64,000 nt of DNA from Nothopassalora personata (lineage: Eukaryota > Ascomycota > Dothideomycetes > Mycosphaerellales > Mycosphaerellaceae). Where the stretch lies: NCBI GenBank assembly GCA_033816765.1, contig CM066299.1, positions 806,001-870,000 of the forward strand, read 5' to 3'. Positions within the stretch are counted from its first letter, which is position 1, and each line of letters opens with the position of its first letter. The notes under the pieces were generated by a model. That model saw only the letters and a program-made list of their open reading frames with translations. It searched no databases and had not been told where the DNA came from. Below are positions 1 to 64,000 of the stretch, one piece after another. The position numbers were made by a program, and so were the translations under genes.

Positions 1-211
1 AGATGACAAGGACGCTGACATCCAGTCTGCGGATGAAGGCCACTTCCTCCTTCGATCGACCAGGCTCGTAATCCCAGATATAAGCCCACCAAGGCGGTTT
101 GGGCTTCGTTGCATTGTATAATCTGTCGTGGCTCGAGTCGATATCAGTGTCATGCGGTTGACTGTAGACAGCAACATGCTTCTCCGGAACTGAATCCTCT
201 TCCTTCGACAT
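1..211 (-). CDS. MFS transporter, anion:cation symporter type (N-terminal part only)
   Basis: The minus strand is open from an ATG at 211-209 to the window edge (70 codons), so only the N-terminus is present. It has an acidic, Ser/His-rich cytoplasmic tail, then a WWAYIWDYEP segment and RSKEEVAFIRRLDVSVLVI, where the first membrane helix begins. This layout is typical of the fungal ACS/Dal5-like MFS family (pantothenate, allantoate, cysteine and similar organic anions). The substrate cannot be read from this fragment. Its start faces the TauD dioxygenase at 8923, and without the inserted transposon the two starts would be about 770 bp apart. In budding yeast a Dal5-family transporter also lies near the sulfonate dioxygenase gene JLP1, which would fit a sulfonate or organosulfur role (inference). 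Confidence 0.75.
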   Translation of the reverse strand, partial: MSKEEDSVPEKHVAVYSQPHDTDIDSSHDRLYNATKPKPPWWAYIWDYEPGRSKEEVAFIRRLDVSVLVI

Positions 212-684
212 TGTGTCCAGACTGCTGCTTGAGCCGCTTGGAGTATGTGGAAGAAGCGCCTGCAGCTCTCCGTCCTCTACGTACTCAACATCGAGATATC
301 TCTGGTCTTGGGAGGAAGACATGGCTGCTCGTTACACCTTGGCAAAGTGTGGCCGTCTGTGGCAAAAGAGCTCCGCCCATTCAGCACGCCATGCATCTTC
401 AGTGCTGGGATCTCAGCACGGCATTTTGCGACCAGAAGCTCTCAACACGCGCTGCTGCGTGCTGCCCACACTGTAGCCGTTCTTCGCTTGATCAGCAGTC
501 GTCGGAAAGTGGATGCGTTCGTATCAAAGTCGACGAGCAGCCACACAAAGTTGACTCCCACCTGATTATGGACGATATCGTGCGACGCATCCACCATTGC
601 GTGACGATGCCACAGCGGCGGAGAAGTGCTTCTCCAGATATTACAACATCAGGCACACCATGGGAAAACCTCGGAGCATCCATC
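212..684. promoter_or_regulatory. Left half of the split divergent promoter region
   Basis: This 473-bp stretch upstream of the MFS start has host-like composition. The overlapping ORFs here on both strands resemble no protein I know. It ends at the hAT target duplication, and its other half continues at 8635-8922. It is probably the shared upstream region of the MFS and dioxygenase genes. Confidence 0.45.
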
Positions 685-692
685 ATTGGTGC
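685..692 (+). repeat. Left 8-bp target-site duplication of the hAT-like element
   Basis: ATTGGTGC here is repeated exactly at 8627-8634, directly abutting the CAGTG/CACTG ends. Confidence 0.75.
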
Positions 693-697
693 CAGTG

Positions 698-1481
698 ATG
701 GGAATAGTCATAGTAATAGTCAAATAGTCATACAATAGCAATTACTATTACTACAAAAATCAATAGTAATAGTAAATAGTAATAGTTATACTTTTCGAAA
801 AGTCGTAGTAATAGTAATTACTATTCGGCTATAGTAATAGTAATAGTAATAAAATAGTAATACTATAGTATTACTGTAGTCGAATAGTAATACTATTAGT
901 ATTACTATTAGCTATTTTTAGTATATTCTAGTAAGAACGACTAGTATAAGTAGTTTATAGTACTTATTTAACTATATGTAATAGTAATAGCTAATTCTAA
1001 CTTAAATATATAGTTAATACTAACTAAATAGGTACTATATAAGCCTATATATAGCTTGTATATAGTAATATAGTACTATAGGTATCTAGGCTCTAATCTA
1101 TAAGTATAAATAGAGCTCTAACCTTGAATTATATAGTGGTATATAATAGAAATATAATAATACAGGGTCAATTCCCGTAGTAGTCTATCCTTTAATTATT
1201 AAACTTTCAGTCTAGAAGAATTCTCTAGAAAATCTACTCTATTTCTATATATAAGTTATATTTTTACTCCTATTAGTTCTTTTTTAATTAATCGTTTATT
1301 ATTAAAATACTAGAATAGATATACTTTATTACTATACTATAGTTACTATTATAACCTTCTAGATTATATTCTAATACTATATACTTAAGTATACGTACTA
1401 TACCTAAGTATATATTAGAGCTAATAATACTAATATAGCCTTTTAATAAATATAAGTATCTAATAGTGATAGTAGAAGTAT
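698..1481. repeat. Left arm of the hAT-like element: TAGTAA repeats and AT-rich DNA
   Basis: From about 700 to 910 the sequence is an irregular array of TAGTAATAG/CTATTACTA units interrupted by a motif AATAGTTATACTTTT that recurs at 8501-8515. The rest, to 1481, is AT-rich and TpA-saturated. No coding frame is credible; the minus-strand ORF at 1288-1515 looks random. Confidence 0.6.
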
Positions 1482-1677
1482 TGTTAAGGGATGTCGCAAT
1501 GTATAGCACGCCCACGACCTACTAGTCGTAGATGAACTAATTCTTGCCTTTTGTTTAAGACGCATCGCGCGTCGCAAGGTGTACGTATGCGTGTTACGTG
1601 CGGCTTAGTAGCCGGTCGCGACCGTATATTACATGCAAGGCTACATGTAAGGGTTAGCTACTAGGCTGCCCCTTACA
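1482..1677 (-). repeat. 3' LTR of Ty3 chromovirus 1
   Basis: 196 bp, starts TGTTAAGGG and ends CCCCTTACA on the plus strand. It differs from the partner LTR mainly by C/T and G/A changes. Confidence 0.93.
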
Positions 1678-1680
1678 ATT

Positions 1681-1692
1681 GCCTCCCCTCCC
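1681..1692 (-). other. Polypurine tract of Ty3 chromovirus 1
   Basis: On the minus strand this reads GGGAGGGGAGGC, three bases from the 3' LTR. It is the expected primer site for plus-strand DNA synthesis. Confidence 0.75.
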
Positions 1693-1978
1693 GTGCGAGC
1701 TGTCCTTAGCTCGCTAGTTACTACGTAGAGGTTCCTACGTACTTCTAGAATCATAGTTGCTATACGGCCTATATACGGGTTACGTGCGTGTCGTTATGTA
1801 GGTATAGGTGAGTAAGGCTTAGTTACTATGCCGACGTAGCTAGTTAGGGGCATAAAACTCTAGCCTAACCTAGCCCTATTCTCCTAGCACGTTCCCTAGC
1901 GTACTACCTTCGTTACACTACTACTACGTACCCGCACCGCACCCGCACCGTAAGCGCCTCGCTAGCATTATTATTATC

Positions 1979-2918
1979 ATATCTAACGGGCCCTCCTCGC
2001 CTCTATCCTCTAGCCGCTCCGCCTCCTTCCGTAGCATTAGTAGCGACAGTACTACTACTACTAGCACCTTAGAAGACGAGCGCCGCTAGGCGGCTCTAGT
2101 GCGCGACGCACCTAGAACGCCTAGTGGTCGTAAGCGACTAGCATCCCCCTCGTAGCTACTAACGCCCTCGCCCGCTACTAAGCTCTCGTAGAGGATTAAT
2201 ATATACATACGGTGCCTCCTATACTTCGTTAAGGGTAAGTCTCTACGCGCGCCGCCTACGATTCGTATACTAACCACTTACTAGACGAAGCCGATAACTG
2301 TAATAGTGTCACTACCGGCAAGCTCCTAAGGAAGTGCGGCCGCTGTAGGCGTAATAGACATAAGTGCGTGCCTAATACTAGCTACGCTATCGCCTCGCTA
2401 GTAAGCCGCCTACGCGCCGCGCGCTCCTAGCGCGACTTCCTTACGGCTATAATAGGCTAGGCGCCTACAGACCTCTAGCAGTAGGAGCTAGTGGAGTAGA
2501 TCCGCCTGTGTGCCTAGCTAGGTAACGACATCACGGAGGTAAGTCGCTACTTCGCTCCTACGAGTCGACTACTACTCGCGGGGGGAGCTCTAGTGCGTCT
2601 CCTATGCTTTAGCTAATCCTTTCTATAGGCCATTAGGTAGTTCAATGCCTATAAGCATAAGCGTGCCGGGGAAACCCGTATGCGTGCCCCCGCCGCTGCT
2701 ACTACTGCCGCCGCCCCCGCCGCCGTAGCCCTCGCGCTCTAGTAGGAGTAGAACCGCGCCCTCAATGGGCTGTTCGAACTCGGCCGCGCCGTAAGTTGTA
2801 TGTTCCTCGTATACGTGTACCCTACTAACCGTAGTCCTAGTTCCTATAGGCGTAGAACATCGACACTACCGCCGCCGACTAGGCATTTCTACCTAAGTTA
2901 CTACGCGACGATAACTGA
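1979..2918 (+). pseudogene. Antisense four-exon gene for a six-Cys/coiled-coil protein inside Ty3 chromovirus 1
   Basis: A plus-strand gene opposite to the retrotransposon. Exons 1979-2234, 2285-2538, 2629-2790 and 2841-2918 are joined across introns of 50, 90 and 50 bp. Each intron starts GTAAGT and ends TAG; two have clear branch sites (ACTAACC, near 2270 and 2825) and the 90-bp intron has GCTAATC. The exon phases agree (1, 0, 0) and sum to 750 nt, exactly 250 codons, ending in TGA (2916-2918). All other in-frame stops are TAG. The presumed start is ATA (1979-1981), readable as a mutated ATG. The product has a Ser/Thr-rich N-terminus, a cluster C-x2-Y-x8-C-x11-C-x2-C-x6-C (about 2213-2385; the Tyr codon TAC would come from TGC), then a Leu/Arg/Gln-rich probable coiled coil. 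The end of the cluster resembles half of a fungal Zn2Cys6 motif. Function unknown; a retrotransposon-carried regulator is one possibility. Confidence 0.72.
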
Positions 2919-3079
2919 GGCGCTTGCCTTACACGCTGCTCGCGGGCTCGTCGCCTACTACTACTCTACGTGGCCCCTAGTAGGCGCGCTACTCTTTAGC
3001 TTTTGTTTTGTTTATAGTTGAGAAAAGTTTTATTTATACTCTAGTGCTCCTATGCTAGTCTTATTTACTTCTCCTTAAC

Positions 3080-6000
3080 GCCTTATAGTCGGCTACTATG
3101 CGATCCGCATTCGCGAGGCCCTCCGCCGGTTCCTAGCTATTATACTCCTCTAGCTAGTCCTTCTACTAGACTAGATACTATAGCTTACCCTTACGCTTAC
3201 GCCTATCTAGCACTACCTCTACCTTATACTCTCCGTCCTTATTAGCTAGAGGGGGTACGGGTCCATCCTTATCGCTACCGATATACGGCTCGAGGAGAGA
3301 GATATAGAAGACGTTATAGAGCCTTAAGTCGGCTAGTAGCGCTAGGCGGTACGCCTACGAACCGACAGCGTCCGTAATGCGGTATAGGCCGATAAACTTC
3401 GGACCTATCTTCTTCTTTAGCACTGCTAACTTAAGCTTCTTCGTTAATAATAGGACTAAGTTACCTACGCGGTAGGTCTTAGCTTAGTAGGTCTTATTGT
3501 AGTAGCGAGCCTAGCTTTCTACTATAGCCTTCTATTGCTCCTCGAGTGTAGCGCGTAGTTTTTGTATACGACTCGCAGCTGTTACCGCTACTAATACTTC
3601 CCCCCCCCTAGGTCTCGTCTCGAGATCTAGTTAGTGTAGGGGTAATCTTAGGTCGCTAACCGTACGCTATCTCGAACGGACTTATCCGTAGTATTAGGTA
3701 GATGCTGTTATTAGCTACGAATTTAGCAACTGCAAGCCACTTAGCCCACTCAGTTTAATTATTACTATAGTAATAACGAAGATATTGTTCGAGGGTTTAG
3801 TTTACCCTCTTAGTTTAGCCGTTAGTCTAAGGGTAAAAGGCCGTGGATAGCTTACGCTTTACACGCGCCTCGAAGTAGAAGTTACTCTAAAACTAACTAG
3901 TAAAGACCGGACCTCGGTCGCTCACTATGCCTAACGGGACACTATAGTGTCGCACGACTTCGTCTCGTAGGAGCCTCGTAAGCTCTACGGCTGTGCAAGT
4001 CTTCGTCGTCGGGATGTATAAGCTTATTTTTAAGTAGCGATCGACTATCACTAGGATCGCATCATACACGCAACCGGCTCGCGTGCTTAGAGGTAGGTCC
4101 GTAATAAAATCTATGGTAATTTCCTACTACGGTCGCTCCGGTCTAGGAAGCGGTTGTAGCTCGCCGTAGGGTCGATAGCGCCTCGCCTTCGAACCCTAGT
4201 AGGTTCTATAGGCTTAGACGTATTGTTTCACGTCCGTGCTAAGTGAGTCCCACTAATAATTACGTCGTAACAGCTCTTTAGTCTTAGTCCTTCTAAAGTA
4301 ACCCGCGAGGACGTTATCGTGGTGCATGCAAATTAGATGCGACCTGATTGCGCAATCCCTAGGTACTACGATCGCATCTCCGTAGTACATAAGGTCATCC
4401 TTTACATACTATCCCTTAGCGTCCCTCGCGCTTAGCGCCTGCGCTAAGCATGCGACACACTAGTCGTCTTACTGCTGCGCGATCTTCATTAAGAGTAGGA
4501 TTAACTTACCCGTCGAGCTATAAGCTTGACCCTATATTACTATAGCGCACACTGCTACTAGTAAAGACGGCTTGTCTTAATAGGGAAGGTCACCTCTCTG
4601 TACTACCATCGCCTCGCCTATGTCGCCCTACATCGCCTCGTAGGTGGCAAGCACGCGCTTTACCGTCGGCTCGCTTATCCCTTCTAGAGACTCCTTCTAG
4701 AAAGACAGCTTACTTTGCAAGGTAGGCAGCAAGTTCGAAGTTTATTACGTTATAGCTACGTAGTTACTACGTCTCGAAGGCGCGTCGGCTAGGTTAGTCT
4801 TACCCGGCCGATGCTCTACTATAAAATTAAAAGACTGTAGGAACGTAGCCTATCGAGCTTACCGCCTATTTAGCTACTTTACTATTATAAAGCCCTATAG
4901 GTTAGCGTAGTCGACTAGCACTCGCACCGCATGCGTAGCGCCCTCTAAGTATAGCCTCTAATGCTTAAAAGCCTCAACTACTGCAAGTAGCTCCTAATCG
5001 TGCGTCTCGTAGTTGCACTTAGCTAGTATTATCTTACGTGAATAGAATGCGATAGGATGCTACTTAGTACTAAACAATTAGGATATAATACCTACGATCG
5101 CGAAACCTAAGGCATCCGTCTCGACTCGCGTGCGCAGCGTAGGATCGAAGTGCCTAAGTATTAGTGCACCTAAGAATCCGGCCTTAAGCTGTCGAAACGC
5201 CTACTCTTCGCTTAAGGTCCACGTAAGAGGGCCGTACTTCTTACCGTCCTTAGATCCCTTTAGCAGGTCCGTTAGGGGCTTGTAGACCCTTAAGTATTCT
5301 TCTATAAAACGCCGGTAGAAGTTGTAAAACCTAAGGAAGGACTAGACCTTATAAAAGGTCGTAGGTGTAGGCCATTCCTCGATAGCGGCTACCCTGCTCC
5401 TGTCTATCGATACGCCTACGGCGCTCACGACAAACCTAAGGAACTCTACACTCTCCTAGAAGAAGTAACACTTCTTAGGGTTTGCGAACAGGGCAAACTT
5501 TTATAGCCTCTCTAGCACCGCGCGTACGGCTCGCACGTGTGCCTCACGCGTCTCGCTATAGATGAGGATATTATCTAGGTAGACTACGCAAATGTCATTA
5601 ACTAAGCCGGTTAGCGCCTTGTTAATATACCCTTAAAAGGTTACCGGTGCGTTAGTTAACCCGAACGGCATTACTAGGTACTCGTAGTGTCCGTATCGCG
5701 TGCGAAACGCAGTCTTCCACTTATCGCCTCGCTTAATAGGGATACGATAGTAGGCGTCCTTCAAATCGATTATAGTAAAGAACCTAGAACCTAATAGCCT
5801 ATCTGGCGTCTCGCTAATTAGGGGCAGGGGGTATCGGTTCTTTACTATAATCTTATTTAGGCCTCTATAATTAACATAGAGCCTAAGAGTGCTATTCTTC
5901 TTTAGCACGAACAGGATAGGCGCACCCGCCTCGCTTGCGGACCGCCTAATCCACCCCTTCTCTATTGCTTACGCAAGGTACTCCTTTAAGGCCTCCAACT

Positions 6001-6790
6001 TAGTTAAGGACTAGTAGTACAGCGGCTTAAAAGGGGGTTTCTTTCCTTTAATAAGATTAATCGCATGCTTAAGCCCGTCGGGCATCTTGCGCTTCGCCTG
6101 CTTATTAGGTACGTATACATCTCGGAAGTCTATAAATTCTTTAGGCTACGAGGGGCCCTCTCCTTTAGGTACTACTGCAGCAATAGCCCGAACACTCATC
6201 GCATAAACCTGCTTTAAGCTCTCGAGATCCTTAAGGAACTCGCGTGCGTTACGCTGCTGAACCGTAGGCGTCTCTACACCGTAGTACTACTGGTCATCCT
6301 TATCGGCCTTCACTATCCGATTACGATACCGCTAGGGTCTACCTAAAATTACTAATAGCCTACCTATAGGCACCGCGTAGCAGATGGCGTTACTTACGCG
6401 CTCTACTCCCGCGTCATTAGCGAGTCGCAGCCGAACCGTAAAGGCGCCGTAGCAATACCCTAGATCATGCGTATACGACTCTAACTTCGGTAGCCTTGCC
6501 CTATTAATGGGTTGCATTTGATGTCGGAGTATATACTTATACGACACTAGGCTAAGATCCGCACAGTTATCTAGGAGAAACGTGGCCTCGCGAAAGCCCT
6601 TACGAGTCTCGACTGCGCCTCGCAAGTGACGCGCTGGACACGCATCTACTCGCCTTAAGGGGTCGACTTTAGGAAAACTCGGACTTAGGAGCGACCTACT
6701 TATGGTCCTCTGCCTTTTCCCTAGTCGCTGCGATGGATACACATCCACTCGCCTTAAGGGGTCGACTTTAGGAAAACTCGGATTTAGGAG
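3080..6790 (-). pseudogene. Pol of Ty3 chromovirus 1 (protease-RT-RNase H-integrase-chromodomain)
   Basis: Read on the minus strand. The protease lies in the open stretch 6748-6332 (LLDNCADLSL). The RT core is at 5908-5633, with [32 protein letters not shown] and [12 protein letters not shown]. RNase H follows at about 5250-4800 and integrase at about 4600-3700. A chromodomain (EYKVEVVLDRRKRKGKL, then an EYNS-EPAEGL segment) sits at about 3250-3080. This order, with integrase after RT, marks Ty3/Gypsy; the chromodomain marks a chromovirus. Multiple TAG/TAA codons break it. Confidence 0.88.
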
Positions 6791-6849
6791 CGACCTACTT
6801 CTAGTCCTCTACCTTTTCCCTAGTCGCTACCCTTCTTAGTTAGAGCCTT

Positions 6850-7960
6850 TGCAGCGTCTACCCTACGAACCGCTTACGCGCTACGGTCCTTCCATAGGTG
6901 CCTATTCGGGCAATCCGTCTTAATGTAACCCTTCTTATGGCATCTATAGTACTCCGCTTTAGTCCTATCGAAGGTTATAGACGATCCGCCGGCGTCCCGC
7001 CGGTAACTCGCACCCGGGTCGCGCGACGCCTAACTATGCTTCTACTGCTTCGAGCCACGATCGCTTCGCCCTTAGTCGCCCTTAGTCTCTCGCCTACGGC
7101 GACCATGCTGCCCACGGTCGTGCCCTCCGCTGCCACGCTCCGTACTTTTAATGCGCGAAGCTAGGATTACTAGTTCCTCTCTAGTTGTTAGGATGTTATA
7201 AAACTTGACGATTGCGGACCGTAGGCTAGGCGTAAGCTTAGCGAGCATATGTCGCACGCGTTGCGCCTCCGTATAGTCCCCTAACTGATCCTCTATAACA
7301 TCTAGCTCAGTCGCAAACTGACGCACTGTCTAGTTGTCCTTCTGTTTCACCGCCTTATACTCTAACATTACGTTAAGCACGCGGTTCATAGGATCACCGT
7401 ATGCGTCTCGATAGAACTCCTTAAAGTCCTGGTATGTATACCCTTTAAGGTTAAGGACGCTATGGTTAGCGTGCTATCGCTCACTTGCCTCTCCGCTTAG
7501 GTACATAACCCTATATAGGACCTTTAACTCGTTCGTCGCATACGTGCCGCCTAAGAGGGTAAAGATAAGAGAGAGCTCCCTTAGGAATACCCGTGCTTTC
7601 TTAATCGAGTCCCCTCTAAAAGGCGTAGGTTCTTTAAGACGCCAACGTGTCGCATGCGATGCGACCGCGCCTCGAGCTGCGATATTATCGTTAGTTACTA
7701 TAGATGGAGGAGGGGAGGGGGAGTAGGGGATAGTTCTCCGCCGGATTCGCCCTAAGGGTCCGCCGGCGGCACGCTTACGTCCCGTAAGATCTCTAACTGT
7801 TCAATCTCCCTCTATATCCCCTTCTCCTTAACCTCTGCCCGAAGGGCATCCCTCCTTACGACTAAGGCTGCACGCCTCGCTTGTTGCTAGGCCCTAGGGC
7901 TTAGGGGAGCCGTAGGCGTAGCGCTACTATCGTCGCGTTCGGACTCTATAGCGTGTATAG
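6850..7960 (-). pseudogene. Gag of Ty3 chromovirus 1
   Basis: On the minus strand from near the 5' LTR: a charged N-terminal coil, then capsid-like text (FRGDSIKKARVFLRELS...; RQFATELDVIEDQLGDYTEA at 7326-7267; KLTPSLRSAIVKFYNI), a basic Arg/Gly stretch, and a damaged CCHC knuckle at about 6945-6905 where Cys and His codons have become Tyr codons. Interrupted by TAG stops. Confidence 0.75.
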
Positions 7961-7974
7961 ATTGTAACGAAGAG

Positions 7975-7983
7975 AAGAATTAG
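7975..7983 (-). other. Putative self-priming primer-binding site of Ty3 chromovirus 1
   Basis: Three bases inside the 5' LTR, the minus strand reads CTAATTCTT. This is perfectly complementary to AAGAATTAG in the LTR itself (plus-strand 8042-8050). No tRNA 3' end matches that I recognise. The layout fits Tf1-like self-priming, where the 5' end of the RNA folds onto the binding site. Confidence 0.45.
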
Positions 7984-7986
7984 AAC

Positions 7987-8182
7987 TGTTAAGGGATGTC
8001 GCAATGTATAGCACGCCTACGACCTGCTAGTCGTAGATGAACTAATTCTTGCCTTTTATTTAAGACGCATCGCGCGTCGCAAGGTGTACGCATACGTGTT
8101 ACGTACGGCTTAGCAGCCGGTCGCGACCGCATGTTACATGTAAGGCTACATGTAAGGGTTAGCCACTAGGCTGCCCCTTATA
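7987..8182 (-). repeat. 5' LTR of Ty3 chromovirus 1
   Basis: 196 bp, aligned end to end with 1482-1677. Its terminal CA has become TA (8181-8182), a RIP-type change. Confidence 0.93.
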
Positions 8183-8187
8183 AGTAT

Positions 8188-8621
8188 ACTACTAACTCTA
8201 TACCTACTACTATATAGTAATATAGTAGATCTTAAATATATATAGTCTAGATACTAATAATCTATATAGAAGTATACCGGAATACTAAAGTTACTATTAA
8301 CTTTATTATATTATATACTAACTAGATAGTATATTATATACTACTATAGAGTATATATAGTAGTAGTATTCTAGCCTATATAGCTAAGTATTAAGCCTAG
8401 AAAAGACGACTTTTATATAAAGTATTACTATTACTATTACTATTACTATTACTATAGTATTACTATTCTAGTCTAATAGTAATAGTAATAGTAATAGTAA
8501 TAGTAATAGTTATACTTTTTCCGGACGCAATAGTAATAGTCATATAGTCACAAAATAGCATTTACCATTTAGTAATAGTTATTACTATAACTATGACTAT
8601 TTGACTATTTTTCCCAACCAA
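8188..8621. repeat. Right arm of the hAT-like element: TAGTAA repeats and AT-rich DNA
   Basis: Mirror of the left arm: AT-rich DNA, then CTATTACTA/TAGTAATAG arrays at about 8424-8610, ending in the inverted terminal repeat. No gene is visible. Confidence 0.6.
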
Positions 8622-8626
8622 CACTG

Positions 8627-8634
8627 ATTGGTGC
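8627..8634 (+). repeat. Right 8-bp target-site duplication of the hAT-like element
   Basis: Exact copy of 685-692; host sequence resumes immediately after it. Confidence 0.75.
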
Positions 8635-8922
8635 CGACGTCCCTCATGCATGCCTTGTCGTGCATGGCAAGCTTGCCGAGCTGAATGGCGCAATACTCCA
8701 AGACGCGAGACGAGCACAGACACTTTGCGACCATGAGCGTTGAATGGTAAGCAGACGCGGGCAACGTGCCGAGTTCCTGTAGGTGGTACGCCCACCTGCT
8801 GATCAACTCCACCTTGTGTATTGGCTGGTGTGAGCATAAACACGGCTGTTTTCGGCTCAACAACAAACCTCCTTGACCAGCCGTTTGACTTCAGCAAGTT
8901 TATCGGTCATTGTAACATTGCC
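8635..8922. promoter_or_regulatory. Right half of the split divergent promoter, upstream of the dioxygenase
   Basis: 288 bp of host-like sequence between the hAT target duplication and the TauD start codon. The overlapping ORFs (8562-8897 minus; an N-terminal extension from 8821 plus) look like chance frames. This segment supplies the promoter that remains directly attached to the dioxygenase. Confidence 0.45.
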
Positions 8923-10198
8923 ATGGCACCAGCAGCGATCATACCGGACATTGTCGATTATGTAGCCCCGAGGAAGGACACTCTTGGTCTACCTGCACCG
9001 ACAAGAGCTCGTCTGGAGAAGGCGGGTATCGATCTTTCTAACGGGTATCCTGTAAGTCACTGGTGTGGGTCATGATGATCAGGTCAAAGCCGCTCATCAG
9101 TATTGTAGTATCGTCCTGGGAAGCCGCTATATCTCCAGGATGTCTACGCGATCCGCAACGAAGACCGCGAGTATGTTGATGCTGGCACCAGGGGTGATCC
9201 GGACAAGAAGGCCCTCTTCTCTGCTGCTCAAGAAGTGAAGCACCTCACAAGCCACATTGGCACAGAGATCGTTGGCCTCCAACTCAAAGACCTGACAGAC
9301 CAGCAAAAGGACGACCTCGCACTCCTAATCGCCGAACGGAGCGTTGTCTTCTTCCGCGACCAAGACCTCAGCCCCCAAGCACAACTCGCGCTTGGCCACT
9401 ACTACGGCGAAGTCGAGATCCATCCTCAGGTTCCGCAGGTCCCAGGTCTCCCGGGTACAACAGTCATCTGGCCCGCCCTCGCCGCAACCGAGAACCCCGT
9501 AGACTTCCGCAACCCAGTCGGCACCCAGAAATGGCACACAGACCTCGTCCACGAGAAGCACCCAGCAGGTATTACCCACCTTCACAACGACACCGTGCCA
9601 GAAGTCGGCGGCGACACGCTTTGGGCATCCGGCTACGCCGCCTACGAGAAACTCAGCCCCGAGTTCCGCAAGATCATCGATGGACGCTACGCAGTCTACA
9701 GATCCGCACATACGTACCTCGATCGCAATGATCCCCATGCTGGGCCGAAGCACATTGAGCGCGAGCATCCTTTGGTCCGCACGCATCCCGCCACGGGCTG
9801 GAAGGCCCTGTACGTCAACCGCGCTATGACTTCCAGAATTGTTGGGCTAGACAAAGGCGAGAGCGACGCAATTCTTCAGTATCTCTTTAGTGTGTACGAG
9901 GGAAACGTCGATATTCAGTGTCGGTTCAAGTGGACTCCCGGCACTTCGGCGTTGTGGGATAATAGTGAGTCATGACACGGAATGAAGCGGAGTGCGATGG
10001 ACTCGTAGGAGGTCTCGGGGAGCGGTGCACTGACTGCTCTTGCTAGGAATCACGATGCATAACGCTTCTTGGGACTATGAGAATTCCGCCCCGAGGCATG
10101 GCACCAGAGTTACGAGTTTGGCGGAGAAGCCGTTCTTTGATCCGTCGGCGCCGACGAGGAGGCAGGCGCTTGGGTTGGCTGGGCCCGGGGATGTGTAG
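8923..10198 (+). CDS. TauD/Jlp1-type Fe(II)/2-oxoglutarate dioxygenase
   Basis: Exons 8923-9051, 9139-9964 and 10047-10198 (introns 9052-9138 and 9965-10046, GTAAGT/GTGAGT to CAG/TAG) give 368 residues. Start: ATG in a CCATGG context, in frame with a conserved-looking N-terminus. The iron ligands are His176 and Asp178 (KWHTDL) and His323 (DNRITMH). Arg335/Arg339 (RHGTRVT) would bind 2-oxoglutarate. GGDTLWAS and ALYVNRAMTSRI match the TauD fold. Family members oxidise taurine, alkyl sulfonates or related acids, releasing sulfite or a hydroxylated product; the exact substrate is not shown. The protein is probably cytosolic, with no signal peptide. It stood head to head with the MFS gene at 1-211 before the transposon insertion. 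Confidence 0.92.
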
Positions 10199-10946
10199 AT
10201 GCTGGTAACCTGAGCGTAGCACAACCGGTTCGTCATTGTGAGAGCCATCTGCGCCGCCGCCACAGTCTCAGACTTTGCCGGCAAAATGCCAAAGAGCGTT
10301 TCCTGATCGCAGCGCCGGACTCTCGCTTTACAGCTTGGTCAGGCTGTCGGCAGACTTCGTCTGTAGCTAGTGGATCGGCCACAAACCTGCATCGGCAGCC
10401 ATTTCCGGAGCCAGAAGATGTCCTTTGCGATGTGCTTGGCGAGGTATTGGTCTATAAAGCTGTGAGTATCCCCCCTGTTCCAGTTCTTGAGATGTCTATA
10501 ACACACGCGCGATGTCTGCGCTGCGTATGAGACCGACAGCGATCTTAGCGTCTTCGAGTCGATCTCGCCATTGTCGTACAAGCTGTATGCTGCTGCCATG
10601 CTCAGCGAGCATTCGGTGTGAGGTCTTGCATCAAGTACTGAGGCTGCTGCCATATTGTTGACGCTATCTTCGCGGTTTGAGGGATATTATTTTGATGGTC
10701 CTGTATTTCTGGGAGGTGGTGAGCCATGGAGCTGTCAAAGCGCACAGAATCTGCATGGCAATCAATCGTGAATAGTGGCAGTTTTGTGACACCCGACAGC
10801 TTCGTCGAGATTCTGTTTGTCTAGACGATCATGGGGACAAACATCGCAACAGCTGGCGCTTTCGATCGGCTCAGTACTTCAAGTCGGCGAGGAGTGCGAT
10901 GAGTTGGAGGGAGGTATATCTTATCTCGTATACAAGAAACACGACT
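10199..10946. other. Convergent intergenic region with a doubtful small ORF
   Basis: Between the ends of the dioxygenase (plus) and the epoxide hydrolase (minus). A minus-strand ORF at 10653-10339 (104 codons, starting MAAASVLDARPHTECSLSMA) has no family I recognise and no clear promoter. It may be a small gene or chance. The rest is 3' untranslated sequence for both neighbours. Confidence 0.35.
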
Positions 10947-12192
10947 CTACGACGATCTTGGCCAATGCTCTGCCGCAAGTGCTCGCACATCTTCAATGAT
11001 ACCCTGCGGGTCTTCTGCTGCAGCGTAGTGACCGCCGTCGTTGCGCTCTGCAAGCATTGTCAGGATGGGAGACTGCTCGTTGTTGGTAGCACTCACCCTT
11101 GTAAAACACCAGATTTCCCGTCCGCTCCACAGCTCTCTTCGAGCTCGGCTCAGTGTCCCAGTAAAACGACGTGTATCCAAACGGCACAGAGATCCGATTG
11201 TCCGGCTTCATCGCAAAGCTCGCAAAGTTCTCATGTCTGACATTCTCATAGTAGCACAGCATACTGGGCATGATGGTGTCGGTGAAGTAGTATATGCTCG
11301 CAGTAGCAAGAATATGCTGATCCCAGTATCGCTTTTTCTGGTTCTCGGGGCCAGCAGCTTCGTTGTACTTCTCACCGACCCACATGAGGATACCCAGTGG
11401 ATTGTCATTGAAGCCAAAGCCGATGGTGTGAGGTCTGGTCCGCATCTTGATGGCGTAGCCCATGTGGTTCTCAAGCCAGTCATCGACACGGTTCTGCACT
11501 TCTTGCTCGCGCTGTGTATATTCTACGCCGTCCGGCAAGGGAGACGGCGCAAAGTTGAAATGAACCAGTTTGCAGGAGTCTGTCAGCTTGGAGCCCATTT
11601 CGCGGCCGATCCAGTGTGCCCAGTCGCCTCCGTGGAAGTAGTATTGCTTGTAACCAAGCTTTTTCATCAGCTTGTCGTAGACATGTGCGCTGTCTTGAAG
11701 CGTCCAGCCGGCTCTGGGTGGCCAATCTGAAAATCCATATCCGAACAGAGATGGTACCACGACGTGAAACGCGGGCTGGCTGTCGTCCCCTGGATTGGCA
11801 AGCTCGTTCCAGACCTGGTTGAACTCGTAGAATGACCCCGGCCAGCCATGGACCATGATCAAAGGGATGGCATCAGGGCGTTTGGACTTGGCGTGGACGA
11901 AGTGAGTCTTGATGCCATCGATCCTGGTGAGGAAGTGTGGTGCGGAATTCATGCGATCTTGGTGCTCATACCAGTCGAAGTCATTGAGCCAGCGGTCGTA
12001 CAAGTGAGCTCCCCATTCGTATGTTGGACCGTACTTCTTGCCGGCATCCGGGACGATCTCCTTGGGTGGCAAACGGGTATCTTTCAGCTTGCGTTTGAGA
12101 CGATCCACTTCTTCTGGAGGTATGTCGACCTTGAAAGGAACGATGTCGTGGAAGTCAGCTGCGATGCTGCCCATCCATTTTTGCGTGCTCAT
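10947..12192 (-). CDS. Epoxide hydrolase, alpha/beta-hydrolase fold with EHN domain
   Basis: Exon 1 is 12192-11097 and exon 2 is 11047-10947; the 49-bp intron (11096-11048) begins GTGAGT and ends GCAG. Splicing gives 398 residues. Without splicing the catalytic His is lost, which supports the intron. Residues 15-125 are the N-terminal EHN region. HGWPG (115-119) forms the oxyanion hole, Asp190 in HGGDWAHW is the nucleophile, and His372 in RNDGGHYAA is the catalytic base. The enzyme hydrolyses epoxides to vicinal diols; substrate unknown. There is no signal peptide, so it is probably cytosolic. Its start lies 1,042 bp from the divergent sugar-porter gene, so shared control is possible. Length and motifs are normal for the microsomal/juvenile-hormone type family. 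Confidence 0.92.
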
Positions 12193-13234
12193 GACGGCTG
12201 TTGTGGGTGATGATGAGGTCGGCGCTCGACCAGGATGGGGACGATGTCAGAGACATGTTCGCCTGGACCTCGCTGCTTTTCTTGGCACACTCTCCGGACC
12301 ATTGACGGAGGTCGTCGACCTGACGTCTGTTGTGCTTCCCCGCACCCTTGGCTCGACCAGCTCCTGTGTCCCGCGAATCCGGGTGTCCGGTACGCGCCGA
12401 AGATTCGTTCCGCTAGAGTTCTGATGGATTCTTCTCGAACCTCTTGCCCTGCAGAAGTGTCATGCAGATGCCACGAGGGCGCCATGCTCGCTGAGCGAGG
12501 TGCACCGGTCTTTGTGCAACAGAAAGAGCGCACGGCAGGGCTACTAGTGTCCTTTCCGAGTACCACTTCGAGATCAACTGGTTGATGGCTGTGGCTGCTC
12601 CGGCAATCCGCGAACACGTGGACTTAATCACTTAAGGTACCTGCTCATGCATGCATGCATGCTTCCAGCATGTTCTTCGTGAGAACTCGCGAGAGAGCGG
12701 TCCGTGGCCGGTGTTGGCGCTTGCAGCTTCCTGCCCACAAGCAAGACCAAGCCACAGTGCTTCCGCTTGCCACGATCGAGGCTGGCTGCGCTTCCAGTAA
12801 ACCGCAATCTCCGCACGTGTGCCGTCAAGTTGGATCCGACGGTGTCCTGGCTATACCGCTCCTGTGCACCGCTTGAGGAAAGCGTAGCTTCATCGCAGCC
12901 TTGCCGAGATCGAGCAGGCTCGCGTGGTGCTGAGACGGCCGGGCGTGGATTTGGGGTACGATCTGGGGTAGAAGGCAGCGAGGTGCAGCTATCGTGTTCG
13001 TCTCGAAAAGTAGCACTGCTATGATCGAAGAGTATATGTATGACCACGGTGCCCACTTCAGCAAGAGCCAGGTCCAGCTTCGTCTCCTACCGTGACAACG
13101 ACCAGGACGGTTCCTGACTTGCGTCGTTGCACTTTCGCTTTAGTGCAAAGGGCTACCTCGAAGAATCGTCACACCACGAGCAGGTCACCTTACCACCGTA
13201 CAGCAACTACACATCCTTAGCAAAAACCTTCCTC
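12193..13234. promoter_or_regulatory. Bidirectional intergenic region between epoxide hydrolase and sugar porter
   Basis: 1,042 bp separating two divergent starts. ORFs on both strands (12189-12617, 12628-13056 and others) show no recognisable protein. A short (CATG)n run occurs at about 12647-12662. An in-frame upstream extension of the porter begins at a TTG (13127) and is probably untranslated leader. Confidence 0.5.
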
Positions 13235-14866
13235 ATGTTCGGTCTCGGCAATCTCCAAGGCAAGGCCCTCTACAAGGCCGCCTCAGCAGCATGCGGCTCA
13301 GCATTCATGCTCTACGGCTGGGATGCTGCTGTGCTGGGAGGATTCCAGGAGACTCCTGAGTTCCGTGCGGCCATTGGCAACCCACAAAGCGCCTATACTG
13401 TTCCCATGATTGCATCCGTCTACAATCTTGCTGCTGGATTCATGTCCATCGCAGTCACCTTCTTCGGCATGCAGCTCGGTCGAAAGCGCACGATCTTGTT
13501 CGGAAACGCCCTCATCTGTGTCGGCGGTGCGCTCCAAGCGTCGACATACAGCGTTGCACAGATCATCGTTGGTCGCATTGTTACTGGTGCTGGAATCGGC
13601 TGTATTGCTTCGGCCGTCCCAACATACATGGCGGAGCTTTCTCTGGAGGCCTCAGAACGTGGACCGGAAGTATCGTACCAGCTGGCTCTCCTAATCACTG
13701 GCGTTGCATTAGCATACTGGGTTGACTTGGGCTTCGTGCAAGGTCTGCCACAGCATCCATGGTTGTGGCGCATCCCACTCGCGATGCAAGCTTGCTTCGC
13801 CATCTTCTCGACCGCCCTGCTCGCATTCCTACCAGATACGCCCCGATGGTACTACGCTCGCGGCCGGATCCAAGAGGGCGACGACGTTCTTGCTCGCCTA
13901 CATTCGAAGTCAATTGAAGATGCTCAGGTCCAGCTCATGCGAGAAGAGATCTTCGCTACTCTCCGCGAGGAGGCTGCTGATGCTGAGAAGTTCAACTGGT
14001 GGCTCCTGTTCTGGGACAACTCTGAACTGCAATTTGGGCGCCGCCTGCGTACCTCCTTCCTCATTCTTTGGGCCCAGCAGTTCCTCGGAATCAACATGCG
14101 TAAGTGGAGATTCGATCTTCTTTGGCGAATGTGAGCTGACCAGCCTGCAGTCGTCTACTATTCGACAGCCATCTTCAGCGCCCTCGGCTACTCTGCGCTC
14201 CTCTCTGGTGTTCTCGCTGGTGTCATGAACACCATCTTCGCTCTCGCCTCATACCCACCGATCTGGTACATTGAGAAGCTCGGACGCCGCGCCATGATGT
14301 TCTGGTGCGCGATCGGTTGCGGGCTTTGCATGCTCGTATACGTCGTCTTGACAACTCTTTCGACCCCGACAGCTGCGACGAACTGGGCCGCGGTCGTCTT
14401 CATCATTCTCTACAACGTGGTCTTCGCCTTCGGTTGGCTTGGTACTTGCTGGGTTTACGGGCCTGAGATTAGCCCTCTCAAGTACCGCCATGTCGCTGGA
14501 GGCCTTGGTGCTGCTGGCGAATGGTTCTCAACATGGGTCATGGTCTTCGGTGGTGGCACAGGAATCAGCTCCGTCGGTCCCAAGATCTTCGTCTGGCCGC
14601 TGATTTGCTGTTTCCTGGCCGCGGCATACGTCTATTTCTACTGTCCAGAGACTACTGGCCGTACTCTCGAGGAGATTGACTCGTTGTTCGCCAAGAGTTC
14701 TGGTCGTGCCGCACGCATTGAAGCAGAGACTGCAGAACGAAGGAATTCTGCCGCAGGTATTGAGAAGAATGGTCTGATTTACAGCGTTGGAAAGCAGGAT
14801 GTGGTCCACACGGAGAAGAAGGAAGTGAGCGGGAACGTCAGCAGTGAGAATGTCAGCACTGCTTGA
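13235..14866 (+). CDS. Sugar porter family MFS transporter
   Basis: Exons 13235-14099 and 14151-14866; intron 14100-14150 (51 bp, GTAAGT...GCAG). The product is 526 residues. Chosen start: first ATG in the family-typical MFGLGNLQGKAL context. Sugar-porter signatures: YGWDAAVLGG (27-36) in helix 1, LGRKRT (81-86) in the helix 2-3 loop, PDTPRWYYARGR (200-211) after helix 6, FLGINM at the exon junction, GRRAM, and PETTGRTLEEID (from 454) after helix 12. The hydrophobic pattern fits 12 plasma-membrane helices with a hydrophilic C-terminal tail of about 50 residues. It probably imports a sugar or related polyol/quinate-like compound by proton symport. Substrate not determined. It is divergent from the epoxide hydrolase gene. 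Confidence 0.92.
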
Positions 14867-17316
14867 CACGGGTTCGCCGCCATGAGTTCTGAAAGCGATA
14901 TTGTTGACGCTTCATTCTATTCAAATCTGAACGTTCTAGCAGCTTATGAGCTCGGTTTTGAAGCAATAAGTTCTCAGATTCAGATTTCTCTTAGCAGTGT
15001 CAGCACAACTTGCGATACGATTGTGCATGCCCGCCGGTCGTGATCCTGTCATGAAGTTCCGCTCATGCATTTCATGCCACGCCTGTCCTGTCGCGAACTT
15101 CTGCTCCGGAACATGTCGGGACCAAGTTGTACCTTGCTAAGAGATCTTGCCGTCCTGTTGCGAAACATGGTCTGGGCCGTTGCTAGTCTCGTTGCGCACC
15201 CACCCATGACCGATCACGCTTACGAATTCAAGAAGCATCTCGCTCGTTTACGATCATCTCGGTCCAGCACCTTGCAGCTGTTGATACAGCGTCACATCCC
15301 TGAACGAGGCAGGACGGTACGATCGGCGCTAGCGACTAGCGGCGGAGCGTACCGACGTGCACATGCTTAGCTCGCGCCTCTTGGTGCTTGCACTTGCCTC
15401 GAGCTGCAGGAAGCGGCGCACGGCGTTGGATTTAGTATTGGAAGACCGCTACAGCTTGCACGATGGTATACTCATCTGTCGTATTCTCTTCTCATGCAAG
15501 GCATCCGAGCGTCGCAAAATGTCTCGCCGCAGGCTTGTGTAGAGCCGCGTCTTTGGCAGCCTGCCTCGAGGAGCCACCCACAAGTTTGTGTTCTTAACAA
15601 GGGTTCCCGCGCTTGTTCGCCCGCTTCGAGTAGCCCAGATCTCGATGCGATGAATGATGCCGAAAACCACGTATACGCCATCTGTCGCAATGACAAACCT
15701 CTGCCACCCTTCTCCATGCCACTTGCGAAACTGCGAAGGGCCTGCAGCGGCACGAAGCTCAGCTCGATTGCTGGTCGGTACGTATGGGAAGCCGTCCGGG
15801 TTCAAGGACTCCAACCGAATGCTATGACTGCATGCAGCCGGCTTGTGTACCCAAGCACATCCCGCTCGCCTAGTGCTGATATCCTGAGAGTTGTTCTGAT
15901 CGCGACACGATCCGCCTACATACATCAGGGTCTCTCGGTCGTTTTCACGTCGGGTGAAGCGGTATGCAGTTTCGTGGCACCTGATGTGCTCGGACTCAAG
16001 GTGAGTGAACGGGTCGACGGGGGTGGCACCTGTGGGCGCGTCGAAACTCGGGTTCGTCCCTCTAGAAGCGTTCACTTCCAGGCGGCTTGGTGCGCAACGT
16101 ATGACGGTGCACGATATGATGGGATTCCTAGCTACATGGCTTCCGGGCTGAGCGCCGACATAGCCATCGGTTGCACACAACTCGACCGACAAGAGCATCA
16201 GGTTGCCTCATATCGCGGTATCTGAGATAGATTGTGGACCATTCCGTGGAGCGCTTTGAGGCAGTTGAACATCCACAAGTTCGTTCTGCTGTGAGGACTG
16301 GGAACCCGCGGGCTTCTCTATTACACCATTCTGCCTGAACGCAATAGCTCTCCTCGCAACGTGCAAGCTTCAATCCAGGGAGTATGGACTCCCTTGTTTT
16401 CCGGATACTTCCGCTTAGAGTCGGGCCCTGCACCTCCACAGAGCGAATCACTAATAGTCGTGAAGTCAAAGTGAACGAAGGTACTGAGACACCGATCTTG
16501 ACTCGATCGTCTTCTGCTTGGCGCACATGCTCTCGGAGGGCCTCCCAAATGTGATGTCCTTCGGACTGACACCCGCCGTGCAGAGCAATGAGTGATTTTG
16601 ACCCAAGTCTTGCTGAGAACTGAGGCACCGTACGGTGTGGCCGCGAAATCTTGGTAATCGTGCACCAAATGTCTTCTCCGCAGAAATTGGAGCACTGGCA
16701 AGGCGAAGATGTTCCTGCATATTCAAGCATCATCTGAAGGGCCAAGGCCGTTTTCTTGCCGCTGGTATGTGAACGCGCAGGCTTGCCCGTGACCAGCCCT
16801 TGCTCGCGATTCATGGTGGTTATGGGGACGAGGCACTAGGTGCACGCCAAAACTGTCATGCCTCTCGGCGCCGGTCTAATCATGACCGATCTTGTCAGTC
16901 ATCCGACATCGCGGAAGCGTACAGTTCGTGTCTCTGCCGGTTTCGACGTGGGAATCGCACTTGTCGAGCGCTGTGTTGCTTCAGTCAAGTAGAGCGCATG
17001 CCAGAGAGCAGCCCAGATAGCATGCCAGAGAGCACCAGTCTTCGTGGAATGTTGATGATATTGAAGTAAGCCAGCAAGTACCGACTGAGAACAGTTGGCG
17101 GAGATAGCGCGGAAGTTTCTCGGATGCAGGAACAAGGACAAAAGAAATGCCCACCCGCAGGACGTCTTTGATGACCGCATGCATCTCTTTGCCATGTCCA
17201 CTTATCCAGCGGCCTGTTTCCAGCACGCCCATGTAAGAAACAAGAGATGCCACGGCGGCCACATCCACAATCCATTTATACCACATTACTTCACGACGAC
17301 CTCCCTTCTAGCACAT
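14867..17316. other. 2.4-kb region without a recognisable gene
   Basis: Host-like composition. Long frames overlap on both strands (15449-16198 minus, 15494-16225 plus, 16128-16814 minus). All are open at the same place, none resembles a known family, and none has a consistent exon structure that I can find, so I treat them as chance or decayed sequence. A 15-base direct repeat (GCATGCCAGAGAGCA) occurs twice near 16996-17034. The first 100-200 bp is probably the 3' end of the sugar-porter transcript. Confidence 0.4.
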
Positions 17317-18747
17317 CTACAACCTCGCATTCAAATCCTGCAAATCCCTCAACTCCCCCCTCGGCCAATCCGGGAACAGCGCCGGATCAGGCCTCTCGCG
17401 ATCCCAAGCCCACTTCGTCACCAACTCTTGCTCCAGCGTGTTTTCCAGCATATCAATGACATACTTGCCAATAATCGGGAAGAACTTCCAGCCGTGAAAG
17501 TTGCCGCAGGTCGCTACATATAAGCCTTTCGAGCCGGAGTGAGGCGAGATGATGAAGTCGCCAGAGGTGGTGAAGGCGTCCCTGCAAGCATGAAAGGTTA
17601 GTTGATGGGCCGGGAGGAGAAGGGGAGAGGGGGGGGGGGGGTGAAGACTTACCAGCATATCCTATACTTTTCCATTTTCCAATTTGCACCCTTCTTGCCG
17701 TAGAAGACGTGGTTGGCATGGTCAATATCTTTCTTCAGCTTTCTTGAGACTTTCCATTGTGCGTAGTCGGGTTCTGCTGGTGGTGCTGAGATGATTCTGC
17801 CGGGGAGGACTTCGCCGTTGTTTTGGAAGATGGTCTGACCCCACCATTTCAGTTCGTGGTCGGGTGTGGGTGGGAGCGAGCCGATGAAGGGACCTGTTAT
17901 GGACGTCAGTGAATGATGAGCGGATCCTTCCCTGATTGACCTCACCTGTCTGTGGAGTGTAGCCTTGCACTCCCACCGGCATCTTCGCGAAGCTGTCATA
18001 GTCCTCATCCGAAAGCTTTGTCATGCCAGTTGTAATGCCACCCGCGACGATTCTGCCTTCAGCTCGCAGCTCTTTCTTGCCTGTGATGTCTGCACTCCAC
18101 TCCAAGAGCTTCGGCGTGAAAGCTCCAGACGCCAGGATCGTATGTGTTGCCCTCAATTCTCTTCCATCATGTGTCTTGACGCCCAACGTCCGACCATTGT
18201 GATCAATGTTGAGGCAAGTTACTTCTGTCGTGACATACTTAACCCCCAACCTGATCGCCTCTCTGGTCACAGCAACCAAGCAATCTCCAGCAGCTCCCCA
18301 GCCACTCGTCCTGTTGACCAACACATCATGCACACCAGAGTAGTCTGCTTGATCGAAGAGCCCTCCATACAACTTCCTTGCTTTCTCAATCGGAACAGCT
18401 TCCAAATCTGCTTTCCGCCCTAGCTTCTTATAATTCTCCAGCACCTTCCCAGCATAGTCATCTCGACACATCCAGTAGATGCCAGTCTCGTGGAAGAAAG
18501 GTTTCCACAGTGGGTCAGTCCTGAAAATATCTTGCGCCTCAAGTCCCATGCGGCAGTACACAATATCATCGTAGTCTGCCCTTACGACCTTATTCCAGTC
18601 CCAGGAAGCTGCTACGCGACTATCTGCATCGAAAGCATCGCGGTCCACGAGTGTGATTGCCGCGTTTGGGTATTTCTTGATGAGATGAAATGCAGTCGAC
18701 ACTCCGAAGACGCCAGCTCCAACGATGATGTAAGATCGGTCTGCCAT
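17317..18747 (-). CDS. FAD-dependent oxidoreductase (sarcosine/fructosyl-amino-acid/saccharopine oxidase family)
   Basis: Exons 18747-17946, 17893-17653 and 17581-17317 (introns 52 and 71 bp, GTGAGG...CAG and GTAAGT...GCAG) give 435 residues. The dinucleotide-binding motif is GAGVFG (10-15), after a short MADRSYIIV start. RVAASWDWNKVVRADYDD and the second half (GYTPQTGPFIGSLPP) are typical of this DAO-fold family. CWDA at 347-350 matches the site where related amine oxidases bind FAD covalently through Cys (here Cys347). HGWKFFP near the C-terminus is also conserved. It should oxidise a secondary amine or N-substituted amino acid, giving H2O2; the C-terminus (LNARL) is not an obvious peroxisomal signal. 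The second intron contains a run of about 12 C on the coding strand. Confidence 0.9.
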
Positions 18748-20891
18748 GATGGACTGAGGAAAGATATTTGCGCTATGTCCAGGTGCGACGACAATGGTCG
18801 CGACCGTCTTGATAAGTCAAGTCTGATCCGGAGCCGAGCCGTGATCTTTGACCTTGGTGGGACGAGACAGAGCACCAAAATCGTGGCGCGGGGTCGGTTT
18901 GATGTGGAGGTTGCGACCAAATCAGGAAAAATGGTCCACCATTGCACACGCGACACGCGCCCTGTATCGTTCCTTGTCGGTTGGCCTTTCTCAGTGCGGC
19001 TGCAGGAGCCGTGGTTATCGCATGTGTTCCCGACGATGTGGACACATTTGCAAGTGAGCAGAAACTGAGCCATAAAAAGAACAGATGTGGTAGTGTGGAG
19101 CATGGCAGAAAGATAGATGCGCTACTGATTCCACTTTGGGCATGTAGGGCCGAGAAGACGAAAAGAATGATAATGAATGAGAAGAGTGATTGTACGAAAC
19201 GTATGCATTTCCTGCCGGACGTAGAAAGAGCATGAAGATGACATTGCCTGTTGGAAAGAACGCAGCGCTGAATCTGAATGTTGCTGCGCAGACTGACTCT
19301 TACTGCCAGCCCGCCAGGCGACGATGAACAGCTCGCTCAGCTCCAGACGCCTGGTCAGCATAGCGGAGGGCGAGCTTCTCCAACACAAGGACACGAGCGT
19401 ATTCTTCAAGGCCGACGATTGCAATGAAGTTATCGTCGGGTGCGTCGCTCCTGGTCTGCGCTTGATGATGTGCCTTCTCCAGTCCATCGCCGGTACCGCT
19501 GATTTGGTGGCTGGGACAAAGCTAGATCTTCGTCTTCATCGTCGTATTGATTGCTCAGTACTGCACCAATGCCGGCACGTTCCAAGCAGGCTTTGACGGC
19601 CTGTGCCGCTCATATGGAATGAGCATGAACTTGCTCGGGCCTCCGTACTGCAGCACAAGCTTCAAACGCCGACTCATGATGGACGACGACGAACTCAAGC
19701 CCACCGCCGAAAGTAACGTCGACATTGTTAGATATTCAATTCCGGTCGTTCGGTGGAGCCTTGGAAGGACAGTCCAGCTGCTGAATGTGGCTCTGGTAGT
19801 GATAGGCGTGCAGGATGACCTAAGACCACTTGTGAAGGGCACCTGTGGCGGACATGTCGAGGCCGTCGGCCTCCCGAGATAGTAGCGCCGTGACATCTGC
19901 TACAAAGCAGAGGAATTGGACAAGCTCGCACAAAGATGGATCAGACAGCGAGGCGTTGAGTATGGCAAGCTCTTCGCCACAAAACCTGGCCTGGCGGCTG
20001 TTCCGTCGCGAGGTCGCCAAGTAGCTGTTGTAGCTGGTAGCATATGTTGCAAGACTGTGCTCAACGAGTGTTCGATGGTCCATCGAGGCAAAGCTTCGGC
20101 TGGAGTGGGTTGACCGCAGCAGGTTAGCAGCCTCATACCTGTGAGGCGGCGCCGAAGTCGGCGTCAGCGTTGCTCTTGAGCGCGCAGGTCCAAACCAGTG
20201 GCACATAGATGCCCGATTCCAGCGGAATGGTGGCCTATTACCACTCTCTCCCATGCAATAGAGCTCGGTCGATGTGTGTATGCATGAGATGTCGGTCCCC
20301 AGTCGCGAGGAGATGAGCCAGCGCGTAGTCGCGTGACTTACTGCTTTCGTCGCTGTTGTGAATCGGCCCGCAACTTCGTGGAATCGGAGTCGCATCCGCT
20401 CGCTCTGCCAATCACACTGCCATCTGCGGCCAGGACGATATACTCATCTCAGCAGGCTCAGACTCGCTGCTAGAATTGATTACTTAAGAGTGCGAGAGCG
20501 GGCAATAGGGCTTCGCCAGGGCTCGCTGTGGACGGGGTTACCCGATTGGCCAAACGGTACCGAGCCGAGAAGAAGCGAGCTGAGGAGGTAACAATATCCT
20601 GAGTGTGTAGAAACAGTGTGGAGCTCAAATTGGCGATTCGGCACGTTGTGTTGGAACCAGCAAGAGTCTCGTGCACGTGATATCACGCATGATCCGACGA
20701 CGAGCCATTGCGAGGCGCAGGCTGGTTGACCGCGTTCGTGTTGTGGCGATGTTGTTGTCATGGTCAAGGGGTGTTTGCCGGCCAGACGATCCTGACGTTG
20801 GGCAAGTTGTTGTAAATAGGTATTTTGACGAGTACAAGCTTCTAGATTGAAACAATAGGGTGGATTAGTAACCCTCATGAATTGCATACGG
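18748..20891. other. 2.1-kb host region, possibly with a decayed gene on the minus strand
   Basis: The first 300-500 bp is the promoter of the oxidase. Between about 19740 and 19300 the minus strand has three short successive frames in different phases, with protein-like text (for example NVDVTFGGGLEFVVVHHESA and FIAIVGLEEYARVLVLEKLA), broken by TGA and frame changes. The first piece loosely resembles the start of fungal amidoligase-domain proteins. This is weak and could be chance. The minus ORF 20395-19820 (191 codons) has no known relative that I recognise. The host sequence ends at about 20891, where the TpA-rich repeats begin. Confidence 0.3.
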
Positions 20892-21878
20892 TGTAAGACT
20901 ATCTAGCTACAGAAACAGTATAATATAGGGTAAGTGTGCTAAGTCCTAACTAATATAGCTATTAGTCACCTAATTTACAACACTCCCCGTTTAGACTAAC
21001 TGCTATAAAGGCAGTCTAATTAACTTAATATTACCTATGTTGCTATATTAGTCTCGAACACCTTTACTAGCTTTAGATACTAGGTTTCCCGCTATAAGTA
21101 AGCATATACTAAGGATAGGGATCTTGTTAGATCTGCTTATGTAAGAGATCTTTATAGACCTACTTTAGGCACATTTTAGCCTTATCTTTCCGCTTTTAGA
21201 AGCGGACAGAAGGTTCTCTCGGCTCAAGAAGGCTCTTATAGTAGTAGCGTACAGGCCTTGTAGGTGTATATAAAAGAAGCTAGTTCTTTACTAAACAACT
21301 CTCTCTACTTTATACTACTTTATACCTCTCTTACCCCCTTCTAGACTACTACATATACTTATATATACTAATAACTATCACATATACACTCTTAAAGCTT
21401 CTTAAGAACCTTTAGTAAGGTATGTTATTTATATAATAATATTTTAAGGGTGTTTACTAACTTATAAGTAGCATTATAGTAGATGTTATTAAGTAGACTC
21501 CTATAAACCAATTTAGTAACACTAGTAACGTCTTTAGTAGTAGAACTAGCTCTAGTAACGGTAATAATCCTAATAAGCGTCCTCCTAGTAATAGTAGAAA
21601 GGGCCTACCTATATCTAGTAAGCTCTCTAAGCGTAAGGCCCTTATTAAGGCACTTAGACTAGTTAAGCATATTATTGCCAATAAGCGCAAGATCGCTAAG
21701 AAGAATATAACCTTACGGCTTACTATAGTATCTCTTAAGATTACCTTCTAAAAGAAGAAGCTTCTAACTACTAAGGATAGTATTACTAACCTACTAAACT
21801 AGGCTTAGATTAACGCGGCTACTTAGGACTTCGATTATATAATAGTCGGCCCTTAAGGCCGTATTGCTAATACTATAA
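20892..21878. repeat. RIP-degraded retroelement fragment left of element D
   Basis: TpA-saturated DNA begins at TGTAAGACTATC (20892). It contains a TATA-like TATATAAAAG near 21273 followed by a pyrimidine-rich leader. From about 21480 there is a plus-strand frame broken only by TAG/TAA (text such as NPNKRPPSNSRKGLP, then a Lys/Leu-rich coil-like stretch). It stops at the target duplication of element D. It may be an LTR plus gag start of another retroelement, or the far end of Copia C. I cannot decide. Confidence 0.4.
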
Positions 21879-21882
21879 CTAT

Positions 21883-22253
21883 TATTAACGACTAATAGGT
21901 TGTGTTAACCTTAGGTTTGGAGGGGGGTCCCTTAGATCTAACTTGCCCTAATTTCATTTAGGTTTAATTAGACATTTGGGCAAGCTAGCAGGACCTAGTA
22001 TAGCTATTAAGATATATACTGCGCAGTTAAGCATTATAAGCGTAGCATTAAGGAAACAATTTAATTCATACCTCTCGAGTAGAGGGTATAGGGGATTAAG
22101 TCCGCTAATCCTCTTGTTTATCTAGCTACTACGCTGCTCGTTACGTGACCTGATTTCACGGTCCCGGGACCGGCAAATACCCCTACTTACATAAGCGCTG
22201 CTCTATACTACCACAACTCGGACAGGCCTATATAGGGTAGTTAGTAGACATTA
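21883..22253 (+). repeat. 5' LTR of element D
   Basis: 371 bp, matching 52753-53122 with scattered C/T and G/A differences. It contains a CGGTCCCGGGACCG palindrome (22159-22172) and a mutated form of the CACGTG box present in the 3' LTR. Confidence 0.85.
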
Positions 22254-22599
22254 TTTTAGTAGTTAATGAGGGGGGGTATTAAGTGTATACCCGGTGGCGT
22301 ATTAGCATCTAGTTTATAAGGTTAAAATCACGGTTTAAGGTCTAAGGTTTACGGTCAAGGTTATTACTTAAGGTTAAGGTTTACGGTTAAGGTCGACTAA
22401 GGTCGAAAACACTTAAGGTCTAAGGTATTTAGCAATAATCACGGTTATAAGGTCCTATTAAGCAACAACTAGTATTAGCGCATTCTAAAGCAAGCACTAC
22501 GTAACAATAGATACGGCTACATTACTAGAAAAACTTAGCACCTTTGCCGACATAGGTAGAGGCTACGAATAGCCTATAAACCCTACGAAAATAGAAGGG

Positions 22600-25450
22600 G
22601 TCTATAGGGAATCTGTCCCTTATAAGGGGATAGAGGAATCGGAGGAAGGGGAAACACCTAAATCTAGTAAAGAAGGGAGAAGCGGAACTAACGCCGCTAA
22701 ATTAGGTATAGGTGTAGGAACGAACAGCATAATTAGAATAGATGCTATAACTGCCCTCTTTAGACGATTAGCAGTAGTAATAGAAAACGCTAGCTCTCGC
22801 TTTCCACCTCTAGGAGGTGCTAAGAATCCGTTCTTTAATAGCACTAATGCTACTAAGTTCTAGGAGCGGTTTAGCGACCTAATAGACTAGTATCCGCCTC
22901 GGGCATCTATTAAGAAGGATGATTTCTAGGGTAGGTTTAAGCGCAATTGCGAAACTACTATCCGGCGCATAGTTATAAGACTGCCTAGGTAGCTTACTAA
23001 CAAGGCACGTTTTAGGAGGGCGTTCTTATTAGAGTTCTTAAGGTTTAACGCCTACTCGATATTAGGGAGTCAGGAATATCTTAAGGAGATTGTTAGGGCG
23101 TAGCAAGGTAAGAGGCCCGAAGAATAGAATGTAAAGAAATTCATCCGCCTATTTATATTCTTAAGTAACCTAATTGAACCTAAGGATTTAGATAATAGCT
23201 CCCGGAGTCGCCTCCTCCTTTAGGGATTGCTAGAGGCAGTCGCAAAAGCGGTCTATAAGGCTTGCGGGCTTCACCTAAAGTAACCTAAGAAGTTTAGGGA
23301 CTTTTAGAGGATCCTCGATAAAGCTACTAGTATCGTAGATAGTAAGGAGGGATAGAAAGCTATGTATATAGATTTCCCTCTTACTTTACCTTAGCTACAC
23401 CGCTTAGTCGTAAAGCAAATGCCGCGCCTTAAGCCTAAGATTAATACGCTTAAGAAGGCTACCTCTAGGACTGTTGTTAATAATAACCTAATCTAGAAGG
23501 TAGCTAAAATAAGCATACGTGTATACTAGCGCGGTCGCGTCGCGGACGCGGGTGCCTTCTACCCGAGCGAGAATTAACGCTCTATATAACCGGAGAGGCA
23601 CGACCTAGACACTAAACTATAGGTTTACGTAATGTAGCGTCCCCTATCCTAGAATCGCGAACAGTCTAAAGCAATAGATAGTTGTTACTATAACTATAGT
23701 AGTTCGAAGCACTAGGCTAGCAATTGTAGGGCGATAAGGTTCTTAATATCCCGGGGCTACGTATACCTCGCCCCGAACAACTAGTAGTATCTAGGGAAAG
23801 AAGGCGATCCGCGTCCTACTAAGTTTAACTTTCGGAGGGACTATAGTAAACCGAAACTGCTCTATATGCTCCCTCTACTCGAGGAACATTATAGGCCGAT
23901 CGAGTTTAATAACTAGTATAAGATTCCCGCACTACGTAAGCAATAGATAGGTAGGGACTATACTAGGGTAATAAAGGTCACGCCTCCTAATCATTCTAAG
24001 CCCCCTCCTAACTTTAGGCATTTAATAGAGTATAGCCCTTAGGACGCACGGTCTAGCTAAACGGAGAAGGCTACTAAGACATATTAGGTCTTATTCGGAG
24101 AAAGTGAAGCGGAGTAGGCGATCGACTTAGGCGAGCTTAACGAGGTATCTACCTACCCTATATAGTCTAACAAAGTAAAAGGGAAGGCACCCGTAGGCAT
24201 TCTAAAGAATCCGCACCCGAGGACCCGGTCCTTAGCCTAGGATCTACGAGCCCGAGCTAAGGCTACTAAGAAAGTTCGCCTTTAATTAGAATAGGAGATC
24301 CGGTAAGCTAAGATTAACTAGTAGGAGGTTGAGATAATTAACGAAGTTAATGCTTAAATAAGCGAAACTCAATTATTAGCTAAATCCGGGGTAACCCTAG
24401 GAAGGGGAAATAATGCCTAAGTAAACGAACTAGGGAACGATGCTAGTAAAGGACTGCCTAAGGATATGCCTATTAGTCCTATAAACGCCCCATTCGTACA
24501 AAGGAAGCGTATATAGAATACTAAGACTATAAGGATTAATAACTACGTCCGACAATATAGTTCAGCTAGTAATAGTCCGGTTATAAAGGAAGAGGGTATT
24601 ATCTACTAGATTGATTAGATCCTCTAGATAACGTTTCCTAATGTAAACGCCTAAGATTGGTTTTAATATAGTCGCTAGTTCGAGGCTGCCCTCTTTAGTC
24701 GCGTTACTAACACCCCCGCTCTTTAGGAGAAGCTCGCTATAGTACGACGTCTTATAGGAAAGGACCCTAAGGTTCGCACTAGATAAGTAGTTACCTATAA
24801 AGATAAACCTAAGTATAGTAAGGAGGTCTTCCGCGAAGATAATTAGGCCTAGTATGTCGGAGTGAGTGTATTTAACTATACTTTACTCTAAGGGTGCGGT
24901 CCCTACTACTAAGCTATATAAGGACGTTAAGAAAATCGGGCTCTCTAGTGTCCTTAACAACTTTGCTATAGTCCCTAGTCCTTAGGTAGTAGCGGAGTTT
25001 AGAATAAATAAGAACTAGATTAGGTGCCTAATTAATAAGGGTTCCGAGGTGAATATTATCGGCTAGAGGAACGCTTATAGGTTTAGGTTACTAGTAATGT
25101 CGAGTGCTTAGCTTACCTTTCGAGGTGCTAGAGGGCGGGCCTAGTTTAAAGGTGTTGTAGGCAATTTAGATGTTTAGGTATTTAGGGTTTACTACTAGGT
25201 AAACATGTTTATCTCCTCGGATCTAAACTTACTAACAATCCTAGGACGTCCGTAGGCCCGTAAGGTGCGGCTTACTGCCCGTAACTACGATAATAGTTCA
25301 TAGGAGGGGACTATTACTAGCCGTAAAGGTAAAAGTGTTATGTTTACTGCCCTAGTTAGCTCGGATAGGTACAAGACCCTTTAAGAACTGTTAAAAGCGT
25401 CGGGAAATGGAAGGGTAGGTTAAGTTACGGCGCTTAACCTACCGACTTAC
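22600..25450 (+). pseudogene. Gag and protease region of element D
   Basis: A long plus-strand frame broken by TAG/TAA only. The capsid-like part runs from about 22700. A damaged CX2CX4HX4C knuckle lies at about 23682-23726, where TGC and TGT have become TAC and TAT. A long basic linker follows, then a retropepsin-like stretch at about 25010-25260 (CLINKGSEVNIIG, later FISSDLNLLTILGRP). Confidence 0.65.
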
Positions 25451-25513
25451 TAAAGCCGGATTTAACAAAATCGGTAAAGTTCTCGTACTATCTCGGAGAA
25501 ACCTCGGACTTTA

Positions 25514-25539
25514 ATTTACCGGTCCCGGGACCGGTAAAT
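25514..25539. repeat. 26-bp perfect palindrome, copy 1
   Basis: Perfect inverted repeat ATTTACC-GGTCCC/GGGACC-GGTAAAT centred between 25526 and 25527, in element D between protease and RT. The same 26 bp recurs at 35400, with shorter cores in the LTRs. Confidence 0.9.
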
Positions 25540-26972
25540 AGCTATAGTAAGGAAAACGGATACGACTACGACATAACGCATCTATAGGAACCCGGCAAGG
25601 CTCTAACGCCTAGCAACTATTTAGCTTACTTATTAGGACTGCTTAGGAGTGCTAGAACAAAGGAGCGAGTTATAGAAATTGGAATAGGCGCGTTTAAGGG
25701 AGATTCAATTGCTAACGTTTATTTAGTTTAAGGGGATTAGCCCTCCGAGATCTTAAGGCAATCTACATTAAATGCTTAGGTACGGAAGCAATAAGTAGGC
25801 TAACATATAGCTAATATTAGAATGCCGTAGGTCTTTACGATATATAAGCGTAAGGCGCATAAGAAGAAACTAGTAGACGTAAGCGTTTACGAGCGCCTAG
25901 AATTACGAGTTAAGGGAGATATAGAATAGAAGCGTAGGGTACTATACCTAGAGTCTAAGATGCCTAAAGGACAAGGTTCGTTTAACGGGAAGTACTTAAC
26001 TAAGAAATTCTTAAGTATTAAGCGAGGTAGCCGGATTACTCTAGAACGACTTACCTTAATTAAGGTTAGCATTAAGCTATTGCTAATAGAAAGGGCCTTA
26101 TTTAATAAGATGCTCTATAACCGGGAGGCAGTCCTCGCTTAGGATTTCAGTTACATAAGGTAGATTAGGCACGACGTCGTGCTACCTTAGAAGATTAACA
26201 CGGTCCCTTATAGGCTATAGTAGGCACGCCCTATCCGGTTGCACCTAAGTCTTAGGGTAATTGTTAAGCGCATAATTAGAGCCCGGATTAAGAACAACAT
26301 CCTAGAATACTTATAAGGGGCATATTCTAATAGCTAGTTCCTAGTCGTAAAGAAGGTTAATACCTCTAGAAGCGATGTGCCATATCGGTTAATTAACTTA
26401 TCTATGCTCCTAAATAAGGTTACTATGCGCGATGCTAACATTCCACCGGACACGGATAGCTTCTTAGAGGATTTTGCCGGGTACCGAGTCGCGTTACTTA
26501 TAGACATGTTTTTAGGTTATAATTAGATTACTTTAGATAAGTCCTACCGGGACTTAATAGCCTTTATAACCCCTCTTAGCCTAGTACGTAACACGACTCT
26601 ACCTTAAGGAGCTACTAATTTAGTTACTTAGTTCGTACGTACGGTAACAAAGATTCTACTTAATTATATCTCGCATCGAGCGAAGCCGTTTCTCGATAAC
26701 ATCGGTATTAAGGGACTAACTAAGGACTATAGGAATGTAGAAGTAGAGCCTAGGTTAAGGAAATAGGTCGTTAAGCATATTGTTTCCCTAGATCTAGTTC
26801 TTACTAACCTAGAGAGAGCTAGTGCGGTAGTTACTAGAGGCAAATCCTAATAGTTATACGAAAAGCTTAAGATTGTTAGGTACGTTACTAGCCCGGATAG
26901 TCGCTATCCTAACCTAAAAGTTGTAGCTAAGATCCTAGATTAGCCTACGCCTACCTATATTAAGGAGGTCCG

Positions 26973-27219
26973 TGTTAAGTTGAGACCTAACAGGATACGT
27001 AGTTAGCAGCGGAGTGGAGTAAGAGATCAATCTTCAACTAGCTAATAGCTATAGGGCATGCAGCAATATATTAGGAACCAATGCGTTGATTATGTTGGAT
27101 GTCTATCTAAGCTAAAGGGGAGAGAAGGTGTCTTCCGACAAGCTGAGTCATCGTGGATGCCTTAGGCTATTAGATCACAACCTAACTGTTAGCTCCCCTT
27201 AAGATGCTACATCTTAACA
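26973..27219 (-). repeat. 3' LTR of Copia A
   Basis: 247 bp; TGTTAAGTTGAGACC start and CTACATCTTAACA end on the plus strand. Confidence 0.93.
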
Positions 27220-27468
27220 CTCCCACTTATCTTACATAGGAGGTCACAGTCTGCTCTTCTCCTGTCAGTAGTATTTAGACCTCTATAATAGGTTAAGCTA
27301 GCTTACAAACCTCTAGAAGTGTGGACTAGTTTTTAGCTTTATGAACCTATCTATAACTATCTTAGATGTTGGGGTGTACTTAACAGCAATAAGCCTTCTC
27401 TACCAAAGTTTCCTAATAGCATTGTAGGCAATGTTAATGTGCTTTAACTTGTTATAAACATATGCATC

Positions 27469-27903
27469 TGTTATTGTCTCGTTCCAGGGCTAGTCTCAAA
27501 AGAGAGATAAGTCAAGTCACGTGGCGGTATTATTCTTTGGAGAGGCTGAAGCAAGCTGAGCGAAGATGAATGATAGGAATAAGAGTTGTATTCCAATCAG
27601 TGAGATAGTAACATGAGTTGAACGCATCAGAACCATAAGGGTTTCTAGCGTTCCTAAATACAAAGGAGGTTCGTATGCCATCCGGTGTTAGATGTCCGTC
27701 TGTCCACTCGACCGGTCGTCTGGTCGTGTGGTCGTGTACGTCCATACGCTACTTCTGCGGTCGTGTTCGACCATGCACTAAGCGCGCGGTCGTGCACGTG
27801 ACCCGGGCGTGGGGTCCCTTTCTCTTCCTAGCGATTGGTTCGTGTCTTCTGATTCTTCCTCCCCATGCCACGTCCTGCACCGTCCTTCATCCGAACCGTA
27901 ACA
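27469..27903 (+). mobile_element. Solo LTR (435 bp) inside Copia A
   Basis: TGTTATTGTCTCG ... GAACCGTAACA, flanked by the duplication GCATC (27464-27468, 27904-27908). It is GC-balanced and rich in CpA, so not RIP-mutated. It shares GCGTTCCTAAATACAAAGGAG and the CCGTAACA end with the LTR of Ty3 F, so it is a younger relative. It contains a GGTCGTG-repeat patch (about 27705-27800) and two CACGTG boxes. Confidence 0.88.
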
Positions 27904-27939
27904 GCATCCCTTACTAGGGTAAGGGCAGCTTAGTTGTCA

Positions 27940-30900
27940 CCTCTTAATTAGACTAGTCTTAAGCTTAACATAGTCTCCTGGTTTCTAGTGATCCTTAGTT
28001 AATAAGAACAGTCTCCTACTAACTCTAGACAGTCCATCTCCCTTAGCAGTGAAGCTAGGAATTAGGATTGCTTTGTATATGCATTTATAGCTATATATTT
28101 AGCTTCTATTGTAGATGTTGCTATAGACTTTTACTTCTTGCTTATCTAGGAGACTAGTGCCCTATAGAGGAAGAAGATATACCTAAGGATAGAGACTCTG
28201 TCTATTTTGTCTATTGCATAATTAGAGTTATAGTATCTAACTAGGCATCCTTCTCTATGCCTAGAGAAGACAAGGCTAAGATTAGGATATGACCTTAGAT
28301 ATCTTATAATCTTCTTTAAAGCCTTTATATAGTGGGTAGATAGGTTACTCACAAATAAGCTTATCCTTCCTAGGGCAAAAGCAATGTCTAGCCTTGTAAT
28401 TGTTACTAGCTATATCTATGTACTATTAATACTCTAGTACTCTACCTTGTCACACCTCTTATCTATATGGCTTAAAGGTTTAAGAGCCTTATAGCTGTCT
28501 ATAGGTAAGTGTGTAGGTGCTGCCTTCTTATAGTTTATCCCTATCTTAGTAAGGTTGTCCCTAACAAAGTGTCCCTAGTTAAGTTTTAGGATTCCTCTCC
28601 TCCTGTCCCTTGTAACTCTTATGCTAAGGATCTTTTTAGGTTTACTAAGATCTTTGATCTTGAAGACTTTGCTAAGTTCTCTTTTAAACTAGAGAACATC
28701 TATTAACTTTAGTACAGCAATTGGAATGTTATCTATATGTGTAAGAATTATGATCTCTTTTTCCTTGTGAATAAGTAGGCATGGATCCACCTCTAACTAT
28801 ATGAATCTAATCTCTCTAAGCTTTAATATATAGAGTTGATTCCAATCTCTAGCTGCTTGCTTAAGTCTATATAAGCTTTTAAGGATCTTGAACACTATGT
28901 TTAGTGGAAGCTCAACTCCTAGTAGTAGTAATATGAAGATGTCTTTATAGAGGGTGCTTTCTATAAACGCATTGTTTACATCCACTTAGTGAAGATAGAG
29001 ATCCTTCTTGCACATAATAGCTATAAACACCCTAAGGGTGTCCTATCTAACTATAGGCGCAAATGTCTCTATAAAGTCAACACTAAACTTCTATAAAAAG
29101 CCCCTTACAACTAGCCTAGCCTTAAACTTTTCAATGGCTCTACTAATGCTTCTTTTAACATTAAAGACCTATCTTAACGTAACTAAGTTTACTCCTTTTA
29201 GTAGAATAGCATTCTCCTAGGTGTTGTTGCTCTATAGAGCATCTAGCTCCTTCTAGATTGCTTCCTTCTAAAGGTGTCCCTATTTCTTGTTATATATAGC
29301 ATCCTTATAGGACTTTGGAATTGGGATCTCTTACTTATATACAATGACTTCTATAGTTGCTACAAAGGCTATCTCCTTAACTTCTTCTAGGAATTCACTA
29401 TCCTATAGTACTAAATCATCTACTAATTGCATAGCTGTAGAGAAAGCTTAGTAGTAAGCAGCAAGGTTCTCTAAGAGGTCTATTGCTTCTCCCACTTTAG
29501 TAGCTAGTTTAGGTACAGGGACTATAGATCTTAGGGCTTTCTGTTTCCATTTATAGCCCTTAATATTATAGTTAGCCCTCCTCTTACTAAGGGATAATCT
29601 AGGAGTAGTTACTTGTGTCCTAGTGACATTCTTTTCCTAGAGATCTAGTAAGCTTATCTTAATTGGCTTATCGATTTTCTGAAATTCCCCTACATTCTTT
29701 AGAGGCTAGGGAAGTTGCACAAACAGCTTTCTTGGCTAGGCTATTACTAGGCTGCTCTACTAAATAATTGAATAGTGAACAGGTTGATCTAAGGATATGT
29801 CCTTCCTTAGCCTCCCTAAGGGTCTCCTAGCTAGTGCATTGCTTAATAGATTCAATTTTGTAACATTGAGATCTATATTACCTCTAGGTTGGTCCTTAAA
29901 GAAGTCTGTATATGTGTGTTGTTTTACAGCTTTTATGTCTAGTTCCTAAAAGAGCTAGGCCTTAGCTATGTTTTCAACGTATCTAATAAACACTACTTCT
30001 TTACCTCTGTTCATTAGTTTATCACTTCTTGCCTATTAAGGCTAGAATCTTGTGTCTATATAGACAATAGCTTTGCATCCCTAAACCTTTAAATGGTTAA
30101 TAGTTAGCTTAATACTATTAAAGGCTTTATCTAGTAAAACCTTAAACCTATTATAGTCTAGACTATTTAGTAGTTTGTTCCTTATGTAGGTTTAGGCTTC
30201 TAGTACTTTAGGCTAGAATTCAATTAGTATCTTAGCCTCTTTAAGCATTGCCCTTATAGAGTCTTCTAAGGTTTGTATTGACCTTTTAACTAGTCCATTT
30301 TAGAGCGAGTTGTATGCCTTAGTATGCTCTAGCCTAATTCCCAAATCCTTCTCCTACTGCTTGACTAATGCAATAAGTTCCCTTACATTGTTAAGCCTAA
30401 CTGCTTTTAACTGTGCTAATGATTTCCTCTCTGCCTTAATCTTCTAGTTCTAGAGAGCAACTAGAGCATCTTCTCTTTTCTTAAGAGGACAGGTCCACTT
30501 TTTTCTAGAGAAGTTATTAACAATCTTAAGCTAGTATTTGAACCCTAGCCTTAATGTTAGCAGTGGACTATATATATTAATAGATACAAGGGCAAGTCTT
30601 TTAGGTCTTCTCTTAGTAACTTTGCCTTTGTACTTCTTTATCTTTACTATTAAACACACTCTGCACTAGTAGAAGCTATCCCTAGGAACAGGAATAGGTT
30701 CTTTTAAGTCTATTACTTTATAAAGATTCTAGAGCAAGTTCTTCCTAAAGTGTGCAAATCTTCTATGCTAAAGCTCCTACTGTTTTAGGTCAGTCTCTAA
30801 TTTAGCAGTTATAAAGGCATTCTCTACTAGTAGTGCACATAATAAGTGATGTGCCCTTTTTTGTAGTAGAGGAGAAATCTCATTAATGAATAGAACCCCC

Positions 30901-32340
30901 CTAAGAAGCCTTGTCTAGACAACAGTTTAGCTAGAGGGGGATACAAGAGAAAATAAAGGAGGTTGGACACTAAACTGCTTGCTAAACTAGTTCTAAGAAA
31001 CTAGGTTCACCCCTAGCTTAGGTACAAGTAGAACATCTTCTAAAACAACTTTCCTACTAGATCTCCTACTTATCTCTATAGTCCTAATATAAGTAGCTAA
31101 TAAATGCCCACCTCCTACTTTAATCTATTTCTTCTTTATTAAGGGAGTTATAGATCTAAAGAGGCAGTTCTAGTTAGTTATATAGGATAAAGCACAAGAA
31201 TTAAGTAACTACTCTAATAAGGGGAACTTGCCTTAGACTTCTGCAGTTAAGTAAGCTACTTTATTATACTTATTATTATTAGACATTGTCTTCTAGGATG
31301 AGTTGCATAAGTTAGTAAGCTCTTAGGTAGAGAAACCTTTCCTAGTCTTCCTTGTTTTAGAGGAAGGAGACTAGGCCTAGTTCTTCTAGGTTGACAGCAT
31401 GTTAGAGCTAAGTTTCTTTACTATTTTCTTAAGTTCCTCTATAGAGGACTTCTCTCTTAGTGTTCTTCTTAAAGATAGTAGTAGAGATCTTCTCTTCTTG
31501 ACATATGTTACATTCTAGGAGGATAGTGCTTAGGAATGAGATCTAAGGACCTTCTTTACCTTAGAGAGACTAGGGCAGTCCTTAATAAGATGGTCCTTCT
31601 TATAGAGAAGGCAGGAAAGTGATCTTGCCTAACCTAAGGGCCTAACCTAGGTAGCTACTATACTATACTTAGCCTTAGAGGGATTCAATCTAGCCTCTTA
31701 AGCCTTAAGGATCTTTAAGGTCCTTTTATAATCTATCTTTGGCTAAGCTATAATAGTATCCCTAGCTACATAGTAGTTAGGTAGTAGTAAGCTTAAAAGC
31801 TAGGTTATTCTTATATTAGCTTTCCTATAGTGCTAGTCCTCTAGGTCAACATTAGCAATCCTCCTTCTAAGAGACACTAGGTGTGCCTATGCAGATCTAA
31901 TGGTGAACTCTTTACTTATCTTAAAGTTTATAAACTGTTTTATAAGCTTATATACATAGGTTGGTAACACCTAGCTGTACTTGTTCTAGAGATACACCTA
32001 TATCTTAGCAGCTTTTCTAGATTCGCAAGAGCCCTTAAGCTTAAATTCATCTTCTTCTATAATCCTACTTAGGATACTAAAGCAGCAAGCTGCATTTTGT
32101 TTTGTCTATGTTAGTGCATTAAGAATCTCTTTAATCTTAGTCTCTTCCTAGAGTTTTAGGTTCTTGCCCTTAATGTTGTTAAATAACACTTCTAACAGGT
32201 CATTAATTGCAAAGAATGCTAACTAACTCTCTATCTTGTATCTCTAAAGGTTGAACTATCTCTTCTAGTTGTCTCTCCTAAGAATTGGGATTTTAGTTCC
32301 CTTCTCTTCTCCTTTCTCTTAGTATAAATCTATAATAAAT
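27940..32340 (-). pseudogene. Gag-Pol of Copia A
   Basis: Minus strand, from 32340: gag with a damaged zinc knuckle near 31600, integrase at about 30750-30000, then RT (MDVNNAFIESTLYKDIFILL at 28985-28926; SLYRLKQAARDWNQ) and RNase H with the last open piece at 28352-28146 (HYIKALKKIIRYLRSYPNLS). Many TAG/TAA codons break the frame; several are in the same positions as in Copia B. Confidence 0.85.
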
Positions 32341-32762
32341 TGAATATAATAAAACAAGGTGTATATGCTTCAAGGTCGTAGCTTAGGTCCTACTAAGGCT
32401 TTTGGTGTAGAATAGTAAGGTTCGTAGGTGTAGATACTAAGGCCTGCTTAGTAGAGTAAAGAAAGAGCGGTGTAGTCTCGGAGCTAGGACATAGGTCTGT
32501 CTCTCCTAGCAGAGTTCTAAATAACTTACTTAAAGTCCTTCTTGATAGTATCTCGATGCAGTTCTACCTACAGAGTGTCTTTAAGGTATTAGCTTGTAGT
32601 AAGCCGTATAGAGTCCTTTTCTAGATTACCTATTACTTAGTATTAAACCAAGCTCCTTAATAGGACAGATAGGGTAGACTTCTGCTTCCTAGATGTTTTC
32701 TGCTATAATAGCAAGGGATACAAGTAACCTATACTAATATAGGTTGCTCTTACTCCTGCATA

Positions 32763-32779
32763 AACCCGGGCTCATAACC
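32763..32779 (-). other. Primer-binding site of Copia A, initiator-tRNA anticodon arm type
   Basis: On the minus strand GGTTATGAGCCCGGGTT directly follows the 5' LTR. Its complement contains GGGCTCATAACC, the anticodon stem-loop (CAT) of eukaryotic initiator tRNA-Met. This points to priming by an internally cut half-tRNA, as known for Drosophila copia. Confidence 0.7.
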
Positions 32780-33026
32780 TGTTAAGTTAAGACCTAATAG
32801 GATACGTAGTTAGCAGCGGAGTAGAGTAAGAGATCAATCTTCAACTGGCTAATAGCTACAGGGCATGCAGCAATATATTAGGAACCAATGCGTTGCTTGT
32901 GTTAGATGTCTATCTAAGCTAAAGGGGAGAGAAGGTGTCTTCCGACAAGCTAAGTTATCGTAGATGCCTTAGGCTATTAGATCACAACCTAACTGTTAGC
33001 TCCCCTTGAGATGCTACATCTTAACA
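32780..33026 (-). repeat. 5' LTR of Copia A
   Basis: 247 bp, near-identical to 26973-27219. Confidence 0.93.
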
Positions 33027-35399
33027 GTCCGCACCTATGTAGGGCTATATGTGTACTTCCGGATATAGATCCCCTAGTTCATTATTATCGCTCGACTAAT
33101 GTATAAGCTACTAAAGAAGGACGCCGAGTTTACCTAGACAGAAAATAAGCAGTTCTCGAAAGAAGAGGTTACTAGATATCTTATGTAGGCTCTAGCCTTA
33201 GTTACCCTCTACTACTTACCTAGTGCTAGGTCTATCTTTATCTTAGTTAATGCTAGCGGCACTAGATAGGGATGTATCGTTTCTTAAGAATTAATAGACA
33301 GTACCCGACGGCGTCACCCGGTGCGGTATAAGAGTGGAATCTAGAACGCGTTAGAATCTAGATATAATACTAGTAAGCGGGAATGCCTTAGGGTCCTTAA
33401 GGGGCTTAAGAAGATCTAGAGATATGTTACTAGCGTTAATTTTGTCCTTAAGGTTAATGCTAAGACACTTATATAGTAGCTTAACCGGCCGGCTTCGGAC
33501 CTGCCTAACTCGGCAATAGCCCGGTAGGTCGTATAGATTAGGCTATTTACGTTCGAAGTAAAGCACGTTACGGGGACTAGGTACACTAGCCTAGATACCC
33601 TGTCTCGCATGCCCTCTATACCTTAGGAACCTATAGAAGCTAACAAAGACGAAGTCGACCGGATAATTAATAATAAGCTATTCGGGTACCCGGAGCCGGT
33701 CGACACCTATCTAGTTAAAATCTAGAAAACACGACATCTCGGGGACTAATATTCTAAAAGCTCTTAGTACCTTACTTAGGTTATAGAAACTAGGACCCGG
33801 CCCGATAGTATTACCCGTACTAAGTACCGGCGGCTAGTAAAGAAGAGCATTAATTTCTTTGTCCGGGATTAATTGCTGTTCTTCTAGAAGCGCCGAGGAG
33901 CACCGTTGCAACTTGTAATTAACGATAATAAGGCTGAGAAGGAGATCGTTATAGAATGCTATAAAAGACACGGTTATCGTAGCGCTAAGGTCGTATACAA
34001 CCTTATTTCCGATCGGTATTACTAGGACGGGTGCTTCGCCGATGTCTCTACGTAGGTTCAAAGTTATGCTCCTTGTAGGTTTCGCGAAGGTAACTAGCGC
34101 GCTAGTGAGCTTTACTTATTAACCCCTTAGGTCATTAGTGAGAAATAGTACTCGGACCCCGTCTAGGTACATAAAAATAGATACCTCCTAGTTACGCGCG
34201 AAGCACTTAGCAACTGGATTGAGACTAGAGTAACGAGGGCACCTCCTAGCTCTAAGACGGTTGCTAAGTTTCTATATAAGGACGTCTTCTATAGGCACGG
34301 CTACTATACTAAAATTGTGCTTAATAACGCTACGGTACATACGGCTAAGGTTAAGCGGTTACTCGTAGGACTTAGTGTTCGAAGGATCCGAATATTACCG
34401 TACAATCCGTAGTCTAATGCTCCGGTCGAGGTTAGACACCGTCCGATTCTTGTAGCGTTAGTAAAGCTTATAAGGAACATATACCGCGGATAGAAGTAAT
34501 AGGTACCCGCTATATTATAGGCTAATAGGAGCACGACCTGTCGTACTACTAGAATAACTCTAGCTTAGGTCCTATATAGCTATCGCACGATTCTACTAAT
34601 TAAGGTTAAGTACCCGACGTAGGCTAATTATTAATAGGGATCGGTAAGGACGACTAAGGACCTCCTTACTATACGTGCGCGTTAACTCTAGGCTCGAGAC
34701 CTTAGTTTAGAAGAGCTACATGCTCGAAGGAAGCGACTAAGAGAACTTAGTAAGGACTACTTTAATTCTTACTAGAATGTTAACTTTATTAGTTTCTAGA
34801 AGGGCGACCTTATTATAATGTTCGATAAGCTATATAAGGATAACTTCTTACGCAAGATCGGTTACCGATAGTAAGGTCTATCTCGGGTGTCTAGTGTCTC
34901 TAGGGAGTTTAGTACCTATATTCTTAAGGAACTTAATAGTACGCTAATGAAGGGTGTTTAGGCACGAGAAAACCTTAAGCTAGTTCTAGAGCTTCGCCCG
35001 GATAACATAGGAGTACTAGGCTTAGATAATAGGCTCGATCTCGTAATAGGGGAGGGAGAAGCTAATAGCGTCGCTAATAGCGAAGACAGTAGTAATTCGA
35101 ACGAGATCGAGCCTATCGCCAACGAAGAGGTGCTACCTATAGGAGTTAACGAAAGGGGATCGGATCCTAAACCGAAATCTAAGAAGCTATAGGTTAGGCC
35201 TTATAACCTTTCTATAGCTAAAATTTTACAGTTTAGTAGGATCGAGGCTAAGAACTAATTAGTTAGTAATAGCGTACGGAGTTCACTTCCCTTAGGCATG
35301 TGTTGCGCATGCCCTTTAGTTTGTTAAGCCAATTCGGTTATCTAGACTTTACTTTATAGGGTGTTCTTACCTTAGTTAGACCTTAGTTAGTAGAGTTAC

Positions 35400-35425
35400 A
35401 TTTACCGGTCCCGGGACCGGTAAAT
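35400..35425. repeat. 26-bp perfect palindrome, copy 2
   Basis: Identical to 25514-25539. It lies about 150 bp after the integrase frame and about 310 bp before the extra ORF. Together with its right flank to about 35460 it matches, in inverted orientation, roughly 50 bp of the element D LTR (about 22128-22176). Confidence 0.9.
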
Positions 35426-36961
35426 CGGATCACGTAACAGCGTAGTATGCCTCTATCAAATGCTTACCTAGGTAGTCACTAGCACTAGTTTTCGGTTACA
35501 TGTAGGGTTATCGGACCTTTAGTGTAACCTTAATAGTACTGCTCTTACTACTTATAAGACCGGTCTCGGTACTACTACCTTATAACGGTTATAGGGACAT
35601 ACGCTAAGAGGCATACTTAAGCGTAGCTCTCTACCTACTACTTCCTCTTTTTCTTTAAATACTAGCACATCCTTACCGACAACTAACACTAATACTAACT
35701 ACTAACACATCTATCTCCTACTACTATACACATTAGATAGTTCTTTAGCCTCTCTCTTTACGGCCTTAACCTTCTTTAAAGCCCCTACCCCGACATTAAG
35801 CTTTTAAAGCTTACTAACACTCTAGAGTAGCACTACGAGATAGCTAACTCTTACGATCTTACTACTAGCGAATCCTAGTTATTATAGCTTTAGCTAGTCC
35901 TTCGTTACGCCCGGCTAGTTCGAGCATAGCGCTTACTAGTACTAGCACTAGGCTTACCCGCCTACCTTAGACCTTGTTCGAGTCCCTTCGTCTACCGGAT
36001 AACGTTAAGCATGTCCTTACTAACACGAACACGCCGAAGTCCGCCGCTAATATTATGTTCCGGGAGCTTAGTCCTTAGAAGCGGGTTAAGGTATTAAAGG
36101 ACTTCTATAAGGGCTTCGAGAAGGTGTTCGAAGACTACTCCGTCTAGGTTAACCTGTTTTTCGAGGAAGTTAAGAACGGCATAGGTAAGAGCTACTAGGA
36201 TAAATTCCTTAGTAATAAGAAGCTCGATGTCTTATTTCCTATCGTCGGCAAGATTCGTAAGACCGGTTTAGAGATTCGTAATCGTAAGAAGACTCTTCGA
36301 GCTACGCTTACCCGCTACTAGCTATAGTAGATAGACAATAAGATTCTTAATCGACGCGTTATCTCCGAGCTTTATAGTACTAACAGCGGGCGCCGCTAGT
36401 TTACGGCCTTTATTAACAAGTACCTAGACTATAGTAGGGCTGTTAGTAGAACTTAGAGGGCATTGATTTAGCGTATAAGGATCGGCCGTAAGGGTATAGA
36501 TCGTAAGCGAATTCTAGAGCCTAGTAATCTTACCCGGTGCGATAGGGAGGCTAAAGCACGTAGTATTAATCCGCAGTCGGCTAAGAGTAGGGAGATTATT
36601 AGAAGATACCGCCTAGCCGTCTATAAGGATGGCCTTCTATACTTTATAGAGGGTACTATTACTAAGAAGTCCGCGTCCCCGGAGGATAGCATAGATTAAC
36701 CTAGACTATCTAGCTACTAACAGCCTTAGCTACTACCGGGTAGTAAAGGCAAAAGACGTGTAAAGAGTACTACGCTAACTCCACTACTAGCCTCTACTTA
36801 GCCTATAGTCCTATCGAGAGGCGGTCGCAAGTCGAGTCGACTTAAGTAGCTCCGTATAGGCGAGAGCATAGGTAAGGGTATAACTGCGCCTACTCGATCC
36901 TCGCCTAACCGAACGCTAGACGGCGTACCTATACGCGAGGGCAGTCCGCTAGGTACACCGG

Positions 36962-37365
36962 TGTTAGGTTTAGTATAACCTAATAATATTACAAGTTAAG
37001 AAGATAAGCTCAATCGGGTTTGTTCTCGGGCCGATAGGAAGTTAAGGGAGAGTAATAAAGCAGTAGCTGTCTTGTCTCGTAAAGACTAAGTAGTAGTAAG
37101 GTAGAGGTTAGGTTATAGTGTATTCTAAACAGTGATATTAAACAGTAAGTTAAACGCTTCGAAACTATAAGGGGTTCTTAGCGTTCCTAAATACAAAGGA
37201 GATTCGTAGATCTCGGTAATCAGTCTAATTATTCTAAGCATAAGCAGTCTAATCAGTCTAAGCATAAGTAGTCTAATCGCTCTAAGTCTAAGCGCTTAGG
37301 TAGGATGAGTTACGTGTTTGTCTTATTGTTATAATTCTAGGGTCTATAGGAATCATTCCGTAACA
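36962..37365 (-). repeat. 3' LTR of Ty3 F
   Basis: 404 bp, TGTTAGGTTTAG ... CATTCCGTAACA. Contains an AGTCTAAG/CATAAG repeat patch (about 37222-37300). A polypurine tract (minus AGAAGGGGATAG, 37377-37366) abuts it. Confidence 0.92.
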
Positions 37366-37438
37366 CTATCCCCTTCTTAGCCTAGCTTCGTCCCGAAGCT
37401 TCTTAAGCCGTTATCATTTCTTATAGTAATAGTTAACT

Positions 37439-37993
37439 ATGTCTTCTTCCTCCTACAAACGCCGTTAACGACTTGCTTAGGATACTAAAGTTTCTAGTGT
37501 CGAAATGGCTCTATGCACGAATTGTTAGAAGTCTCGATCCTCGGGCGTAGTAGTAAAGTGTATCGTAGGTTCTCGGTCTAGAAAGTGTTCGGCCTATATT
37601 CGAAAAGGCTATAAGGATTGCGATGTGCGTCTTTCTCGTCCGGAGTAGGAACGTCTTCGCGATTCGCGCGATAATCTTAAGCTAGAGCTTAAGAGGATTA
37701 AAGAGGAGGAGGTGCGGCTAAAGATACGCAAGATCCGTCTTCGGAAATAGCTTCGATTAGCTAAGCGTCGCACCGACGATGCCGTCGCTAAGGAGTTAGA
37801 GGAGCTCGAGGAGGAAGAGGCGCGCGAGGAGCTAGCGTCTCTTAAGCGGGCGTCGGGGGTAGAGGTGTTGCCTTCGCTAGTTTCTTTCTCGGATATCCTA
37901 GAGATGCCCGTAAACGACTAGGCGGCGCTTTCTAGAGTAGAGCCTTAGGGCGAGTCCCTAGGGGTAGAGACTTATTAGGGCATTTATTTATAA
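37439..37993 (+). pseudogene. Antisense six-Cys/coiled-coil ORF in Ty3 F
   Basis: A plus-strand frame of 184 codons starting with ATG (37439-37441), 74 bp from the 3' LTR and opposite to the retrotransposon. Its internal stops are TAG/TAA only; the true end could be TAA at 37991-37993 or further on. Near the N-terminus is C-x2-C-x11-C-x8-C-x2-Y-x7-C, where the Tyr codon TAT would come from TGT. A highly charged Glu/Lys/Arg/Leu stretch typical of a coiled coil follows (about 37670-37850, for example ELEELEEEEAREELASL). The cysteine spacing and position match the antisense gene of Ty3 chromovirus 1, although overall sequence differs. No intron is needed here. Function unknown. Confidence 0.65.
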
Positions 37994-38017
37994 GTTGTGT
38001 CCCTATTCTTATTAATC

Positions 38018-38091
38018 GGCTAGGTAGCTTAGTAGTAGAGCGTAAGCTGTCTACACTCTTAAGGTCGTAGGTTCGATTCCTACCCTAGTCG
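38018..38091 (+). tRNA. tRNA-like gene or pseudogene inside Ty3 F
   Basis: A 74-nt tRNA-like sequence. A 7-bp acceptor stem (38018-38024 with 38084-38090, one G-T pair), a 4-bp D stem with A box TAGCTTAGTAGTAGAGC, and a perfect 5-bp T arm with B box GGTTCGATTCC (38070-38080) are all present. The anticodon arm is irregular: four pairs (TAAG/CTTA), one mismatch and a 9-base loop, so the isoacceptor cannot be named. It is probably a mutated tRNA or tRNA-derived sequence, right after the antisense ORF. Confidence 0.55.
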
Positions 38092-38184
38092 CTCGTCGGC
38101 CGAGAGATCGATTGTCGTTAGTTATATCGGCGGACCCATTTTTAGTATTGTCGGATCTTTTGCTAACAGTTTTGTAGGTTTTGT

Positions 38185-41100
38185 TTTAGTTCCTAGGTAT
38201 TTTCTAATTCGTCGTATCCTTTCTACTTAATAAGGTATCGCTAACCTTTCTTATCTAGGATTTTTTCAACTTCAAATTCGTTTTCTACTTCTAGCTCGAA
38301 ATAGAAGCTTTCTTAGTAGGGTGTTTTAGCGTCTACGGGTTCTAACTTAGAGATATAGAAGACTAGGTGAATTTTTGCGTTAGGTAGTAGCCGTAGACGG
38401 TAGTTAACTAGTCCTATAGCTTTGTCGATAAAAAATGGTCCGACCTTAACGTAATCTAGTTTCTTAGTCTGTCTTCTTGTTCTTAGGTTTTTTATAAGGA
38501 GATAGACCTTATCCCCCTCTTTGAGTAGAGGTGCTATTTTTCTTATGTCCTGCCGTTATTAAGACAGTTTTTATTATGCATCTTCGATCGCCTTACGTGT
38601 TTCTTTATGCACTTCCTTAAGAGTATCCGTCGTTACGATTGCTCTTTCGGCTTGTAGGTAAGATCTAGGTGTTCTAAATAGGTTAGGATCTTTACTAAAG
38701 TTCGCATAAAATAGTGTCGTTAAAGTTGTCTCTAATTTATAGTTATTTAGTGCAATCTGCGCTATTAGTAGTAATAAAACCCAGTTGTCTTATGCGTAGT
38801 TAATGTAGTGTCGTAGGTATTGCTCGAGTGTTTAATTTATTCTTTCGGTTTATCCGTCTATCTCCGGATAATATGCTATTAACAGCTTGTGTTTAATTCC
38901 GATCGTTTCTATAAGCGTCTTCTAGTAGTTCGATGTAAATAACTTGTCTCTGTCCGTTATGAACGCTTAAGGGAATCCGTAGTACCGGATAAGTCTATCT
39001 AGTACTAGGTATCCGAGCTGCTCTATATTGTATGTCTCTAATGTAGGAATGAAGTGTGCGTATTTTATAAGTCTATTAACCATAACTAGTATTATGTCGT
39101 ATAGTTGTTTCGTAACTTAGTCTCTTAACGGTAGGAGTTTCGTAATAAAGTCTATTATAACTTCGTCCTATAGTTTCGTTGGTAGTGTCCTAAACTGTAG
39201 GTAACCGTATTTTGCATGTCTCGTAGCCTTATTTCGTTAGTAGTGTACGCATTGTTTAATGTAGCGTAACACCTTAAGTCTCATCTATAGGAATGAGAAA
39301 CTACGTTATATTAGGTCCATTGTCTTTAAAGTTCTAGGGTGTCCACAAGTTAGTCTATTATAATGTTATCGTATATATTCTTCTTCTCGATCCCTTAGTA
39401 CCTAGTATTTTCCTTACGATATAGGGAATTGTTCGTCCTTATCGCCTAATATCCGTACGATGTTATTGAATTCTCTTATGTTAGCGCTAAGACTTCCGTC
39501 GGGGTTCGTCTTTAGTATCTTATGTTATACTAGTTCCTTTCTGTTAGGAACCGCTGTACGTTATCACAACTCGGGCTTGGATCTTTGCAGGGATGTCTCA
39601 ATCAGTTATGAAGGTAGTGGTTCCAAACAGTATATGGTGTATACTTAAAATGAGTTGAGCACGAGGCTCCTATCTACTTGCAAAAGAGCGTCGTCTATAT
39701 AGTGCCGTGTCTTGGCGTGATCTTTCCTGCTCTCTCTGCTCTCTCTGCTCTCTCGAGAGAGCACCCGAGAGCACTGAGAGCACTCTGCATATCGGGTGCA
39801 TCCGCTGGTCTGCTGGCATCGATTGGTTGGCTACGGGCTTCCCCAGACCGATCCGTAACACTTTCCTTCTATATAGTCGCTTCTTCGGCTTAGCGCGTCG
39901 GCGCGGCCGTTCTCTTTTCCTAGAGTATATTTAATTTTGAACTTGTATTGTCCTAGCAGCTCCGACTAGCGGGCTTGTCTTCGGGTAAGTTCTTTCGTCG
40001 TTATAAAGTACGTAAGATTCTTATAGTTAGAAAGAATCGTTAGCTTCGGTAGGCCCTCGACGTATACTCTCTAATGTTGCATAGTAGTAACAATAGCTAG
40101 AAGCTCTTTGTTATAGATTTCGTAGTTCTGTTTCGCTATAGTCATTTTCCGGGAGTAATAGGCTACTAGGTGTCTCTACCTATCGTGTGTCTATGTTAGA
40201 CACGCGCCTATTGCTATATTAGACGTATTGGTCTCGATGTAGACTTCCTTACTACTATCGAATAGTCGAAGCGTAGGGGCTAAAGCGCATTGTTCCTTAA
40301 GTTTCTAGAACGCTTTAATCTATTCCTTTCCCTATTTCTAGGTAACGTCCTTTCTTATAAGCATCGTCATTAGTACTGCTATCTCGGCGTAGTTCTTAAT
40401 GAATTTCCGGTTGTAGTTCGCTAGTCTAAGGAATGATTATACGTTCTTAACTGTTTTCGGTTCTAGCTATTCTCTAATTGACTGTGTTTTCGTAGGGTCG
40501 ATCGTTATTCCTATAGTGCTAATAATAAAGCCTGAGAATTTAACTTCTTTCTTATAGAATTCGCATTTCTCGGGTGCTATCTTAAATCCTAAACGCGTAA
40601 GTCGTTCGAATACGTCCTAGACTTGTTTTATGTAATTCTAAAGGGATCCTTTCGTGTAGACCAATATGTCGTCTATGTAAGCGGTAACGTATACATCGAG
40701 TAGGTCTCTAAGTGTTTTATTAACAAGGTCCTAATAGAATGCGGATGCGTTAGTCAATTCTATTAGCATAACTAAGAATTCGTAAAGTCCGTATCTTATC
40801 CTAAAAGCGGTTTTCTATTCTTCTCCTTCCGCTATCCGTATAGCGTAGAAAGCATCTCGTAGGTCAATCTTCGTGTACTAGTCTAATCCGGTTAATCTGT
40901 CTTACGCTTCTTCGATGTTAGGTAGCGGGTATCGGTTCTTAATCGTGATCTCGTTTAACTTCCTATAGTCTTGCACGAGTCGCAACTTCCCGTTTACTTT
41001 TAGAACGAATATATATAGAGTTCCTATACTTAAGGTAGATCTTCTTATCTATCCTTTAGCTAGCTTCTCCTTTAGCTATTCTCGTAGGGTCTACAGCTCT

Positions 41101-41510
41101 TTCTTAGACATTTAATATAGGGGTCCCTATAGAGGCTCTTTCCCTAGCTGAATGTTTATCTTATAATCCTATAGTTAGTACTTAGGTAAGGCATCCTTGC
41201 CTCTTTTCTCTTTAAAGAGTCGCGACCACTTACGATACTCTTTAGGAATACTTAACTCCAAGATGTTAGTATCCTTCGATAGTACGTTACTTCTATTACT
41301 ACTAGTGACTTCGTAACCCGGCGGCCCTACGCTAGTGTCTGTCCCGGTCGAAGGTAGTTCTTCTATCCTTCTATTCGGCGTAAGCTGTATCCTATTTAGC
41401 TGTCTCTTTGCCTTATCTACTAGCGAACGCTGCCGCTACGTAGGCTAAATGTCGATAACGTAGTCGCATTCCCTAAATGTAAGTACTCCTCTTCTCTAGT
41501 CGATTACTAG
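38185..41510 (-). pseudogene. RT, RNase H, integrase and chromodomain of Ty3 F
   Basis: Minus strand. RT at about 41100-40430 with intact YIDDILVYTKGSL near 40690; RNase H at about 40330-40000; integrase at about 39450-38650 (interrupted by a solo LTR at 39542-39860); chromodomain at about 38280-38185 (FEVEKILDKKG, then GYDELENT). TAG/TAA stops throughout. Confidence 0.8.
39542..39860 (+). mobile_element. Solo LTR (319 bp) in Ty3 F
   Basis: TGTTAGGAACCGC ... GATCCGTAACA, with duplication CTTTC (39537-39541, 39861-39865). GC-balanced, little mutated. The first 180 bp is nearly identical to the solo LTR at 45735. Then comes a GAGAGCAC/CTCTCTG repeat patch (39724-39795). Confidence 0.9.
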
Positions 41511-41516
41511 ATTGTG

Positions 41517-41763
41517 TGTTAAGATGTAGCATCTTAGGGGGAGCTAACAGTTAGGTTGTAATCTAATAGCCTAAGGCATCCACGATGACTCAGCTTGTCG
41601 GAAGATACCTTCTCTCCCCTTTAGCTTAGATAGACATCTAACACAATTAACACATTGGTTCCTAATATATTGCTGCATGCCCTGTGGCTATTAGCTAGTT
41701 GAAGATTAATCTCTTACTCTACTCCGCTGCTAACTACGTATCCTGTAAGGTCTTAACTTAACA
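41517..41763 (+). mobile_element. Solo LTR of the Copia A/B family
   Basis: 247 bp, same length and ends as the Copia A and B LTRs, flanked by TTGTG (41512-41516, 41764-41768). Internal domain lost by LTR-LTR recombination. Confidence 0.92.
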
Positions 41764-41849
41764 TTGTGCTTTCTTAACTAAGGCATACCTAGTACGATGT
41801 TATAACTAGCTATGTTAGTAACATCTAAGGTAATCTCCTCGTAGTGCCG

Positions 41850-42059
41850 TTAGATAGCAAGTAGTAGCGGTATCGTCTCGCGCTCTACACTAGGTAAGGA
41901 TAATCCGTCTACCGCGATTAATTTATAACCCTCTTTCTTCTTATAGGTAGCGATCCTATGTCTTGTAATAAATGATTCGGAGGTAAAGTTCCCGCTTGCT
42001 CCGGAATCTATTATAGCATCTATCTTATGCCCGTTGACGATAATTTTAGTTCGAAACAC
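41850..42059 (-). pseudogene. Aspartic protease of Ty3 F
   Basis: An open minus-strand stretch of 69 codons with the retropepsin motif AIIDSGASGNF and FRTKIIVNGHKIDA upstream. It is part of the Ty3 F polyprotein, lying between a solo Copia LTR and Copia B. Confidence 0.85.
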
Positions 42060-42311
42060 TGTTGTCGTTAGCGATACTTAAGCCTTTTCGGTGTTGTATA
42101 ACTCCCTTCGGTCGCTTATTCCTAGGGAGTTGATCCTTTTCCCTATTCGTATATGGAACGTCGTACTTCGTGTCTCGAGGCCTCCGCTTAAACCTAGCGC
42201 GAGCCTTTCTGTATCCGCACCTACATTCGGTAACGTTCCTAGATCTTCTACGTTTCTAAGTAGAGTGCGCGTGCGTGTTATACTACATTGCGTAATTTAT
42301 TCGATATAAAT

Positions 42312-42558
42312 TGTTAAGATGTAGCATCTTAAGGGGAGCTAACAGTTAGGTTGTAATCTAATAGCCTAAGGCATCTACGATGACTTAGCTTGTCGGAAGC
42401 CACCTTCTCTCCCCTTTAGCTTAGATAGACATCTAACACAATTAACGCATTAGTTCCTAATATATTGCTGCATGCCCTGTGGCTATTAGCTAGTTGAAGA
42501 TTGATCTCTTACTCCACTCCGCTACTAACTACGTATCCTGTTAGGTCTTAACTTAACA
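42312..42558 (+). repeat. 5' LTR of Copia B
   Basis: 247 bp, TGTTAAGATGTAGC ... TTAACTTAACA. Confidence 0.93.
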
Positions 42559-42575
42559 GGTTATAAGCCCGGGTT
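42559..42575 (+). other. Primer-binding site of Copia B, initiator-tRNA anticodon arm type
   Basis: GGTTATAAGCCCGGGTT directly after the 5' LTR. It is identical to the Copia A site except for one TG-to-TA change. Confidence 0.68.
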
Positions 42576-42999
42576 TGTGCAGGAGTAAGAGCAACCTATA
42601 TTAGTATAGGTTACTTGTATCCCTTGCTATTATAGCAGAAAACATCTAGGAAGCAGAAGTCTACCCTATCTGTCCTATTAAGGAGCTTGGTTTAATACTA
42701 AGTAATAGGTAATCTAGAAAAGGACTCTATACGGCTTACTACAAGCTAATACCTTAAAGACACTCTGTAGGTAGAACTGCATCGAGATACTATCAAGAAG
42801 GACTTTAAGTAAGTTATTTAGAACTCTGCTAGGAGAGACAGACCTATGTCCTAGCTCCGAGACTACACCGCTCTTTCTTTACTCTACTAAGCAGGCCTTA
42901 GTATCTACACCTACGAACCTTACTATTCTACACCAAAAGCCTTAGTAGGACCTAAGCTACGACCTTGAAGCATATACACCTTGTTTTATTATATTCAAT

Positions 43000-45900
43000 T
43001 TATTATAGATTTATACTAAGAGAAAGGAGAAGAGAAGGGAACTAAAATCCCAATTCTTAGGAGAGACAACTAGAAGAGATAGTTCAACCTTTAGAGATAC
43101 AAGATAGAGAGTTAGTTAGCATTCTTTGCAATTAATGACCTGTTAGAAGTGTTATTTAACAACATTAAGGGCAAGAACCTAAAACTCTAGGAAGAGACTA
43201 AGATTAAAGAGATTCTTAATGCACTAACATAGACAAAACAAAATGCAGCTTGCTGCTTTAGTATCCTAAGTAGGATTATAGAAGAAGATGAATTTAAGCT
43301 TAAGGGCTCTTGCGAATCTAGAAAAGCTGCTAAGATATAGGTGTATCTCTAGAACAAGTACAGCTAGGTGTTACCAACCTATGTATATAAGCTTATAAAA
43401 CAGTTTATAAACTTTAAGATAAGTAAAGAGTTCACCATTAGATCTGCATAGGCACACCTAGTGTCTCTTAGAAGGAGGATTGCTAATGTTGACCTAGAGG
43501 ACTAGCACTATAGGAAAGCTAATATAAGAATAACCTAGCTTTTAAGCTTACTACTACCTAACTACTATGTAGCTAGGGATACTATTATAGCTTAGCCAAA
43601 GATAGATTATAAAAGGACCTTAAAGATCCTTAAGGCTTAAGAGGCTAGATTGAATCCCTCTAAGGCTAAGTATAGTATAGTAGCTACCTAGGTTAGGCCC
43701 TTAGGTTAGGCAAGATCACTTTCCTGCCTTCTCTATAAGAAGGACCATCTTATTAAGGACTGCCCTAGTCTCTCTAAGGTAAAGAAGGTCCTTAGATCTC
43801 ATTCCTAAGCACTATCCTCCTAGAATGTAACATATGTCAAGAAGAGAAGATCTCTACTACTATCTTTAAGAAGAACACTAAGAGAGAAGTCCTCTATAGA
43901 GGAACTTAAGAAAATAGTAAAGAAACTTAGCTCTAACATGCTGTCAACCTAGAAGAACTAGGCCTAGTCTCCTTCCTCTAAAACAAGGAAGACTAGGAAA
44001 GGTTTCTCTACCTAAGAGCTTACTAACTTATGCAACTCATCCTAGAAGACAATGTCTAATAATAATAAGTATAATAAAGTAGCTTACTTAACTGCAGAAG
44101 TCTAAGGCAAGTTCCCCTTATTAGAGTAGTTACTTAATTCTTGTGCTTTATCCTATATAACTAACTAGAACTGCCTCTTTAGATCTATAACTCCCTTAAT
44201 AAAGAAGAAATAGATTAAAGTAGGAGGTGGGCATTTATTAGCTACTTATATTAGGACTATAGAGATAAGTAGGAGATCTAGTAGGAAAGTTGTTTTAGAA
44301 GATGTTCTACTTGTACCTAAGCTAGGGGTGAACCTAGTTTCTTAGAACTAGTTTAGCAAGCAGTTTAGTGTCCAACCTCCTTTATTTTCTCTTGTATCCC
44401 CCTCTAGCTAAACTGTTGTCTAGACAAGGCTTCTTAGGGGGGTTCTATTCATTAATGAGATTTCTCCTCTACTACAAAAAAGGGCACATCACTTATTATG
44501 TGCACTACTAGTAGAGAATGCCTTTATAACTGCTAAATTAGAGACTGACCTAAAACAGTAGGAGCTTTAGCATAGAAGATTTGCACACTTTAGGAAGAAC
44601 TTGCTCTAGAATCTTTATAAAGTAATAGACTTAAAAGAACCTATTCCTGTTCCTAGGGATAGCTTCTACTAGTGCAGAGTGTGTTTAATAGTAAAGATAA
44701 AGAAGTACAAAGGCAAAGTTACTAAGAGAAGACCTAAAAGACTTGCCCTTGTATCTATTAATATATATAGTCCACTGCTAACATTAAGGCTAGGGTTCAA
44801 ATACTAGCTTAAGATTGTTAATAACTTCTCTAGAAAAAAGTGGACCTGTCCTCTTAAGAAAAGAGAAGATGCTCTAGTTGCTCTCTAGAACTAGAAGATT
44901 AAGGCAGAGAGGAAATCATTAGCACAGTTAAAAGCAGTTAGGCTTAACAATGTAAGGGAACTTATTGCATTAGTCAAGCAGTAGGAGAAGGATTTGGGAA
45001 TTAGGCTAGAGCATACTAAGGCATACAACTCGCTCTAAAATGGACTAGTTAAAAGGTTAATACAAACCTTAGAAGACTCTATAAGGGCAATGCTTAAAGA
45101 GGCCAAGATGCTAATTGAATTCTAGCCTAAAGCACTAGAAGCCTAAACCTATATAAGGAACAAACTACCAAATAGTCTAGACTATAATAGGTTCAAGGTT
45201 TCACTAGATAAAGCCTTTAATAGTATTAAGCTAACTATCAACCATTTAAAGGTTTAGGGATGCAAAGCTATTGTCTATATAGACATAAGATCCTAGCCTT
45301 AATAGGCAAGAAGTGATAAACTAATGAACAGAGGTAAAGAAGTAGTGTTTGTTAGATACGTTAAAAACACAGCTAAGGCCTAGCTCTTTTAGGAACTAGA
45401 CATAAAAGCTATAAAACAACACACACATGCAGACTTCTTTAAGGACTAACCTAGAGGTAATATAGATCTCAATGTTACAAAATTGAATCTATTAAGCAAT
45501 GCACTAGCTAGGAGACCCTTAGGGAGGCTAAGGAAGGACATATCCTTAGAGCAACCTATTCACTATTTAATTATTCAGTAGAGCAGCCTAGTAATAGCCT
45601 AGCTAAGAAAGCTGTTTGTGCAACTTCTCTAGCCTCTAAAGAATATAGGGGAATTTCAGAAAATCGATAAGCTAATTAAGATAAGCTCACTAGATCTCTA
45701 GGAAAAGAATGTCACTAGGACACAAGTGACTACTTGTTAGGAACCGCTGTACGTTATCACAACTCGGGCTTGGATCTTTGCAGGGATGTCTCAATCAGTT
45801 ATGAAGGTAGTGGTTCCGAACAGTATATGGTGTATACTTGAAATGAGTTGAGCACGAAGCTCCTATCTACTTGCAAAAGAGCGTCGTCTATATAGTGCCA

Positions 45901-47930
45901 TGTCTTGGCGTGGTCTCGCGAGATCTGTCCTGCTCTGCGGATCTGTTCGACAGATCCCACAGATCCCTCAGATCCCTTGGTCACGTGTTCTGATCCTTGC
46001 CTTGCTGCCTGGATGATTGGTTGTCCCCTCTCTGCGAACTAAACCGTAACACTACTCTTAGATCATCCCTTAGTAAGAGGAGGGCTAACTATAATATTAA
46101 GGGCTATAAATGGAAACAGAAAGCCCTAAGATCTATAGTCCCTGTACCTAAACTAGCTACTAAAGTGGGAGAAGCAATAGACCTCTTAGAGAACCTTGCT
46201 GCTTACTACTAAGCTTTCTCTACAGCTATGCAATTAGTAGATGATTTAGTACTATAGGATAGTGAATTCCTAGAAGAAGTTAAGGAGATAGCCTTTGTAG
46301 CAACTATAGAAGTCATTGTATATAAGTAAGAGATCCCAATTCCAAAGTCCTATAAGGATGCTATATATAACAAGAAATAGGGACACCTTTAGAAGGAAGC
46401 AATCTAGAAGGAGCTAGATGCTATATAGAGCAACAACACCTAGGAGAATGCTATTCTACTAAAAGGAGTAAACTTAGTTACGTTAAGATAGGTCTTTAAT
46501 GTTAAAAGAAGCATTAGTAGAGCCATTGAAAAGTTTAAGGCTAGGCTAGTTATAAGGGGCTTTTTATAGAAGTTTAGTGTTAACTTTATAGAGACATTTG
46601 CGCCTACAGTTAGACAGGACACCCTTAGGGTGTTTATAGCTATTATGTGCAAGAAGGATCTCTATCTTTACTAAGTGGATGTAAACAATGCGTTTATAGA
46701 AAGCACCCTCTATAAAGACATCTTTATGTTACTACTACTAGGAGTTAAGCTTCTACTAAACATAGTGTTTAAGATCCTTAAAAGCTTATATAGACTTAAG
46801 CAAGCAGCTAGAGATTGGAATCAACTCTATATATTAAAGCTTAGAGAGATTAGATTCATATAGTTAGAGGTGGATCCATGCCTACTTATTCACAAGGAAA
46901 AAGAGATCATAATTCTTACACATATAGATAACATTCCAATTGCTGTACTAAAGTTAATAGATGTTCTCTAGTTTAAAAGAGAACTTAGCAAAGTCTTCAA
47001 GATCAAAGATCTTAGTAAACCTAAAAAGATCCTTAGCATAAGAGTTACAAGGGACAGGAGGAGAGGAATCCTAAAACTTAACTAGGGACACTTTGTTAGG
47101 GACAACCTTACTAAGATAGGGATAAACTATAAGAAGGCAGCACCTACACACTTACCTATAGACAGCTATGAGGCTCTTAAACCTTCAAGCCACATAGATA
47201 AGAGGTGTGACAAGGCAGAGTACTAGAGTATTAATAGTACATAGATATAGCTAGCAACAATTACAAGGCTAGACATTGCTTTTGCCCTAGGAAGGATAAG
47301 CTTATTTATAAGTGACCCATCCACCTACTATATAAAGGCTTTAAAGAATATTACAAGATATCTAAGGTTATATCCTAATCTTAGCCTTATCTTCTCTAGG
47401 CATAGAGAAGGATGCCTAGTTGGATACTATAACTCTAATTATGCAATGGATAAAATAGACAGAGTCTCTATCCTTAGGTATGTCTTCTTCCTCTATAGGG
47501 CACTGGTCTCCTAGATAAGCAAGAAGTAAAAGTCTATAGCAACATCCATAATAGAAGCTAAATACATAGCTATAAATGCATATACAAAGCAATTCTAATT
47601 CCTAGCTTCACTACTAAGGGAGATGGACTGTCTAGAGTTAGTGGGAGACTGTTCCTATTAACTAAGGATCACTAGAAACTAGGAGACTGTGTTAAGCTTA
47701 AGACTAGTCTAATTAAGAGGTAACAACTAAGCTGCCCTTACCCTAGTAAGGGATGCACATATTCATAACAAGTTAAAGCACATTAACATTGCCTACAATG
47801 CTGTTAGGAAACTTTAGTAGAGAAGGCTTATTGCTGTTAAGTACACCCTAACATCTAAGATAGTTATAGATAGGTTCACAAAGCTAAAGACTAGTCTACA
47901 CTTCTAGAGGTTTGTAAGCTAGCTTAACCT
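43000..47930 (+). pseudogene. Gag-Pol of Copia B
   Basis: Plus strand: gag from about 43000, damaged zinc knuckle at 43727-43768 (CLLYKKDHLIKDC), integrase at about 44560-45300, then after the inner solo LTR RT (MDVNNAFIESTLYKDIFMLL, 46675-46734; catalytic YVDD now HIDN near 46925) and RNase H (YYIKALKNITRYLRLYPNLS; IEAKYIAINAYTKQ). It has the same stop after REIRFI as Copia A. Confidence 0.85.
45735..46051 (+). mobile_element. Solo LTR (317 bp) in Copia B
   Basis: TGTTAGGAACCGC ... AAACCGTAACA with duplication CTACT (45730-45734, 46052-46056). Little mutated. Shares its first 180 bp with the solo LTR at 39542 but carries a CAGATCC repeat patch (45916-45985) in place of the GAGAGCAC patch. 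Confidence 0.9.
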
Positions 47931-48000
47931 GTTATAGAGGTCTAAATACTACTAACAGGAGAAGAGTAGACTGTGACCTCCTATATAAGATGAGTAGGAG

Positions 48001-48247
48001 TATTAAGATGTAGCATCTTAAGGGGAGCTAACAGTTAGGTTGTGATCTAATAGCCTAAGGCATCCACGATGACTTAGCTTGTCGGAAGATACCTTCTCTC
48101 CCCTTTAGCTTAGATAGACATCTAACACAATCAACGCATTAGTTCCTAATATATTGCTGCATGCCCTATAGCTATTAGCCAGTTGAAGATTGATCTCTTA
48201 CTCCACTCCGCTGCTAACTACGTATCCTATTAGGTCTTAACTTAACA
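48001..48247 (+). repeat. 3' LTR of Copia B
   Basis: 247 bp, preceded by a purine-rich AAGATGAGTAGGAG that corresponds to the Copia A polypurine tract. Confidence 0.93.
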
Positions 48248-48249
48248 TA

Positions 48250-49880
48250 AATGTTCCTAACGGTATAAGATATCCGGTTCCTATTATTCGGCTTCCTATC
48301 GGTAGTTGTTCTATAATAGCGGTTACTAGATTCTCGGTTGTTTCTATAAGTGGGTATCCCTAGGCTATGCCTCGTAGGGTGTCGAGTGTCTTATTAAACT
48401 TAATAGAGTGTAGCATCCTTCGTCCGCCTATCTTAGGTAGGAATTCCTCGTGCCTTGTTTATAGGTGTACGATTATGTTATATAATTTCTTAGGTGCATT
48501 GATCGTAAAGGTTAGTTGTTTGTTATCGTCGTTAGTGTCGCTCTCTTCTCCTTCGGAGGAATCTTCTTCGCTTAATTCTTCCGGATCCTAATCTTCTTCG
48601 ATAGTATCTAGCCCGGTAGTTTCTTAACTTTCTTCCTATGGTTCTAGCTTAACACGAGTCTTAGTAACAGAATCGCTAATAAAGGCTTCTATAACCATTT
48701 CGAGACTCGGATTCGATCTCGTAGTCGACTCTTCGTGTTATTATGTTAAACTGTCGTAGTTGGTTCTTCGCATTAAATAGAATAACTACTATTTGCTACC
48801 TATAGTATCCTCCTCGTCCTTCTAAGGGGTCTAGGAGAGGCGTCGTGCTTCTATTACTAGCTCTCTCCCCTACTCTCTAAGTATAGTCGGTATCTCCTTA
48901 AGATCTAACGCTACTCTTAGATTTACTAGTTTGGGGTTGTATTATGTTAAACTGTTCGCGGCGCACTATATTCTTACCGCGGCAGTCCCTTACTAGGTAG
49001 CTAGGTTTGCTACATCCGTAGCAAGTTTGTGTTTCTTTCGAACTCCGGGATGATCTATTCCCGTTACTATTCCTAATCTTACGACCTTTCTCGGTAACGT
49101 CGAGTTCTATTAGCTATAGTCCGTAGTACGGTTTGTCCCTAGGCTTATTGTTATAGTTGTCGTAGAAGCCTCTATTACGGTTGTCGTAGCCTAGTATGTA
49201 TCTAGCCTTTCCGGATATTTTAGAGTCGTATCGTCGTTCTATAGCTCTCTCGTAGAGCTTGTCGTTAAGATTAATCGTAACTCTAACGAGGTCGCCTAAG
49301 CTATCGATCTTCCAACCGTTCCTTATTAACTCGTCCTTAATATACTCCTTTAGTCCTCTTCGGTACATGACTTAAAGTGCTTCGTCGTCCTAATCGGTAA
49401 GTTGCGCGTATTCCTAGAATTTAGTAGCATATTCGGCAGTAGATGTCTTCTAGGTTAAATGCTAAATAATACGAACGGCAGTAGCAATCTCGTTAGAGAC
49501 ACTAAAGACGCTCTTTATAGCATGCTTAAGATAGTTATATAACCTAAAGATTCCGTCGGTATTGTCTTCTCCGTTACTGTCTAGGTACTTCCTAAGGAAT
49601 GGTTTAACCTAATGCTATGCTCGTCCTCTTAAGAAGGTAGTAGTAAAGGTAGGCTTAAGGTTCTTAGGCATAGAGTTAAATAAGAAGTATATGTCTATCT
49701 AAGAGACCTAAGTGTCGAACTTGTCTCGGTCGCTATAATAGTATTCTAGCTTACTAACCTTAAGGGTGTCGTTGCCTATATAAGTAGCTAAGGCATTAAT
49801 AGCATCGTTCGCGGTCTAAGGTCGTCGGGCTCTACTTACTTTACTAGGGGCGGGTGTTCCCCGTTCACTCTATCGGTCTC
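48250..49880 (-). pseudogene. Gag of Ty3 F
   Basis: Minus strand: a capsid-like region with an open piece at 49368-49114 (YRRGLKEYIKDELIRNGWKI, then a basic Asn/Arg-rich tail). A CX2CX4YX4C knuckle near 49025-48980 has His replaced by Tyr (CAC to TAC). Acidic C-terminal part toward 48600. The frame continues in the protease beyond Copia B. Confidence 0.75.
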
Positions 49881-49903
49881 CTATCGTAGAGGGCGTTTAA
49901 AGC

Positions 49904-50307
49904 TGTTAGGTTTAGTATAACCTAATAATATTACAAGTTAAGAAGACAAGCTTAATCGGGTTTGTTCTCGGGCCGATAGGAAGTTAAGGGAGAGTAATAA
50001 AGCAGTAGCTGTCTTGTCTCGTAAAGACTAAGTAGTAGTAAGGTAGAGGTTAGGTTGTAGTGTATTCCAAACAGTAATATCAAACAGTAAGTTGAACGCT
50101 TCGAAACTATAAGGGGTTCTTAGCGTTCCTAAATACAAAGGAGATTCGTAGATCTCGGTAATTAGTCTAATTATTCTAAGCATAAGTAGTCTAATTAGTC
50201 TAAGCATAAGCAGTCTAATCGCTCTAAGTCTAAGCGCTTAGGTAGGATAAGTCACGTGTTTGTCTTATCATTATAATTCTAGGGTCTATAGGAATCATTC
50301 CGTAACA
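49904..50307 (-). repeat. 5' LTR of Ty3 F
   Basis: 404 bp, aligned to 36962-37365 with a few C/T and G/A differences; retains CACGTG where the other copy reads TACGTG. Confidence 0.92.
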
Positions 50308-52752
50308 ACCGGTTAGCACGCTACGATCTACTCCGGCCTTAACTAAGAATAGCAATCCGATACTTACTATGTTACCTTCGGCTATAATTAGGGATATATT
50401 AGTCTTTAAGGATTAGATCCTATAAGAAGACGAGGCCCTCCGGATTAAGCGCGCTAACTATACCTATAATAAGCGGTACTGTAGCGTTAAGTTTAGAAAC
50501 TCGATTAACGTAGATAGCATTAACTAGCTACCTAAGCACCGGATAGCGGGCCTTAAGATGCTCGAACATGCTGTCTCGTAGGTTCTTAAGAGGGATAGTA
50601 AGGTTAGCGCTGTAATATGCGATTAGCACGTTCGAGATTTCTACTATAAGGCCCTCTACTTCGTTATAAATCCCGGTATTACCGCTAATACCCTATATAA
50701 GCGCGCGCTTAAGATCCAAGACTAGCTCTTTAAAGGTAAGAGTTTTTTAGCTATTAAGGTGAAAAATGGGTCGTGGTTTCGCCCTAATAAGCATAGTTAG
50801 AAGACTGTTAACCCGCTTAGCTACCTCCGCGTTCGAGGCAAAGTCGGCACTACGAGTAGTATCGTTACGTATACTAACTACAACTAGATCCTCGACAAAT
50901 TCGGCATTAATAAAGCTAACTAAGTCGATCTTAATAGCACCGGTACCTACATTAATAGTAACATGCTATACTAGTATAATAACGCTAAACTAGCGCCGCG
51001 GGTTAAAACGGTTAGAGAAATAATAAGTCGAGAATTCGATGTATACCGATAGCACCTACGAGAATTGAATAAGGTTAGTAACGGCGGCGTCTACTAGAAC
51101 ATATAGTATTCTCTAAGCTAATAGATTATGCGATAAGACCCCGGGCTATAGCTCTTATAAGTGGCGCTACACCCTTAACACTGCACTCGGTTTATCTCCT
51201 TCCCTAGGCCTACAATTTTTAGCTTTAATAGGGCTTATTAGGGGGGTGACGCGAACACTATAGTGTAGCATGCTAGGGTCGACTTAAACCTCGAAATTGA
51301 AAACTACTAGACTAGTAACCGGCTTAACATGCTATACTCTCTTACCTTAGAGGGCACTAGTAGGCTGGAGTTTTTACACGGTTTTTATAAGTAAGAGAAT
51401 GCTATAGAGTTCATCTAGTAGTGCCGGAATAACGACTACATAGAAGACGGCTGATTTAAGCGTTTCTTCTCGGTTAGGGTTTAGAATTACCTAAGCAAAA
51501 ATAGCATTAGCTAGTTTAGAGAGAATCTAAGCGCTAGGCAAATGTAGGTAACTACTACAGGCGTTCTAATAAGGTAGGCCGTACATAAGAAGACGCTACG
51601 TTAGATTAACCCTTACTTTATCGAAGACGCTACGTTAGATTAACCCTTACTTTGTCGAGATCCGCGACGATAACTATCTTAAACTCTAGCAAAGCTAGAG
51701 CATGCACTAGGTAATAGACCTCTATCGTGACTTTAAGACGCTAAGTAAGAGCGCTGTAGGGTTTAAGTATCGACGCCTAGTACCCGGCTATTCTTTCCCT
51801 ACGGGAGTACACCTTAGTAGCATTAGCCCTCTATCCGATGCCCTAGCGGGTTTGAAGTCTTAGAACGACAACGAAGTTATCCTTAATGCTAGAAGGTGGC
51901 TTAATGCTACGGTCCGCCTAGACTCGGAGCTCTTCTATAAGAAGATGCATAATTAGCGCGTCCGAGCTATAAAATTAATGGACAAGCAGCTTAGCTTAGT
52001 CACTACTCTCGAGTAGATGTGCTTTATAAGCGAAGGGCGCGATAAGAGCTTCTTCCGCAACTACTATAGAAACTTCACTAGCTAGCTACTTAGGGACGCG
52101 TCTAATAAGACTAGTGTTAGCTACGACAACGAGTAGGTCTAGACAAAGGAGTTATGTAAGAATAAGTGGAACTAAGTAGTTAGTGCGGGTTTATAGGCTT
52201 CTAGTTTCTAGTTGATTTTCCGGCTATAGCTATAGCCTATAGGTTTCTAGTTCTGATTCTAGTTCTAATTCTAGTTCTAGTTCTAGTTCTAGTTTTAGTT
52301 CTAGTTCTAGCTAATGCTTCGGGTACGGATGCTTCTAGTCCTTAGATCTTACTTGTTTCTTATAGTTACTTATCTTCCCTTAACTAACTTTCTAGCTACG
52401 CGATAGACTCGTCCTTAGATTTATTAGGTTACTAGTACTAACACTCACTTGTTTTATGAATGGCGTTCGCATTATTCGACTATCTAGCCTATTCGATTAA
52501 TGCTAACATAGCGCGAGTCGCGGTTATTAACGTCACTATTACGGTCTCTATTAGAAGAATCCTTTCGATCTTTATAAACTGTCGCTAGTAGGCCCGAGGA
52601 TTGCCTAACATCTTATATGTTAAGCTAAATAGTAGGGTGAGCTGTTATGCTGCTATAAGACTACCTTAGCTTACAGCGACTAACTGCGCTACCTATAGTG
52701 CCCGGGCTTACTACTTTAGAACCTAAGGATAGGTTCGTAATAGGGGAGGATA

Positions 52753-53122
52753 TATTAACGACTAATAGGTTATGTTAACCTTAGGTTTAAAGGGGGTCCC
52801 TTAGGTCTAACTTACCCTAATTTTATTTAGGTTTAATTGGACATTTAAGTAAGCTAGTAGGACCTAGTATAGCGGTTAAGATATATACTACGCAGTTAAG
52901 CATTGTAAGCGTAGCATTAAGGCAACAATTCAATTTATACCTCTCGAGTAGAGGGTATAGGGGATTGAGTCCGCCAATCCTCTTGTTTATCTAGCTACTG
53001 CGCTGCTCGTCACGTGACCTGATTTCACGGTCCCGGGACCAGCAAATACCCCTGCTTATATAAGCGCCGCTCTATACCACCACAACTCGGACAGGCCTAC
53101 ATAGGGTAGTTAGTAGACATTA
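52753..53122 (+). repeat. 3' LTR of element D
   Basis: 370 bp; the copy retains GTCACGTGAC, a palindromic core GGTCCCGGGACC (53029-53040) and a TATATAAG box near 53057. Confidence 0.85.
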
Positions 53123-53126
53123 CTAT

Positions 53127-55455
53127 ATAGCTCTCTCTAAAGATTTATAGGGTTAGTAACGCGCTTCTAGCGCGTAAGGCGCTTTATAAGGCATATAATT
53201 GCCCTTATATTTATAGTAAGGGTCCTTAGGGTTATCCTAGGAATGTCTTAGGAAGGTAACTTCTTCGTCCGGGACAGCATTTTTATTACTAGCTACAAGC
53301 TAGGAGCTCTTAATAGGCTGTTCTGTCTACTTTCCCTAAGCGACCTACTTACCTATAGATATTTAATACTACGTGTTTTATAGGAAATCCTTACTAAAAG
53401 TTATATAGGGGGTGTAGGTTATCTTATAGACCTATTTGCCTTTCTCCTACTATAGCTTCTATAGTAGGTAGTTAGTTAATGAACTACCCTAGAATCCTAT
53501 ATGCTACTATATGTCCGCTTTTACGGAGAACTTTTTAGACTTAGTGTAATTATCGTTATACTTATATGCTTTACATCTAAACCTTCTTATATTTGTTAAG
53601 TCTATCTCTTTAACATTAATGCTAGGTCCTTCTTAAAGTCCTTCTATAGCACATTCTTTATTGTTAAGTTAAATAGGCGGTTCGTAATGTAGTATATAAA
53701 ATCAATTGCTAGGGGCTAGAGGTTCTATAGTAAGCTAGAGTCTATAAGTATAGCTCTAGCCTTATTAATAATAACTTTATTAGAAGCCTTAGCAATTCTA
53801 TTCTACTTAGGAGTATATAGTGCTATAAAGTTCTATCTAATCCCTTTATATTAGGTATATACTCTAAGCTCAATATTATTAAACTCCCTACTACTATCTA
53901 AGAACTAGATCTTAGACGTCTTCTTATAGTAGTTCTATATTATAGTAAGCTAAGTTTTAATTGCTACTAGAGCATTACCCTTCTTTAGAAGTAGTAAGTA
54001 CTATCTTACCCTAGTCTTAGCGTATATAAGTATAAGGTAGTATACGAAACTATTATAAGAGATTAGAGTAATTAGTCTAATTAGGTTAGCATAGATTTTA
54101 TCTAATGCCTCTAGTACAGGTCTCCTAGGGATTCTTAAAATAACTCTTTGTAACCTTATAAGCTTATAAGTCTTATAATGTCCTAACTCTATAGTATTAA
54201 CATCTTCTAGGCCCTTAACTGCTTCTTTTATAGCATTAAGTAGTGTGCTACTAATATGCCTAAGCCTCTAATGCTATCTAACTATGTTAGTTCTTAGCTT
54301 AGTAAATATAAGAGTAGCAAGTCCTTTTAATACTAATCTATCTTCCTTCTTCCTAGAGCTCCTCTTTACCCTAAGGTTCCTAAAGACAATAACATTCTTT
54401 ATTATCTTAATATAGCCTATAGGCTTATCCTTCTAGAATAGTATTTTAGATAGTCTATCTAGATAAACTCTATGTTTCTTATATAGGAGTTCTATAGAGA
54501 TTAGTATAGTATCTAACTCTAGGGAGTAAAGTATAGTACGAAGGAGGAGGGTAGTTTCTCAACTAAGATATCTCTTTATAACCTATTCTAGTTCTCCTTT
54601 AGTTATCATAGATCCTACCTAACGGCCTAAGAGAAGTATACTAGCCTAAGTCTTAGCCTAACATTTTAAAGATCTATAAGATTATTATAGATATAGAGGG
54701 ATATACCTATATTATAGACTTTGTCTATAGACATTAGATTTAATATAGTAGCTACTGCTCTTTCTATATATACTAGTTATACAATTGTAATAGCTACTCT
54801 AGATCTCCTATAGAGTTATCTCTAGTTACTATTACTATTAGAGCTACGCTTCTAATTAGATAATAATATACATAACTAGTTATTAATTGCTATAGCAATC
54901 CTCTTCCTAGAGGACTTATTACCCTTCGCCTTCTTAGCTCTATCCTTTAGGGTCTCTCTACCCTTCTTAGACTTGTTCCTAGGATTCTTCTTAGGATACT
55001 ACTTATAGTAGTTCGCGTTAGTATACTTATATAAGCACTATATGCACTGCTTATTATTATCCTTGCTTAGGAATACACTAATAAAGCTATTACTAGGCTT
55101 ATAGGTAGTAGGCGCTTACTCCTTCCTAAGAGTTATAAATATTCTCTCTAGGGTAGTTAATTCTAGGGGATTATTATGTCTCTATGTCCTAAGCTATTTA
55201 ATATAGTTTAGGTCTTTAATAAAGTACAATCTATAGATACTATCTAGGAGGACAAAGGAGGATTTAAGTAGTAACTTATTATTAACTAGGGAGGATCTAA
55301 TAAATTGCTCTATAGTAGTCTTGTAGTTATACGCCTATACTTAAAAGTCTTTATAGTACTTTAATATACTAGGTCTTATAGCATCTAGTTTAATATAACT
55401 AACTCCTTTTAGAGTGTTATATAGATCGATTATAATAATAGGCTTATATATTGCT
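53127..55455 (-). pseudogene. Copia C: integrase and gag/protease remnants
   Basis: Minus strand, heavily TpA-rich. A damaged CCHC knuckle lies near 55050-55010. A GAG-pre-integrase motif (RLRHISSTLLNAIKEAVKGLED, first 20 residues typical) lies near 54280-54215, then an integrase core with FLDS-REFNN near 53915-53880 and KVIINKARAILIDSSLLQNL near 53790-53730. The frame is broken by many TAG/TAA. It is cut at its lower end by element D and at its upper end by element E. RT and RNase H of this copy are not found. Confidence 0.7.
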
Positions 55456-55460
55456 TTAAT

Positions 55461-55644
55461 TGTCACGGGCAGCCCGCGACCCTTCACTGACGATGCGTCG
55501 TCCCGGCGGAACCTCGGACCTTCCGCATCGGGTTAGCGCGGCTTGGCGATGCTTTATCTATCCGCCGCGCCTCGCGCTCCTCTTTCGTAGCTTCGTAGAA
55601 CAACAACTATCTCATTCGGACCCTATGGTACGCGCGCCCTTACA
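55461..55644 (+). repeat. 5' LTR of element E
   Basis: 184 bp, TGTCACGGGCAGCC ... CGCCCTTACA. TTTATCT at about 55551 may serve as a TATA box for a start near 55595. Confidence 0.96.
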
Positions 55645-55646
55645 GT

Positions 55647-55655
55647 TTGTTCTAC
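55647..55655 (+). other. Putative self-priming primer-binding site of element E
   Basis: TTGTTCTAC, two bases after the 5' LTR. It is perfectly complementary to GTAGAACAA in the same LTR (55595-55603), about where the transcript should start. No tRNA 3' end fits that I recognise. Confidence 0.55.
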
Positions 55656-55813
55656 CTCCCTACCCAGATCGCGGATCCAGGTAAGGGACGCGTAACAACA
55701 GGAACAGACTCACAGAACCGCGCACGGCGTAGATACAGAACTCGCGACTCGCAACATCGCAACAGAGGCAAACGGATTCAGAACACGGAACACGGTAAGG
55801 CACTAAGCAACAG

Positions 55814-57847
55814 ATGCCCAAGGAAACCAACGCACCAAAGGCCTCAGCAACAGGCCGCGTTGAAGGAAACAACATGACTTCCCAGCAGTCACAGACACAA
55901 GGCAAGCGCACCTCTCTTTTCCCCGACCTCTCCAGTTTCGACAGTCAGACACAAGGAGACGACACTCGGCGAGTCACAGTTGACACCGGTGTCGCGCTTC
56001 AGCAAGAGCTGGACAAGGCATGGAACAAAGCACAAGACAGGGAGCAGAACGGTGAGCTTGATTTCACAGAACTCTTCGAGCCCAGGGTGGGAGAAGAGGA
56101 GGACACACCAGTCTTCATTTCACACGACGAAGCCGAACACATCGCTGCCGCCGACTTCCAGAACATCACCGCCGAAGACCTGGCCACACTGACCAAGGAA
56201 CACCCGAAGACCGTCCACGATTTCGTGCTACGAGGATTCAACACTGCCATCATATCTAGCCAACAACTCGATGTGATGCAACGCGCCAATGCACTTCAGA
56301 ACAAGCAGTACCGTACGCTGTATGCCGAGTACGATCGCATCCACGGGATGCTCAAGACCGAACAGACCGCCCTCGCGAAGATGGCCCAGGACCTTAAGAA
56401 TAAGAACGCCGACACCCTCAAACTCAAGGCTGTCGAGAAGAAGTACAAGGATGCGAACGAGCTATGTCAGCAGTTCGCCGATATCACCGACTCGGAGAAG
56501 AAGAAGAGCCAGGCATTACAAGCTGAGGTTGATGACCTGAAGGTCCGTCTGCAAGCAGCAGAGGACCAGGCACGAGGACGTCGTTCGCGCTCGCGCCCAC
56601 GCTCACGCCCACGATCACCACCACCCCGCGAGACCTCACTCGAGGTGCTCCAGCGTCGGTACCGTGAGGCGGCAGCAGGAGGAGGTGGCGGAGGAGACGA
56701 TGATGACGATGGCAATGGAGACAAGGACAGGGATCGCCGTGGTCGTGACCATGACCGACCACGTCGTGATGAGCGCCAAGGCACACAAGGCACGCAGCGG
56801 TCAGGCGGTGGTCGCAGCAACCGCACGCAGCAGACACCTCTCGTGGACCTGCCGGAGCGTCTCATCAACATCGACCCCACCCTCGACCGCAGCATGAAGA
56901 TCGGCAAGGGTGTGCCTGACCCAAAGAAGTTCAAGAACGATGACGACCCGACTTATGACAGCTGGTACACAAGCATCCTGCTGAAGTTGACAGTCGCGAC
57001 GTTCCGCACTGAACAGGACGCCCTACGCTTCCTGTATGGATGGACGGACGGTGAGGTGCAGAAGACTGTGAAGCCTCGCATCCCCATCCCCGGGCACCAG
57101 GCTTTCAACGAGTTCATGACTGGCGAAGAACTGTTGGACTGGATGACTCGACAGTACGGCGTCCGCAACGAGGCCACCAAGGCTGCAGTGGACATCACTA
57201 CCTGCAAACAGGCTCAGAAGGAGAACTTCGTCCCATTCTTCGCACGCTATTCCAAGCTGAGGGCATGGGTTGACTGGAGTGACGAGACCGAGTTGATGCT
57301 GTTCCGCACACGCCTCAACAAGCGCTACTACATCAAGACCTTCGGAGACCGCGAGGTGGACCGACGTCTGAACAGCATGCAGGACGTGATCGAAGAGTGC
57401 ACTGCACTGGACGAGCAGTTCTACGAGACCGAGCAGCTGTACCCTCAAGAGAACAACAACCGCCCACGCGGCAATGGAGGAGGCAACCAGAACGGCAACG
57501 GCAACGGCAACCAGAACCAGGGCAACACAGCTGCAGCTGCAGCCGCTGGTGCTGCCGGCGCCGTCGTTCAGCGCCCACCACAGTACGTAGGCACCAAGAA
57601 GAAGGAAGACTTGCCAGCTCACCTTCGGGACCTCCCACCGCTCAACTATGAGGGTCGCGAGGAATTGAAGAAGCAGGGCAAGTGCTACCGATGCCGCACC
57701 GGACCCCACTTATCCAGCAATACCGAGTGCCCGATGTATGGCTACGACGGCGACTATCGCCCACCGCGCCCGCGTAACAACAACGGAGGCAACACCAACC
57801 TCAGTTCCCTGGCCGCCGGGCAGGGAAATGGCGAGGCCACTGCCTAA
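55814..57847 (+). CDS. gag: Gag of Ty3 chromovirus E
   Basis: 677 residues, open from ATG to TAA. The order is an acidic N-terminal region, a coiled coil at about 160-255, an Arg/Ser-rich stretch (about 256-275), an Asp/Gly/Arg-rich linker, then a capsid-like domain at about 375-550 (DSWYTSILLKLTVATF; FFARYSKLRAWVDW). After a Gly/Asn-rich linker, a CCHC-like knuckle has Cys624, Cys627, His632 and Cys639; its last spacing (6) is longer than the usual 4. It would form the particle shell and package the RNA. Its last 70 nt overlap the pol frame, and a G GGA AAT slip site lies 15 nt before the stop codon. Confidence 0.93.
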   Translation: MPKETNAPKASATGRVEGNNMTSQQSQTQGKRTSLFPDLSSFDSQTQGDDTRRVTVDTGVALQQELDKAWNKAQDREQNGELDFTELFEPRVGEEEDTPVFISHDEAEHIAAADFQNITAEDLATLTKEHPKTVHDFVLRGFNTAIISSQQLDVMQRANALQNKQYRTLYAEYDRIHGMLKTEQTALAKMAQDLKNKNADTLKLKAVEKKYKDANELCQQFADITDSEKKKSQALQAEVDDLKVRLQAAEDQARGRRSRSRPRSRPRSPPPRETSLEVLQRRYREAAAGGGGGGDDDDDGNGDKDRDRRGRDHDRPRRDERQGTQGTQRSGGGRSNRTQQTPLVDLPERLINIDPTLDRSMKIGKGVPDPKKFKNDDDPTYDSWYTSILLKLTVATFRTEQDALRFLYGWTDGEVQKTVKPRIPIPGHQAFNEFMTGEELLDWMTRQYGVRNEATKAAVDITTCKQAQKENFVPFFARYSKLRAWVDWSDETELMLFRTRLNKRYYIKTFGDREVDRRLNSMQDVIEECTALDEQFYETEQLYPQENNNRPRGNGGGNQNGNGNGNQNQGNTAAAAAAGAAGAVVQRPPQYVGTKKKEDLPAHLRDLPPLNYEGREELKKQGKCYRCRTGPHLSSNTECPMYGYDGDYRPPRPRNNNGGNTNLSSLAAGQGNGEATA

Positions 57848-57863
57848 GCGTGGCAGACAGTGG
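57823..57863 (+). promoter_or_regulatory. Probable -1 frameshift signal between gag and pol of element E
   Basis: Heptamer G GGA AAT (57823-57829) has X XXY YYZ form in the gag phase. After a 7-nt spacer, CCACTG (57837-57842) can pair with CAGTGG (57858-57863), or CTGCC with GGCAG inside it; the gag stop codon lies in the loop. Slipping back one base enters the pol frame, which is open from 57778. Confidence 0.6.
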
Positions 57864-60800
57864 TCAACCGAACAACCAAGGACAGAAAGAGCATGAGATT
57901 GAGAGACACAGAGTGCAAGAGCAAGACACGGATACAGACTATGGTGAGGAGCTGAAGATATCGGCCTGCGCATTGGAGCCGCAGCAACCAGATGTACACC
58001 CTCACATAGTACTCCCAGTAATGATACAGCATGGGAAGGCACGAGGCCTTGTAGACTCTGCTTCCACCTCTCTCTTTCTCGACTGGAAGTTCACACGCAA
58101 ACACAGAATACCCTTGATACCCCTTGTGCGCAACAAGAACCTGACCCTTGGGGATGGTAAGGCTGCTGCACGTCGCATCACGCACGTAGCCCTCGTCGAT
58201 GTTGATATCGACGGTCATCACGAGCAAATGCTATGCTACATAACCGACCTCGAATACGACATCGTCCTGGGCCTGCCGTGGCTGAGCACGCACAACCCAA
58301 ACATCTTCTGGGAGACCGGTGAAGTGGCACTCAGATCAGACTACTGCTTTGGTCACTGTCTTAAGAACAAGACATCGACAACAGTCCAGTCCCTGAACCA
58401 TCGACACCGACAACGTAAGGAAGCAATGAAATATGGACCAGAGCCCTTCACCGATGATCGCAGCTTCACGGCAGGAGGGGCAGAAGCAGAACTGAACCTA
58501 TCCTCGATGGGCCTGTACGACGATGATGAGGAAGTCGAGTGTATAGGCGTCACGCAGCGCGCCTTCGAGATGTACGCGCACCGACCTGGCGCTGAATGTT
58601 TCTACATACTATCTACCGGCAAAGAGGACGAAGAAGGCGATGGTGAGATCAAGCTGAGCGCAATGGCAGCTGATGACTTGGATCAGTTCCTGAACAAGGA
58701 GTTCAACCATAACCCGAAGGAGAAGCTCCCACCAGAATACCATGATCTCGTAGATGCATTCTCAGCGAAAGACCATGAAGGACTTCCTCCTCACAGACCT
58801 GGAATCGACCACGAAATTCACATCAAGCCTGATGGGCCCCAAGAACCGCCATACCGTAAGCCCTACGGACTGGCGCCTCAGGAGAATGAAGCAGTCAAGA
58901 AGTGGGTCACCGAACAGGAGCAACAAGGCAAAGTCCGGCCAGCAGGACAGAAGACGAGCCAATCGCCGGCACCAGTACTGGTAGTCAGAAAGCCAGGCGG
59001 TGGACTGCGCGTGTGCATCGACTACCGAGGACTCAATGCGATCACTATCAAGAACAGGTACCCTATACCGCTAATCCAAGAGACACTGAACCGCATGCAC
59101 GGCAAGAGGTACTTCACGAAGCTGGACATCGTCGCAGCCTTCAACAAGCTTCGCATTGCAGAAGGGCACGAATGGCTTACAGCATTCGCTACACGATATG
59201 GGGTGTACGAATGTCTTGTGTTACCATTCGGCCTATGCAATGGCCCTGCGTCGTTTCAGTCATACATTAACAGCGTGTTACAAGAACACCTGGATGACTT
59301 CGTCTCCGCGTACCTGGACGACGTTTTAATTTTTAGCGACACACTGGAGGAGCACATCGAACATGTGCGCAAGGTACTAGCAAAATTGAGGGATGCCGGA
59401 CTGACGGTCGACATCGACAAGTGCGAGTTCCACCAGCAGCGAGTTAAGTACCTGGGACTTATTATCACCCCAGATGGCATCGAAATGGACCCAGAGAAGC
59501 TTGAATGTATCCAGTCATGGGAAGCACCTTCCAACCTCAAGGATGTGCAGGCGTTCCTCGGATTCGCCAACTTTTACAGACGGTTCATCGAGGCCTTCTC
59601 ACGCCTCGCAGCGCCGCTGACCGAATTGACCAAGTCAAATGGACCTAGTAATCACAAGAATCGCAGGGTTGACTGGACACCAGCATGCCAAGCAGCATTT
59701 GACGCTCTGAAGGCAGCATTCAGCAAAGCCGGTATGCTCGCACACTATGTGCCCGGTAGGCAAACAGTAGTCGAAACGGACTCATCAGATTTCGTGAACG
59801 CCGGAGTGCTTTCTCAGTACGACGAGGAAGGCGTGCTTCACCCTGTAGCATTCTATTCAAAGAAGCTGAGCCCGCAGGAATGCAACTATGAGATTTATGA
59901 CAAGGAGCTTCTAGCGATTATTAAGGCCTTCGAGGAATGGCGCCCGGAGTTGGCCTGCGAGGCGGATGATGACACCATCGAACCCGTGAAGGTGTTCACG
60001 GATCACAAGAACTTGGAGTACTTTATGACCACTAAGCAGCTGAATCGGCGCCAGGCACGTTGGGCCGAATTCCTGTCCCAGTTCAACTTCCGTATTGTCT
60101 ATCGACCAGGTGTCCAAGGCACAAAGCCTGACAGCCTCACGAGACGCAGCCAGGACCTTCCGCAGGGGGTGGACGATCCGCGAAATCAGCATCAGCATCA
60201 GACGTTGCTGCCGCCTGAGCGATTTCTTAAGATCGACTCGATGCGCGCAACTGTCGAAGATGCGGCTGAGGATGTTGCACCTGTTGAGAACACACCTACC
60301 GCACCAATTGAGGAAGCCCTGAACCCGGAGGCCACCGAATTCATACCGTCCACGCAGACGCAGACAGCATCCGAGACGGAACAGGAAGCCGAACTCGAGT
60401 ACAGAATGACAATGGCTTATGCCGCGGATGCAGACCTGAAGTCAGCTATCAGAGCCCTGCAGAAGGGCGAGACCCCAGCACTCCTTCAGAAAGCGAAGGT
60501 GCATCCAGTACACTGCAAGGTCGAAGGGGACCTGCTGTACGTCCGTAACCAGTATAATGACTGGAGTCTATGGGTGCCAGAGGACCAGAAGCTCCGCACT
60601 CGGATAGTCAAGATGAACCATGACACCCCAGCGGCCGGTCACCCAGGCAGAGCCCGCACCTACGAGCTCGTTGCACGTGAATTCTACTGGCCTGGTTTGG
60701 CTAGATCTGTGCGCAGATACAACGCGAATTGCCGCAGGTGCCGCACGACGAAATCTGTGCATACCCAGCCACCTGGATTACTGCACCCACTTTCGGTGCC

Positions 60801-62652
60801 AGAACGACCTTGGCAACACATCGCAGTTGACTTTGTGGTTGACCTGCCACCAAGCGAACTCGACGGCATGACTTACACCAATGTTATGACAGTCACCGAC
60901 AGACTCACTAAGGAAGTGGAACTGATACCCATCGGCGCGATGACAGCGCAGAACGCGGCGCGACTTTTCTTAAAGCACGTGTTCACCCGGCATGGCCTCC
61001 CAGAAACCATCACGTCTGATCGCGGAAAGCAGTTCATCGCCACTTTCTGGAAGCGCCTATGCAAGATGCTGCGCATCAGCAGGAAGCTGAGTTCCTCCTA
61101 CCACCCTGAAACGGATGGGCAATCAGAACGCACTAACCAAGAGATGGAACAGTACTTACGCACCTTCACGAATGAGGCACAGAGCGACTGGGCCGACTGG
61201 CTGTGCTTAGCGCAGTTCGCTATTAACAACCGAGTGTCGGAGACCACTGGAGTGTCACCGTTCTACGCCAATGTTGGATATAACCCAGAGTTCACCGAGC
61301 GTATCGATTTGCAAGCAGGCAAGGACCGACACATGACAACCCTTCAGCGACTCGACAGCAAGTCAGCCGAAGCCTTCGCCAAACGCATCTGTGAGCTACA
61401 TCGCAATCTTCAAGAGAACATGAGGATGTCACAGGCGCTGCAAGCCGAAGCAGCAAACAGGCACCGAAGCATCCCACCAGACTACAAGGTTGGCGACTGG
61501 GTGTATCTAAGCACGAAGAACATTCGCACCACTCGACCATCCAAGAAGCTGGACCGCAGATATGCAGGACCGTACCAGATCACGGAGGTGATGCCCGCTA
61601 GGCTGTCATACAAGCTGAACCTGTCGGATGCATTGAGCGGACTCGATAATTGCTTCCACACCTCCCTGTTACAGCGAGCCGACAACCCCGATCTCCCACC
61701 GCTCGAGGGACAGCACCTGGCACCGCCGCCGCCAGTGGCCATCGAACCCGACACAACTGCAGCTGACGCAGTCGCCGATGTCACAGTCACAGCCCCGGCA
61801 CCAGAATATGAGGTGGACAAGATCTTGGACATGTACACGCGGAAGCGCGCAGGCAAAGTGAAGAAGGGAAAGAAGCGCAAGGTGGACACTTGGTACAAGG
61901 TGCGATGGACTGGCTATCAGGATATGGAGGCCGGAGAGACTTGGCAACCTGCAGAGGACCTGTTTGTGAGGGCAGCCGCCGCTCTTGCGGACTTTCACCA
62001 TAGCCGGCCGGATTTGCCCACGCCTCAGGGCTTCGCAACGCCATCTGACTGGTCTCCAGTCAATGAGGTGCTCGGACTTAACACGATCAGGGTCGACAGA
62101 GACACCGCCACAAATAAGCCTAGCCGAGCCTTGCCTCTGATAGAATCTGGTCAGCGCATGTTCACTACGCACCGCTACGATGATCAGGTTACAGGAAAGT
62201 CCGTCGTCCCAACTGAGGATCACGGTGCAAGCCGCCGCCCTCAGCTCTACGACAGAACAGACAGTTGTACCGATGTTCTAGCGAACCCTGCAGAGCCTGC
62301 ATTGATACCCAACCTTGGTCAAAAGGATCAGACGCGAGCGTTCGCCGAAGAGGGGCTTAGGCCCTGGGCGTGCCAGCAGTATGAGCAAACAGAGTCTGAT
62401 GCGCAAGCCGCAGCAGTAGTGACAGAGATGGAGGACGACCTTGAAGACGATTGGACGTTTGCACGATTATGGAGTTCGACAGGCAAGGGTGATAAGTGGC
62501 CGCACAAGACGATGGATAGGCGAGTTAATGGACTGAACGCTCAGAGGACTGAGACGAGTTTTGAGAGGGGGGGTACTGTCACGGGCAGCCCGCGACCCTT
62601 CACTGACGATGCGTCGTCCCGGCGGAACCTCGGACCTTCCGCATCGGGTTAG
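57850..62652 (+). CDS. pol: Pol of Ty3 chromovirus E
   Basis: The frame is open from 57778 and has no ATG at the start (57850 is GTG), so translation by -1 frameshift from gag is likely. Counting from 57850 (1,600 residues): protease with Asp69 (LVDSAS; DSA instead of DSG); RT at about 330-560 with YLDD at 488-491; RNase H at about 640-775 (ETDSSD, YDKELLAI, FTDHKNL); integrase with H2C2 zinc region (about 925-965) and catalytic Asp994, Asp1057 and Glu1093 (D-x62-D-x35-E); chromodomain at about 1320-1385 (YEVDKILD, WYKVRWTGY). A C-terminal tail of about 200 residues follows, running through the polypurine tract into the 3' LTR. All catalytic residues are present, so the enzyme set looks functional. 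Confidence 0.95.
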   Translation: MADSGQPNNQGQKEHEIERHRVQEQDTDTDYGEELKISACALEPQQPDVHPHIVLPVMIQHGKARGLVDSASTSLFLDWKFTRKHRIPLIPLVRNKNLTLGDGKAAARRITHVALVDVDIDGHHEQMLCYITDLEYDIVLGLPWLSTHNPNIFWETGEVALRSDYCFGHCLKNKTSTTVQSLNHRHRQRKEAMKYGPEPFTDDRSFTAGGAEAELNLSSMGLYDDDEEVECIGVTQRAFEMYAHRPGAECFYILSTGKEDEEGDGEIKLSAMAADDLDQFLNKEFNHNPKEKLPPEYHDLVDAFSAKDHEGLPPHRPGIDHEIHIKPDGPQEPPYRKPYGLAPQENEAVKKWVTEQEQQGKVRPAGQKTSQSPAPVLVVRKPGGGLRVCIDYRGLNAITIKNRYPIPLIQETLNRMHGKRYFTKLDIVAAFNKLRIAEGHEWLTAFATRYGVYECLVLPFGLCNGPASFQSYINSVLQEHLDDFVSAYLDDVLIFSDTLEEHIEHVRKVLAKLRDAGLTVDIDKCEFHQQRVKYLGLIITPDGIEMDPEKLECIQSWEAPSNLKDVQAFLGFANFYRRFIEAFSRLAAPLTELTKSNGPSNHKNRRVDWTPACQAAFDALKAAFSKAGMLAHYVPGRQTVVETDSSDFVNAGVLSQYDEEGVLHPVAFYSKKLSPQECNYEIYDKELLAIIKAFEEWRPELACEADDDTIEPVKVFTDHKNLEYFMTTKQLNRRQARWAEFLSQFNFRIVYRPGVQGTKPDSLTRRSQDLPQGVDDPRNQHQHQTLLPPERFLKIDSMRATVEDAAEDVAPVENTPTAPIEEALNPEATEFIPSTQTQTASETEQEAELEYRMTMAYAADADLKSAIRALQKGETPALLQKAKVHPVHCKVEGDLLYVRNQYNDWSLWVPEDQKLRTRIVKMNHDTPAAGHPGRARTYELVAREFYWPGLARSVRRYNANCRRCRTTKSVHTQPPGLLHPLSVPERPWQHIAVDFVVDLPPSELDGMTYTNVMTVTDRLTKEVELIPIGAMTAQNAARLFLKHVFTRHGLPETITSDRGKQFIATFWKRLCKMLRISRKLSSSYHPETDGQSERTNQEMEQYLRTFTNEAQSDWADWLCLAQFAINNRVSETTGVSPFYANVGYNPEFTERIDLQAGKDRHMTTLQRLDSKSAEAFAKRICELHRNLQENMRMSQALQAEAANRHRSIPPDYKVGDWVYLSTKNIRTTRPSKKLDRRYAGPYQITEVMPARLSYKLNLSDALSGLDNCFHTSLLQRADNPDLPPLEGQHLAPPPPVAIEPDTTAADAVADVTVTAPAPEYEVDKILDMYTRKRAGKVKKGKKRKVDTWYKVRWTGYQDMEAGETWQPAEDLFVRAAAALADFHHSRPDLPTPQGFATPSDWSPVNEVLGLNTIRVDRDTATNKPSRALPLIESGQRMFTTHRYDDQVTGKSVVPTEDHGASRRPQLYDRTDSCTDVLANPAEPALIPNLGQKDQTRAFAEEGLRPWACQQYEQTESDAQAAAVVTEMEDDLEDDWTFARLWSSTGKGDKWPHKTMDRRVNGLNAQRTETSFERGGTVTGSPRPFTDDASSRRNLGPSASG
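62563..62573 (+). other. Polypurine tract of element E
   Basis: GAGAGGGGGGG, three bases before the 3' LTR and inside the pol reading frame. Confidence 0.85.
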
Positions 62653-62760
62653 CGCGGCTTGGCGATGCTTTATCTATCCGCCGCGCCTCGCGCTCCTCTT
62701 TCGTAGCTTCGTAGAACAACAACTATCTCATTCGGACCCTATGGTACGCGCGCCCTTACA
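62577..62760 (+). repeat. 3' LTR of element E
   Basis: 184 bp, identical to the 5' LTR by eye. The pol frame continues 76 nt into it. Confidence 0.96.
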
Positions 62761-62765
62761 TTAAT

Positions 62766-63110
62766 TAAGTTATATAACTCCTTAGCTAACTTCTCTATAT
62801 CTCTAAAGTTTAGCCTTAGTATAGAGTCTAATCTAGCTATAATTATACTATAGGCTTATATGTCCTCCTTCTTCTAGCGCTTATAGGCTACTATATATCC
62901 TACACTTCTAGTAATATCTTAGGGAGCTTTATTCTAGGCTATAGGTATATCTATAGTTTCTATAGTAGATATAGACCTTACTCTCTAGGTTTGTATATAA
63001 GCTACCCTTCTTAGTTTATGCTTTAGATTAACCTAGTCTAGGTTATAGATAACATATCTAACTAGATCCTTCTTTAGTAGTGCGCTAATTAGCATAGATT
63101 TCTATGCCTA
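62766..63110 (-). pseudogene. Copia C: N-terminal gag part, right of element E
   Basis: Continues Copia C beyond element E on the minus strand: text such as MLISALLKKDLVRYVI and RLDSILRLNFRDIEKLAKEL, typical of Copia gag starts. It ends at a TA followed by the presumed end of a Pogo element. Confidence 0.6.
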
Positions 63111-64000
63111 ACGTGTTTGATAAGCATGTGAATCAGATAGGCATGTGCATCAACTTTACGAGGTGGATAACTTTGATTCTTGATATCTTATGCTATAGGT
63201 GTCAGAACTACCTCAAAGATGGATCAATTAAATGCTCAGAAGTTACTCTATCTAATGGACAACCTCTTGAGTTGTGTCCCTGTATACCACACTTGCTGCA
63301 GGTTGGTTTGGCTCTTGGCTGTTTCTCAATCTGACCAACTAACTCCATTACCATTTAAGCCTGTGGCTGAGCTATGTCTCTGGCAGCCAATTCATCAGTG
63401 TTAAGTCCAAGAGTAAGCTTGATTTTCTTCCTTGGTGCCCTATGAGACTGTAATTCTTCAATTATAGTCTTTATATTGTTATGTTCAGCCTGGAGTAATG
63501 TTATAGCAGCCTATAACCTTTTAAACCCTCTTAACAACCTGTCTACTGCCTCAAGGATTGAAGTTAGTGAGCTATTCTAATGATTCACAACCCTAGCCTT
63601 AATCTTGCTTGTTTGCCTCTCAACCTGCCTTAGATTCTGAGGGGTATTCTGCGTGTCTAATGAACAAGGTGGTTGTAGAGTTGGTGTTTTGTAACGCAGT
63701 GTTAGCTTGGACAACACAGCCTCTGGATCCAATAGCAATAAACCTAAGCCTCTAAAGGCTGCCTTAATGTTCTAAGAAGTAAATGCAGCCTTATAGGCAG
63801 GCCTGAGTTATGGTAAGAAGTCTTCCTTAATCAAGAAGTGATATCCAACCATGCCAAGCCTTTGGATTCTAGCTGAATATGCCTTCTTTAATAGACTAAA
63901 ACAGCCAATATCCAAAGGCTGTAATAAATGAGAAGAGTGTGCAGGCATACAGAGGGTAATAATGCCTTGTTCCTTACAGAATGACTCAAACTCTAGTGTT
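63111..64000 (-). mobile_element. Pogo/Fot1-type DNA transposon, partial
   Basis: The presumed end is ACGTGTTTGATAAGC, directly after TA (63109-63110), which fits a TA target as used by Tc1/mariner-Pogo elements. The other end lies outside the window. Less mutated than neighbouring Copia C, in which it sits. Confidence 0.6.
63208..64000 (-). pseudogene. Pogo-type DDE transposase, C-terminal part with zinc knuckle
   Basis: Minus strand from the window edge: FESFCKEQGIITLCMPAHSS then HLLQPLDIGCFSLLKKAY, the conserved end of the DDE domain of fungal Pogo/Fot1 transposases. A helical region with a probable coiled coil follows (LLQAEHNNIKTIIEELQ), then CSKCGIQGHNSRGC near 63275, a CX2CX4HX4C zinc knuckle. 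The frame has several TAA/TAG codons, for example after KEDFLP and FTS, so this copy is inactive. It ends at TAG 63210-63208. Confidence 0.8.

What the first reader, a model, noticed from the sequence alone, without database searches (positions are those of the whole stretch)
1979..2918. Antisense, spliced four-exon gene carried by a Ty3 chromovirus
Between the chromodomain and 3' LTR, on the opposite strand, four exons with three GTAAGT...TAG introns (ACTAACC or CTAAT branch sites) join in consistent phase to exactly 250 codons ending in TGA. Every other in-frame stop is TAG, as CpA mutation would give. It predicts a six-Cys cluster followed by a coiled coil. An intron-bearing passenger gene antisense to a retrotransposon suggests it has its own promoter and is retrotransposed without being spliced out, since its introns run backwards in the genomic RNA.
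Basis: partly seen in the sequence, partly recalled or inferred. Interest (0 to 1): 0.88.

Follow-up and report, generated by a model that had tools for sequence, protein, structure and literature searches.

The report
Antisense intron-bearing gene in fungal retrotransposon
A fungal Ty3-type retrotransposon carries, on the strand opposite its own genes, an accessory gene with intron-like splice sites that is intact in recently inserted copies and is predicted to be spliced into a small cysteine-cluster protein that likely regulates the element.

Summary
On the + strand, between the chromodomain and 3' LTR of a minus-strand Ty3 chromovirus (1482-8182), four exons (1979-2234, 2285-2538, 2629-2790, 2850-2918) join in phase: 247 codons including TGA (not 250), with 15 in-frame TAGs and no other internal stop. 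The window copy is RIP-mutated.

Of 150 scored places in this genome, 25 have no stop in exon 2. Of 20 fetched, 17 encode a full 209-residue protein through two introns and one the full four-exon, 245-residue protein. LTR pairs are identical in 19 of 20; 17 of 20 have 5-bp target duplications.

Exon indels keep the frame (8 of 9 events, against 6 of 29 in non-coding parts). A diverged second family keeps the positions of introns 1 and 2. Intron 1 splits a six-cysteine cluster (C-x2-C-x11-C-x11-C-x2-C-x6-C), so splicing would be needed to assemble it.

Antisense genes in this position are known (brtn in Botrytis, plant aORFs, retroviral HBZ). This protein matched nothing in the collections searched. 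Transcription, splicing and function are untested. Best reading: an HBZ-like regulator of the element.

The parts
1482..1677 (-). 3' LTR of the element (element reads on the minus strand); the gene's 5' end faces it
   Evidence: LTR pair; 5-bp AGTAT flanks at 1477-1481 and 8183-8187 read
1678..1978 (+). spacer between 3' LTR and gene; would hold the promoter or 5' leader (inferred)
   Evidence: position only; indels here are mostly not multiples of three, 13 of 16
1979..2234 (+). exon 1: Ser/Pro-rich, basic stretch, first CxxC of the cluster; start codon lost in this copy
   Evidence: open in 19 unmutated rows except L082 (stop at codon 35)
2235..2284 (+). intron 1 (50 nt), GTAAGT, CTAAC, TAG
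   Evidence: GT-AG in 58 of 59 rows
2285..2538 (+). exon 2: last four cysteines of the cluster (C-x11-C-x2-C-x6-C) and helix-like Gln-rich part
   Evidence: same 254-nt length in all 59 rows and in family B
2539..2628 (+). intron 2 (90 nt here, 89-94 in copies)
   Evidence: GT-AG in 59 of 59 rows; lengths
2629..2790 (+). exon 3: Ala-rich and Gln-rich tail, partly deleted in the amplified young form
2791..2849 (+). intron 3 (59 nt), absent in 18 of 19 young rows through a 167-bp deletion
   Evidence: GT-AG in 41 of 41 rows that have it; deletion
2850..2918 (+). exon 4 with TGA stop (TAA in many copies)
3064..3609 (-). end of pol with SH3-like and chromodomain, convergent with the gene
   Evidence: tblastn; Pfam Chromo on the open relative
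3610..7986 (-). rest of gag-pol, RIP-mutated; RT and integrase pieces identified, the gag piece had no Pfam match
7987..8182 (-). 5' LTR

Best explanation
This Ty3 chromovirus carries an accessory gene on the strand opposite gag-pol that is predicted to be spliced from four exons into a protein of about 245 residues with a six-cysteine cluster, and that protein likely works as a nuclear regulator of the element, in the manner of retroviral HBZ. Shown from sequence: position, strand, open frame in unmutated copies, splice-site pattern, frame-keeping indels, persistence of the introns through many insertions, and introns 1 and 2 in a second family. Inferred: transcription starts in or just inside the 3' LTR and runs towards pol; only RNA made on this strand from integrated DNA can be spliced, because in the genomic RNA the introns lie backwards, so they survive reverse transcription; splicing of intron 1 joins the two halves of the Cys cluster; and the protein (basic stretch, metal-binding-like cluster, Gln-rich tail) would act in the nucleus on the LTR or on integration. 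The window copy itself was inactivated by RIP-type mutation. My odds: a real protein-coding antisense gene 0.93; the regulator role 0.4.
For: Position and orientation between chromodomain and 3' LTR. Of 20 stop-free places fetched (of 25 among 150 scored), 17 give a complete 209-residue protein, 15 of them identical, and L091 a complete 245-residue four-exon protein. Recent insertion: LTR pairs identical in 19 of 20, 5-bp duplications in 17 of 20. Exon indels multiples of three in 8 of 9 events against 6 of 29 outside. Eleven of 22 non-RIP differences between L091 and at least 35 of 40 old rows are synonymous, 4.9 expected, p = 0.003. GT-AG kept. Unspliced, the frame stops after 99 residues, and intron 1 separates Cys 77 from Cys 89. 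The 167-bp deletion of the young form keeps the frame only for the spliced reading. Family B shares exon 2 length, donors, and a TTGELLKKC core. Analogy: HBZ is antisense, spliced, starts in the 3' LTR and represses sense transcription (PMC3185765, passages).
Against: No RNA or protein evidence. No family, structure or homologue that would point to DNA binding. The cluster does not have the classical Zn2Cys6 spacing. In the substitution test one frame of the other strand does at least as well (13 of 22 synonymous). Between families A and B the non-RIP differences show no third-position excess (26, 22, 29 by codon position for L118), so amino-acid constraint is weak at that depth. The helix-like tail is largely lost in the amplified form. 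All copies come from one genome and were found by searching with the gene itself, so the share of elements without it is unknown.
Confidence: 0.5

Rival explanations
1. The gene is real and translated, but the protein acts outside transcription, for example in the virus-like particle as a nucleic-acid chaperone or as a copy-number inhibitor in the manner of the Ty1 p22 factor (recalled), using the Cys cluster to bind RNA.
For: The cluster has no match to known DNA-binding families, and basic residues lie beside the cysteines. The same coding evidence applies.
Against: An intron-bearing gene of its own strand points to nuclear, separately timed expression; antisense accessory proteins studied elsewhere (HBZ, APH-2, the product of Grande gene23) are nuclear (passages in PMC3185765, PMC7264820).
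Confidence: 0.25
2. The functional product is the spliced antisense RNA (a regulator by duplex formation or RNAi), and the reading frame is incidental.
For: Spliced antisense long non-coding RNAs of transposable elements were reported in the fungus Blumeria hordei (passages in PMC10648671).
Against: Frame-keeping indels in 8 of 9 exon events, complete frames in 18 of 20 stop-free copies fetched, and a deletion that keeps only the spliced frame are not expected of a non-coding RNA.
Confidence: 0.12
3. It is a host gene captured with its introns in antisense orientation, a passenger of little use to the element.
For: The introns look like ordinary fungal introns (50-94 nt, GTAAGT donors).
Against: It is present in two diverged families at the same place with the same two introns; stop-free copies keep it; no host or other protein relative was found (fungal control).
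Confidence: 0.1
4. It is a chance chain of frames in a GC-rich stretch, or the constrained frame is on the sense strand.
For: Other frames of an unmutated copy are also open for about 100-150 codons, and one frame of the other strand equals or exceeds it in synonymous count.
Against: Intron 2 indels of 1, 2 and 4 nt would break an unspliced frame on either strand; donors, acceptors and phases agree across 59 rows and in family B.
Confidence: 0.03

Closest known systems
brtn, the additional antisense gene of Boty-like Ty3 elements of Botrytis cinerea (Zhao et al. 2011, Virology 417:248; seen only as cited in PMC8365987, PMC7264820, PMC4227169)
   Same: An antisense gene between pol and 3' LTR of a fungal Ty3 element whose gag-pol ends in a chromodomain (passages)
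   Different: The original paper is not held, so intron content and cysteine pattern of brtn could not be compared; no BRTN-like hit turned up for this protein
Antisense aORFs of plant LTR elements (Grande gene23, RIRE2, Retand TRP28, PvRetro13)
   Same: Antisense, between pol and 3' LTR, carried by most copies of a family, suggested regulatory or DNA-binding role (passages)
   Different: Different protein, no TRP28 match; introns were not described in the passages seen; the plant Retand elements are not chromoviruses
HBZ of HTLV-1 and APH-2 of HTLV-2
   Same: Antisense gene near the 3' LTR, spliced (passages)
   Different: HBZ is a bZIP protein; none found here; start in the LTR and function are not tested here
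Fungal Zn(II)2Cys6 transcription factors (Pfam Zn_clus)
   Same: Six cysteines; second half C-x2-C-x6-C with basic residues
   Different: First half C-x2-C-x11-C instead of C-x2-C-x6-C (consensus recalled); no Pfam match at E up to 10
Spliced antisense lncRNAs of transposable elements in Blumeria hordei (PMC10648671)
   Same: Splice sites on the strand opposite TE genes in a fungus (passages)
   Different: Reported there as not encoding meaningful peptides; here the exons hold a maintained frame

Membership tests
Ty3 chromovirus (the carrier element) | LTR pair with 5-bp target duplication | tested here: met
   Window LTRs and AGTAT flanks; 17 of 20 young copies have 5-bp duplications
Ty3 chromovirus (the carrier element) | Reverse transcriptase, then integrase, then C-terminal chromodomain | tested here: met
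   RVT_1 and Integrase_H2C2 above cut-off, rve below cut-off; Chromo and SH3_Tf2-1 above cut-off in an open relative. The gag piece had no match. No RT tree was built
[quoted passage not shown]
Antisense accessory ORF between pol and 3' LTR (aORF-3R class, including brtn) | Present in most copies of the family | tested here: inconclusive
   Kept in 59 of 59 rows aligned, but copies were found by searching with the gene, so copies without it would be missed
brtn proper | Sequence relationship to BRTN | not testable with these tools
   Paper and sequence not held
HBZ-type retroviral antisense gene | Spliced antisense transcript starting in the 3' LTR | not testable with these tools
   No RNA data; only the splice-site pattern is shown
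HBZ-type retroviral antisense gene | bZIP domain | tested here: not met
   No bZIP match for the 209-residue form at E up to 10; the 245-residue form was not scanned
Zn(II)2Cys6 binuclear cluster | C-x2-C-x6-C-x5-12-C-x2-C-x6-8-C (recalled) and Pfam match | tested here: not met
   Spacing C-x2-C-x11-C-x11-C-x2-C-x6-C; no Zn_clus match

The most novel reading that the evidence does not exclude
A fungal retrotransposon encodes a spliced antisense cysteine-cluster regulator, a functional counterpart of retroviral HBZ. Its backward introns act as a strand lock: intron 1 cuts the Cys cluster in two, so the working protein can be made only from antisense RNA copied off integrated DNA, and thereby reports and controls the number of integrated copies.
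Probability: 0.25. Interest if true: 0.82.

Novelty: new variant of a known kind. Interest (0 to 1): 0.6.

Why it matters
Antisense accessory genes of LTR retrotransposons are listed in reviews with functions undetermined (PMC7264820, passages). Here one comes with introns, a defined Cys cluster, recent insertions that carry it intact, and well over a hundred RIP-mutated relatives in the same genome. That makes two questions testable: whether such genes are proteins under selection (the indel and open-copy data say yes here), and whether introns that survive reverse transcription by lying antisense are used to keep a regulator apart from the replication cycle. Fast evolution and masking of transposable elements may hide other such genes from fungal annotations (inference).

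Tried and rejected
Searches that led nowhere: Pfam with the RIP-mutated reading (0 families) and with the open 209-residue protein (Rpn3_C at E 0.046 and Herpes_UL92 at E 0.21, both below cut-off, taken as chance); the protein collection twice (no hit at E up to 1); PDB sequences (none at E up to 10); Rfam on the window (only a tRNA at 38018-38091). Control for the protein collection: a host epoxide-hydrolase frame gave 7,427 hits among 8,000 scored, many with fungal names, so fungi are held; genes of transposable elements may still be missing from it.

Considered and rejected: TAG as a reassigned codon (all 15 sites are RIP-type differences from an open copy); a classical Zn(II)2Cys6 factor (spacing and Pfam fail); a chance frame (see rivals). 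Weaker than hoped: the substitution test, because one frame of the other strand scores as well, and the A-B comparison, with no third-position excess. Rows dropped: L097 (rearranged) from the 59-row alignment. L093 is the one of 20 whose fetched LTRs differ (19 of 197); its right partner may not have been fetched. Identical LTRs without matching 5-bp flanks: L083 and L094.

A spliced, protein-coding antisense gene in a fungal LTR element was not seen in paper searches. These were read as listings; passages only were read in PMC8365987, PMC7264820, PMC4227169, PMC5987419, PMC11963269, PMC3185765, PMC10648671 and PMC12477816. Most subscription papers, the brtn paper among them, are not held.

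Full report
Where it is. The window is part of a 54.5-Mb, 40-contig genome. A host frame beside the element (10993-12192) matches ascomycete epoxide hydrolases; the best named hits are from Lithohypha, Cercospora, Pseudocercospora and Extremus. The class of the host was not settled. The element runs on the minus strand between LTRs at 1482-1677 and 7987-8182, flanked on both sides by AGTAT. It is heavily RIP-mutated: TpA/ApT is 2.27 in the element and 0.53 at 10-20 kb. Pieces of pol match reverse transcriptase and the integrase zinc-binding domain above cut-off and the integrase core below it; a gag piece had no match. The end of pol in an open relative has SH3_Tf2-1 and Chromo domains, and the window shows its relative at 3609-3064. 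It is a Ty3 chromovirus.

The observation. On the + strand, exons 1979-2234, 2285-2538, 2629-2790 and 2850-2918 join in phase to TGA: 247 codons with the stop, not 250 (donors). Fifteen internal stops are all TAG. The three donors are the only GTAAGT on the + strand of the element. A DNA search scored 40 full-length places including the window (of 497 candidates, plus one short fragment). The other 39 were fetched. All 40 carry the gene, 39 keep the frame, and L045 does not. In the 39, 14 to 16 TAGs stand in the frame, with one TAA in three of them. Most TAG sites are shared by all or nearly all rows.

Unmutated copies. A six-frame search with exon 2 scored 150 of 492 candidate places; 25 have no stop in exon 2 and 125 have TAG stops. 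I fetched 20 of the 25. Fifteen encode an identical 209-residue protein from ATG to stop through two introns, two differ by one residue (L095, L096), one stops at codon 35 (L082), one is rearranged (L097), and one (L091) is a complete four-exon copy of 245 residues with three introns. The other ends of these 20 insertions were fetched: 19 of 20 LTR pairs are identical over 197 bp, and 17 of 20 have identical 5-bp flanks. So the gene travels intact in very recent insertions. At all 15 stop sites of the window, L091 differs by a RIP-type change.

Is it coding? Among the 40 old rows, distinct indel events against the window are multiples of three in 8 of 9 cases within exons, against 1 of 5 in introns, 3 of 16 in the LTR-gene spacer and 2 of 8 between gene and pol (Fisher p = 0.0005). 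Of 22 non-RIP differences separating L091 from at least 35 of the 40 old rows, 11 are synonymous against 4.9 expected (p = 0.003); over all 141 distinct non-RIP differences it is 56 against 42.9 (p = 0.009). One frame of the other strand does at least as well on the first count (13 of 22), so this supports coding constraint but not the strand. The strand is fixed by the splice sites, by intron 2 indels of 1, 2 and 4 nt, and by the need to splice: unspliced, the frame ends after 99 residues.

The young form. In 18 of 19 young rows a net deletion of 167 bp runs from the Ala-rich part of exon 3 into exon 4 and removes intron 3. The number is not divisible by three, yet the spliced frame is kept, because 108 of the removed bases are exonic. 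That is a small natural test of the gene model (one chance in three). With intron 3 retained, L091 would read 299 residues.

A second family. One old copy lies nested in a diverged relative. Two copies of this family B (L118, L119) have exon 2 of the same 254 nt, GTAAGT donors at introns 1 and 2, introns of 53 and 88 nt, and a shared TTGELLKKC core; a nearer acceptor would give an intron 1 of 50 nt. The donor of intron 3 is less clear there. A search with its exon 2 scored 150 of 500 candidate places, all with stops. Exon 2 identity to L091 is only 57-58%, and non-RIP differences show no third-position excess. The structure is older than the split, but the protein changes fast.

The protein. 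Six cysteines lie at 74, 77, 89, 101, 104 and 111 of the 245-residue form, spacing C-x2-C-x11-C-x11-C-x2-C-x6-C, with a seventh at 159. Intron 1 falls between the second and third, so the cluster exists only after splicing. All 19 aligned unmutated rows keep the six; in RIP-mutated rows they are often tyrosine. No family, solved structure or protein relative was found, with a positive control for fungi in the collection. No structure prediction or coiled-coil test was run.

How it probably works. Inferred: transcription starts in or just inside the 3' LTR and runs against pol, the host spliceosome removes the introns, and the protein acts on its own element. The introns survive because reverse transcription copies the sense RNA, in which they are backwards. 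The best-studied analogue is HBZ (PMC3185765, passages): antisense, spliced, starting in the 3' LTR, repressing sense transcription. For antisense ORFs of plant elements a regulatory or nuclear role has been suggested, not shown (PMC7264820, PMC11963269, passages). I hold the gene itself at 0.93 and the regulator role at 0.4.

What is known. [quoted passage not shown] A Monilinia transcript similar to BRTN has been reported (PMC5987419, passage). I could not see the brtn paper and cannot say whether brtn has introns or a Cys cluster. Spliced antisense RNAs of transposable elements, described as non-coding, are known from Blumeria (PMC10648671, passages). Hence 'new variant of a known kind'.

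Noticed in passing
window 55461-62760: A second LTR element on the + strand with identical 184-bp repeats at 55461-55644 and 62577-62760, not RIP-like in composition, with an integrase-end/chromodomain-like match at 61378-62007 (31% identity). The passenger protein has no match there.
   Followed up: partly
window 38145-38516: RIP-mutated chromodomain-like remnant on the minus strand, about 33% identical to this element's pol end, close to a tRNA gene at 38018-38091.
   Followed up: no
L078-L097, L098-L117: A recent burst of nearly identical, unmutated copies beside at least 125 stop-bearing places of the same family: RIP seems not to act on the young copies, or has not yet.
   Followed up: partly
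L118, L119: Diverged family B with the same antisense gene layout; 150 of 500 candidate places were scored with its exon 2 and all have stops. L119 is itself interrupted downstream by other sequence.
   Followed up: partly
window 6631-6828: A 99-bp tandem duplication (92% identical) inside gag-pol.
   Followed up: no
L091 exon 3 to intron 3: If intron 3 is retained the frame stays open to 299 residues, so an alternative longer product is possible.
   Followed up: no
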